From the NCBI GenBank assembly GCA_029984855.1, contig JARQZL010000025.1, forward strand, positions 1 through 44,310: a DNA stretch of 44,310 nucleotides, in the 5' to 3' direction. Made by a program: the position numbers and the translations under genes. Of this stretch, positions 1 to 44,310 are shown in pieces (the first letter of the stretch is position 1; every line of letters starts with the position of its first letter). This DNA is from Archaeoglobales archaeon. GTDB lineage: Archaea > Halobacteriota > Archaeoglobi > Archaeoglobales > Archaeoglobaceae. Below the pieces are notes generated by a model that ran no database searches, was not told where the DNA came from, and saw only the letters and a program-made list of their open reading frames with translations.

Positions 1-1
1 T

Positions 2-1348
2 CCTTACAAGCTGCAGGCTGCTGCCAGTAATGGGGCAAAGATATTCCTGATTCCGCACGGACAGAAGATTGTTTATGTTCACGAAAGAAAAGAGGAGAGG
101 AGGGGGCCATTTATATTCATCTCCACAGAAACAAAACCAGTTGACGTAGTTAAGCTGGGAGAAAAGCTCGGTGTGAAAGTGATTGAAGTAAAGACTGTAG
201 AGGAGGCTCTGAATTACTACACCGGTTACATGATTGAAAAACGCTCACCCAATATTAACCTCTCCAGATACTCAAATCTCCTGCTGCATCTTGCAGAGAA
301 GATGAAAAGCAGCACACTGAACCTGTTGAACTCGGTGAAACCCTACGCCTCCTCTGAAGAGCTGAACAGCATCCAGAAAATAATAAACAAAGCAAACAAG
401 AGCTTTTCAGAGGGAAACTACTACACTGCTACGAGCCAGTACTTCACGGCTGAAATAAAGCTCAGAACCATTCAGTATGGCAAAAAGCTCGATAATGAAA
501 ATGAGCTCAACACAGAGTTTTCAAATGTCGAAAGAGAGCTCAACGAAACCGCAAGCTCCCTTAATGTATACAAATCCGGGGTGGAATCTCTCCAGATTCT
601 GGGTGCTGCTGAAGAGAGGCTTGCAATAGCCAAAAAGCTCATTAAAGAGGCGAGGGCATCTGGAGACTATACGACCGCCATCGATGATCTCGCATTTGCA
701 AAGGAGAGAATTGAGAGTGCAAAACTCTGGCTCTCCCTGATGCCCGAGATCAAAAAGGATGTGTATCTGAGCAAAGAAGATCTTAAAAGAAGGGCAGAGC
801 TGTACCTCACTCAGGCTGATTCCATGATTGTCTATGCAAAGTCCATCCACGGAATAGGCACTCTGGTCAGCGAGGCGGAGAACAGCGCATTACTTGCACA
901 GAATCAGCTATCAGAGGGTATGTACTGCGGAGCAGCCATCTCATCGATCGATGCAATAACCAAGGCTGCAATATCGATAGAACTGATCAACGCCGATAAA
1001 AGCTTCATCAGCAGTGAGGTCAACTCTTCAGAAAACTATGCAAGGGTATCTCTGAGCATGGCTGAAAAGTACATGACTCCTGTACTTCCAGCAGCTTACT
1101 TCGAATTTGGAAAGACGTCCAGCAACCCAATAGAAAAGCTGTATTACTACAAGCTATCCGCAAGAATTGCCAAACTCATGTCCTCAATGGCTGGAGTGAA
1201 GAGTAGCAACGAACTTGTCAGAAATCAGATTAAGCAGAATACACAAGAGAAAACGAATACCAAGAACGTCAGAGTGACACCTGGATTCGAATGTATGCTT
1301 TCAGTTGTTATACTTGCATCACTTGCATACCTCAAGAGAGAAAGATAA
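2..1348 (+). CDS. Lon-like S16 domain protein with PGF-type C-terminal tag (5' partial)
   Basis: The frame is open from base 2, so the gene begins before the window; the GTG at 173 is internal. The first ~70 residues (KLQAAASNGAKIFLIP, then VKVIEVKTVEEAL) match the end of an S16/Lon protease domain. The catalytic Ser/Lys part lies mostly outside. About 270 helical residues rich in Glu/Lys/Ser follow, probably coiled coil. The C-terminus has a Pro-Gly-Phe triplet, a ~15-residue hydrophobic stretch and a basic end (KRER), the layout of PGF-CTERM proteins processed by archaeosortase A. This suggests a protein exported and anchored at the cell surface. Protease activity cannot be judged because the active site is not visible. 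Confidence 0.8.
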   Translation, partial: PYKLQAAASNGAKIFLIPHGQKIVYVHERKEERRGPFIFISTETKPVDVVKLGEKLGVKVIEVKTVEEALNYYTGYMIEKRSPNINLSRYSNLLLHLAEKMKSSTLNLLNSVKPYASSEELNSIQKIINKANKSFSEGNYYTATSQYFTAEIKLRTIQYGKKLDNENELNTEFSNVERELNETASSLNVYKSGVESLQILGAAEERLAIAKKLIKEARASGDYTTAIDDLAFAKERIESAKLWLSLMPEIKKDVYLSKEDLKRRAELYLTQADSMIVYAKSIHGIGTLVSEAENSALLAQNQLSEGMYCGAAISSIDAITKAAISIELINADKSFISSEVNSSENYARVSLSMAEKYMTPVLPAAYFEFGKTSSNPIEKLYYYKLSARIAKLMSSMAGVKSSNELVRNQIKQNTQEKTNTKNVRVTPGFECMLSVVILASLAYLKRER

Positions 1349-1420
1349 TTTTAAAATTTCCAGTTAATAGATATGTCCATTTGTATTCTCCAAAATTGAG
1401 GGGTTTTGTGGAGGCTTGGG

Positions 1421-1882
1421 ATGCAAAGCTGGATTGAGGTGCTGGTAGTTTCAATGATGCCTGTTTCGGAGCTGAGGGGAGGAATCCCGCTGGGACTGAT
1501 GCTTGGATTGAATCCAGCTGAAACATACCTGATTGCTGTAGCCGGCAACTTTATCCCGGTACCTTTTCTGCTCTGGCTTCTGGACAAGGTAGGCAAGATC
1601 GTAGAGAGATGGGGATTGACAGCAAAACTCTACTCAAAAATCGTTGAAAGAACTGAGAGAAGAAAAACAATCGTTGAAAGGTACGGTTATCTGGGACTTG
1701 TTCTGTTCGTTGCTATTCCACTCCCTATGACCGGAGCCTGGACTGGTACTCTTCTGGCCTTTCTGTTGAGACTCAGCCCCGTCAGAGCAGCATTCAGTAT
1801 TCTCTCAGGAGTCCTCATCGCTGGAGTTGTGGTAACTGCCGTAAGTTTTACCGGAGTCAGTCTGGTCAGATGGCCTTTTTGA
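1421..1882 (+). CDS. Small multidrug export family membrane protein (COG2426)
   Basis: A membrane protein of about 153 residues resembling the Sm_multidrug_ex family (PF06695). The N-terminal signature MMPVSELRGGIPLGLMLGL, with a charged ELRGG inside a hydrophobic segment, is typical. Further hydrophobic segments cover residues ~35-55, ~85-115 and ~120-145. Start ATG 1421 is chosen because GGAGG sits six bases upstream; a TTG at 1406 is also in frame. The export role is only a family label, and no substrate is known. It stands alone after the S16 gene. Confidence 0.75.
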   Translation: MQSWIEVLVVSMMPVSELRGGIPLGLMLGLNPAETYLIAVAGNFIPVPFLLWLLDKVGKIVERWGLTAKLYSKIVERTERRKTIVERYGYLGLVLFVAIPLPMTGAWTGTLLAFLLRLSPVRAAFSILSGVLIAGVVVTAVSFTGVSLVRWPF

Positions 1883-1959
1883 GTATGTGTTTTGGATTCT
1901 ACAAATTGAAGAAATAACTTAAAGCAGACAAAGAGGTTGGAATCTTATGAGGTGGTGAA

Positions 1960-2448
1960 ATGAACTACATAACAATCATTCTCTGTTTGCCCCTGCTTGC
2001 TCTCCTAATTTTACTCTGGAAGTATGTCGAGCTCAAAAGCAAGATGGAGCAGAGAGCGAGGCAGATATTTGAAGAATGGCAAGAAAGGGAGCTTGAAAGC
2101 ACATCGAAAAGAAAAGCAGAAATTCTTTTTGAGGAATGGAAACAGAGATACGAGAAGGAGGTAAGGAAGGATGCGGTAGAGAAGAGCAAGGCAGTGATTG
2201 CGGGAAAGGTTACCGAACATCTTATCCCTTATTTACCGGACTTCAAATACAACCCGAAGGATGCTCGCTTCATCGGCTCACCAATCGATCTGATTGTATT
2301 CGATGGGCTTGATGAAGGAGAGCTAAGGAGGATAGTTTTTGTTGAAGTGAAGTCGGGTAAATCTACACTTAGCAAGAGGGAGAGGCTTATCAGGAATGCT
2401 GTAGAGCAGAGAAGGGTTGAATGGGAAATTTTGAGGAGTGAGATCTAA
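1960..2448 (+). CDS. Membrane-anchored Holliday-junction-resolvase-like nuclease (PF10107-like)
   Basis: The 162-residue protein starts with one membrane helix (residues ~3-24), then a charged coiled-coil-like segment (~25-85). A compact domain follows with GSPIDLIVFDGL and IVFVEVKSGKS. The Asp and the E-x-K spacing match a PD-(D/E)XK nuclease core, as in the family called endonuclease related to archaeal Holliday junction resolvase (COG4741). The start ATG follows GGTGGTGAA. Being tethered to the membrane is odd for a recombination nuclease, so the physiological substrate is open. It converges on the DUF72 gene. Confidence 0.7.
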   Translation: MNYITIILCLPLLALLILLWKYVELKSKMEQRARQIFEEWQERELESTSKRKAEILFEEWKQRYEKEVRKDAVEKSKAVIAGKVTEHLIPYLPDFKYNPKDARFIGSPIDLIVFDGLDEGELRRIVFVEVKSGKSTLSKRERLIRNAVEQRRVEWEILRSEI

Positions 2449-2499
2449 GCTCAGGCATTATTTTCGCAACCCTTCGCATTGCTTTTCCTTCAGAAAAAT

Positions 2500-3207
2500 T
2501 CAGTCAATCGTACAGTTCAAAACGGATGCAAAGCGCTTTGCATCATCGCACATGTGCATGTTGTTAAACAGCACATAGGTTTCCTTTTCAAGCTTGTTGC
2601 AGAACTCTCTAAGCTTATTCAGCTCATCATCGCTGTACCTGTGCCGGTACATCCTCGCATGCATTCCGTGGAGCCGGAAGTAGGCTATCTCTCCATGAAG
2701 GGGTTCTGCAACAAATGGGTCAACGCAGTGCACGAGGTCTAACTCCCCACAGATGCGCTCAATCGCTTCACTGCTCCAGCCTCTTGCCTCCCACACAAAG
2801 ATGTACCTCCGCTCTACTGACGAGAAGAATTGCCTTATGTTCTCAACATTTTCTGCAGTCTCCTTAAAGGATGGGGGAGTCTGGAAAACGATTATCTTGG
2901 CATCAAGGGCTTTTGCAATGCTATCTGTGATTTCCCAAGCTCTAAACACTTCACTGACAGGTCTGAAAAAGCCGCAGTTCTCTGCCTTTATTCCTGCCTT
3001 TCTGAAGGTGGGACTTGAAGGAGGGTGTGTTATAACCTGCCAGGCCTTAACAGTGAATTCGAAGTTAGCAGGAGCCTGTTTTCTCCACTTCTCTGCAGTT
3101 TCAACTCTTGGGGGCTTATAAAATGTTTTTTGGATTTCAACAAGATTGAACTCCTGAAAGTACCTATTCATAGCCTCGCAGAAGCCACAGCATCCGACTT
3201 TTATCAT
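2500..3207 (-). CDS. DUF72 (YecE-like) TIM-barrel protein
   Basis: About 235 residues from MIKVGCCGFCEAM. DUF72 proteins open with a V/I-G-C/T-x-G strand and contain a W-R-x-Q-A-P-x-x-F-x-F-x-V-K-A block, seen here as WRKQAPANFEFTVKAW. FFRPVSEVFRAWE, a VWEARGW block and a late YFRLHG motif are also characteristic. The function of the family is unknown. Starts at 3249 and 3216 are in frame, but homology begins at or just after ATG 3207, which has GTGAG upstream. Single gene, tail-to-tail with the nuclease-like gene. Confidence 0.8.
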   Translation of the reverse strand: MIKVGCCGFCEAMNRYFQEFNLVEIQKTFYKPPRVETAEKWRKQAPANFEFTVKAWQVITHPPSSPTFRKAGIKAENCGFFRPVSEVFRAWEITDSIAKALDAKIIVFQTPPSFKETAENVENIRQFFSSVERRYIFVWEARGWSSEAIERICGELDLVHCVDPFVAEPLHGEIAYFRLHGMHARMYRHRYSDDELNKLREFCNKLEKETYVLFNNMHMCDDAKRFASVLNCTID

Positions 3208-3262
3208 ACCGCTCATCTCACGGCAAGCAAACAGCAAACAATGATACAAAAATATGAAAGGA

Positions 3263-4042
3263 TTACCTGAAGTATCTCAAATCCTCATCACTCTTCCACT
3301 GCTGCATTGCAGCTTCCTGCATCTCCTTTATCTGGGTTATCAGCTTCTCCATTTCTTTTGCTCTCTCGTTGAGCGCTTCAATGCTGACATCCAGACTCAG
3401 CATCTTCATCAGCACCTCGAGCACAGCCTTTGCACTCTTTGGATCGACCATATAACCGGATGTTACACCCATCAAACATACAGCTTCTATTCCCTCGAGC
3501 ATGGAGACTCCGAGAAGCAGGCCTGAAGCTCCTATAATCCCTCCTCCGGGCTCTCCACTTTCAAACCTGACACCATAGCTCTTCAGCTCTTCAACCAGCT
3601 TTGAGCTGTTCGCTGCTCCAAGCACATAGGGTTCCTCTACAAGCTTACCAACTCCATAGCCTCCAAGAGTACAGATCCTGCTCACTTTGAAGTTCTTTGC
3701 AATATCCATGTATGCATTCACAAGCTCAAAATGCCCCTCGTTATCCACACTCTGAAAGTCACCAACAAGAACAAGCAGATCTGGTGAGCCCCCGTCAGAC
3801 TTGTACGCATAAACTTCGTTCTTTGGCATCCGTATGGTTCCGTCTTCCAGAACCATTACCTGTGGAGGGAAGTGGTGAGAGTACACTTCAACAACAAGCT
3901 CCATATCCAGCTCTTTAACCAAGTGATCGGCAACGAGCTTACCGACATGCCCTATCCCTGGTAAGCCCTCTATGAGTACGGGGTTCTCAAGCCCAACATC
4001 TTCAACCTTTCTGGTGTATCGTACATCAACTCTTTGAAGCAT
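3263..4042 (-). CDS. PAC2 family protein (proteasome assembly chaperone-like)
   Basis: A PAC2-domain protein of 259 residues. The N-terminal NPVLIEGLPGIGHVGKLVADHL and the later TLGGYGVGKL, GASGLLLG and VTSGYMVDPKSAKAVLEVL are family hallmarks. A Gln/Glu-rich helical tail follows (~225-259). ATG 4042 is chosen because a strong AGGAGGTGGT ribosome site precedes it; the open frame continues to 4159 but overlaps nop10. It is the third gene of the conserved archaeal aIF2-alpha, Nop10, PAC2 cluster. A chaperone role in proteasome assembly is known for the eukaryotic relatives and only inferred here. Confidence 0.85.
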   Translation of the reverse strand: MLQRVDVRYTRKVEDVGLENPVLIEGLPGIGHVGKLVADHLVKELDMELVVEVYSHHFPPQVMVLEDGTIRMPKNEVYAYKSDGGSPDLLVLVGDFQSVDNEGHFELVNAYMDIAKNFKVSRICTLGGYGVGKLVEEPYVLGAANSSKLVEELKSYGVRFESGEPGGGIIGASGLLLGVSMLEGIEAVCLMGVTSGYMVDPKSAKAVLEVLMKMLSLDVSIEALNERAKEMEKLITQIKEMQEAAMQQWKSDEDLRYFR

Positions 4043-4223
4043 CTGACCACCTCCTGATGCTGAAAAATCCACATTCCTTCCTGAGCATTCTTCTGTATTT
4101 GCCATAGGGGTCCTCTGGCGAGAAGCGGGCGGGTATCGGTGTATATGTCTTTCTACCACACTTCGGGCAGATATTTTTTAAAGTGTAGGCGCCGCAGGTG
4201 CACTTTCTCATCCTTACCTTCAT
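4026..4223 (-). CDS. nop10: H/ACA RNP protein Nop10
   Basis: A small basic zinc-ribbon protein with the Nop10 pattern: CTCGAYTL, CPKCG, then PARFSPEDPYGKYRRMLRKE. Nop10 binds Cbf5 in H/ACA ribonucleoprotein particles that make pseudouridine in rRNA and tRNA. ATG 4223 overlaps the aIF2-alpha stop (ATGA), implying translational coupling. A second ATG at 4211, just before RKCTCG, is equally possible. The 3' end overlaps the start of the PAC2 gene by 17 bases. Minus-strand operon with aIF2-alpha upstream. Confidence 0.92.
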   Translation of the reverse strand: MKVRMRKCTCGAYTLKNICPKCGRKTYTPIPARFSPEDPYGKYRRMLRKECGFFSIRRWSDASKS

Positions 4224-5020
4224 ATAGCTTCCCTCACAAATGTGCCTTCTCCACCGAGCTTCTTCACCGCCTTGAGAACGGCATTTGTGATACTTTTGAG
4301 AGATTTCTCTGCGGTTTTATAATCCTCCGCCTCTATAACAATCCTGTACTTCGGTGCTCCGATATACTCTATCTTCATGCTTATGTCATTTTTGACTTTA
4401 TATGCCTCCATCAATGCCTTCTTTATCCTCTCTACCCCATCAGGAGCATTACTTCTCAACTCAAAAAAGCCACGGACTTTCACATGGGGTGGTTTTATGT
4501 TTTCCTTGGCAATCTCCGCCATAGCCTTTGCGAGCTTCTCACTGACAAAAGGGGTGAGAACTTCGTAACCTTCAAAGGCAGCATCCTCAAAAGCTCCGTA
4601 CACTGTGTCGTACTCCTTAATAAGTTTCTTACCAATGCTCAGGAGTTCTTTTCTTGACAATCCAACCTTCTCTCCTACAATCTCCAGCCACTTAAAGGCT
4701 TTAAGCTCGTTCTTCCACTGCTGTGTTTTTTCCCTCCTCTGTCTTTCGTTAACGTCCTTTATTGACAGATCAATGTGTCCTCTTTTCGGATTTAAATCGA
4801 GAACCTTGCAAACTACCTTCTGCCCCTTTTTGACGTAGTCCCTTATGTCTTTTATCCAGCCAGGAGCAACTTCGCTGATGTGCACAAGCCCCTCCTTACC
4901 CTCGTACTCATCGAGAGAAACAAAGGCTCCAAAATCAAGAACTCTCGTTACCGTACCTATTACTATCTCACCCTTTCCCGGATAACCGCTTCTCTTGATG
5001 ACCAGTCTTCCTTCACTCAT
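4220..5020 (-). CDS. eif2a: Translation initiation factor aIF2 alpha subunit
   Basis: 266 residues, normal for archaeal aIF2-alpha. It has an N-terminal S1 domain (GEIVIGTVTRVLDFGAFVSLDEY, EGLVHISEVAPGWI), a helical middle and the C-terminal alpha-beta domain that contacts aIF2-gamma (ISMKIEYIGAPKYRIVIEAEDYK). It is part of the heterotrimer that delivers initiator Met-tRNA to the small ribosomal subunit. A TTTAAA element lies about 28 bases upstream of the ATG and GAGGGAAG precedes it. First gene of the aIF2-alpha, Nop10, PAC2 operon. Confidence 0.95.
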   Translation of the reverse strand: MSEGRLVIKRSGYPGKGEIVIGTVTRVLDFGAFVSLDEYEGKEGLVHISEVAPGWIKDIRDYVKKGQKVVCKVLDLNPKRGHIDLSIKDVNERQRREKTQQWKNELKAFKWLEIVGEKVGLSRKELLSIGKKLIKEYDTVYGAFEDAAFEGYEVLTPFVSEKLAKAMAEIAKENIKPPHVKVRGFFELRSNAPDGVERIKKALMEAYKVKNDISMKIEYIGAPKYRIVIEAEDYKTAEKSLKSITNAVLKAVKKLGGEGTFVREAI

Positions 5021-5139
5021 CCAGCTTCCCTCTGAGAGAGGTAATTTAAAACTTCCTGAACCTTTTTCTTTAAAGCCTCTTTAAGTTCCAGTCAGACAGA
5101 CGTTTTTAGCTCTGATTTCGCCAGTGACAACAATTAAGG

Positions 5140-5146
5140 TTAAATA
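5140..5146 (+). promoter_or_regulatory. TATA box of the Sec61-beta gene
   Basis: TTAAATA centred about 25 bases before ATG 5168, so transcription should start at or next to the start codon (leaderless mRNA). No ribosome binding site is seen between them. The 5021-5167 gap also carries the opposite-strand promoter of aIF2-alpha (TTTAAA near 5045). Confidence 0.55.
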
Positions 5147-5167
5147 CTCAACTGCCAACTTCAGAGT

Positions 5168-5341
5168 ATGGCAAAGGCAAAGTCGAAAACCCCGCCCCTG
5201 ATGTCTTCAGCCGGAATAATGAGGTATTTTGAGGAGGAGAAAACACAGATAAAGCTGAATCCGAAGAGCGTTCTTGTTTTTGGATTCGTCATTGGAGCAC
5301 TGGTAATTGTTATGAACGCATTCTATGGACTCTGGCCCTGA
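5168..5341 (+). CDS. secG: Preprotein translocase Sec61-beta subunit (SecG-like)
   Basis: A 57-residue protein starting MAKAKSKTPPLMSSAG. The pattern is a basic tail, the MSSAGIMRYFEEE block and one C-terminal membrane helix (residues ~34-52) ending in NAFYGLWP. This is the archaeal Sec61-beta, a tail-anchored partner of SecY and SecE in the translocon. Its end overlaps the native engB start at 5325 by 17 bases, so the two genes were probably co-expressed. Confidence 0.93.
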   Translation: MAKAKSKTPPLMSSAGIMRYFEEEKTQIKLNPKSVLVFGFVIGALVIVMNAFYGLWP

Positions 5342-5940
5342 AATAGTTTTTGCTGGCCGCTCCAACGTTGGAAAATCAACCCTCTTTTCCCAACGTTGGA
5401 AAATCAACCCTCTTTTCTACTCTCTTTAGTAAGAAAGTCGTGAAGGTCATCAGGAAGGGGAGCAGGCCGGGAACGACTGTAAAACCGAACTGTGTTCTGT
5501 ACAGAGATTTGCTCCTGACCGACCTGCCGGGCTACGGCTACATCCATGGTGTGAGCAGGAGGGTTAACGAAAGAGTCAAGAACTTTATCGTTCATTATAT
5601 AGAACAAAATTCCCGCAGAATCCTTGTGGCAGTACATGTTATTGATGCAAAGGCATTTTCGCAAATCGTTGAGCGCTGGGAGAGCAGGGGAGAGATACCG
5701 GTTGATGTAGAGATGTACGAATTTCTCGATGAGGTCAGTAACGTCATTGTTGTGGCAAACAAGATTGACAAGACGGATGATGCTGGAAAAGCTGTTGAAG
5801 AAATATCAAAGAAGCTTGGGACAGATAATATCCTCCCTGCTTCGGCAAAAGCGGGAGAGGTATCAGTGCTCAAAAACGAGCTCAAAAAAAGACTTATAGA
5901 AGTGGGAAGACAAGACTTACTTGGGGTTTTTAGAGCTTAG
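5325..5940 (+). pseudogene. engB: GTP-binding protein EngB, frameshifted by tandem duplication in the P-loop
   Basis: From ATG 5325 the protein reads MDSGPEIVFAGRSNVGKSTLFS, the start of an EngB/YsxC ribosome-assembly GTPase, then leaves frame and stops at 5427-5429. The rest of EngB is open in another frame to 5940: PGTTVKP (switch region), DLPGYG (G3), VVANKIDK (G4), SAKAG (G5). The cause is a perfect 28-bp tandem duplication over the P-loop codons; removing one copy restores one continuous reading frame. A product from the TTG at 5350 would keep NVGKST but lose the first Gly of the P-loop. It may be a true mutation, a slippage-prone site or an assembly error. Confidence 0.85.
5362..5417 (+). 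repeat. Perfect 28-bp tandem duplication inside engB
   Basis: Bases 5362-5389 and 5390-5417 are identical, starting CCAACGTTGG and ending CCTCTTTTC. 28 is not a multiple of three, so the second copy shifts the frame by one. The flanking bases (5361 t, 5418 t) do not extend the match. Confidence 0.95.
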
Positions 5941-7130
5941 AAAGTGTTAAGCTCTCCATTTACAATCATTTCTGTTATTCTTGTGATGTCCGAGAGCCAC
6001 TCATCAGCGACTTCTGTAACCGCTGGCTTCATCTTCTCAACATCGTATCCTCTATACGGGATTATCTGAATGCTCAAAGCCTTGGGCTGGTCTATTGGCT
6101 TCCCTATCTGAGAGAGTATTCTTACATACACTTCTCTTATACCTTCTATCCTCTGGATGCACTCCTGTGCAATCTGATTTGCAAGCAGGTTGTATATTTT
6201 GCCAACGTGATTTATTGGATTCTTACCACTTGTTGCCTCCATACTCATTGGCCTGCCAGGAGTTATGAGTCCGTTGCATCTGTTGCCCCTGCCAACGCTG
6301 CCATCGTCTCCATTCTCTGCCGATGTTCCTGTAACAGTGAGGAAATAGCAACCCCTCTCATAGTCGTCTGCAGTATTCACATTGACAACCACTTCTCTCT
6401 CAGTGTATTCGCTGGATATCTCCCCAACCCAGCTGGTGAGTTCGTTTTTAACTGCATCGTACTCCTCTATCCCGCTCAGATGTTTTCCTACAAAGGCACA
6501 TGCAATTGTCAAGGTTATCTTATCCTTCTCCCTTAAACCCATTACTTTTATGTCTTCACCAATTGCAGGATTTTTTGGTCTGAATTCGTTGTATATACGA
6601 CGTTCTACATTGTAAACGAGATTCTCGGTCTCGCTAAATGGAGCAAATCCGATTCCAAACGAGGTATCATTGGCATGAGGGATTTTTCCCCTCCTGAATA
6701 CATCTTTCAGGTCTGTACTTCCTTCTCCGAGCCTCACGTCAAATGCCATGTCCAGTTCAACGTCAATGTTTTTCAGGTGCTCTCTGACATAATCCTTTGC
6801 CGCTTTGAGTGCAATCCTATCAGCAGGGATATAAACACCATCAAAGTACTTCGTCGCTCTGCCAACAAGGAGGATGTATATAGGTTCAATAACTTCTCCT
6901 CCTCCGAATTCAGGGTTTGCCCTGCCTGCAGCTATCTGCGTTTCATCTGTATTGTGATGGAGAACAGTTCCAAGACGCTTCAGGTATTCTCTGCTTAGAG
7001 CACGACTCATTGATTCAGCGATTCCATCTGCAAGGCTATCGGGATGACCAATACCCTTTCTCTCTACTATTTCAATCTGCTGCTGTTCAATGGGTGTATG
7101 AACGATTTCCTCGACGTAGATGTTTCTCAT
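5937..7130 (-). CDS. mat: Archaeal S-adenosylmethionine synthetase
   Basis: 397 residues, the usual size of the archaeal MAT family (PF01941), which is very divergent from bacterial MetK. It makes AdoMet from methionine and ATP. Diagnostic stretches are [50 protein letters not shown], the Gly-rich [15 protein letters not shown], and [19 protein letters not shown] 7130 is preceded by GGTGA; a GTG at 7139 is less likely. TATA-like TTTATATCC lies upstream near 7160. The 3' end touches the engB end tail-to-tail. Confidence 0.96.
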
Positions 7131-7243
7131 TGGACTCACCGAAATAGGAGGATTATGATGGGATATAAATATTATCCCTTTGCTTTTCAGCTTTGCTACT
7201 TACTTTTAGCAGCCGTTAGCTTATAACGTACCGATCTACTTGA

Positions 7244-7948
7244 TTATATAAACAATTTCGCCTTTATTTCTCTGAACTCCGCATATGCTCTCACAACCGT
7301 CCTGCCCTCTACAAATGGAATGCCATTCTTTTCCGCATACTCCACTGCTTTCTCCCTTGACAAAGCTTTTCCAGTCGTTTCATCAAGCATTTCGCATATC
7401 GCCACAGCAGGAGAAATTCCTGCCATCTCCGCAATGGCAACGCTCAGCTCGGTCTGCCCCATTCTCTCGTACGTCAGTTCTTCTGCAGCTCTGAGCAATG
7501 CAACATGTCCCGGACTTCTGAACTCGCTGCCGAGATCAAAATCGTCTCCAAGCATAACGCTGTCAACAACTTCACCAATCCTTTTTATTGTGAGTGCTCT
7601 GTCAACATCAGTTATTCCAGTGTATGTATCTCTGTGGTTAACCCACAGGGAGAAGGAAGAACGGGAGTCATACTTTATATCGAAAGAAGATATAGACGTT
7701 ATTTCGGGCATTTGAGTGCTCGCAACCCTGAGAATATCATGCATGAATGGCAGTTTTAACTTGTCTGCAGCAAACGGATGGATGGCAACACATATCAGGC
7801 CACCACCGTCTTTCCTCATCATTGCAACATCTTTTGGCGTAACGTTTATTGCCGGAATTGCTATGTCTGTTTCACCCTCCCTGTGGTCGAAGTCATATAT
7901 CAAAACAGGTTCACCCTTTCTGAAAGCTCTCTTTGCCTTTTCAATCAC
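7244..7948 (-). CDS. ribB: 3,4-dihydroxy-2-butanone-4-phosphate synthase
   Basis: 234 residues. RibB converts ribulose 5-phosphate to the four-carbon unit of riboflavin. Family features are YDFDHREGETDIAIPA (acidic metal/substrate loop), MRKDGGGLICVA, SFSLWVNHRDTYTGITDVDRALTI, and RSPGHVALLRA. The start is GTG, overlapping the stop of the HTH-riboflavin kinase (GTGA), with GGAGGTGAT just upstream. Translation is thus coupled to the regulator. It should share the palindrome-controlled promoter at 8592-8650. Confidence 0.95.
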   Translation of the reverse strand: MIEKAKRAFRKGEPVLIYDFDHREGETDIAIPAINVTPKDVAMMRKDGGGLICVAIHPFAADKLKLPFMHDILRVASTQMPEITSISSFDIKYDSRSSFSLWVNHRDTYTGITDVDRALTIKRIGEVVDSVMLGDDFDLGSEFRSPGHVALLRAAEELTYERMGQTELSVAIAEMAGISPAVAICEMLDETTGKALSREKAVEYAEKNGIPFVEGRTVVRAYAEFREIKAKLFI

Positions 7949-8592
7949 AGTATCACCTCCACTTCAACAATATCTTCATCATTAAGCCCCAGCTCATCCC
8001 TCAGCCTGACAGGGGCTATGACCTCGAGTACATCCGCAGGGTAGTGAGTTCGCTGAGGCAATACAACTGCCCCGTCAACCCCATCTATCCTGCACCTGAA
8101 TACCTTGACCTCCCCGAACGTCCTGTCAGCAGTTGAAAAGCCTTCGATCTTAATACCTTCTTCCTGATCAAGCATCCTTCTGAAGTATGCCTGCTCCTTG
8201 GGAATTTTCAGATTGAGCGTGCCGGGGTACGGTTCAAAACCGAGCTTCTCTTCAAACTGCTTCTTGTAGCCTTCAAGGGAGACGTAGTACCTTCCCTCAC
8301 CAACTCCTCCAAATACCCTGCCCTTTATTATCACAGCCTCTTCACCCTCGAATATCTTTTTGTAATCGAGATACTCTTTGTAAAGCCTGTTTTTGCCCTT
8401 CTCGGTTATCACCACATACTGCCCGTCTTTATACAGAGTTCTCTCGACTAATCCAGCATCTTCAAGGTCTTTAAGCCTTCTTGCTGCCGTTTGAAGGCTC
8501 TGGTTTATCTTTTCGGCAAGTTCCTTCGAACTGATTTTAAGAACCTCCCGTGTTGCATTCATCAGGGCAAGTTTTTTGAGTATCTCTAACAT
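7945..8592 (-). CDS. ribK: Bifunctional HTH regulator / CTP-dependent riboflavin kinase (RbkR type)
   Basis: 215 residues in two parts. Residues 1-85 form a winged helix (SSKELAEKINQSLQTAARRLKDLEDAGLVER, split here by the recognition helix around 31-42). Residues ~90-215 are the archaeal riboflavin kinase (DUF120): GRVFGGVGEGRYYVSLEGY, FEPYPGTLNLKI and a C-terminal APVRLRDELGL. The kinase makes FMN using CTP. Such fusions are known as RbkR, a regulator of riboflavin genes. ATG 8592 has AGGAGA upstream. It precedes ribB, and a perfect palindrome covers its predicted transcription start. Confidence 0.93.
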   Translation of the reverse strand: MLEILKKLALMNATREVLKISSKELAEKINQSLQTAARRLKDLEDAGLVERTLYKDGQYVVITEKGKNRLYKEYLDYKKIFEGEEAVIIKGRVFGGVGEGRYYVSLEGYKKQFEEKLGFEPYPGTLNLKIPKEQAYFRRMLDQEEGIKIEGFSTADRTFGEVKVFRCRIDGVDGAVVLPQRTHYPADVLEVIAPVRLRDELGLNDEDIVEVEVIL

Positions 8593-8611
8593 ATCGAATC
8601 TCCTGAATTAA

Positions 8612-8631
8612 GCTTCTCAATACTGAGAAGC
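8612..8631 (-). promoter_or_regulatory. Palindromic operator of the ribK-ribB operon
   Basis: GCTTCTCA, four bases, TGAGAAGC: a perfect 8-bp inverted repeat 20-39 bases upstream of the ribK ATG. A TATA-like ACTTATATC lies at about 8639-8647, so the repeat sits where transcription should start. Being next to an HTH-riboflavin kinase gene, it is a natural autoregulatory site. Confidence 0.65.
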
Positions 8632-8704
8632 ATCTCAAGATATAAGTGTTTTGGAATTTATGCTTTCAGTTCTGACACATTTCAAATTCATCAAAAGTGT
8701 AAGG

Positions 8705-8845
8705 TCAGTTAAGAATGGCTGCAACCTTCGCAGAGAGACGGATTGTGTTTCCACATTTTACACATGCGTAGTAATTAAAGCGTCCATCCTTTCTCACCAT
8801 CTTGTAGTATGAACACCCACAGTTCGGGCAGTGCATCCGCAGCAT
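8705..8845 (-). CDS. Small zinc ribbon protein, function unknown
   Basis: 46 residues starting MLRMHCPNCGCSYYK. Two Cys-x2-Cys pairs (CPNC and CVKC) separated by about 20 residues, with aromatic and basic residues between, form a classic zinc ribbon. The C-terminal IRLSAKVAAIL may be a short helix. TTTAAATA lies ~25-30 bases before the ATG, suggesting a leaderless transcript. A second ATG at 8836 is possible. I do not recognise a specific family; small ribbons like this often bind nucleic acid or basal factors. Confidence 0.65.
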   Translation of the reverse strand: MLRMHCPNCGCSYYKMVRKDGRFNYYACVKCGNTIRLSAKVAAILN

Positions 8846-8927
8846 GTATAATGATAAATAGTGATATTTAAAAAGCTTTCGCACCTCCATCGCAAGGATT
8901 ATATTATCCGGAGTTTCAGCAAGGCAA

Positions 8928-9064
8928 GGGGTCGTGGCGTAGCCAGGCAGCGCAGCGGGCTCCAGCGGTGATGATGACAAACGGGTCTGCTGATGCGTGA
9001 TGACCCGTTGGAGCACTGACCCGAAGAGACCCGCGGGTCGTGGGTTCAAATCCCACCGGCCCCA
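8928..9064 (+). tRNA. tRNA-Trp (CCA anticodon) with intron
   Basis: Acceptor GGGGTCG pairs with CGGCCCC; T-arm GTGGG/TTCAAAT/CCCAC; D-arm GCGT/GCGC. Anticodon CCA is at 8962-8964. A 63-base intron (8966-9028) interrupts after position 37; the exons give a 74-base mature tRNA. The 3' CCA is not encoded. Both exon-intron boundaries lie beside the GCGGG/CCCGC anticodon stem, as expected for splicing by the archaeal endonuclease. Confidence 0.93.
8966..9028 (+). ncRNA. tRNA-Trp intron acting as box C/D guide RNA
   Basis: Contains box C GTGATGA (8968), box D' CTGA (8990), box C' GTGATGA (8997) and box D CTGA (9016). The sequence before box D, TGGAGC, pairs with the anticodon loop so that the fifth base upstream faces C34 (8962). 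The sequence before box D', CGGGTCT, pairs across the 3' splice site so that the fifth base faces C39 (9030). This is the known arrangement in archaeal pre-tRNA-Trp, guiding 2'-O-methylation of positions 34 and 39; here residue 39 is C, not U. Confidence 0.88.
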
Positions 9065-9146
9065 CATTTGCTCTGATCTGCTACTCATTGCTGAAAGAAT
9101 ATTCACTTAAGATAGCCATTTAAATCATGATGGCAAACCAGATGCC

Positions 9147-9977
9147 ATGATAATAACAGACGATCACATGCACATATACAACCACCTCCGCCTGAAGGCT
9201 TTAGAGGAGTTCAAAAAAGCTGGAGGTACTCATGTACTCCTTGTCTCCCTTTTAAGCAAGCACTACGATGTGAGGCCTGAAACAGGAAAGGAGTTCAAAA
9301 GAGTCTTTGATTGCCACATCAATACCGTAGAGAAAGCAAACAAAATAGTAAGGGCATATGCAGTCCTTGCAGTCCATCCTGCGGAGATAACAATTCTCGG
9401 CGGGAGGCTTGGGTTTAGAAGGGCAGCGGAGGTTATGATGGAGGCCATTGATCTTGCGGGAGAGTACGTTGAGGAAGGAAAAGCTATCGCGATAAAAAGT
9501 GGAAGACCGCACTACAAAGTTGACGGGAAAATCTGGCAGCTCAGCAATGAAGTGATGCAGCATGCCTTCGAGATTGCAAAAGATGTCGGATGTGCTGTAC
9601 AGCTCCATACGGAAAGCTACACGAGAGATGGCATTGAGGAAATAGCGAGAATGGCAGATAAGGCAGGTTTGAAGAGAGAAAGAGTTGTCAAGCATTTCTC
9701 CCCGCCACGTGTGAAGGATTTTGAAGAGGTCGGGATATTTCCATCTGTTATAGCAATGGGAGATAACGTGCTCAAGGCTGCAAAGCAGGGTGCACGCTTC
9801 ACGGTTGAAACTGACTATATAGATGATGCAAAAAGACCTGGAGCTGTTCTCGGCCCGAAAACTGTACCGAGAAAGGTAAAGGAACTATTGAAACATGGCT
9901 TCAATGAGGACTTCATACACAAAATATGCGTGGAGAACATCGAACGCATTTACGGTGTTGATGTCTCCGGATTTTGA
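9147..9977 (+). CDS. TatD-like metal-dependent hydrolase
   Basis: 276 residues, TIM-barrel amidohydrolase of the archaeal TatD-related group (COG1099). Metal-binding features are the N-terminal DDHMHIY, VHPAEI, VQLHTES (residues ~150), VVKHFSPPRV and VETDYIDD near the C-terminus. Family members are putative nucleases or hydrolases; the substrate is unknown. ATG 9147 follows a gap of 82 bases after tRNA-Trp. Its 3' end overlaps the convergent pantothenate-pathway gene by 28 bases. Confidence 0.85.
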   Translation: MIITDDHMHIYNHLRLKALEEFKKAGGTHVLLVSLLSKHYDVRPETGKEFKRVFDCHINTVEKANKIVRAYAVLAVHPAEITILGGRLGFRRAAEVMMEAIDLAGEYVEEGKAIAIKSGRPHYKVDGKIWQLSNEVMQHAFEIAKDVGCAVQLHTESYTRDGIEEIARMADKAGLKRERVVKHFSPPRVKDFEEVGIFPSVIAMGDNVLKAAKQGARFTVETDYIDDAKRPGAVLGPKTVPRKVKELLKHGFNEDFIHKICVENIERIYGVDVSGF

Positions 9978-10723
9978 TGAAATGATGCCATACCGGTAAG
10001 ATAGTCTCTTATACTTTCTATAGCTCTTTTCAGCATTATGCCGTTATCGTAATTACTCAGAATTCTTTCAAGTTCTTCTTTCTCAAGTTTTTTCATGTTT
10101 TTCGCCATCTCTATCATATTCGGTATCGCCCTCACGATGTTATCGACTATACTCACATCCGCCATCCGGGCTGTTCTTGAAAGTGGATTGAGGTCTATGG
10201 CCACAACCTTCTTTCCAGCTCTTCTCAACGCCTCACACCTGTCTCCATCCTCAAGAGCTACAAGCACAACATCCGCGATATATATCCCTCTGCTATCCAC
10301 TATCCTTCTTGCATGTTCTATTCCCTCAAGTTCAGCATCACCAGCAGCGAGAACCTCACAGTCGAAGCGTTCAAGCCACTTCTTAACCGTATCTGCTCTC
10401 TTCCTGCTCCAGTGAAACAGGTTCACCTCCAGTGGAGCGTTTAATGCTTTTGATAGCTCTGCCAGCTCTTCTGCTGCAAGTGCAGCAGCGTTTCCATTTA
10501 CAGATATAACCGGTCTTTTTGCAAGAAGCATGAGCGCAACACCTGCCCTTTCAGCCTCCATTGCAAAATCTCTCGTCACCTCTCCAAGAATATAATCAAA
10601 GGTTTCACCCCTGCCGTGAGCTATCAGCCCTTCCAGAACAACCACTCCTTCTTCAAAGCCCTCAACAAGCTTTTTTCGCATTAAAAGAGAGAAGTATCTG
10701 GGATGAGATGGGGGGATCTGCAT
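9950..10723 (-). CDS. 4-phosphopantoate--beta-alanine ligase
   Basis: 257 residues beginning MQIPPSHPRYFSLLMRKKLVEGF, the signature of archaeal phosphopantothenate synthetase (COG1701). It joins 4-phosphopantoate and beta-alanine with ATP, replacing bacterial PanC in coenzyme A synthesis. Further conserved blocks are LIAHGRGETFDYILGE, VNGNAAALAAEEL, EVNLFHWSRKR, VVAIDLNPLSRTAR, and IVDNIVRAIPNM. It ends inside the convergent TatD-like gene and is the second gene after a DUF5611-like gene, two bases apart. Confidence 0.9.
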   Translation of the reverse strand: MQIPPSHPRYFSLLMRKKLVEGFEEGVVVLEGLIAHGRGETFDYILGEVTRDFAMEAERAGVALMLLAKRPVISVNGNAAALAAEELAELSKALNAPLEVNLFHWSRKRADTVKKWLERFDCEVLAAGDAELEGIEHARRIVDSRGIYIADVVLVALEDGDRCEALRRAGKKVVAIDLNPLSRTARMADVSIVDNIVRAIPNMIEMAKNMKKLEKEELERILSNYDNGIMLKRAIESIRDYLTGMASFHQNPETSTP

Positions 10724-10725
10724 GG

Positions 10726-11034
10726 TTACTCCTTTTCTATTGACTTCTTCAGCCGCTTCTGCCTCTCCCTTGCTGTATAGCCTGTCAGCTCCTCCAGAAA
10801 TCTGTTGTATGTTTTCAGGGTATCTGTTGCGACATCATTGGAGACTGCCGGATTCGTTTTTGATTCCACAATCAGTTTTTTGCTCTGAATTTTAAGCTTC
10901 AGCTCCTCTATCGCCCCGTAACTCACAATGTACGTGTCTCCTTCCCTCCTGAAGTCGCCAAAGTACTTCTTTATTGCTTCTTCCAGCCTCTCTTCATTCG
11001 GTTTAAATCCCCGTTTGAACTGATACTCTCTCAT
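10726..11034 (-). CDS. Conserved archaeal protein, DUF5611-like
   Basis: 102 residues, starting MREYQFKRGFKPNEERLEEAIKKYFG and ending in a very basic tail (ARERQKRLKKSIEKE). The size and the REYxFKRG start resemble the archaeal DUF5611 family. No catalytic motif is visible; alternating beta strands (YIVSYGAIEELKLKI, KKLIVESKT) suggest a small alpha-beta domain. ATG 11034 is preferred over the TTG at 11037. It lies directly upstream of the phosphopantothenate synthetase gene and is probably co-transcribed. Confidence 0.65.
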   Translation of the reverse strand: MREYQFKRGFKPNEERLEEAIKKYFGDFRREGDTYIVSYGAIEELKLKIQSKKLIVESKTNPAVSNDVATDTLKTYNRFLEELTGYTARERQKRLKKSIEKE

Positions 11035-11105
11035 CAAAACGGGCAGTGCAGCATTGCAGATAATACTTTTGCAATCAGGGGAGAGGTTAAATAGGATTGC
11101 AGTTA

Positions 11106-11837
11106 ATGCAGTTTATGGGAACCAAGATTCTTGTTGAGGGTATTGATGTGGAGAACCCAGTAGTACTGACAAGCTTTCCTGGAATAGGACTTGTGGGGAC
11201 AATTACCGCAGCACACTACATGTCGGAGCTTAACCTTGAGCCCGTAGGCCTTATAGAGTCCGAAATGCTACTTCCAATTGCACTCGCTGCCGAGGGCATT
11301 ATTCAACCCCCGGTAAGAATTTATCAGTCAAAGGAGAAGAACTTTATCCTCATACACTCCGATGTTCCAATCATTCCAGAGCTTGCCTACGAGATGAGTA
11401 AAAAGATAGTTGAGTGGGCTGCGAGCATAAAAACAACCCGGATACTGTCTATTGCCGGTGTTGCAACCTTTGAAGGAGATAAACGGAGAGTTTTTGGAGC
11501 TGCAACCACAAAGGAGTTACTCGATGAGATAAGAGACTACGTGGAGATATTCAGGAGCGGCACTATTTCAGGTATTGCGGGCTCAATCCTGAATGAGTGC
11601 GTGGCGAGGAAGTTTCCGGGCTTTGCAATTCTTGGCGAGACTATGGGCTTCAATCCAGATCCAAGAGCTGCTGCAGAGGTCGTAAACGTGCTGAACAGCA
11701 TGTTTGGATGGGATATAAGCGTGGAAAAGCTTCTTAAACAGGCAGAGATTATTGAGGCACAGCTTCAGAAGCTTGCAGATCAGACAAGAATGCATGAGCA
11801 GGCGGTTAAGAAAGAGGAGTTGCCCATGTTCGGGTGA
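11106..11837 (+). CDS. PAC2 family protein, second paralogue
   Basis: About 243 residues. NPVVLTSFPGIGLVGTITAAHYM, VRIYQSKEKNFILIHSDVPI, SIAGVATFEGDKRRVFGAATTKEL, and GSILNECVARKFPGFAILGETMG show a PAC2 domain related to that at 3263. This one lacks the long Glu/Gln tail but ends with a helical, charged segment. TTAAATA lies about 20 bases before the first ATG (11106), so the message may be nearly leaderless; ATG 11115 is an alternative. The DUF473 gene follows with overlapping stop and start region (TGATG). Confidence 0.85.
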   Translation: MQFMGTKILVEGIDVENPVVLTSFPGIGLVGTITAAHYMSELNLEPVGLIESEMLLPIALAAEGIIQPPVRIYQSKEKNFILIHSDVPIIPELAYEMSKKIVEWAASIKTTRILSIAGVATFEGDKRRVFGAATTKELLDEIRDYVEIFRSGTISGIAGSILNECVARKFPGFAILGETMGFNPDPRAAAEVVNVLNSMFGWDISVEKLLKQAEIIEAQLQKLADQTRMHEQAVKKEELPMFG

Positions 11838-11842
11838 TGAAC

Positions 11843-12232
11843 ATGAGGTGCCATGTTCTTACCGGGATTTCGAGAAGAGCGCTTGAAGACCTTGTAAGAA
11901 GAAACATTAGAACCATAGAGCTGAGAAGTGCACATAACGTTGCTACAGCAATGAAAGCTGAACCCGGAAGTTGCGTGCTGCTAACAACAGCAAAACTCTA
12001 TGACATCGACAGAGGAACAACAGGAATATTGGCTGAAGTAACTGGAAGAGAGGTAATGTCTCACTCTATCGTATTTGCGTCCGATCGTTACATAGAAGAG
12101 GATGAGATGACCGTCATAAGATTGAGGCTTACACCAAAGTGCGTTGGTAGGGTGGTTTCAGTCTACAGCACCGGAATCCTGGATACTACAGAGGCAGATG
12201 TTGTAGAGATCAGCTACTTCGATGCAAGATAG
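11843..12232 (+). CDS. DUF473 family protein
   Basis: 129 residues from MRCHVLTGISRRALEDLVRR. The N-terminus and the following TIELRSAHNV, GSCVLLTT and GTTGILAEV segments resemble archaeal DUF473 proteins, whose function is unknown. GGTGAT four bases before ATG 11843 supports this start over GTG 11834. It follows PAC2 directly, so the two are probably co-expressed. Its 3' end overlaps the convergent sua5 gene by 23 bases. Confidence 0.7.
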   Translation: MRCHVLTGISRRALEDLVRRNIRTIELRSAHNVATAMKAEPGSCVLLTTAKLYDIDRGTTGILAEVTGREVMSHSIVFASDRYIEEDEMTVIRLRLTPKCVGRVVSVYSTGILDTTEADVVEISYFDAR

Positions 12233-13172
12233 CTTCTTCCAGCTTTTTCATTATAGCTCTGCCAAGTCCCTTTCTCTCTACCTCTTCAACCACTATCACA
12301 TCCACACTCTTTTCAAGCTCCCTCAGGGCTGAAAACAGGTTTTTTGCAACCTCCTCCATACTTCTTCCAAGCCACACGACCTTCTCTGCATCACATCTTG
12401 TGGTTATGCATGCCGCACCAACTTTCAGTCCTTTCCTACTGAATTCTTCAACCATAACTTCCATTTCATTCGGTTTTGCTACATACAATCTTGCTTTTGT
12501 TCTGTAATGGCCGAACGGCCTCGTATCCACAACTTCAACTTCAATACCAGCTTTCTCAAGCATTTCCGGTGTTACAGCTCCCATCCTGAGAATCTTCGCA
12601 GGCTTACTCCTGACATCGAGAACTGTTGATTCTATGCCGATCTTTACTTCTCCACCGTCTATTATCGCATCTATTCTATCCCCAAGGTCTTCTATAACGT
12701 GTTCTGCCTTTGTAGGGCTCAATCTCCCTGAAATATTTGCCGAAGGTGCAACAAGCGGTGTGTTTGCAAGCTCTATAAGCATGAGAGCTACGGGATGGTC
12801 GGGCATCCTCACAGCAACACCGCCAGTCCCGGCAGTTACTATATCTGGAATATCCTTCTTGTCTATAACAAGGGCAAGAGGGCCAGGAAAAAAAGTTTCC
12901 ATCAGTTTTTCAGCAATGCCATTTACCTGTGCTATTTCGTAAACCTGCTGTTTGTTCGATACATGGACTATGAGCGGGTTTTTTGCAGGCCTGCCCTTTA
13001 CCTCAAATATCCTTCTTACAGCTCTCTCGTTCATAGCATCCGCTCCAAGACCGTAAACTGTTTCAGTGGGAAATGCCACAAGCCCACCCTTTCTTATGAT
13101 TCTGGCTGCCTCCTCAACTCTCTCTCTTTCCGGTCTCTCGGAGTTTACCTTAATCACCCTGATTGCCTTCAT
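12210..13172 (-). CDS. sua5: L-threonylcarbamoyladenylate synthase Sua5
   Basis: 320 residues, full-length Sua5 with an N-terminal YrdC domain (1-205) and C-terminal Sua5 domain. Motifs: KGGLVAFPTETVYGLGADAMN, KGRPAKNPLIVHV, FFPGPLALVIDK, VAVRMPDHPVAL, PLVAPSANISG. It uses threonine, bicarbonate and ATP to make the precursor of the t6A37 tRNA modification. It stands divergently beside purE (56 bases between start codons). Confidence 0.94.
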   Translation of the reverse strand: MKAIRVIKVNSERPERERVEEAARIIRKGGLVAFPTETVYGLGADAMNERAVRRIFEVKGRPAKNPLIVHVSNKQQVYEIAQVNGIAEKLMETFFPGPLALVIDKKDIPDIVTAGTGGVAVRMPDHPVALMLIELANTPLVAPSANISGRLSPTKAEHVIEDLGDRIDAIIDGGEVKIGIESTVLDVRSKPAKILRMGAVTPEMLEKAGIEVEVVDTRPFGHYRTKARLYVAKPNEMEVMVEEFSRKGLKVGAACITTRCDAEKVVWLGRSMEEVAKNLFSALRELEKSVDVIVVEEVERKGLGRAIMKKLEEAILHRSS

Positions 13173-13228
13173 TGCCAGGCCTTTGTGGTAAAGAATAAAG
13201 AATTTAAGGTATGCGTAGCAGTAGGCAC

Positions 13229-13681
13229 ATGGATGTCGTGATACTGATGGGCTCGAAGTCTGATTTCAGCTTTGCTGAGAAGATAGGTAAGGTTCTGGAG
13301 TCCTTTGGCGTTAAATTCTGCTACAGGGTTGCTTCTGCCCACAAAACTCCTGAAAGGGTTCTTGAGATAGTGAAGGAGTATGATGATTCGATATTTATTA
13401 CAGTTGCTGGCAGAAGCAATGCGTTGAGCGGGATGGTTGACGCAAACACGTGTTGCCCAGTTATAGCCTGCCCGCCTTACTGCGAGAAGTTTGCAGGGCT
13501 TGATATTCTCTCCTCGCTCAGAATGCCATCAGGTATCGCTCCATTGGTTGTGCTCGAACCTGAAAATGCTGCTGTTGCTGCTATCAAGATTCTCGCAATG
13601 AAGAGAACAGAACTAAAGGGTAAAATTGCAGATTACCAGAGAAAGAAAAGACGGGAGATTGAAGATAGCATTCTCAGATGA
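13229..13681 (+). CDS. purE: Phosphoribosylaminoimidazole carboxylase PurE (class II-like)
   Basis: About 150 residues: MDVVILMGSKSDFSFAEKI, VASAHKTPERV, VAGRSNALSGMVDANTCCPVIACPP. Class I PurE has GGAAHLPG at the active site, whereas GRSN-x-L is the pattern of class II enzymes, which use CO2 directly on AIR without PurK. The assignment to class II is from this motif only. ATG 13229 fits the family start; ATG 13211 is also open. The 3' end overlaps the convergent leuD by eight bases. Confidence 0.9.
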   Translation: MDVVILMGSKSDFSFAEKIGKVLESFGVKFCYRVASAHKTPERVLEIVKEYDDSIFITVAGRSNALSGMVDANTCCPVIACPPYCEKFAGLDILSSLRMPSGIAPLVVLEPENAAVAAIKILAMKRTELKGKIADYQRKKRREIEDSILR

Positions 13682-14171
13682 CCATATCTCCGTACTTTTT
13701 CACGTAGTTTACGAGCCCGCCCTCATTGAGGATATTTATCATAACCTCTGGAAGGGGTTTTGCCTTTATTCTCATATCCTTTGTAATGTTCTTAACATCA
13801 CCCGCTGACAGGTCAACCTCGAGTTCATCTCCCTCATCAATACCATCTGTATCAACGATGAGTAAGGGCAATCCGATGTTTATCGCATTTCTGTAGAATA
13901 TACGGGCGAATGACCTCGCAAGCACAGCAGAAACTCCTGCAAGCTTTATAACTATGGGCGCATGTTCCCTGCTACTTCCACAACCAAAGTTCTTTCCCGC
14001 AACTATGAAGTCTCCAGGTCTGACCTTTTCTGCAAATTCAGGGTTTGCATCTTCCATTACGTGCTTTGCAAGCTCCGGCAGGTCACTCCTGAGATGGTAG
14101 TACCTGCCCGGTGTTATGTGATCAGTCGATACGTCGTCCCCAAACTTCCAAGCCCTGCCTTTGAGAATCAT
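13674..14171 (-). CDS. leuD: 3-isopropylmalate dehydratase small subunit (LeuD/homoaconitase type)
   Basis: 165 residues, normal for the small swivelling subunit. Conserved blocks: [66 protein letters not shown]. The large iron-sulfur subunit is not in the window. The substrate loop (HLRS, residues ~26-29) places it among the isopropylmalate/homoaconitase small subunits, but exact substrate cannot be decided. It follows the metal ABC operon by 30 bases on the same strand. Confidence 0.9.
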
Positions 14172-14201
14172 AATCTCCCGTCGTGCTTCAATACTAAAAT
14201 C

Positions 14202-15008
14202 TTACCCCCTCCGATTTACAACAATCAGGGTGAAGTACACGAGGCTTGCAAAAAGCGATGCAATTGCCCCCGGAGATACCGGATAAAAGAATGAAATTCC
14301 GAGTCCTGCAATTCCACTAATCATTGCAATCAGAAATGCAAGAAGGAAAACCTGCCTCACGTTTTTTGAAACTTCCACAGCAGCAGCAGCCGGGGCAACG
14401 AACATTGCAAAAACGAGAATTGCTCCAACGCCCTTAAGCGTTACGACCACCGCTATAGCGATGAGAGATAGCAGGACATAGTTCAGCAGGGTAGCATTCA
14501 CACCATATGCTATTGCCCCCTCTATGTCAAATGAGATGAAAAGAAATTCACGGTAGAATAGAAAGCAGACTGCAACGACCACAAGTGTGGAGATGAACAT
14601 GAGAACAATGTCTTCATTGGTGAGCAGAAATAGATCTCCGAGTAAAAGGCTCCATACCCTTGCGGCGTACTCCCTTATCATTGAGATAAACAGAACAGCA
14701 AGACTCATAGACAGGGCAAAGGATATGCCTATTGCCGTATTTATCCCCTCATCCCTCGAGGCATAACCAGCAGCAATTGCTGTGAATACGGCGAAGAGAA
14801 TTCCGCCGACTATGGGATTCATGCTGAATATGCCGTATGTTTCGAGCACTATGGCAAGGGCAGCTCCTGCAAGAGCGGCATGGCTTGCTCCGGCAACGAG
14901 GAATGAAATGTCCCTGAAAACAGTAAAGGAGCCTGCTACGGATGCATTGATTGCTATAAGAACTATAGCTGCAATTGCCCTCAGAAGGTAGAAAGGGATG
15001 TCAGCCAT
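14202..15008 (-). CDS. Metal ABC transporter permease (ZnuB/MntB family)
   Basis: 268 residues with seven to nine hydrophobic segments. Family blocks: RDISFLVAGASHAALAGAA near the N-terminus, GDLFLLTNEDI mid-protein, and VGAILVFAMFVAPAAAA. It should form the membrane channel with the ATPase at 15001 and binding protein at 15786. ATG 15008 has GGTGAT upstream and overlaps the ATPase stop by eight bases. Zinc, manganese or iron are the likely substrates; the sequence does not say which. Confidence 0.9.
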   Translation of the reverse strand: MADIPFYLLRAIAAIVLIAINASVAGSFTVFRDISFLVAGASHAALAGAALAIVLETYGIFSMNPIVGGILFAVFTAIAAGYASRDEGINTAIGISFALSMSLAVLFISMIREYAARVWSLLLGDLFLLTNEDIVLMFISTLVVVAVCFLFYREFLFISFDIEGAIAYGVNATLLNYVLLSLIAIAVVVTLKGVGAILVFAMFVAPAAAAVEVSKNVRQVFLLAFLIAMISGIAGLGISFFYPVSPGAIASLFASLVYFTLIVVNRRG

Positions 15009-15780
15009 GGGTATCACCGAAGAGCGGATGAACAAACCCTTCCTCACAAACGATGATGGGTATCACAGCCCCGTATGCCTTCACCATGTTCTCAGGCTTC
15101 AGAACCTCTTCCGGAGAGCCGTAGGCAATCAGGTCTTTGTTCAGAAGAAGGATCTTATCAATGCTGTGGATCAGTGGGCTGACATTGTGAACAACTGCAA
15201 TAGCTGTAACACCCTTTCTGGAGAGTTCATCCAGAAGGCCGATTATCCTTTCCTGACTCGGTATGTCAACACCGTTAAATGGTTCATCAAGCAAGAGTAA
15301 CTTTGGTTCTACGGCTATAGCTCTCGCCAGGAGAACTCTCTGCTGCTGTCCTCCACTCAACTCGCTGAATTTTGTATTCCATTTATCATCCAGACCCACC
15401 GCATTTAATGCTTCTCTCGCTTTTCTCATATCCTCTTTACTGAGGGGGGAAAGAGGGCTCTTCCTTACAGCCCTGCCCATAAGAACGATATCTTTAACAA
15501 GTAAAGGTGGTTTCGTCGATATGTGCTCTTTCTGAGGCATGAAGCCTATCAGAGATTTGACCTTCTCACTTTCTTTCCATGGCTCGATTCCAAAAACTCT
15601 AACACTTCCAACCTCCGGTTTTAAAATGCCGAGGAGAACTCGCAGTAACGTTGTTTTACCGGAACCATTTGGCCCAATTATCGCAATAAACTCGCCTTCG
15701 TCTACGCTGAAGGTTATTCCGGATAATGCCTTTACGCCATTGTAGGAGAAGCATAGATTTTCAACCTCTATAGCCTTCAT
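15001..15780 (-). CDS. Metal ABC transporter ATP-binding protein (ZnuC family)
   Basis: 259 residues. Walker A GPNGSGKTT, Q-loop FMPQKEH, signature LSGGQQQR, Walker B LLLLDEPFNGVD and H-loop VVHN are all intact. Placed between the binding protein (five bases upstream) and permease (overlapping), so translation is coupled. Energises uptake of a divalent metal. Confidence 0.92.
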   Translation of the reverse strand: MKAIEVENLCFSYNGVKALSGITFSVDEGEFIAIIGPNGSGKTTLLRVLLGILKPEVGSVRVFGIEPWKESEKVKSLIGFMPQKEHISTKPPLLVKDIVLMGRAVRKSPLSPLSKEDMRKAREALNAVGLDDKWNTKFSELSGGQQQRVLLARAIAVEPKLLLLDEPFNGVDIPSQERIIGLLDELSRKGVTAIAVVHNVSPLIHSIDKILLLNKDLIAYGSPEEVLKPENMVKAYGAVIPIIVCEEGFVHPLFGDTHG

Positions 15781-15785
15781 AGCTT

Positions 15786-16754
15786 CTATATCCTCCTTCT
15801 ACCAAGAACTGCAAAGATGGCGGTCAGAGCTGCAACAGCTGCAAGAACAGCAAGAGCAATTGCTACAATCATGGGTGTGCAGGGTTTTACCTGCTGTGTG
15901 CAGGGTTTTAAGAGCCTAAGAGCATTGAAGTACTGCAAACCCGTATAGGTGTCGTTTTCTCCGGCCATTACAAATTTTACATAAATTACAGGCTTACCTG
16001 TATCTGACGAAATCTGTTCTGCAATTTCTCCTGCCTTCGAGTTTTTCATGAATTCCGGAACTACTATGTACGTATATTCTGAATTCTTGAGTTTTTCTTC
16101 AATATTCGCAAACTCCTTTCCGCTTGCAAAGCCAAGTCCTTCACCAAGCAGCACCGAGCCGACACTCATTCCGCAGTTCTGGATTATATAGCAGACTCCT
16201 GGAACAACTGCAACACATTTCCTGCCTTCCATCCCGTCCTCTACAGAAATGCTCTTTATTGTTTCTCTGGCCTCATTTACCTCCCTCTCAAACTCTTTCA
16301 GGTTTTCGTGAAAGTACCATGCATAATCCGGGCTCAACCGGGAGAGTTTTACCTCAATAGCTCTCGCAATTGCAATGCCATTCTCAAACTTCAGCCAGTA
16401 TCCATGAGGGTTGCTGCTGTACCCGGGAAAGGAGTCAAGTTTAGCGCCAAATGCAGCGTAGTCTTCAAAGTCGATGCAGTTTTTGTAGTTCTCCTTTATC
16501 TTTTCCTCGAAATGCAGGAGCTTTGAATTTGCAAGAACTATCAGGTCAGCTTTTTTAAGACTGTTCATTGTATCCATTGAGATTGAGAAGGCATGCGGAT
16601 CGCTGCCAGGAGGCATTACGCTCGAGACATTTACAACTCCGCCACCAACAGCTTTTACTATTGGCACGAAGTCGGGAACTGTGCACACAACGTTTACAGC
16701 CGAGACAGGGGTTGCAAGAAGCAGAAGTGCGATAATGGCGAATACGGATTTCAT
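15786..16754 (-). CDS. Metal ABC transporter substrate-binding protein (ZnuA/TroA family)
   Basis: 322 residues from MKSVFAIIALLLLATPVSA, a signal peptide without a lipobox Cys. The cluster-A9 fold shows in VVCTVPDFVPIVKAVGG, MPPGSDPHAFSISM (metal His), and VYVKFVMAGEND. At the C-terminus, two KPCT motifs precede a membrane helix ending in GRRRI, so the protein seems anchored by its tail. ATG 16754 follows GGAGGTGGAGGG and overlaps the repressor stop (ATGA). No His-rich loop is present, which slightly favours manganese or iron over zinc. Confidence 0.88.
   Translation of the reverse strand: MKSVFAIIALLLLATPVSAVNVVCTVPDFVPIVKAVGGGVVNVSSVMPPGSDPHAFSISMDTMNSLKKADLIVLANSKLLHFEEKIKENYKNCIDFEDYAAFGAKLDSFPGYSSNPHGYWLKFENGIAIARAIEVKLSRLSPDYAWYFHENLKEFEREVNEARETIKSISVEDGMEGRKCVAVVPGVCYIIQNCGMSVGSVLLGEGLGFASGKEFANIEEKLKNSEYTYIVVPEFMKNSKAGEIAEQISSDTGKPVIYVKFVMAGENDTYTGLQYFNALRLLKPCTQQVKPCTPMIVAIALAVLAAVAALTAIFAVLGRRRI
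15875..15910. repeat. 15-bp direct repeat in the binding-protein tail
   Basis: GTGTGCAGGGTTTTA occurs at 15875-15889 and 15896-15910, exactly 21 bases apart, so the repeat adds seven in-frame residues and doubles a KPCT motif just outside the C-terminal membrane helix. Confidence 0.8.
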
Positions 16755-17143
16755 CCCTCCACCTCCGGAATCCTGTTGCCGCATGGACATACCTTCCTTG
16801 GACCGTACTTTTTCTCCAAGAGCCTCACAAGCTCCTCACCTGCATGGTTCTCTATTTTTGCAGCCTCTTTACATGCACTGCTTGCCTCCATACCCAGCTC
16901 TACCATTAACCACTCCAGAAGTCTGTGCTTTTTTACAGCCTTCTTCGCCTCATTTATCCCTTTCTCGTTAAACAGGAGTCCTTTCCCCGGTATATACGTC
17001 CCAAGACCATCCTCTGCAAGCTTTATGAGTTTGCTCTGTGCTGAAGATTTTGGAATCCCAAGACATAGAGAGACGTACGAAGGGCCGACTACTGCAATCC
17101 CCTCTTCCACTGCAGAATATATAGTTCTCAGCAGTACATCCAT
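16751..17143 (-). CDS. DtxR/MDR1-family metal-dependent repressor
   Basis: 130 residues. The N-terminal half is a winged helix (YVSLCLGIPKSSAQSKLIKLAEDGL; recognition helix ~30-44). The second half has the DtxR dimer and metal region: HRLLEWLMVELGM, then Cys and Glu (SACKEAAKIENHAGEELV). It ends with CPCGNRIPE. It lacks an SH3 tail, like MntR. Archaeoglobus MDR1 is a known member that represses its own ABC operon. It is first in the operon, and the perfect palindrome at 17150 lies at its promoter. Confidence 0.9.
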   Translation of the reverse strand: MDVLLRTIYSAVEEGIAVVGPSYVSLCLGIPKSSAQSKLIKLAEDGLGTYIPGKGLLFNEKGINEAKKAVKKHRLLEWLMVELGMEASSACKEAAKIENHAGEELVRLLEKKYGPRKVCPCGNRIPEVEG

Positions 17144-17149
17144 CGAACG

Positions 17150-17168
17150 ATGTTCAATCTCTGAACAT
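17150..17168 (-). promoter_or_regulatory. Palindromic operator of the metal ABC operon
   Basis: ATGTTCA, five bases, TGAACAT: a perfect 7-bp inverted repeat, 7-25 bases before the repressor start codon. A TATA-like TTTATG (minus strand, about 17168-17174) abuts it, so a bound repressor would block polymerase recruitment. The opposite-strand Cys-rich gene starts 50-70 bases away and might share it. Confidence 0.7.
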
Positions 17169-17219
17169 AAATGCCTTCTGGTCTGAAGCTTTATTTACAA
17201 CAACATGGCCCGGAGTTCA

Positions 17220-17705
17220 ATGGAGCAGAAAGTACAGAATATAAAAAGAAGGTTCAGTGTGATGAGGGATTTATTTCTGCAAAATGAGGAGATAAGAGAG
17301 CTTCTTGACAGGCTTGGGTCTGCAATCAAAGCCAGCCATAGATGCATGGTTGAGCTTGGTATTGTGGATATATGCAGGGAGTGTGCAGCGGAGGGAAATT
17401 GCTGTTGCAGGAAATGGGTCGAAAACGAGTATGGGGAGGAAATTCTCCTTATAAACCTGCTTCTGGGCGTAGAACTACCTTCCAGAAGGGCAATTCCAGA
17501 TGCGTGCTTCTTCCTCACTCCGACAGGCTGCATGCTAAAAGCAAGAGAGGTTATATGTGTTGACTTTCTGTGTGACAGGATTAAGAAAATCGGACATAAA
17601 AATATAGTAAAACTCCAGAATATCGAGGGAGAGGAGCTGGAGATGCTCTTTCTACTGGAGGAAAAAATCGGAGCGATTATGCGGTTGGCTGAAACACGGA
17701 AATGA
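17220..17705 (+). CDS. Cysteine-rich protein, possibly YkgJ-like metal or Fe-S binding
   Basis: About 161 residues. Nine or more cysteines: CRECAAEGNCCCRKW (residues ~50-65), then DACFFLTPTGCM and VICVDFLC. The C-x-x-C plus TxxGC plus CxxxxC layout resembles the YkgJ zinc/iron-chelating family, but the match is not certain. TTTATTTA near 17191 puts the transcription start close to ATG 17220 (leaderless), so I prefer it to ATG 17205. It is divergent from the MDR1-type repressor, with a shared 60-76 base promoter region, which hints at metal control. Confidence 0.7.
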   Translation: MEQKVQNIKRRFSVMRDLFLQNEEIRELLDRLGSAIKASHRCMVELGIVDICRECAAEGNCCCRKWVENEYGEEILLINLLLGVELPSRRAIPDACFFLTPTGCMLKAREVICVDFLCDRIKKIGHKNIVKLQNIEGEELEMLFLLEEKIGAIMRLAETRK

Positions 17706-17707
17706 AA

Positions 17708-19039
17708 CTAACGTTTGCTCTGGACACAATAGAAGCATGTAGCAGAAATAATCAGCAAAAACGTAAGCCACAGCCCGGGATGCTTTGCTGGCATCAACAC
17801 TGCTGTATACGCAACCATACCCACAGAAAAGAGCAGGCCAAAAGCGGCAACAACAGGAAATCTTCCAATATTTAGCGGTACTCTGAATCCATGACCTGCA
17901 TAATCTCCTCTGTATCTCAGCATTATAAGAGAGGCGTTCACGAACGCATAAACTATGAAAATCCAGAGGTTTGTGACCTCAGCTACGGTTTCAATATCTC
18001 CAAGCAATGTAAAGGAGGACGCTATGATTGCCGTAACGGCTATTGCATAGTGAGGTGTTCTGGTTCCGGGATTGATCTCCCTGAGCAGAGAGGGCATACT
18101 GCCTTCAACTGCAACGCCATAAATCATTCTGGATGCAGAAATCAGCGTGAGCAGTATTGTGTTCCCTGTTGAGAAAAGAGCAATGATTGAAAGAATTGCC
18201 CTGTAAGAGGGATTGACCCTGCACGCTACTGCAGCTATGGGTTCAGGATTTGTCCTCAATTCCTGCCACGGAACTGCTGCTACAGACGCCAGAGCTACCA
18301 GAACATAGATCGCTGTTGTTATGGCTATTGAAATTATTATGGCAAAGGGTATCGTTCTCTCCGGATTCTTCACTTCTTCACTCATCTTGGCCAGACTTCC
18401 AAAGCCTGTGTAAGCAAAGAAGGCAAGTATCGCACCGTGCAGCACCCCTTTCAGCCCGGTAGACATCTCCATGTAATTGGGTATGCTTATACTGCCTTTT
18501 ACCATAAGTATTCCAACCCCTATCACTATGAAGACAAGCCCTCCAACTTCAAGCATCGTTGCCGGGATGTTTATTCTGGAAGAAAGCTCTACACCTCTGA
18601 AGTTTACATAACTCATCAGGGCTATTGCAAACAGCGCAAGTATTACTGGCATATTTGCGATATGCCATTTTTTGCCGAATAAAAGGGCAGAGAAGTAGTT
18701 TCCAAATCCTATCGCCACTGTTGAGGCTGAAATTATCAGCATCCCCAAAACAAACCAGGTAATAAGAAAACTGAAATATCTGCTTCCTGTGGCCGATTTT
18801 ACATATTCGTACTCTGCAGCGTCCTTTGGAAAAATGCTCGAGAGTTCTGCGTAGCTCAGGCCGGTGAAGACCGCAAGAAATGATGAAAGTATAAAAGATA
18901 ACCATACGGCATTTCCTGCCAGGCCCGCTATGCTGCCAATTAGAGCGTAGATTCCCGCTCCGACAATTATACCGACTCCATACGCTGAAGTTTCGAAAAG
19001 ACCGAGAGCTCTTTTAAGGCCACGTTCATCGTTTTCCAT
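17708..19039 (-). CDS. APC-family amino acid permease
   Basis: 443 residues, about 12 membrane helices. The first helix has the APC hallmark GVGIIVGAGIYALIG; SFILSSFLAVFTGLSYAELSSIFP, FFAYTGFGSLAKMSEEVKNPERTIP and RNPGTRTPHYA-like (INPGTRTPHYA) are also characteristic. It likely imports an amino acid or amine by cation coupling; the substrate is not evident. Tail-to-tail with the Cys-rich gene (two bases apart). TATA-like GGTTTAATTC lies ~25-30 bases upstream on the minus strand. Confidence 0.9.
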   Translation of the reverse strand: MENDERGLKRALGLFETSAYGVGIIVGAGIYALIGSIAGLAGNAVWLSFILSSFLAVFTGLSYAELSSIFPKDAAEYEYVKSATGSRYFSFLITWFVLGMLIISASTVAIGFGNYFSALLFGKKWHIANMPVILALFAIALMSYVNFRGVELSSRINIPATMLEVGGLVFIVIGVGILMVKGSISIPNYMEMSTGLKGVLHGAILAFFAYTGFGSLAKMSEEVKNPERTIPFAIIISIAITTAIYVLVALASVAAVPWQELRTNPEPIAAVACRVNPSYRAILSIIALFSTGNTILLTLISASRMIYGVAVEGSMPSLLREINPGTRTPHYAIAVTAIIASSFTLLGDIETVAEVTNLWIFIVYAFVNASLIMLRYRGDYAGHGFRVPLNIGRFPVVAAFGLLFSVGMVAYTAVLMPAKHPGLWLTFLLIISATCFYCVQSKR

Positions 19040-19084
19040 TAAGCTACCATGAAATGAAGAACGAATTAAACCTTTTGAAAGTGT

Positions 19085-19106
19085 TTCCGGAAAAACGGCT
19101 CCGGAA
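19085..19106 (-). promoter_or_regulatory. Inverted repeat upstream of the permease promoter
   Basis: TTCCGGA, eight bases, TCCGGAA, perfect 7-bp arms, 46-67 bases before the permease start and just upstream of its TATA-like element. It could be an activator or repressor site, or a hairpin after the UPF0058 gene that ends at 19134. No T-run follows, which argues against a terminator. Confidence 0.35.
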
Positions 19107-19133
19107 TCCTATCAATCAGAAAAAGAGTCGATA

Positions 19134-19406
19134 TCAGAAATTGAATTTAAGTTTTTGATGGAGGATTCTATCGTTCATTTTCAGAATATCACGCAGCTCT
19201 ACCGGTATGCGGTTTCTCCAAAAACCCTTCAAAATCTCCATACAGAGCAGTTCAATGGCCTTTCTGTGAAGGGCCTTGCTCCTGTGGATGTGCGTGGGAA
19301 GAACGTGTAGTTCATCGTACGCCTGGAAGTTGAAGCCAGCAGCTTCCAGCAACTGTTTGGCATAAAACAGAGTCATGTGAATGGCTATCAGATCGTCTTT
19401 GTGCAT
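19134..19406 (-). CDS. UPF0058 family protein
   Basis: 90 residues: MHKDDLIAIHMTLFYAKQLLE, then VLPTHIHRSKALHRKAIELL. The MHKDxLI start and PTHIHxSK-x3-H core define archaeal UPF0058 (PF01893), a small helical family of unknown function. A T-rich TATA-like element lies about 25 bases upstream, so the message is probably leaderless. Confidence 0.9.
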   Translation of the reverse strand: MHKDDLIAIHMTLFYAKQLLEAAGFNFQAYDELHVLPTHIHRSKALHRKAIELLCMEILKGFWRNRIPVELRDILKMNDRILHQKLKFNF

Positions 19407-19468
19407 AGTGTAAGTATTCGCTCAGAATAAAAAACTTATCCTTTGCTCAGCTATATAGAGCTATAAAA

Positions 19469-19490
19469 CGCTGGGGGTGGGATTTGAACC
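19469..19490 (-). other. Partial copy of the tRNA-Ser 3' end
   Basis: Matches 21 of 22 bases of the tRNA-Ser 3' end (19571-19592), at a 102-base offset downstream of the tRNA. It contains the T-loop and acceptor 3' strand but no 5' half that could pair with it, so it is not a functional tRNA. A short stem (TGCAG/CTGCA) and a perfect hairpin (GAGGTATC, TTC, GATACCTC at 19520-19538) lie between the two copies. Confidence 0.75.
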
Positions 19491-19519
19491 GCACCTGCAG
19501 TCAGCTGCACCAACAGAAT

Positions 19520-19538
19520 GAGGTATCTTCGATACCTC
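19520..19538. repeat. Perfect 8-bp hairpin between tRNA-Ser and its partial copy
   Basis: GAGGTATC, loop TTC, GATACCTC. It lies 33 bases past the tRNA-Ser 3' end. Could be a termination or processing hairpin or a recombination remnant. Confidence 0.6.
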
Positions 19539-19570
19539 CTTAAAGCCCATTGTGGATTTTTGATGAAGGA

Positions 19571-19651
19571 CGCCGGGGGTGGGATTTGAACCCACGCGGG
19601 CAGAGCCCATCGGTTTAGCAGACCGACGCCTTACCACTCGGCAACCCCGGC
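19571..19651 (-). tRNA. tRNA-Ser (GCT anticodon)
   Basis: Minus strand: acceptor GCCGGGG pairs with CCCCGGC, discriminator G. The anticodon loop CTGCTAA gives GCT, reading AGC/AGT. The long variable arm (GGGC/TCT/GCCC) is typical of tRNA-Ser, and the T-arm is GTGGG/TTCAAAT/CCCAC. No CCA encoded; no intron. Confidence 0.95.
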
Positions 19652-19720
19652 TCTTAGCTTTTAGTGGCCACATGTCCTTTTAAAGATTTTGCCGATATAC
19701 TTTCATCAGCATGCAGGAGC

Positions 19721-20821
19721 TTAGACGCTCAGGCCCTTTTCAACCATACCTATCGCTTTATCAATTTCCTTTTTGAGAAACTCCGGAAGACCCTTAATTT
19801 CTATCTCCATAAATCCCCTTATTATGGCCGAGGTTGCTTCATCCCTGCTAAGCCCTCTGGACATGAGATAAAATATCTCATCCTCGGCTATCTTCCCTAT
19901 TGCCGCCTCGTGACTTAAATCAACGTTAGGATACCTTGCCTCAAGTTCCGGAATTGCATGGATGTATCCTTCTTCTGATAGCATGAGACCACGGCACTCC
20001 AGGTGGCCTCTCACATCTGAGGCGTTACCAACGATGTGTCCTCTTGCTATAACCCCTCCACCTCTACTTATCGTCCTCGAAAGGATATCTGCAGTACTGT
20101 TTTCGCCTTCAAGCACCGCCCTGCTACCCAGATCAACGATTGAATTTTCCGTGGCAACCACTATGCTGCTGAAGATTGCCGTAGCATCTTTTTTCAGGTA
20201 TGCCGCAGGATACATCTGGACGACCTTCACAGGGCTGTGAAGAATGTAGTTGCTTATAAATACGCCCCCTTCTTCCACTATCGCAGCACTCCTCGGTCTC
20301 ACGTCTATTCCCGTATCCCAGCTATGGATCATAGTAAAGGTAAGCTTTGCATTTTTCTTCACGTAAAATTCAGAAACACCAATATGCATTCCCGAGTGAA
20401 CTCCGGGATGAGAAGTACAACCTGAGAGAATGTTTATTTCAGAGCCTTCCTCAGCAATTATAATGTTGTGCACTTTTTGCTTTTTGACTTCTCGCATGTA
20501 CAGGCATGCTTCAACAGGAACTTCAACCCTGACATTGGGCAAGGCCCTTATGAAGTAGCCATTAAACTCCTCCTCAACATCCCTCGTATACTCATCTTCC
20601 GGCTTAACTGCTCTCCAGAGATAGTCTTCAAGCCAGTCATGCTTCTCCATTGCCTGTTTTATTCCCATAAGCTCGACGCCTTCAAGCCACTTGAGAGAAA
20701 ACTTCACGTCCTGATCTACCTGCAGGAATGTTCCAGACCTCTCTTCAGGCTTTAGCTCTGCTCCAACGCTTTCGAGCTTTTTCCTCACTTCTGGTTCGAG
20801 TTCGGGAACCTTCTCAGACAT
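19721..20821 (-). CDS. sufB: SufB/SufD-family Fe-S scaffold protein
   Basis: 366 residues. The beta-helix core (EGSEINILSGCTSHPGVHSGMHIGVSEFYV split across residues ~135-165) and the C-terminal block SHEAAIGKIAEDEIFYLMSRGLSRDEATSAIIRGF are conserved in SufB/SufD. With SufC it should build iron-sulfur clusters. ATG 20821 lies 37 bases inside sufC, so the pair is coupled. There is only one SufB/D gene here and no SufE, SufS or SufU, as in the minimal two-gene archaeal form. Confidence 0.92.
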   Translation of the reverse strand: MSEKVPELEPEVRKKLESVGAELKPEERSGTFLQVDQDVKFSLKWLEGVELMGIKQAMEKHDWLEDYLWRAVKPEDEYTRDVEEEFNGYFIRALPNVRVEVPVEACLYMREVKKQKVHNIIIAEEGSEINILSGCTSHPGVHSGMHIGVSEFYVKKNAKLTFTMIHSWDTGIDVRPRSAAIVEEGGVFISNYILHSPVKVVQMYPAAYLKKDATAIFSSIVVATENSIVDLGSRAVLEGENSTADILSRTISRGGGVIARGHIVGNASDVRGHLECRGLMLSEEGYIHAIPELEARYPNVDLSHEAAIGKIAEDEIFYLMSRGLSRDEATSAIIRGFMEIEIKGLPEFLKKEIDKAIGMVEKGLSV

Positions 20822-21555
20822 TTTTCAACACACCCCTCATAGCCGTATTCCTCAATGTGCTCTAAGATATCATAGGGATTGCCTATGCATGCAATACGAC
20901 CTTTATAGAGTATAACGCCATAATCAGCATCCACGTACTTCAGGATATGGCCTGTGTGCGTGATGAGAAGACCTGATTTCTGTCTCTCTTCTGCTGACCT
21001 ATCTCTTTCAAGCAACTTTCTGATGGCATCTCCCACTATAGATATATTATCCAGATCAACACCACTGTCCGGTTCATCAAGCATTATGAAATCCGGATTG
21101 AGAAGCAGAAGCTGCAAGAGCTCTGACCTCTTGACTTCTCCGCCACTAAAACCTGAATTCACGTTTCTGTTGAGCATGTCAGCCATTTTCATCATTTCCG
21201 CATATTCCTGAATTTTCTCTTCACTCTGCCCACTTATCCGTGCACAGTGCCTGAGAATATCAATCAATTTCACACCACTTACCTTCGGGGGGTTCTGAAA
21301 GGCTATACCCATCCCCATTCTAACCCTTTCGTCTGTTGGCAGGGTTGTTATATCCATGCCCTTAAACATTATTCTGCCATCATAGATGTTATAGCTCGGA
21401 TGGCCAATGAGGGCTGAAAGCAGTGATGACTTTCCACTTCCATTGGGACCAAACAGAACGTAAGTCTGACCCTGCTGGATGTAAAGGTTGATATTCTGCA
21501 GAATCTTCCTCCCTCCAACTTTAACTCCTAAGTTAACAACCCTGAGAGCATCCAT
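20785..21555 (-). CDS. sufC: Fe-S assembly ATPase SufC
   Basis: 256 residues. Walker A GPNGSGKSS, SufC-like Q-loop AFQNPPKVSGV, signature FSGGEVKR, Walker B FIMLDEPDSGVD, H-loop ITH. The AFQNPP and SGGE-x-KR forms are typical of SufC rather than transport ABC ATPases. First gene of the sufCB operon; a T/A-rich region (21556-21700) upstream holds promoters for it and the divergent wtp operon. Confidence 0.94.
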   Translation of the reverse strand: MDALRVVNLGVKVGGRKILQNINLYIQQGQTYVLFGPNGSGKSSLLSALIGHPSYNIYDGRIMFKGMDITTLPTDERVRMGMGIAFQNPPKVSGVKLIDILRHCARISGQSEEKIQEYAEMMKMADMLNRNVNSGFSGGEVKRSELLQLLLLNPDFIMLDEPDSGVDLDNISIVGDAIRKLLERDRSAEERQKSGLLITHTGHILKYVDADYGVILYKGRIACIGNPYDILEHIEEYGYEGCVEKCLRRFPNSNQK

Positions 21556-21718
21556 GGCCCACGGTCTTTGCCTCTAATTAAAAAGTTTTGGATTTGAAGA
21601 CTGAACGTTTGATCTTTTATTATTTATACTTTTATTATTAATAGATCCAATATGCCTATCTATAGAATACCTTCAGAGGTTCCTGCCAACCAATTCGCAG
21701 AGGAAAAACTATTTATAG

Positions 21719-23560
<1,842 letters not shown>

Positions 23561-23583
<23 letters not shown>

Positions 23584-24271
23584 GAAGAACCTCGAAAACT
23601 TCAGGCTCGAAGTAAACTTCAGCATGGGTAGGGGATACTGTGTCATTCTCGGTCCGACAGGAGCTGGAAAAAGCCTGCTTCTTGAAATAATTGCAGGAAT
23701 AGTAAAACCTGATAAAGGAAGGGTGTCCATGGATGGCAAAGATATAACAGATCTGCCACCGGAGAAGAGGGGAATTGGTTTCGTTCCTCAAGACTGCGCC
23801 TTATTTCCCCACATGAATGTCCGAAAAAACATAGCATACGGGCTCAGGCATGAAAAAGGACATGAAAAAGATAAAAAAGTGAAAGAGATTGCCGAAAAGC
23901 TCGGTATATTGCATTTGCTGGATAGAAAACCAGCAACACTGAGCGGAGGGGAAATGCAGCGAGTTGCTCTTGCAAGGGCACTCGTAATAAAACCCAAGCT
24001 CATTCTGCTTGATGAGCCCCTTTCTGCAGTTGATCTGGGAACGAAGAAGAAGCTGATAAACGAATTAAAGTACGTCCGCTCTGAGTTTGGAATCCCCATT
24101 GCCCACGTCACTCATGATATCCTCGAGGCAGCAATGCTGGCTGAGGAGATGGCAGTTGTTATGAATGGCAGGATCGTGAAATCGGGCAGGGCAGAGGACG
24201 TACTATGCTATGAATTTTGCGATGGAAGTTTATTTAAGAAGTTTTCAGAGATTATGGAGCAATGGAAATAA
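23561..24271 (+). CDS. wtpC: Tungstate/molybdate ABC transporter ATPase
   Basis: 236 residues. Walker [10 protein letters not shown]-loop [14 protein letters not shown], signature LSGGEMQR, Walker [14 protein letters not shown]-loop VTHD. It is short and lacks the C-terminal Mop-type regulatory domain found in many ModC proteins, so oxyanion sensing is probably left to the separate regulator. Start ATG 23561 follows GGGGTAAG and fits the family N-terminus. Confidence 0.93.
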
Positions 24272-24681
24272 AGTGGAGGATCTGGTTTGAGAAGGATGGA
24301 AAGCATGTTCTGGGAAAGGGCGGGGCTGAAATTCTGAGAGGAATAAAAAAGTACGGTTCTCTTTCAAAGACCTCAAAAGCTTTGGGTATGTCCTACCGCT
24401 TTACATGGAAGTACATAACAAGGATGGAGAAAGCACTGGGAAGCAGAATTGTGGAAAGGGAAAGAGGAGGGAAAGAAGGGGGAGGGGCGAGGCTGACGGA
24501 GCTCGGCGAAAGATTGCTCAAGATGTATGAGGAGAGGGTAGAGGATTTTTTGAATTATACGGAAAGTATGGAGGCGATAGGGAGAATCGAGACAAGAGAC
24601 AACGAAAGATTCATCGTTATAAAACTGCCCACGGACATTGAAGAAGAGGAGGTCAGAGTAAGAATCTGGATACAGAAATGA
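24262..24681 (+). CDS. modE: ModE-like winged-helix transcription regulator
   Basis: 139 residues. Residues ~20-80 carry the ModE/LysR-like helix-turn-helix: ILRGIKKYGSLSKTSKALGMSYRFTWKYITRMEKALGS, then RGGKEGGGARLTELGERLL, the Gly-rich wing typical of ModE. The C-terminal ~50 residues (IGRIETRDNERFIVIKLP) are much shorter than the double molbindin domain of E. coli ModE. Its ATG overlaps wtpC by ten bases. Likely represses wtp at the 21720 palindrome. Confidence 0.88.
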   Translation: MEIKWRIWFEKDGKHVLGKGGAEILRGIKKYGSLSKTSKALGMSYRFTWKYITRMEKALGSRIVERERGGKEGGGARLTELGERLLKMYEERVEDFLNYTESMEAIGRIETRDNERFIVIKLPTDIEEEEVRVRIWIQK

Positions 24682-24710
24682 ACAGACAGGTTCAACCTTA
24701 CAGATGTTAC

Positions 24711-24720
24711 ACTTATATAT
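24711..24720 (+). promoter_or_regulatory. TATA box of the radical SAM gene
   Basis: ACTTATATAT, centred 25 bases before the GTG start at 24741, which predicts a leaderless transcript beginning with GTG. Confidence 0.55.
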
Positions 24721-24740
24721 CCCTCAGGCAGTTCTGATGC

Positions 24741-25634
24741 GTGAAGCACGTATACCTTGCCCCATCCAGGAGACTTGGAATATCTCTTGGAGTTAGCCCG
24801 ATTCCGTTTAAAACCTGCAGCTACTCCTGTGTTTACTGTCAGCTTGGCAGGACGACACGCAAGAGTGTAGAAAGAAAAAGTTACTTTTCAAGAGAGAAAA
24901 TACTGGCAGAAGTTGAGGATGCACTTAATAAGCTGTCCATAGCTCCCGACCATATAACATTCGTCGGGGAAGGAGAGCCAACCCTCTCAAAGGATCTGGG
25001 CTGGTTGATAGAGAAAACCAAGGATTCAGGCATCCCGGTTGCGGTAATAACCAACGGTTCTCTAATTTTCAGAGAGGATGTAGCTTCTGAACTCACGAAT
25101 GCTGATGTTGTTATCCCCTCCTTGGATGCTGCAAGTGAACGTGTTTTTAAAAGAATTAACCGCCCTCACCCCTCGCTCAGACTGTATGAAATTATAGAGG
25201 GTATAGAAAAATTCAGCAGAGAATTCAGTGGAAAGTTGTACATTGAGGTAATGCTCGTAAAAGACTACAATGACTCCAGCGATGAAATTATGAGAATAAG
25301 AGAAACAATAGAAAGAATAGATCCCGATGGTGTTTACCTCATGACTCCCATACGACCGCCATGTGAAGATGTCAGACCATCAGAGAGGATAGAGGAGGCT
25401 GGCATAGCATTCAAAGCTTTTAATGTTATAAAGCCTGAGCATGGTGAATTCCACCCTGAGCTGTATTCATCGGCCGAGGAGGCTTTAAGAAGTATCCTGC
25501 AGAGACATCCTCTCAGAGAAGAGCAGGCTATGAGAGTTCTCAGGCACTTCAATGCTGAAAAAAAGATTCTTGAGCATATTGCAGAAAAAATAGAGTTCGA
25601 TAGCAGAGTGTATTACAGATTAAAGCTTGATTAG
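24741..25634 (+). CDS. Radical SAM protein (COG0731-like)
   Basis: 297 residues. The cluster motif is CSYSCVYCQ (C-x3-C-x2-C), followed by VGEGEPTLSKDLG, VITNGSL and VMLVKDYNDS, matching the COG0731 group related to wybutosine enzyme TYW1. It lacks the size and N-terminus of full TYW1. The C-terminal ~70 residues may be a small helical domain. Start is GTG; TATA spacing suggests a leaderless message. The substrate is unknown. Confidence 0.85.
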   Translation: MKHVYLAPSRRLGISLGVSPIPFKTCSYSCVYCQLGRTTRKSVERKSYFSREKILAEVEDALNKLSIAPDHITFVGEGEPTLSKDLGWLIEKTKDSGIPVAVITNGSLIFREDVASELTNADVVIPSLDAASERVFKRINRPHPSLRLYEIIEGIEKFSREFSGKLYIEVMLVKDYNDSSDEIMRIRETIERIDPDGVYLMTPIRPPCEDVRPSERIEEAGIAFKAFNVIKPEHGEFHPELYSSAEEALRSILQRHPLREEQAMRVLRHFNAEKKILEHIAEKIEFDSRVYYRLKLD

Positions 25635-25734
25635 GCTCAGGATAATGAATAGCACTGTCTTTCTCTCGAGAATCGAAAGGGGAAAATGAGAACTCTTAAA
25701 TACGTTTTTTTATCCTGAACCAACGGGTGAGATT

Positions 25735-26271
25735 GTGGACTGGGTTTTCCTCGATGAAGAGCTCGTTTATGATGGCTCTCAGCTCAAATCCCTGTGGGCT
25801 TTTTCCCTGTTTGGAATAAAAGAGGATAGCATAGTTTCATTTGTCGGTCCATGTGACGTTAAAGCTGAACATATGGTTGACCTCCAGGACATAATTGGTG
25901 GAGATAAAATATATTCGCCTCTTATGCTCCACTTCATTGTTGAGCACTTTGATGAAGTGAGCATGCGACTAATTGCAACGAGACAGAGGCTCCTGACCAC
26001 CATTGCTGAGAGGATGCTTGGTGTTGAGCGGGAGGGAGATGATCTTTACTATATGGGCAGAAAGCTCAGTGTGAGTATTGCAACCGTTTCACCGGTCTCC
26101 GCAAAGATACACTTCGGAATTAATATTAAAAGTGAAGAGTACGCTTCCCTCAACGATATGGGGTTCAAGAATGTAGAAGGGCTTGCAATAAATATTTGCA
26201 GAAACTATACTTATGAAATAGAAGATATAGAAGAGGATATTAGAAAAACGAGACCTGTATGCAGCTTTTAA
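25735..26271 (+). CDS. DUF366 family protein
   Basis: 178 residues starting [17 protein letters not shown]. This, [19 protein letters not shown], and FIVEHFD plus ATRQRLL are the conserved pattern of archaeal DUF366, whose function is unknown. Start GTG 25735 has GGGTGAG upstream. The gap before it (25635-25734) contains CTCTCGAGAA within a weak palindrome. Convergent with alba (overlap of four bases). Confidence 0.85.
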
Positions 26272-26546
26272 CTTGCCTGCTTGGCGAGCGTAATCTCAAT
26301 AGTCGAGACATTTACGCTCCTTCCTTCAGAGTCCAGCTCCTCAGTATCTATCTTTATGTCCTTTGCATCCACGTTCGGCATGAAGCGGTTTCTGAGGATT
26401 TCTGCTACATCGACTGCCCTGCCTATCGCCTTACCCCTTGCTTTTATTACAATCTCTCCTGCTCCTTCATTAAACTGCGTCAAAGCTGCAAGCACATAGT
26501 TCATTACCGGCTTGTTCCCTACGAAAACCACATGCTCCTCTGCCAT
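26268..26546 (-). CDS. albA: DNA/RNA-binding protein Alba
   Basis: 92 residues: [54 protein letters not shown]. This is Alba, an abundant archaeal chromatin and RNA-binding protein; the Lys in NKPVMNY corresponds to the acetylated Lys of Sulfolobus Alba. ATG 26546 follows GAGGTGATCAGG. Divergent from the PLD-like gene. Confidence 0.96.
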
Positions 26547-26716
26547 ACCTGATCACCTCACTTCCCGAAGATGCCATCGCTATTTAAGTTTTGTCAATAT
26601 GACTCCGGTAAAATTTCTATATGTTATTTCTCTACAAATATTTTTTAATCATTAAAATTTATTCTACATCTTCTCATCTGGAAAAAGGATATAAACAAAA
26701 AAAACAAAGAAGAGTC

Positions 26717-28012
26717 GTGAGAGGGTTTTGTATCCTAATTCTGCTCCTGATGTGCATGAGTGCCTGTATGAACGTAGCAAAGAGTGAAGTTGTTGTCAGC
26801 GTTAGTGCTGACTACACATTCATATCTTCTGATGTTCTTCAGGATACATTCACACTCACGTTCAAAAACAAGAACGAAAATGCAACATTCTTTACTGCCG
26901 AACTTCCTGTTCAGCTTATTGTTGAGAATTTTACCATCAAAGATATACCCTCTGGGTATCTCAGCCATGAGGTTAAAGTAATTGACGGTAAGAGGCTACT
27001 CTTCCTAAAAATATCAAAACCTCTTGGCCCATTTGAAGAGTACAAAGTGGTAATAGACGGGAAAGTAAGAGGCCTGACAGATTATCTTGGAAATGGAGTT
27101 TACCAGTTTACTGCTCTCGAGTATCCCGATTACTTCAAATCAATAGGAATACCTGTGGATTCAATTCACATATCTGTTATTTTCCCCCAGAAGCTCCTGT
27201 ACATGTACCGCCCGGTATCCGTGAGCTCCAATTCATACATAGACTACGGCATTTACAGCAGTGTACAGAGGGTTGAATGGAACTTTGCAAGCCCGAAGAC
27301 TCAGGTCGTTGCATACATTCAGTTTGAAGAGGTACCCAACTACGTGACTCTGAATGTTATAGGCGCATCCATGGCTATTTTTGCGTTCTTTGCCCTGTTA
27401 TATATGAGTTACCGCTCTGAAAGAAAGTACAGAAAGATGAAGATGCTCACAGGAACGCCATGGGGCGGAAACATAGTTTCAAAAATAAGAGAGATGGTTG
27501 GAAATGCTAAAGAAGAGATTCTAATTTCTTCTCCCCATATATACTACACCGACTGGCTCACCGCCGAGCTCAAGCCGGTAGTGGATAGAGGTGTAAGGGT
27601 GAGGGTGATAACCTGGCCAAGTTATGAAAGAAGGACATTCAGAAGCATAGATGAGGTTCAAGAAGACAGGAAGCAGTATTTTACTCTCAAAAGATTTCTT
27701 GAAATGTTCCCTTCCGGAACTGTAAAGATCAATGATAACATCCATGCAAAACTGGTTATTGTTGATGGAAAGGAGGTTCTCATAACCACTGCAAACCTCA
27801 CCCAAACAGGGCTCTGGGAGAACTATGAAATAGGCTTCTGGGCAGACAATGAAGACCTTGCATCTCAGGCGAAAGAATTTTTTGAAGATGTGTGGAATGC
27901 AGAGGATACAATAGAGCTCAACGAGGAGAGCATCGAACCCAAAGTTGCTTGGGCAGTAATCATGGATATAAAAGAGAGAAGGAGGAAGAAAGAGGATGAA
28001 GGCAATCTTTGA
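26717..28012 (+). CDS. Membrane protein with extracytoplasmic domain and C-terminal PLD-like domain
   Basis: About 431 residues. A hydrophobic leader with lipobox-like MSAC, a beta-rich outer domain (~200 residues), a second membrane helix (NVIGASMAIFAFFALLYMSY), a basic turn, then a phospholipase D-like domain inside: EEILISSPHIYYTDW, and the HKD signature HAKLVIVDGKEVLITTANLTQTG. Only one HKD motif is present, so activity would need a dimer. GTG 26717 is chosen because GATATAAA lies ~25 bases upstream; an ATG at 26621 is open but precedes that promoter. The next gene overlaps by 17 bases. Confidence 0.75.
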   Translation: MRGFCILILLLMCMSACMNVAKSEVVVSVSADYTFISSDVLQDTFTLTFKNKNENATFFTAELPVQLIVENFTIKDIPSGYLSHEVKVIDGKRLLFLKISKPLGPFEEYKVVIDGKVRGLTDYLGNGVYQFTALEYPDYFKSIGIPVDSIHISVIFPQKLLYMYRPVSVSSNSYIDYGIYSSVQRVEWNFASPKTQVVAYIQFEEVPNYVTLNVIGASMAIFAFFALLYMSYRSERKYRKMKMLTGTPWGGNIVSKIREMVGNAKEEILISSPHIYYTDWLTAELKPVVDRGVRVRVITWPSYERRTFRSIDEVQEDRKQYFTLKRFLEMFPSGTVKINDNIHAKLVIVDGKEVLITTANLTQTGLWENYEIGFWADNEDLASQAKEFFEDVWNAEDTIELNEESIEPKVAWAVIMDIKERRRKKEDEGNL

Positions 28013-28961
28013 TGACATAGGCAGCTTCCCTCTTCCCGGGGGAATTACAAGGGAATGGGTCTCTGAGAATGTCAGCACCAAAGAGTATGAAGAACTAATC
28101 CAGCGAACTTTTCTCCTCAAGGCAAAAGTTGTTCAGTGCCCCAACTACCCTCAGTTTCAGGACATGATCGAACAGTTCATGTCGATAATAAGAAATCCGG
28201 AATATCAGGAAGATGCCTACCTCGTCTCCAGAAAACATGCTGTAATCAGGGAGGTTGAGGCAATAAAAGCTATGAATTACAAGAGCGACATAAGGGTCTG
28301 TATAACCGGCCCGTTTGAGCTCTACTACAGGGAGTTCGGAGGAGTGATATATGAGGACATCCTTGAGAACATTGCCATCTCCCTCTCTCGCTTTGCAACA
28401 AATGCAATGAGCCTCAATGTCTGCTCCCTTAGCATAGACGAACCCAGCCTGGGAATAAATCCGGAACTGCAGCCAAGTGCTGAGCAGCTCAGGCTTGCAT
28501 ATGAACCTTTCAGCTTTGATGTGGACATTCAGATTCATCTCCACTCTCCTCTCTACTACACTCAGCTTCTGGAGGTTGAGGAGATAGATGTCTTTGGGGT
28601 TGAGGCTGCAAGAGATGAGAAAGTCCTTGAATTCATCGATGAAGAAGAGCTCTCATCTGCTGGAAAGAGAATTAGAACCGGTGTAGCGAGAAGTGATATA
28701 GATTCGATCATTGCAGAATTCAACGCAAAACACAACGTAAATGCCTGGAAAGACGCAGAACTCTCCGTGAAAGCCGTGAATGAAATTGAAAATGTGGAAA
28801 TTATAAAGAAAAGGATTGAAAAGGCTTACGATAAATTTGGAGACATGCTTGCATACGTTGGTCCGGACTGTGGCCTGTTCAGCTTTCCGACTCAGGAGAG
28901 TGCTTTAAAGTTGCTTGAGAACGTAAGAAGAGCTCTTGAGGTGTTGGAATGGATTACCTGA
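27996..28961 (+). CDS. Core methionine synthase (MetE C-terminal-like)
   Basis: 321 residues, half the size of bacterial MetE and matching only its catalytic domain. Blocks: DDIGSFPLPGG, YPQFQDMIEQF, ITGPFELYYREFGG, LSIDEPSLGINP, IQIHLHSPLYY, VEAARDEK, YVGPDCGLFSFP. Short archaeal and bacterial forms use methylcobalamin or a corrinoid protein rather than folate as methyl donor (family knowledge). The zinc site seems to have His-x-His where E. coli MetE has His-x-Cys; the Glu (VEAARD) and final Cys (PDCG) are present. Overlaps the PLD-like gene and marC. Confidence 0.85.
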   Translation: MKAIFDDIGSFPLPGGITREWVSENVSTKEYEELIQRTFLLKAKVVQCPNYPQFQDMIEQFMSIIRNPEYQEDAYLVSRKHAVIREVEAIKAMNYKSDIRVCITGPFELYYREFGGVIYEDILENIAISLSRFATNAMSLNVCSLSIDEPSLGINPELQPSAEQLRLAYEPFSFDVDIQIHLHSPLYYTQLLEVEEIDVFGVEAARDEKVLEFIDEEELSSAGKRIRTGVARSDIDSIIAEFNAKHNVNAWKDAELSVKAVNEIENVEIIKKRIEKAYDKFGDMLAYVGPDCGLFSFPTQESALKLLENVRRALEVLEWIT

Positions 28962-29578
28962 GCTTCTTCGCTACTTGCTTTACCACTCTCTTTGTTATAA
29001 TCGATCCGCCTGGCAACATACCATTTTATATTGCTCTGACAGAGGGGTTGCCGGAGGAGGTAAGGGAGAGGGTGTCGAAGAGAGCAACAGTGATTGCCGC
29101 AACCCTTCTGATATTTATAACTCTCACAGGTGGGGTCATTCTCAGGTTCTTCGGTGTCTCCGTTGATGGCCTCAGAATTGCTGGTGGCATTCTCATGTTT
29201 CTTGTTGCATATGATATTCTGAAGGGAAGGGTTACAAGAGAGAAGTACACGAAGAGGGGTATTGAGAGCAGAGATATAGACAGTCTTGCTGTTTTTCCCA
29301 TGGCTCTTCCACTCTACACTGGCCCGGGTTCTATCACCGCCGCAATAGTCCTTGCTTCCGAGGTAAAAGATGTAGCAGGCATGCTTTCGATAGTGCTCAG
29401 CGTCGCATTAATATATGTTGTAGTGAGACTCACTCATATATACAGTGAACAGATACTGCATGTCCTCGGAAGAAGTGGTGCGGATATAGTTGCAAGAGTT
29501 ATGGCGATATTTCTCGCTGCAATAGCCGTGGAATATGTCACACAGGGAATAGCCGGGAAGTTTACAAGTTTGAGGTGA
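28949..29578 (+). CDS. MarC family (UPF0056) membrane protein
   Basis: 209 residues with six hydrophobic segments. VIIDPPGNIPFYIALTEG, GGIILRFF-like segment (GGVILRFFGVSVDGLRIAGGILMF) and FPMALPLYTGPGSITA are typical of MarC. The family's transport role is unproven. The start overlaps the MetE end by 13 bases. Confidence 0.92.
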   Translation: MDYLSFFATCFTTLFVIIDPPGNIPFYIALTEGLPEEVRERVSKRATVIAATLLIFITLTGGVILRFFGVSVDGLRIAGGILMFLVAYDILKGRVTREKYTKRGIESRDIDSLAVFPMALPLYTGPGSITAAIVLASEVKDVAGMLSIVLSVALIYVVVRLTHIYSEQILHVLGRSGADIVARVMAIFLAAIAVEYVTQGIAGKFTSLR

Positions 29579-29584
29579 ACTTGT

Positions 29585-30013
29585 ATGCGGTGCAAGCCTG
29601 CCGTGGGCGTTGGAGCCGTAATTGTCAAAGACGGGAAAATCCTGCTGGTTAAAAGAGCAAACGAGCCCAAGAGATTAAAGTGGTCCATACCCGGGGGTCT
29701 GGTGAACGAGGGTGAAACTCTCGCAGAGGCTTTGAAAAGAGAAATAATGGAGGAATGCGGGCTTGAAATAAGTGTTGGTGATGTTGCATGCGTGAGTGAG
29801 GAGATAGTCACTGAAGATGGCGAAATAAAATTTCACTATGTTATAATAGACTTCTACGCAGAGATTACAGGAGGTAATCTGGAGGTTGGCAGCGACGCTC
29901 TCGAAGCGAGGTGGGTTGATATTAACGAGCTGAATGAGCTTGACATCCTCGATTTTGTAAGAAAACTCGTTGAAAGAATCAAAACGGGAGACAGAAAAAT
30001 GTATCTCAGGTGA
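29585..30013 (+). CDS. Nudix hydrolase
   Basis: 142 residues. The Nudix box G-x5-E-x7-R-E-x2-E-E-x-G is seen as GGLVNEGETLAEALKREIMEECGL. VGVGAVIVKDGKILLVKRANEP and YVIIDFYAEI, then ARWVDINEL, look like ADP-ribose or nucleotide pyrophosphatases. The exact substrate is unknown. Last gene of the PLD/MetE/MarC run; it ends three bases from convergent hef. Confidence 0.9.
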   Translation: MRCKPAVGVGAVIVKDGKILLVKRANEPKRLKWSIPGGLVNEGETLAEALKREIMEECGLEISVGDVACVSEEIVTEDGEIKFHYVIIDFYAEITGGNLEVGSDALEARWVDINELNELDILDFVRKLVERIKTGDRKMYLR

Positions 30014-30016
30014 CGA

Positions 30017-32290
30017 CTAAACCTCAAGTCTGTCAGCTTCGCTGTAGGGAGTTGTCATAAGCCTCTTTATCCGCTCTGCAGTCTTCTTTCCTATTTTTGG
30101 AACCTCAATAAGCTCTTCTTCGCTTGCAGTTGCAATTCTCTCTATTGTTTGAAAATGCTCCAGCAGATTTCTTGCGATTACCGGTCCGATATTGGACATT
30201 GCAGAAACAACGTATTCCTGCATCTCCCTGAGTGTTTTCTTTGTCTTTCCAGCATGTAGAATGACTTCTCTGCCCCTGAGTTCCTGCTCTCTTCTCGCAA
30301 GCATTGCTATAAATCCTGCCGTCTCATCGCTGTTTCCCGTCTGCACTACTGGAATTCCTATATCCACCGCTATTGCAGCAAGTGCTCCTCTTATTGCATT
30401 CGGATTAAGCCTGCCGTAGAGATTGCCCTCAATTATAAGAAGCGGCCTCAAATAGTGCTTCTTCAGCCTTATAAGCTGTGAGAAGATATCTCTGTCCCTG
30501 TTTACTATACTCTCCACAAAGTCTTCACCCGTCTTTCTTTCTATTGCAACCCTGTCACTCACAACGTAGTCTGCCACTTCTAAGTTTTTTACTTTAACAG
30601 ACAAACCCAGTCTGGATAGCTTTTTTGCAATTCCCGAGCTCGACTCTCTTGAATCCACATAAACAGTGGTGGCGCTTTTAACGATTCCCTCTTCAATAAT
30701 CTGTGAAAAATCTTCAAGATTTGCCTGCCCCTGCTTTATATCATTCTTAAGCTCGTAGAGCTTTGCATACATTGTTTTCTCCTTCCTCGTGCTCGACCAG
30801 TAATATGCCTCATCTCTCGTCCCTTTCGTAATCAGAACAACAATCTTCCCTTCTCTCGTTCTTCCCGTCCTTCCCTTACGCTGAATTGCCCTTATTTCTG
30901 AAGGAACAGCTTCATAAAAAACGACGAGGTCTGTAGATGGAATATCAAGCCCCTCCTCTCCAACAGAGGTTGCAACGAGGACGCTTATTTCATCTTCCCT
31001 GAACTTCTCAATGGTTTTAACCTGCTCTTTCTGGCTCATTCCCTTCCTATCAAATCTTTTTGCCTGCCCAACAAACCTTGAAACAGATATACCTTCATTC
31101 CTGAGCTCCTCTTCAATAACCCTCACGGTATCCCGGAAATTTGTGAAAACTATAATTCTCGAGTCTGGTTTTGCATCAAGCTGTTTTTTTATGATCTCTT
31201 TAAGCTTCTGAAGCTTTGGATGATTCGCCCTGCACACAGCAGCCTTTGCAATTGCCTCCCTGAAAACCGGATCACCTGCGATACTCCTTGCAGCCTTGCT
31301 ACCTCCCTTTGCCCTTGCTTCTTTCATGAGTCTTTTGAAATATTCTTTCAACGCATCCAGTCCCTGAGTTTCGATGAGTTCAACCCCATGCTGGATTTTG
31401 AGAACTTCAGCGAGGATCGAGACGGCCTCAAAGAGATTCGAATTCCCAGTTTCGGCAGCTTCAGCCTGAATACTCTCCTGAAGCATAAGAAGGTCTCTCT
31501 TGCTCAGCCCTTCCGCACTTATTCCGAGTCTTGCAAGCCTTTTGAATCTTAACTTTAAAGCTTCGTTCAGCTTCTGTCTGACTGTTTTGAGCTCTTCTGG
31601 CATCTCCACTTTCACCCACTCTACTTTCCTGGCAAAGATATACGGCTTTACATCTGCATCACTTTCAGTTCTGATTTCGACCTCATCAATGCCCAGATTT
31701 TTCATGACTTGCCTGATCCTTTCAGCATCACTCCCCGGACTTGCGGTTATGGCGAGTATTAGTGGATTCTTTGCTTCTCTGCGGTAACGCTCAGCAATGT
31801 AGACATACGCATACTCTCCAACAGCTCTATGGGCTTCATCAAATGTTACGTGAACGACATCTTCGAGAGAAATTCTTCCGGCTATAAGGTCGTTCTCAAC
31901 AACCTGTGGAGTGGAAACTATCAGCCTTGCTTTCTTCCAGAGCTGCGCCCTCTTCTCAGGAGGTACTTCACCACTCAATGTGATTATTTCACTGTCCTCA
32001 ACCTCAAGATGTTTTCTGAAAAATTCTGCATGCTGCTCGACGAGAGGTTTGGTTGGAGCAAGGATCAAGGCTTTCCCTTCGTCATTGTGCAGGCGGGAGG
32101 CTATTACCAAGAGAGCTACTGCAGTCTTACCCAGCCCCGTAGGCAGAACAACAAGGGTATTGCGCATTAATGCCGTCGCTGCAATTGACATCTGGTAGGT
32201 TCTTCTCTCAACTGTGTTCTCTTTTATCAGCGGATGGGAAACATACTCCACATTAGAAATCTGCGCATCCTTGATAATATTTGCTGCCAT
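30017..32290 (-). CDS. hef: Hef helicase-nuclease (XPF/FANCM family)
   Basis: 757 residues, full length. SF2 helicase: LPTGLGKTAVA (motif I), FDEAHR (II), ITASPG (III), EEGLDIPSTDLVVFYEAVP and QRKGRTGRTREGKI (V-VI). Then an ERCC4 nuclease: YVDSRESSSGI, VADYVVSDRVAIERKTGEDF (the ERK-x3-D active site), and a C-terminal helix-hairpin-helix pair (ISNIGPVIARNLLEHF-like, VPKIGKKTAERI). It processes stalled forks. ATG 32290 or 32293. Divergent from the KaiC-like gene. Confidence 0.96.
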   Translation of the reverse strand: MAANIIKDAQISNVEYVSHPLIKENTVERRTYQMSIAATALMRNTLVVLPTGLGKTAVALLVIASRLHNDEGKALILAPTKPLVEQHAEFFRKHLEVEDSEIITLSGEVPPEKRAQLWKKARLIVSTPQVVENDLIAGRISLEDVVHVTFDEAHRAVGEYAYVYIAERYRREAKNPLILAITASPGSDAERIRQVMKNLGIDEVEIRTESDADVKPYIFARKVEWVKVEMPEELKTVRQKLNEALKLRFKRLARLGISAEGLSKRDLLMLQESIQAEAAETGNSNLFEAVSILAEVLKIQHGVELIETQGLDALKEYFKRLMKEARAKGGSKAARSIAGDPVFREAIAKAAVCRANHPKLQKLKEIIKKQLDAKPDSRIIVFTNFRDTVRVIEEELRNEGISVSRFVGQAKRFDRKGMSQKEQVKTIEKFREDEISVLVATSVGEEGLDIPSTDLVVFYEAVPSEIRAIQRKGRTGRTREGKIVVLITKGTRDEAYYWSSTRKEKTMYAKLYELKNDIKQGQANLEDFSQIIEEGIVKSATTVYVDSRESSSGIAKKLSRLGLSVKVKNLEVADYVVSDRVAIERKTGEDFVESIVNRDRDIFSQLIRLKKHYLRPLLIIEGNLYGRLNPNAIRGALAAIAVDIGIPVVQTGNSDETAGFIAMLARREQELRGREVILHAGKTKKTLREMQEYVVSAMSNIGPVIARNLLEHFQTIERIATASEEELIEVPKIGKKTAERIKRLMTTPYSEADRLEV

Positions 32291-32340
32291 CATTACAGAA
32301 CCGAAGATTACAAATATGACTTATGGTTACTATAATTATT

Positions 32341-32994
32341 ATGCCAAAATTCAACGGAAGAGCACCAACCGGGATAGACAGGCTTGACGAGATCCTGAAA
32401 GGAGGTATCCCTGTTCCATCTCTTGTGCTCATTCTCGGTGATGTTGGGACAGGTAAGAGCGTTATATGCCAGCAATTCATCTATAAACAGGCTATAATGG
32501 GTCATGCAAGCGTTTATTTCTGCATAGACCACCCGCCGGAAGATGTAAGGGAAAATATGAAAAGCCTTGGCTGGAACGTGGAAGAACTCGAGAGAGACGG
32601 ACTTGTATACTTTGCTGACCTCTTTCTTGGAAGAGGATACGATATAGACTACATATGCCCCTCTATTGAAAAGCATGTGAGGGAGGCCGACAGGTTTGTA
32701 ATTGACTCCATATCATCAATTGCATTCATCTACGGTGAAAAGCTAACCTACGAGCTCCTTCAAAAAATACAGGCATGGAACAGAGAGAGCAGAGGTGTTG
32801 GAATAATAAACGCCGTTCGGGGCATGCACAGCAACAGCTTTGAAGTTGCAGTTCAGCAGGCATGCAGTAACGTGATAATTCTGGAGATGAAAACAAGTGG
32901 TAGATTCCTCAGAGTTATGAAGACCACAAGAACTTCCCATATGACAGAAGAGTTCGGTGTTGAAATAGACGAGGCAGGAATAAGGCTTCTTTAG
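32341..32994 (+). CDS. KaiC-like RecA-superfamily ATPase
   Basis: 217 residues from MPKFNGRAPTGIDRLDEILKGGIP. Walker A GDVGTGKS, Walker B FVIDSISSIAF. KaiC-domain proteins in archaea are signalling or regulatory ATPases; here a single domain is present with no partner domain. An upstream TATGACTTATGG and a short gap to ATG 32341 suggest a leaderless start. Back-to-back with hef. Confidence 0.85.
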   Translation: MPKFNGRAPTGIDRLDEILKGGIPVPSLVLILGDVGTGKSVICQQFIYKQAIMGHASVYFCIDHPPEDVRENMKSLGWNVEELERDGLVYFADLFLGRGYDIDYICPSIEKHVREADRFVIDSISSIAFIYGEKLTYELLQKIQAWNRESRGVGIINAVRGMHSNSFEVAVQQACSNVIILEMKTSGRFLRVMKTTRTSHMTEEFGVEIDEAGIRLL

Positions 32995-33041
32995 CGAATG
33001 TTTTAAGTCACAGCCTGATTAAAACCCTGAGTGCAAAACTC

Positions 33042-33049
33042 TTTTAAAC
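33042..33049 (+). promoter_or_regulatory. TATA box of the YhbY-S19e-FtsY operon
   Basis: TTTTAAAC about 25-30 bases before ATG 33075 and 18 before ATG 33063. It should drive the long ribosome/SRP gene run. Confidence 0.45.
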
Positions 33050-33062
33050 AGGTTGTCGAGTT

Positions 33063-33314
33063 ATGCTTGATAAAATGACGGGCAACTCAATGGACAGGGT
33101 GGTGGCGATTAACGTCGGAAAAAGAGGGTTGACGGAAAATCTAATAAATGAGATAAACTTCCAGCTTGAAAAGCGAGGTATTGTAAAGGTTAAAATGCTC
33201 CACAATTTCCGGGGCACAAGCTATAAAGGAGAGCTTGCCCGCCAGATAGCTTCAAAAGTGAAGGGCAGGCTTGTCAGCCTTAAAGGGTTTGTACTGACCT
33301 TCGAGAGGTGTTAA
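33063..33314 (+). CDS. YhbY/CRS1-like RNA-binding protein
   Basis: 83 residues. [31 protein letters not shown] is the CRM/YhbY fold with its conserved GK-x-GLT loop; the [16 protein letters not shown] part follows. Such proteins bind rRNA in ribosome assembly. ATG 33063, 33075 and 33090 are all possible; the TATA spacing slightly favours 33075. First gene of the ribosomal operon. Confidence 0.85.
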
Positions 33315-33316
33315 TA

Positions 33317-33766
33317 ATGGCAACTGTATATGATGTTCCAGCAGATATGCTAATCAGGCACGTAGCGGAGAAGTTGAAGGAAATGGAGGAGTTTAAGCCT
33401 CCTGAATGGGCAGGATTTGTGAAAACTGGCGTACACAAGGAGCGTTCTCCTGAGCAGAAAGAATGGTGGTATGTGAGAGTGGCGGCAATATTCAGAAAGG
33501 TTTACACTGACGGCCCGGTGGGTATTGAAAGGCTGAGGACTGCGTATGGGGGGAGGGAAAGAAGGGGAGCCAAACGCCCGAGGTTCCGGAAGGGGAGTGG
33601 TTCCATTATAAGCGAGGCCCTCCAGCAACTGGAGAAAGCTGGCTTTGTCACAAAAACGAGTGAGGGAAGAATGGTTACATCAGCAGGCAGATCTTTTCTT
33701 GACAGAATGGCAAGCGAGCTGCATAAAGAGCTTGTTAAGCAGATCCCGGCTCTTGCAAAGTACTGA
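33317..33766 (+). CDS. rps19e: 30S ribosomal protein S19e
   Basis: 149 residues: [79 protein letters not shown]. Complete and normal. ATG 33317 follows GAGGTG. Overlap of the longer frame with YhbY is not needed. Confidence 0.97.
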
Positions 33767-33775
33767 GGTGAGAAT

Positions 33776-34111
33776 ATGGATGAGCTCGAAGAAATCAGGC
33801 GGAGAAGGCTTATGGAAATACAGGCACAGAAGCAGCGTGAACTTGAAGAATTGCAGAGGCAGCAAGAGCTGCAGAAGCAGATAGAAGCGCAGAAAAAAGC
33901 AATACTGAGAACCATTCTTGAGCCGGAAGCCAGGGAAAGGCTTTCGAGGGTGAAACTCGCACATCCAGAAATTGCAGAGGCAGTGGAGAACCAGCTTATA
34001 GCTCTTGCCCAGTCCGGAAGGCTGAAAACCAAAATCAGCGATGAAATGCTGAAGGAAATTCTCAAAAGAGCGTTGCCCAAAAGAAGAGAGCCCAAAATCA
34101 TCAGGAAGTGA
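33776..34111 (+). CDS. PDCD5-family DNA-binding protein
   Basis: 111 residues: a Glu/Gln/Arg-rich coiled helix (1-45), then [34 protein letters not shown]-type core ([15 protein letters not shown]). Matches COG2118, archaeal PDCD5/TFAR19 homologues, three-helix proteins with nucleic acid affinity. Preceded by GAGGTGAG. Its usual place between S19e and L39e is kept. Confidence 0.94.
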
Positions 34112-34115
34112 TTTT

Positions 34116-34268
34116 ATGGGTAAAAAGACCATAGGTGTTAAAAAAAGGCTTGCAAAGTTTCAGAAGCAGAACAGAAGGGCTCCAGTGTGGATAACCCTCA
34201 AGACCAAGAGAAGAGTTTTTGCAAGCCCAAAGAGGAGGCACTGGAGAATTACGAAGCTTAAGGTGTGA
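34116..34268 (+). CDS. rpl39e: 50S ribosomal protein L39e
   Basis: 50 residues starting [19 protein letters not shown], then [16 protein letters not shown] and [11 protein letters not shown]. The small basic protein that lines the exit tunnel. Starts five bases after PDCD5. The stop TGA overlaps a possible L31e ATG. Confidence 0.96.
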
Positions 34269-34273
34269 TGACC

Positions 34274-34540
34274 ATGGCGAAAATAGTGGTTGAAAGAGTT
34301 TATTCACTCAGGCTGAAACACAAGATGAAAAGATACCCGAGGTGGCTCAGAGCTAAAAAAGCTGCAAAATACGTCAGGAATTTTCTGAGCAAGCGCATGA
34401 AAGCTGAAATAGAGAATATAAAGATAGATGCAAGCATAAACGAAAAAATATGGGAAAAGGGCTGTGAGAAACCACCTGCAAGAATAAAGGTCAGGGCTGT
34501 AAAATTTGATGACGGCATAGTTGAGGCAGAACTTGCTTAG
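34274..34540 (+). CDS. rpl31e: 50S ribosomal protein L31e
   Basis: 88 residues: MAKIVVERVYSLRLKHKMKR, RAKKAAKYVRNFLSKRM, INEKIWEKGCEKPPARIKVRA, IVEAELA. Family-like start at ATG 34274; an in-frame GTG at 34265 and ATG at 34268 lie upstream. Complete. Confidence 0.95.
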   Translation: MAKIVVERVYSLRLKHKMKRYPRWLRAKKAAKYVRNFLSKRMKAEIENIKIDASINEKIWEKGCEKPPARIKVRAVKFDDGIVEAELA

Positions 34541-34541
34541 C

Positions 34542-35192
34542 ATGCTCGCCATAAGAGGTAACCCTCTGATAGGTCTTTACATCCGGGTTAATGAGGGCAC
34601 AGCGATACTTGGTGTAAGGAATGGCTACGCAGAACAAATGCTCAGAGATGTGCTCAATGTGGATGTGGTTGTAACAACGATTGGTGGTTCGGAGCTCGTG
34701 GGAGCAATGGCAGCAGCAAACTCGAATGGAGTGGTTGTAAGCGATCGCACAACCACGAAGGAGATAGAGAAACTCAACAGGGTCTTTGATGTCCACGTAA
34801 TCGAGACATACATGACGTGCCTCGGAAACATTGTCTGCGTCAATGACTCTGGAGCAATAATACATCCTGATGCTCCCAACGGCCTTATTGAGAAAGTAAG
34901 TAAGGCTCTGGACGTTGGTGTTGCAAAGGGTACGATAGGCGGGATAAAAACAACAGGGATGGCTGCAGTTGTTACCAACAGGGGCGGATTGCTCAATCCA
35001 AACGCCAATGAATGGGAGATAAAGAAAGTGGAAGAGTTCCTTCACATAGAAGTCGAACTCGGAACAGTAAACTTCGGTCATGATATGGTTGGAACAGGGC
35101 TTGTTGCAAACACCAAAGGATATATAGCCGGTAGAGATACCACAGGTTACGAACTTGGAGTTATCGAAGAAGCCCTGGGCTTTGTGGGGTGA
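34542..35192 (+). CDS. eif6: Ribosome anti-association factor aIF6
   Basis: 216 residues, the five-fold pseudo-symmetric aIF6: NPLIGLYIRVNE, VTTIGGSELVGAMAAANSNG, VCVNDSGAIIHPDA, GTIGGIKTTGMAAVVTNRGGLLNP, GHDMVGTGLVANTKGYIAG. Binds the large subunit and prevents premature joining. ATG 34542 directly follows the L31e stop; TTG 34521 overlaps it and is unlikely. Confidence 0.96.
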   Translation: MLAIRGNPLIGLYIRVNEGTAILGVRNGYAEQMLRDVLNVDVVVTTIGGSELVGAMAAANSNGVVVSDRTTTKEIEKLNRVFDVHVIETYMTCLGNIVCVNDSGAIIHPDAPNGLIEKVSKALDVGVAKGTIGGIKTTGMAAVVTNRGGLLNPNANEWEIKKVEEFLHIEVELGTVNFGHDMVGTGLVANTKGYIAGRDTTGYELGVIEEALGFVG

Positions 35193-35196
35193 TAAA

Positions 35197-35370
35197 ATGT
35201 TTGAAGTTGTTGGAACATTTAGGGCTGGAAAGGAGTGGAAAAAATTCAAAAAAGTGGTAAACGCTCACAACGAAAGATTTGCTGCAGAGAAAGTCTATTC
35301 TCTTCTCGGGAGCAATCATAAGGTCAAAAGATCTCTTATCAGGATTGAAGGTATACGGAAGGTAGAGTGA
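35197..35370 (+). CDS. rplX: 50S ribosomal protein L18Ae (LX)
   Basis: 57 residues from MFEVVGTFRAGKEWKKFKK, then AAEKVYSLLGSNHKVKRSLIRIEGI. The short archaeal LX corresponds to one domain of eukaryotic L18a. GGGGTGATAAA precedes ATG 35197. Always found between aIF6 and prefoldin alpha in many archaea. Confidence 0.95.
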   Translation: MFEVVGTFRAGKEWKKFKKVVNAHNERFAAEKVYSLLGSNHKVKRSLIRIEGIRKVE

Positions 35371-35371
35371 T

Positions 35372-35809
35372 ATGGCAAGCGAAGAAGCTACAAAAAAGAT
35401 ACAGGAAAGGCTTTACATTCTCCAGCAACTGCAAAATGAGGGGGAGGCAATTCAGAGAAAAATTGTCGAACTTGAAGTTGTACAGTCGGAACTCGACAGG
35501 ACTATAGAAAGCCTCGAATACTTTGATTCTCTTGATGGAAGCGTTGAAGCATTGATGAACCTCGGGGGAGGAGTTTTTGCCTACGTCGATGTGAAGGATT
35601 CAAGAAAGATGCTTGTTGATGTTGGGGCAGGAGTTATAGTGGAGAAAGAAGTTAAAGGTGCAATAGAAACGCTGAAGAAAAAGAAAGAGAAAGTCCGGCA
35701 GAGCGTTGTAAGACTTGAGCAGGCGATTCAGCAGATTGCGGCTCAGGCTGAAAAAATCCAAGCTGAAATAGCGGAAATGGTAAAAGAGGCAAAAGAACGG
35801 GAAAAGTGA
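35372..35809 (+). CDS. pfdA: Prefoldin alpha subunit
   Basis: 145 residues. Two coiled-coil arms (1-50 and 95-145) flank the beta-hairpin region VFAYVDVKDSRKMLVDVGAGVIVEKE. Forms the hexameric chaperone with prefoldin beta. One base separates it from L18Ae. Confidence 0.95.
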   Translation: MASEEATKKIQERLYILQQLQNEGEAIQRKIVELEVVQSELDRTIESLEYFDSLDGSVEALMNLGGGVFAYVDVKDSRKMLVDVGAGVIVEKEVKGAIETLKKKKEKVRQSVVRLEQAIQQIAAQAEKIQAEIAEMVKEAKEREK

Positions 35810-35810
35810 C

Positions 35811-36878
35811 ATGTTTAAATTCCTGAAAAATAAGCTGAAGTCGTTCAGGAGGAAGATCGAGAAAGTTGAGGAGGAGACGGCGAAAGCTGAAATAGTCAGG
35901 CCTGTAAAAGAGGTAAGAGCTGAAAAGGGAGCTGAAGAGGAAGTAGAAGTTAAAGTAAAGGAAGTTGAGGTTGCTAAGCCAAGAATAGGCTTAAAAGAGA
36001 AAGTTTCGGCCCTCGTACTGCGAAGGGAGATTATTATAGATGAGGGCAAGCTTGATGAGATACTTCCCGAGCTTGAAGTTATTTTGCTTGAAAGCGATGT
36101 TGCCTTTGAGGTTGTGGAGGAGATATCCTCAAAGCTGAAAGAAAGACTTGTTGGAAGAACCAAGAAGATCGGGGAGAGGCTTTCTGACATAGTTCTCAGC
36201 GAGCTGGAGAGCATAATTAGAGACATCCTTGATACCAACAGGTTTGACTTTGATGCGTACATCAAGGATGCTTTAAAACAGAAAAAACCCCTTAATATCA
36301 TATTTGTAGGAGTAAATGGTACAGGAAAAACAACTACAATAGCAAAGCTCGCAAAGAGGATGATGGATCAGGGATACTCAGTTGTTCTCGCTGCTGGAGA
36401 TACATTCAGGGCTGGAGCCATAGAGCAGCTTGAAGAGCACGCAAGCAGACTTGGAGTTAGGTTGATAAAGCACAAAGCCGGAGCAGATCCGGCAGCAGTA
36501 ATATATGATGCCATAAGGCATGCTGAAAGTAAGGGAGTTGACGTTGTACTTGCAGACACAGCCGGAAGGATGCATACGAAGAAGAACCTCATTGACCAGC
36601 TGGAAAAGATAAAAAGAGTTACAAAACCAGACTTGACAATTTTCGTTGATGAGAGCATAGCTGGAAACGATGCAGTTGAAAGGGCAAGGATGTTTAACGA
36701 AGCTGTGGGCATAGATGGCAGCATTTTAACGAAGCTGGATGCAGACCCCAAAGGAGGTGCCGCAATTTCCATAAGCTACATCACTGGAAATCCGGTTCTT
36801 TTTGTTGGGGTTGGTCAGGGATACGATGACCTGGTGAAATTCGATTCTGAGTGGCTTATAAAGAGGATATTTGACTAA
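35811..36878 (+). CDS. ftsY: Signal recognition particle receptor FtsY
   Basis: 355 residues: charged N-terminal A region (1-60, Glu/Lys rich), N domain with LEVILLESDVAFEVVEEI, G domain VGVNGTGKTTTIAKLA (G1), DTFRAGAIEQL, DTAGRMHTKKNL (G3), TKLDADPKGG (G4), and GVGQGYDDL near the end. Docks SRP-ribosome complexes to the translocon. Last gene of the operon; it overlaps the convergent gene by four bases. Confidence 0.97.
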   Translation: MFKFLKNKLKSFRRKIEKVEEETAKAEIVRPVKEVRAEKGAEEEVEVKVKEVEVAKPRIGLKEKVSALVLRREIIIDEGKLDEILPELEVILLESDVAFEVVEEISSKLKERLVGRTKKIGERLSDIVLSELESIIRDILDTNRFDFDAYIKDALKQKKPLNIIFVGVNGTGKTTTIAKLAKRMMDQGYSVVLAAGDTFRAGAIEQLEEHASRLGVRLIKHKAGADPAAVIYDAIRHAESKGVDVVLADTAGRMHTKKNLIDQLEKIKRVTKPDLTIFVDESIAGNDAVERARMFNEAVGIDGSILTKLDADPKGGAAISISYITGNPVLFVGVGQGYDDLVKFDSEWLIKRIFD

Positions 36879-37669
36879 ACTGATTCAATTAAACGCTGTA
36901 AATAAAAGACGTTTTCAGCCACGAGTCTTGCACCACCTATTATCTCTACAATGTGATTCTCAGTTTTCAGTTTCTTAAAAGCCTCAACCGGAAATCCCGT
37001 AACTGGCAGGTTATGTACCTCTCTCCCCTCTCTCACTTCACTTGCTCCCCAGTGAATGGCTGCGAAGCAGAACCTTGATAATTTTTTCACATTCTTTTCA
37101 AGAACTCTTCTGTCAAAGTTGCTTGCAGCGTATAAGAGTGAGGTGTTGATGACAACATCCACATTATCCGCAATTGCCACAATCTCATCAACAGAACAAA
37201 GAAGTGCACCTTTTCTCCCCATCTCAACTGCTACATTGGGGTGGATTTCTTTAATAACCTGAACACCGTTTAAAACGTTTTCCAGCTGTTCTTCAAAGCT
37301 CAACCTGCGATATCTTCTGCCGGTATGCAGAATGGCATAACCAAGAGGGACAAAGTCGAAAAATGAAATCACATCTTTTATAAGCATTAAAAATTCCTCA
37401 TCTCCTGCATTGAGCTTTACGCGGGATATATCTTCTCTGCCGTAGAAGAGGTGAAGAAATATCTCGAAATCGTGTTCACTGCAAAAGTTTGAAAGCATCT
37501 TTTTAACATCGGGGTTGAATATTCTTCTCAGCCTTTCTGCCTCCTCAAAATCTATGCTAAGTTCGAGAATTGAGAAGTTGCCGACAGCACGCTTTATATC
37601 GTAGCTATCCCTGAGAATGGAGTGCATGTTACCTTCAAGCTTAACAGCCGGATTCCAGCCAAACTTCAT
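36875..37669 (-). CDS. Xylose-isomerase-like TIM-barrel protein, function unknown
   Basis: 264 residues. MKFGWNPAVKLEGNMHSIL, NFSILELSIDF, FEIFLHLFYGRED, GYAILHTGRR, NVAVEMGRKG, VVINTSLLYAA and FAAIHWG alternate strand and helix like the AP-endonuclease-2/sugar-isomerase barrel, with candidate metal ligands His and Glu. No close family is recognised. The start is ATG 37669 after an AT-rich gap. Confidence 0.65.
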   Translation of the reverse strand: MKFGWNPAVKLEGNMHSILRDSYDIKRAVGNFSILELSIDFEEAERLRRIFNPDVKKMLSNFCSEHDFEIFLHLFYGREDISRVKLNAGDEEFLMLIKDVISFFDFVPLGYAILHTGRRYRRLSFEEQLENVLNGVQVIKEIHPNVAVEMGRKGALLCSVDEIVAIADNVDVVINTSLLYAASNFDRRVLEKNVKKLSRFCFAAIHWGASEVREGREVHNLPVTGFPVEAFKKLKTENHIVEIIGGARLVAENVFYLQRLIESV

Positions 37670-37895
37670 TAAAATATTTTTGAAGAAGATTTTATTTTAA
37701 TTTTTTTACAGCCGGAACCATTAAGTTAACACATTCTTGTAGAGCAGACTTTCAGATAGATTGCTTTAGTTCTTCAATCAACTGTTGCAAAAAGATGGCA
37801 TCTAACTCCTTTGAATTTCAAATGGCTATCATTACTGCTAACTTTGTCTTAATGTTCTGAAGTATTCAAAGCGATGAGCAATGAAAGAGTGAAAA
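37670..37895. other. AT-rich intergenic gap without a clear gene
   Basis: 226 bases with T-runs near 37690-37710. A 22-residue open frame (MASNSFEFQMAII..., 37795-37860) is followed by a different-frame segment (FKAMSNERVKT). This could be noise or a decayed short gene. The left end holds the promoter of the TIM-barrel gene. Confidence 0.5.
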
Positions 37896-38420
37896 CTAAA
37901 TTTTGCCCTTAAGCAGCTCAGCCCCCTCTTCAACAATAACCTTTGTAGGCGTTGGCATCTTCTGGCCAGCCCTCTTTAAAGCCTCCTTGGCGAAATCAAA
38001 GAACTCCGGTTTTGTCCACAGGCTCATTATCTTTGTACCGGGAAAAACCCTTGCAGCAAGGCCAACAGGCTTGCCAAAGGCTGCCTTCATTCCCTGAGAT
38101 ATCCTGTCTGCTCCAGCTCCAACGGCCATTCTGTGCTCTCTCAGTATTTGATGAGGATATACTCTCACCTTAAGAAAGTAGTTGCTACCTCCCGCTCTCT
38201 TCGCTATGTATTTGTTTGCCGCTATACGTGCAGATTCGAGGGCTGTGTCTCTCACCTGCACACCCTCCATTGCGATGAGTGTAAGCTTTACGGGGAAGCT
38301 TGCGGCTTTGTTGCCCATCTCAAACTGCCTCAGCCTCGTACCCGGAGCGCCGTCTATGTACTCCTTCCTTGTGAAGGGCCTTTCAAGCCTTCTGAACATC
38401 CTTGCCGGTTTCTTTGCCAT
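37896..38420 (-). CDS. rpl10e: 50S ribosomal protein L10e (uL16)
   Basis: 174 residues: MAKKPARMFRRLERPFTRKEYIDG, GAPGTRLRQFEMG, YPHQILREHRMAVGAGADRISQGMK, PGTKIMSLWTKPEF. The archaeal uL16 homologue near the peptidyl transferase centre. ATG 38420 follows GGTGATT; ATG 38429 is also open. Confidence 0.96.
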   Translation of the reverse strand: MAKKPARMFRRLERPFTRKEYIDGAPGTRLRQFEMGNKAASFPVKLTLIAMEGVQVRDTALESARIAANKYIAKRAGGSNYFLKVRVYPHQILREHRMAVGAGADRISQGMKAAFGKPVGLAARVFPGTKIMSLWTKPEFFDFAKEALKRAGQKMPTPTKVIVEEGAELLKGKI

Positions 38421-38506
38421 TGGAATCACCTTGCTTGGCTCTGCTCTGTGCTATTCCGGGCGTGCTATTTAAAACTTCCGGGCAGTGCGGGAAGAAACGA
38501 TTGGCA

Positions 38507-39036
38507 TCAAGAGGTAAAAATTGCATAGGCGAAGGCAGAGGCTAATGGAACGGTCAGGTTATCGTTTATGTGGAAATTACCAACTCTGCAGAACTTTTCT
38601 GCCATCACTCCCGCAGCGCATGCAAAAAGAGAGGCGATGGGGTCGAGATGGAGAAGGAGGAGGGTAAGCAGACAAACTGCAAACATCATTATGTGAACGA
38701 CGTGAATGCAACCTGATTTTTAACAATTCCCGCAATCCCATCACCGAGAGATACAAGGACAATTCCGGCAAAGCAGGCTTCCATGGGCAACAGGGCAGTT
38801 ATAAGCGTTGCAGAAATTCCATAATAGAGGTATGCTCCAACGCCGTTAACCTCATAGCTCCTGAGAATCCAGCGGGGAAAAATGCTGTATCTTCTCCTGA
38901 GAATCTCTAAAAAAACGGCAAAGACTGCAAGGCCTGCAACAATTAACAGCGTCACATCCTTCCCGGCATAAATATAAAGAGGAATGTATCCGAGGCCGAC
39001 GAAGTGTATGAGCTTTCTGCAGAGCTCTTCTTTCAT
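38507..39036 (-). pseudogene. Dolichol/phytol-kinase family membrane protein, frameshifted
   Basis: Two overlapping frames together look like a CTP-dependent polyprenol kinase. The first (39036 to 38689) has RKLIHFVGLGYIPLYIYAG, six helices and SLGDGIAGIVK. The second, from about 38720 down to 38507, gives a membrane tail ending HINDNLTVPLASAFAYAI, the DDNLTVPL block of the family. One base missing in the A5 run (38717-38721, minus strand) accounts for the shift: six As would restore the frame. The usual G-K-x-F-G and Ser-x-E-G motifs between GDG and the last helices are not seen, so the gene may already have lost function. Confidence 0.7.
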
Positions 39037-39078
39037 TTTCAGCTTTTTGACCTGAATGACTTTAACCAGCTTGCTGAA

Positions 39079-41070
39079 TTACCTTACCCTCGATCCCGGT
39101 GGAACTTCTCTGTCGGGATGCAGTAACACTGGCCTGCCATCAACATCTGCAGCGAGCATCATCCCCTGACTTACAACTCCCCTTATCTTCGCCGGCTTCA
39201 GGTTTACGAGGATGGGAACGAGTCTGCCAACAACATCCTCCGGCTCGTAGTCTTCGGCTATGCCTGCAACGAGCTGCCTGATTTCGCCGCCTATGTCAAC
39301 CTCAAGGCGGAGAAGCTTTTTCGCACCCTTGACCTTTTCAGCCTTCACGATCCTTCCAATTCTTATATCGAGGCGCTTGAAGTCCTCGATATCTACAATC
39401 TCCTTCTCCTCCTTCACTCCCTTTTCAGCCATTTCAGCCCTCCTGATTCTTTTCATCATCAATCTCTCCATTTCCTCAATCTTCCTGTCGTCAACCTTCT
39501 CGAATGGAACCTCCGGCCTCTCAAGCCTTACCACGCCCGGCAGTGAGAGCGCATCATCAAGCTTTGAGGATTTCACGTCGATACCGATGCATCTGCCCAT
39601 TTTCTCCATCGTCCTTGGCATGACCGGAAACGAGTAAATGATCAGGGCTCTCGCGAGCTGCAGGCAGTTTGCTATAATCCTGAGACATTTCTCCCTGTCC
39701 TCTTTAATGAGTTCCCACGGCTTTGCGTTCTGGAAATAGACGTTTCCAAAGCCTGCAAGTTCCATGAAAGTATCGCTTGCAACCTTGAACTCCCACTGCT
39801 GCAGAGCCTTCACGACTTTATCTCTCGTTTCTTCGATTTTCTGCATGATTTCCTCATCCACCTCACTTACATCAACGCTGCCAAAGTTCTTCCATGCAAA
39901 ATGCATTACCCTGTACAGGAAGTTGCCCAGCGTTGCGATGATCTCGTTGTTAACCTTGTCCCTGAAAACTCCCCACGAAAAGTTCAGGTCACGCTGGTGG
40001 GACGTGTAGTTGAAGATGTAGTATCGCAGGTAGTCGGTGTTAAAGCCAGCTTTGAAATAGTCTTCAACCCATACCACGTAACCTCTGCTCTTCGAGAACG
40101 TCTTGCCCTCAACCTTCACCATCCCGCTCGCCACAACAGCATCCGGCAGAGCGTAGTTTGCTCCTTTGAGCATCGCAGGCCAGAAGATGCAGTGATGATA
40201 AACAATGTCCAGACCTATAAAGTGAATGATCTCTGCCTTCCCGTTAATCCATATATCTCTCCAGTCACAACGGTTCTCGCACGCCTTTTCAGTAAACGAG
40301 ATGTAGCCGATAGGAGCATCGACCCATACGTAAACAACGAGGTCTTCGTCAGGGAATTTGACGCCCCATTCTAAGTTCCTCGTTATGCACCAGTCCTTCA
40401 GCTCCCCTTTAACCCACTGCTTCGCGTAGTTCAGTGCGTTTTCTGTCCCCCTGAGGTTTTCAAGATAGTCGAGCAGGAAGTCCTTGAAAGCCGTCAGGCG
40501 GAAGAAGTAGTGCTTCTGCTTCCTGAACACGGCATTGCTGCCGCAGATCTTGCACTTCGGCTCCTTAATTTCTCCCGGCTCGAGATGCCTGCCACACCCC
40601 TGATCGCATTCATCTCCTCTTGCAACACTTCCGCAGTAAGGGCATATTCCCTCAACGTAGCGGTCGGGCAGAAAGCGCTGACATCTGGGGCAGTAAGCAA
40701 GCTCGATTTCCTTCGGAAAGACGTAACCGTTCTCTATCAGCTTTTTAACAAACTCCTGCGTTCTTACGTGGTGGTATTCGCTGTCTGTCCTGCCAAAGAA
40801 ATCAAATTCGATATCTATGGCCTTAAAGACTTTCTGAAAGTGGTCGTGGTACCTGTCAACGAGCTCTCTGGGTGAGATTCCTTCCTTTTCCGCATTGACG
40901 ACAATGGGCGTGCCGTGACAATCGCTGCCGCATATGAAAATGACGTCCTCGCCAAGCATTTTGAGGTAGCGAACATAAACATCAGCCGGCACGTATGTGC
41001 GCAAATGCCCGATGTGAGCCTTTCCATTTGCATACGGCAAACCGCATGTTACGAGCTTTGGACGCTTCAA
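39079..41070 (-). CDS. metG: Methionyl-tRNA synthetase
   Basis: 663 residues. Class I signature PYANGKAHIGHLRTY (HIGH); KMSKS-like FSKSRG after KVEGKT; zinc knuckles CPRCQRF, CPYCG, CDQGCG, CKICG (four pairs). A C-terminal tRNA-binding domain (DFKRLDIRIGRIVKAEKVKGAKKLLRLEVDIG, GVVSQGMMLAAD) is fused. The start is TTG 41070, eight bases after GGTGAT. Full length. Confidence 0.96.
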   Translation of the reverse strand: MKRPKLVTCGLPYANGKAHIGHLRTYVPADVYVRYLKMLGEDVIFICGSDCHGTPIVVNAEKEGISPRELVDRYHDHFQKVFKAIDIEFDFFGRTDSEYHHVRTQEFVKKLIENGYVFPKEIELAYCPRCQRFLPDRYVEGICPYCGSVARGDECDQGCGRHLEPGEIKEPKCKICGSNAVFRKQKHYFFRLTAFKDFLLDYLENLRGTENALNYAKQWVKGELKDWCITRNLEWGVKFPDEDLVVYVWVDAPIGYISFTEKACENRCDWRDIWINGKAEIIHFIGLDIVYHHCIFWPAMLKGANYALPDAVVASGMVKVEGKTFSKSRGYVVWVEDYFKAGFNTDYLRYYIFNYTSHQRDLNFSWGVFRDKVNNEIIATLGNFLYRVMHFAWKNFGSVDVSEVDEEIMQKIEETRDKVVKALQQWEFKVASDTFMELAGFGNVYFQNAKPWELIKEDREKCLRIIANCLQLARALIIYSFPVMPRTMEKMGRCIGIDVKSSKLDDALSLPGVVRLERPEVPFEKVDDRKIEEMERLMMKRIRRAEMAEKGVKEEKEIVDIEDFKRLDIRIGRIVKAEKVKGAKKLLRLEVDIGGEIRQLVAGIAEDYEPEDVVGRLVPILVNLKPAKIRGVVSQGMMLAADVDGRPVLLHPDREVPPGSRVR

Positions 41071-41106
41071 GCTATCACCTCTACTCAGATTGCTGGCACA
41101 GGGGAA

Positions 41107-41115
41107 GCTATAAAT
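41107..41115 (+). promoter_or_regulatory. TATA box of the 75-residue orphan gene
   Basis: GCTATAAAT about 25-28 bases before ATG 41138, which suggests a leaderless transcript. It lies back-to-back with metG. Confidence 0.5.
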
Positions 41116-41137
41116 CTTTTACCTGCGAAGTTGTATT

Positions 41138-41365
41138 ATGGGCTGGAGGTACCGTTACCTCCGTAATGAACTCAAAAAGCTTGAACCCCGAAGAACCTAC
41201 GCGATTTTGCCCTCAGCCCTTCGACCGTTCAAGCGAGGGGATTTTACTGTAAGGGAGGCTGTCAACGCCGTGAGGTGCGCTGCACGAAACATGAACGCTG
41301 AAGTTTACGCAAGAGGCGGGAAGATCTACATCAGGTTCCGCCCCTCGTGTGCGTGCAACGTCTGA
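41138..41365 (+). CDS. Small basic protein of unknown function
   Basis: 75 residues: MGWRYRYLRNELKKLEPRRTYAILPSALRP start region, then REAVNAVRCAARNMNAEVYARGGKIYIRFRPSCACNV. About one residue in five is Arg or Lys. The second half looks like a helix and two strands with three cysteines (RCAA, SCAC). The promoter and the T-run terminator after it support a real gene. No family recognised. Confidence 0.65.
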   Translation: MGWRYRYLRNELKKLEPRRTYAILPSALRPFKRGDFTVREAVNAVRCAARNMNAEVYARGGKIYIRFRPSCACNV

Positions 41366-41367
41366 AG

Positions 41368-41407
41368 TTTTTTACTTTTTATTTTTCCTTGTTTTTAATT
41401 TTTTTAG
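41368..41407 (+). terminator. T-rich terminator after the small basic gene
   Basis: Five runs of four to seven Ts right after the stop codon at 41363-41365, the normal archaeal termination signal. Confidence 0.6.
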
Positions 41408-41523
41408 TTTAATTTATTCAATGTTAATTTGGTATCGAATTTTACAATGGTCTCACGTTCGGAAAATCCGGATGAAATGTTAGACTTTTGTAGAGTTTTG
41501 ATTTAAGAATCATTGGTGGTGGG

Positions 41524-41908
41524 ATGAAACTGGCTGTGTGTGCAGCCTTAGGAATCCTGAGAGATAAGTGGTGGAGTCATGTAACATGGCGCCTGGAGAG
41601 GTGCTTTTGAGGGGCTCCACTCAATCTGTGGATTTCATACAACTACACAAATGACGTAAAAAATAGGGGTAGTATATTTGCAAAACGTATGGACGGTACT
41701 TGGGCAGAGTGGACAATAATACAGGCGTGGATACAGGCGGCAAAGGAATACAGAGGGTTCTGACACATACGTTGCCGCTCTCGCAGCTGATGCTGATGGA
41801 AACGATAACACTTACGATTGCTGGAATGACCACATTTACGGGCATGGTTCACAGGTAGATCCCCCAGCAGATCCGCCATTCTTGTGGTATGGTAAGTATC
41901 AGTGCTGA
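41524..41908 (+). pseudogene. Decayed gene for a secreted protein
   Basis: GGTGGTGGG precedes ATG 41524 (MKLAVCAALGIL), but this frame stops at 41608. It is open again from 41611 as GAPLNLWISYNYTNDVKNR and ...TWAEWTIIQAWIQAAKEYRG, then shifts at 41745-41762 to DTYVAALAADADGNDNTYDCWNDHIYG, ending QC at 41908. Aromatic, Asn- and Asp-rich sequence looks extracellular. The next gene's ribosome site overlaps the final stop (TGAGGAGGTGA), so it was the first gene of this operon. At least two lesions: a stop and a frameshift. Confidence 0.65.
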
Positions 41909-41921
41909 GGAGGTGAATAAA

Positions 41922-42848
41922 ATGCGAAAACTTGTTGTTGGGCTAATTATTTTGTCGCTGATAGCTGTGGGGATTGCGTACATAATGACTGAGCAATCGG
42001 ATACAGAAATCCAACCGCTAACCATTAATAACGTGAAAGGATTCCGTACAACGTCTTTCGTTCTAAATACTACATTACCTAAGGTACCCAAGAAGTTGAT
42101 GGTATACGAATGTGTTGAACCAAAGGTTACGCTTGAATACGTATCACTACTGGCAAAGCGATTTGGTATGAATGAACAACCAGAAAAAGTATTTGATGAG
42201 TTCATTCTTACAGATGGCAACTACCACCTTGAAGTAAATACAAAATCCGGGAGAATTGCATACACCGATGCATCGAGATGGATGGTTGGAAATGACGTAG
42301 ATAAGCCATCTAATCTTCCATCTGACGAGAAGGCTATAAAGATAGCAAGAAACTATTTGAGTGAGAAAGGCTTAATGCCAGCTGACGCAATTCTCAGAGA
42401 TGTGACACATCCAAGGGTTGTAGCGATGGATAAAGAGGGAAGCACCATCGGAGTTGGCTTTGAGGATGTGAAAGTTTCATTCACACGCAGAATCAATGAG
42501 CTTCCAGTAGTCGGAGCGGGATCAAAGCTTGATGTGGAAATTGGAGGTAACGGGGATGTAATAAATGTCTATAAAGTATGGAGAAACTACAGACCATACA
42601 AGGAGTATTCAATCATTACGCCAGAGCAAGCCTTAGAAAAGTTGAAGGAAATTGGAGTATTTACAGGAATAAAAAGTGTTGATAAAGTGATAAACAGAAT
42701 CTATCTGGGATACTATACAAAGTCGGCAAGTGAAAAGCAAACGTATTTACAGCCGGTCTACGTTTTTGAGGGATATGCAAAAGGAGAAAATAGAACCGAA
42801 GAATTTAAGCAATATATTCCGGCTATTCCAGAACTCGGAGGGATATAA
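41922..42848 (+). CDS. Secreted or membrane-anchored PepSY-like protein, function unknown
   Basis: 308 residues from MRKLVVGLIILSLIAVGIAY, one N-terminal membrane helix, then an outer part. AIKIARNYLSEKGL, LPVVGAGSKLDVEIGGNGDVINVY, and QALEKLKEIGVF with YLQPVYVFEG resemble PepSY/YycI-type beta-helix repeats (inference). GGAGGTGA precedes ATG 41922. The stop TAA overlaps the next ATG (TAATG). Confidence 0.75.
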   Translation: MRKLVVGLIILSLIAVGIAYIMTEQSDTEIQPLTINNVKGFRTTSFVLNTTLPKVPKKLMVYECVEPKVTLEYVSLLAKRFGMNEQPEKVFDEFILTDGNYHLEVNTKSGRIAYTDASRWMVGNDVDKPSNLPSDEKAIKIARNYLSEKGLMPADAILRDVTHPRVVAMDKEGSTIGVGFEDVKVSFTRRINELPVVGAGSKLDVEIGGNGDVINVYKVWRNYRPYKEYSIITPEQALEKLKEIGVFTGIKSVDKVINRIYLGYYTKSASEKQTYLQPVYVFEGYAKGENRTEEFKQYIPAIPELGGI

Positions 42849-43309
42849 TGAAGAGAAAGTTTCTTGTAATGTCTGTGGTTGCCCTGGCATCCTGCACTCT
42901 TTTTATTTTGTTCATGCATTCAAACGAACCGAAAATAGATCAAGGGATAATCATCCACATGAACAACAACTATTATACAATACCACCAAATGAAGAGGAG
43001 TATGACGAGCTATCAAAAGAATGTATGAACATTCTGAAGTCTATAAACGGGCAATACAAGCTGGCAATAACCTTAGACGGACTAAAATCAATAAAAAGCC
43101 GAGAGAACTATGTTGAAATCGTTTTCCCTGAAAATATAACGCTAACAACGAATTATACAGTTATAAAATTGGAGGGGGCTGTGTTCATGTTGAGCGGAGA
43201 ATACGAGGGGAAAATTTTTACATACAGAGGTAGAGTGGTGGGCGTCTGGAGTTCTGATCAAAGCTTTGATAGATTGAGGGGGATGGTAGAAACGTTTATT
43301 CGGCAGTGA
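42848..43309 (+). CDS. Membrane-anchored protein of unknown function
   Basis: 153 residues. An N-terminal helix (VMSVVALASCTLFILFMHS) then a small outer domain with alternating strands: IIIHMNNNYYTIPPNEEEY, NYVEIVFPENITLTTNYTVIKLEGAVFMLSGEYEG, RGRVVGVWSS. Two Asn-x-Thr sequons. No family is recognised. Start codon overlaps the preceding stop. Confidence 0.75.
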   Translation: MKRKFLVMSVVALASCTLFILFMHSNEPKIDQGIIIHMNNNYYTIPPNEEEYDELSKECMNILKSINGQYKLAITLDGLKSIKSRENYVEIVFPENITLTTNYTVIKLEGAVFMLSGEYEGKIFTYRGRVVGVWSSDQSFDRLRGMVETFIRQ

Positions 43310-43322
43310 GGGGATTAACTCC

Positions 43323-43841
43323 ATGCGTGAAAAAGAAAGAATGTTTGAAGAAAGTGAGAACGGGATAATTCTTCTTGGCAAACGGGATCTCAAAGTGTTA
43401 TCATCAGATATAAGAGTTGAGATTCTCAAAAAGCTTGATTCTGGATGTAAAACACTTAGAAAATTAGGCAATGAGCTAAATCTTCCAACATCAACTGTAC
43501 ATGAGAATCTCACCATTCTTGTTGAGTCGGGCTTTGTTGAGAAAAGAAATGAGGGTAGCAAGTGGGTTTACTACGAGCTGACGGAGAAGGGGAAGAGTGT
43601 CCTTCACCCCCATGAAAAGGTAAAGATAATATTGCTTCTCTCCTCTGCTATACTGAGCTATGCTGGAGGGATCATGGAGATATACCTGTTCCTGCAGGGA
43701 ACACCTGAAGAGGGTGTGAAGGGAGCTCCTTTCCATCCAGAACACCTGATTTTGGGCTTCGTCCTTGCAGTAATTGGCACTATCCTGTTGTATTCAGGTT
43801 TGAGAAAAGCTCTTAATGATGTTTCAATTAGAACACATTAA
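43323..43841 (+). CDS. Membrane-tethered winged-helix transcription regulator
   Basis: 172 residues. Residues ~20-95 form an ArsR/MarR-type winged helix: VLSSDIRVEILKKLDSGCKTLRKLGNELNLPTSTVHENLTILVESGFVEKR (recognition helix LPTSTVHENL), then a wing and KWVYYELTEKG. Two C-terminal membrane helices (IILLLSSAILSYAGGIMEIYLFL; ILGFVLAVIGTILLYSG) tether it. Last gene of the accessory operon, so a sensor-regulator for the secreted proteins upstream is plausible. GAGGGGATT precedes the start. Confidence 0.85.
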   Translation: MREKERMFEESENGIILLGKRDLKVLSSDIRVEILKKLDSGCKTLRKLGNELNLPTSTVHENLTILVESGFVEKRNEGSKWVYYELTEKGKSVLHPHEKVKIILLLSSAILSYAGGIMEIYLFLQGTPEEGVKGAPFHPEHLILGFVLAVIGTILLYSGLRKALNDVSIRTH

Positions 43842-43854
43842 AGTGCTGAAACGT

Positions 43855-44310
43855 CTAAACCCCCACCCAGCCCAGAATGGCGTCGATGTCGAGCCTCTCC
43901 TCCACAACCCTCGCAAGTTCTTCAATCCCGTCCGTCACTGGGGGAACATCGACACCCAAATGCCTGCAAACCGCCCTCACAACGCAGTCATTCCAGAAAA
44001 GGCCGTGAATGTACGTTCCCCACACCATACCATCCTCACTTGCACAGCCCTCATCATCGAAAACGGGGTTTGAAGCTTTTGTCACGCCCTTGTGGATTTC
44101 ATACCCCCACACGGACTCTCCCCTTATCTTCTCGAGGATCACAGCATTTCCGTTGACCCTCCTTTCGACCTGCCTGCACGTCTTCCTGAACTCTCTGAAC
44201 TCCGTTACGGCGTCAAGCAGGCCGATCCCCTTCGCCCTCACATGACCATGCTCAACACCGAAATCCACGAGCTCCCTGCCGAGCATCTGATAGCCGCCGC
44301 ATATCCCTAT
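43855..44310 (-). CDS. cobQ: Cobyric acid synthase, C-terminal part (cut by window end)
   Basis: The frame is open to the window edge, so the N-terminus is missing; it is seen as IGICGGYQMLGRELVD (glutaminase nucleophile Cys), then RRVNGNAVILEKI, WGYEIHKG and WGTYIHGLFWND (catalytic His). This is the glutamine amidotransferase half of CobQ/CbiP, which amidates cobyrinic acid diamide in cobalamin synthesis. The 5' synthetase domain is outside the window. Confidence 0.9.
   Translation of the reverse strand: MGICGGYQMLGRELVDFGVEHGHVRAKGIGLLDAVTEFREFRKTCRQVERRVNGNAVILEKIRGESVWGYEIHKGVTKASNPVFDDEGCASEDGMVWGTYIHGLFWNDCVVRAVCRHLGVDVPPVTDGIEELARVVEERLDIDAILGWVGV

What the first reader, a model, noticed from the sequence alone, without database searches (positions are those of the whole stretch)
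41524..43841. Accessory locus of secreted proteins with a membrane-tethered regulator
Decayed secreted protein, PepSY-like membrane protein, small anchored protein and a winged helix with two membrane helices, in one direction with overlapping or close starts. None has a known function. The design suggests an envelope-sensing system in which the outer proteins tell the membrane regulator what to express.
Basis: inference. Interest (0 to 1): 0.6.

Follow-up and report, generated by a model that had tools for sequence, protein, structure and literature searches.

The report
Secreted enzyme, membrane partner, tethered regulator
In this heat-loving archaeon four neighbouring genes are the remains of a widely shared, self-regulated module: a secreted enzyme-like protein (here broken by deletion), the membrane-anchored protein that almost always accompanies it, a small anchored helper, and a DNA-binding switch fixed in the membrane that probably controls its own operon.

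Summary
The genes are real and co-directional. (1) The decayed secreted gene is a DUF6345 (PF19872) remnant; a ~387-bp deletion removed its invariant His and Cys, and small indels follow. An intact, syntenic copy exists in a same-genus complete genome. (2) The "PepSY-like" protein has no PepSY match; its good-confidence model matches bacterial YycI/YycH. (3) The small anchored protein is conserved, sometimes fused to the YycI-like protein. (4) The winged helix with two C-terminal membrane helices is genuine.

The set is strongly co-conserved. In the Halobacteriota sample 25 of 26 DUF6345 loci carry a YycI-like partner, once fused in one chain. A membrane-tethered winged helix is adjacent in roughly 40%. 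A palindrome, TTCGG-N5/6-CCGAA, precedes 9 of 10 loci with a co-directional regulator (background 1-4%), so autoregulation is likely. The module moves between genera; DUF6345's core was lost by three different deletions while partner and regulator persisted; the partner also occurs in tandem arrays. This suggests a secreted enzyme with a cognate membrane-anchored inhibitor/immunity or sensor partner, read by the tethered regulator. The envelope-sensing idea is partly supported; signal direction and enzymatic activity are untested.

The parts
41458..41472 (.). palindromic operator candidate TTCGGAAAATCCGGA (consensus TTCGG-N5/6-CCGAA)
   Evidence: Conserved upstream block in five loci of three genera; exact pattern found at this locus in this genome, and A-spacer form only at this locus in G019, G020, G040; found in 9 of 10 loci with co-directional wHTH, background 1-3.5%.
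41474..41493 (+). BRE/TATA-like promoter element GAAATGTTAGACTTTTGTAG just downstream of the palindrome
   Evidence: Conserved with the palindrome in all five Archaeoglobaceae loci; archaeal promoter reading is inference.
41524..41908 (+). pseudogene of a secreted DUF6345 (PF19872) protein: start of the signal region kept, residues ~13-141 deleted (removing the invariant His and Cys), further small indels
   Evidence: PF19872 51 bits with 3 stops, 4e-15 for the frame-corrected tail, alignment with intact G019 gene.
41922..42848 (+).
   Evidence: AlphaFold model pLDDT 81; Foldseek PDB: 5coz 2.5e-8, YycH 8e-8, YycI 2o3o ~1e-6, prob 1.00; dN/dS 0.14 against G019.
42848..43309 (+). small single-TM anchored protein, 153 aa; fused to the YycI-like protein in G012/L124 and L125
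   Evidence: Alignment; profile hits to fused proteins L124 9e-44 and L125 2e-57 (both used in the profile) and to separate Methanoculleus-type ORFs 3e-10 to 3e-15 (not used); dN/dS 0.19.
43323..43841 (+). membrane-tethered winged-helix regulator (N-terminal ArsR-type wHTH, two C-terminal TM helices), 172 aa
   Evidence: PF01022/PF14947 above cut-off; TM at 100-118 and 142-160; orthologs in the same place in G019, G040, G020, G044.

Best explanation
The locus is a horizontally exchanged, self-regulated envelope module. SHOWN by sequence comparison: a secreted DUF6345 protein is almost always encoded next to a YycI/YycH-fold membrane-anchored protein; a small anchored protein and a membrane-tethered wHTH regulator are recurrent further members; operons with the co-directional regulator share a palindromic site just upstream of the promoter; in this genome the DUF6345 gene is dead while the other three are intact and under purifying selection. 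INFERRED: DUF6345 is a His/Cys (clan CD-like) peptidase-type enzyme acting outside the membrane. Its YycI-like partner binds it on the outer face (inhibitor, immunity or chaperone) and, through its single TM helix as YycHI do with WalK, sets the state of the two-TM wHTH, which binds the palindrome and adjusts expression of the operon. In the window's organism only the partner and regulator half survives.
For: PF19872 remnant and intact syntenic copy. YycI-like partner in 25 of 26 sampled Halobacteriota DUF6345 loci, in 19 of the 20 wider regions fetched (the exception L158 is the same broken gene as L101), and fused in one chain in L114. Small protein fused to the YycI-like protein in L050/L124 and L125. 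YycI/YycH fold and Pfam YycI above cut-off in a family member (31.9 bits vs 29.7). wHTH adjacent in 10 Archaeoglobales loci plus a different tethered wHTH in L062 and in L093, L099, L100, L112, L107, L125, L155, L173 elsewhere. Palindrome in 9 of 10 co-directional operons against 1-3.5% background. Invariant GH and C in 30/30 DUF6345 proteins; hhalign against Peptidase_C25 p=0.0013 with both residues in register, controls 0.083-0.63. dN/dS 0.14-0.23 for the three surviving genes.
Against: No functional data. The DUF6345 model is poor (pLDDT 52) and its clan CD matches are not significant (best E 0.08). Many DUF6345-YycI loci lack an adjacent tethered regulator, so the regulator is not obligatory, and wHTH relatives occur without the pair. 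No kinase or WalK homologue was seen at the locus. Mild excess of amino-acid changes in the window lineage (wHTH 14 vs 5, YycI-like 14 vs 7, small 9 vs 9) may mean relaxed constraint after loss of DUF6345. The palindrome consensus was derived from five of the ten loci it was scored on; the independent part is 4 of 5, and those four come from one family.
Confidence: 0.55

Rival explanations
1. Toxin/immunity-type module: DUF6345 is a secreted antagonistic enzyme and the YycI-like protein is its membrane-anchored immunity protein; the wHTH only controls expression. The window keeps 'orphan immunity' after loss of the effector.
For: Effector broken or absent with partner intact in 8 Archaeoglobales loci against 2 the other way; catalytic core removed by different deletions in the window, G020 and G044; 4-5 diverged tandem partner copies behind one DUF6345 (63-84% identity, dN/dS well below 1); horizontal transfer between genera (4-fold identity MetRS 0.34 vs YycI-like 0.66, wHTH 0.63).
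Against: 8 vs 2 is not significant alone (two-sided sign test about 0.11); DUF6345 itself is under strong purifying selection (dN/dS 0.07), not diversified like most polymorphic toxins; no target or toxicity evidence; a tethered regulator is unusual for such systems.
Confidence: 0.22
2. Secreted enzyme plus dedicated chaperone/propeptide-like partner (PepSY logic) used for processing of the cell's own surface proteins; the tethered wHTH senses something unrelated to the pair.
For: A paralogous locus in the same genome pairs Peptidase_C25 with a true PepSY/DUF4901 protein next to a wHTH-2TM; many DUF6345-YycI pairs have no adjacent regulator.
Against: Partner persists without the enzyme in several genomes, which a pure chaperone should not; the palindrome and regulator travel with the pair.
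Confidence: 0.15
3. Decaying accessory locus with no present function in this genome; the gene set is only passively retained.
For: DUF6345 is dead; slightly faster evolution of wHTH and YycI-like in the window lineage.
Against: Three intact ORFs, dN/dS 0.14-0.23 against G019; conserved operator and promoter block; same retention seen in G020 and G044.
Confidence: 0.08

Closest known systems
YycH/YycI (WalH/WalI), auxiliary proteins of the WalRK system
   Same: Short cytoplasmic N-terminus, single N-terminal TM, extracytoplasmic domain of the same fold; partner of a membrane regulator; in B. subtilis and S. aureus they act on WalK, most probably via TM helices (PMC7355866).
   Different: No histidine kinase at the locus; the candidate membrane partner is a one-component wHTH with two TM helices; obligate neighbour is a secreted DUF6345 protein; found in archaea.
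ArnR/ArnR1 of Sulfolobus and other transmembrane transcription regulators
   Same: N-terminal HTH and two C-terminal TM helices, one-component membrane-bound regulator (PMC6396743, PMC10269533).
   Different: No HAMP or sensory domain: TM1 follows the wing almost directly and the outer loop is about 20 residues; sits in an operon with outer proteins that could supply the sensing.
Clan CD cysteine peptidases (C25 gingipain, C11, C14, C13)
   Same: His-Gly at the end of one hydrophobic strand and Cys at the end of the next, invariant in 30 DUF6345 proteins; weak profile match to Peptidase_C25 with the pair in register.
   Different: No Pfam peptidase match, fold not confirmed, activity unknown; dedicated YycI-like partner.
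PepSY/YpeB and peptidase-propeptide inhibitors
   Same: Membrane-anchored extracytoplasmic partner encoded beside a secreted peptidase-like protein; the C77 locus of this genome has a real PepSY version.
   Different: The window protein has no PepSY or FTP domain match.

Membership tests
DUF6345 (PF19872) | Match above the curated cut-off | tested here: met
   Window remnant 51 bits and 29 bits vs 26.9; intact G019 247 bits. The window gene is a pseudogene.
Clan CD cysteine peptidase | His-Gly then Cys in this order, each at the C-terminal end of a hydrophobic strand | tested here: met
   G100-H101 and C138 30/30; strands 72-79 and 109-113 at H78 and before C115 in the low-confidence model; hallmark as described in PMC4357240.
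Clan CD cysteine peptidase | Caspase/haemoglobinase fold | tested here: inconclusive
   Model pLDDT 52; CHAT, caspases, MALT1 and a metacaspase among top hits but best E 0.08; hhalign to C25 p=0.0013.
Clan CD cysteine peptidase | Peptidase activity dependent on His and Cys | not testable with these tools
   Needs purified protein.
YycI/YycH | Fold of the extracytoplasmic domain | tested here: met
   Foldseek prob 1.00, E 8e-8 (YycH) and ~1e-6 (YycI), target-normalised TM about 0.55 for YycI.
YycI/YycH | Pfam YycI match above cut-off | tested here: not met
   Window protein none; relative L053 31.9 vs 29.7 bits, L126 and L117 below.
YycI/YycH | Encoded with and acting on WalK/WalR | tested here: not met
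   No kinase or response regulator among neighbours read.
PepSY/YpeB | PF03413 or PF14620 match | tested here: not met
   No hit for window protein; only the C77 paralogous locus matches.
Transmembrane transcription regulator (one-component) | DNA-binding domain plus TM segment in one protein | tested here: met
   HTH_5/HTH_45 above cut-off, TM 100-118 and 142-160.
ArnR family | HAMP and sensory domain between HTH and TM helices | tested here: not met
   No room: HTH ends near residue 98, TM1 at 100.
Toxin-immunity pair | Effector always with cognate partner; partner can persist or multiply without effector | tested here: inconclusive
   25/26 paired; 8 vs 2 loss asymmetry; tandem partner arrays.
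Toxin-immunity pair | Toxicity neutralised by the partner | not testable with these tools
   Needs expression experiments.

The most novel reading that the evidence does not exclude
An undescribed archaeal signalling and protection module: a secreted clan CD-type peptidase is held on the cell surface by a YycI-fold protein whose TM helix directly gates a membrane-embedded wHTH repressor/activator. It would be a kinase-free counterpart of the WalK-YycHI circuit, with membrane-tethered regulators of at least two architectures recruited to the same pair.
Probability: 0.3. Interest if true: 0.8.

Novelty: new variant of a known kind. Interest (0 to 1): 0.62.

Why it matters
DUF6345 is a family without known function, and neither its name nor its accession occurs in the searchable papers. 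The locus gives it a near-obligate partner, a predicted catalytic pair, a regulator and a DNA site, so its role becomes directly testable. It also places the YycI/YycH fold, known from regulation of an essential kinase in Gram-positive bacteria, in archaea beside a kinase-free membrane regulator. How membrane-tethered transcription factors receive outside signals in archaea is an open question.

Tried and rejected
PepSY membership of the window protein: no match in Pfam or NCBIfam. Viral origin: a scan of viral contigs with the DUF6345 alignment found no relative. Scanning genomes with the broad DUF6345 alignment, and viral contigs with the YycI-like alignment, failed because no stretch was conserved enough. 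Solved-structure sequence search with DUF6345 gave only chance hits; with the YycI-like profile the best hit was 5coz at 0.012. Sigma-70 promoter scan is not meaningful for an archaeon. Literature search for DUF6345 and PF19872 found none; the archaeal dark-matter survey does not mention YycI or caspase. Sequencing error as the cause of the decay: rejected because a ~387-bp deletion is involved and G020 and G044 carry different deletions.

Full report
OBSERVATION. Gene spacing is operon-like: the YycI-like stop codon overlaps the start of the small gene by one base, and 13 bases separate the small gene from the wHTH gene. The real start of the YycI-like gene is most likely ATG 41922, preceded by GGAGGTGA, not the longer ORF start at 41889.

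WHAT THE DECAYED GENE IS. PF19872 (DUF6345) rings at 41582-41893 with 51 bits and three stops. A frame-corrected tail matches at 4e-15. In G019, a complete genome of the same genus, the same place (between the methionyl-tRNA synthetase and cobyric-acid synthase genes) holds an intact 256-aa secreted DUF6345 followed by the same three genes. Alignment shows that the window lost residues about 13-141 in one deletion, with small indels after it. G020 keeps only the last 40 residues. G044 has a different, in-frame deletion that joins the signal region to the last 25 residues. All three remnants lack the two residues that are invariant in 30 diverse family members, GH(101) and C(138).

WHAT DUF6345 MAY DO. 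His-Gly and Cys at the ends of successive hydrophobic strands is the hallmark of clan CD cysteine peptidases (PMC4357240). Profile comparison with archaeal Peptidase_C25 gives p=0.0013 with both residues in register; unrelated profiles give 0.083-0.63. The AlphaFold model from six sequences is weak (pLDDT 52). Its best PDB matches include a CHAT protease, caspases, MALT1 and a metacaspase, but none is significant. I therefore call it a predicted clan CD-type enzyme, not a proven peptidase.

WHAT THE 'PepSY-LIKE' PROTEIN IS. It has no PepSY match. The model from eight sequences is good (pLDDT 81). Foldseek gives 5coz (2.5e-8), YycH in the WalK-YycH model (8e-8) and YycI chains (about 1e-6), all with probability 1.00. 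A family member passes the Pfam YycI cut-off. It has one N-terminal TM helix and an outer domain, the topology of YycH/YycI, which regulate the kinase WalK and probably contact it through their TM domains (PMC7355866).

CO-CONSERVATION. Of 57 Archaeoglobales genomes, 14 have the YycI-like gene and 13 have DUF6345, with the pair adjacent in nearly every case. In a sample of 393 Halobacteriota genomes 49 have DUF6345. A YycI-like gene lies beside it in 25 of 26 loci examined; the exception is a DUF6345 gene that is itself broken. One locus fuses both in a single chain (L114). The small protein is a separate gene in Methanoculleus and relatives and is fused to the YycI-like protein in an Archaeoglobales genome and in L125, a contig filed under Cloacimonadota. 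A membrane-tethered wHTH is adjacent in ten Archaeoglobales loci. Loci elsewhere have the same type (L093, L099, L100, L112, L107, L125), and L062 and L155 have a second architecture with the TM before the wHTH. Published counts are 1,384 such regulators in 404 archaeal species (PMC10269533), so chance adjacency would be of the order of 1% of loci (my estimate).

REGULATION. The five Archaeoglobaceae loci share an upstream block, TTCGGAAAATCCGAA plus a BRE/TATA-like stretch, although the flanking DNA is not alignable. The A-spacer form occurs only at this locus in G000, G019, G020 and G040. Allowing one mismatch and a 4-6 nt spacer, the palindrome precedes DUF6345 in 9 of 10 loci with a co-directional wHTH, against 1% in shuffled and 3.5% in random stretches. 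Four of those nine are from another family and were not used to define it. Loci without an adjacent wHTH show it in 4 of 22. Three of six divergent loci carry a different exact palindrome, GTTAxA...TxTAAC. Autoregulation by the wHTH is the simplest reading; binding is not shown.

EVOLUTION. At four-fold sites the window and G040 (another genus) agree at 34% in methionyl-tRNA synthetase, close to saturation, but at 66% in the YycI-like gene and 63% in the wHTH. DUF6345 agrees at 64% between G019 and G040. The module therefore moved between genera. The three surviving genes are under purifying selection (dN/dS 0.14, 0.19, 0.23), with a mild excess of changes in the window lineage. DUF6345 is broken or missing with an intact partner in eight Archaeoglobales loci; the opposite holds in two. 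Two loci elsewhere have four or five diverged tandem partner copies behind one DUF6345.

INTERPRETATION. The data support a module of a secreted enzyme and its membrane-anchored partner under a tethered, probably autoregulating wHTH. Retention and multiplication of the partner point to an inhibitor or immunity role, and its fold and the regulator's design point to signalling. The two can be combined if the partner both binds the enzyme and transmits its state to the wHTH.

IDENTITIES. From memory only, the sizes of G019, G001, G022 and G359 match Archaeoglobus veneficus, A. fulgidus, Ferroglobus placidus and Methanosarcina acetivorans.

Noticed in passing
L012:12354-14471 (own genome C77): Parallel locus: Peptidase_C25-like secreted protein, true PepSY/DUF4901 protein and a wHTH-2TM regulator side by side; suggests the peptidase-partner-tethered-wHTH logic was assembled more than once.
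   Followed up: partly
L159:1012-6164 and L172:3928-10737: One DUF6345 gene followed by four or five tandem YycI-like paralogs (63-84% identical).
   Followed up: partly
L049:5221-5439 and L061:6915-7193: Two independent in-frame core deletions of DUF6345 that keep the signal peptide and the C-terminal end as a 72- or 92-aa secreted ORF; could be neutral or a small derivative with a function of its own.
   Followed up: no
L114:319-3606: Long protein with DUF6345 (531-706) and YycI-like (736-989) domains in one chain.
   Followed up: partly
L062:3710-4357 and L155:7021-7782: A second kind of membrane-tethered wHTH (TM before the DNA-binding part) beside DUF6345-YycI pairs.
   Followed up: partly
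L125: Complete module on a contig filed under Cloacimonadota; transfer to bacteria or a misbinned archaeal contig.
   Followed up: no
L013 (own genome C63) and L063 (own genome C24): Two further DUF6345-YycI loci in the same genome, one fully decayed and one with the YycI-like gene split.
   Followed up: partly
L058:1782-5126: DUF6345-YycI pair next to two secreted proteins that look like cysteine peptidases with a propeptide.
   Followed up: no
window 41138-41365: 75-aa ORF between the methionyl-tRNA synthetase gene and the locus, no Pfam match.
   Followed up: no
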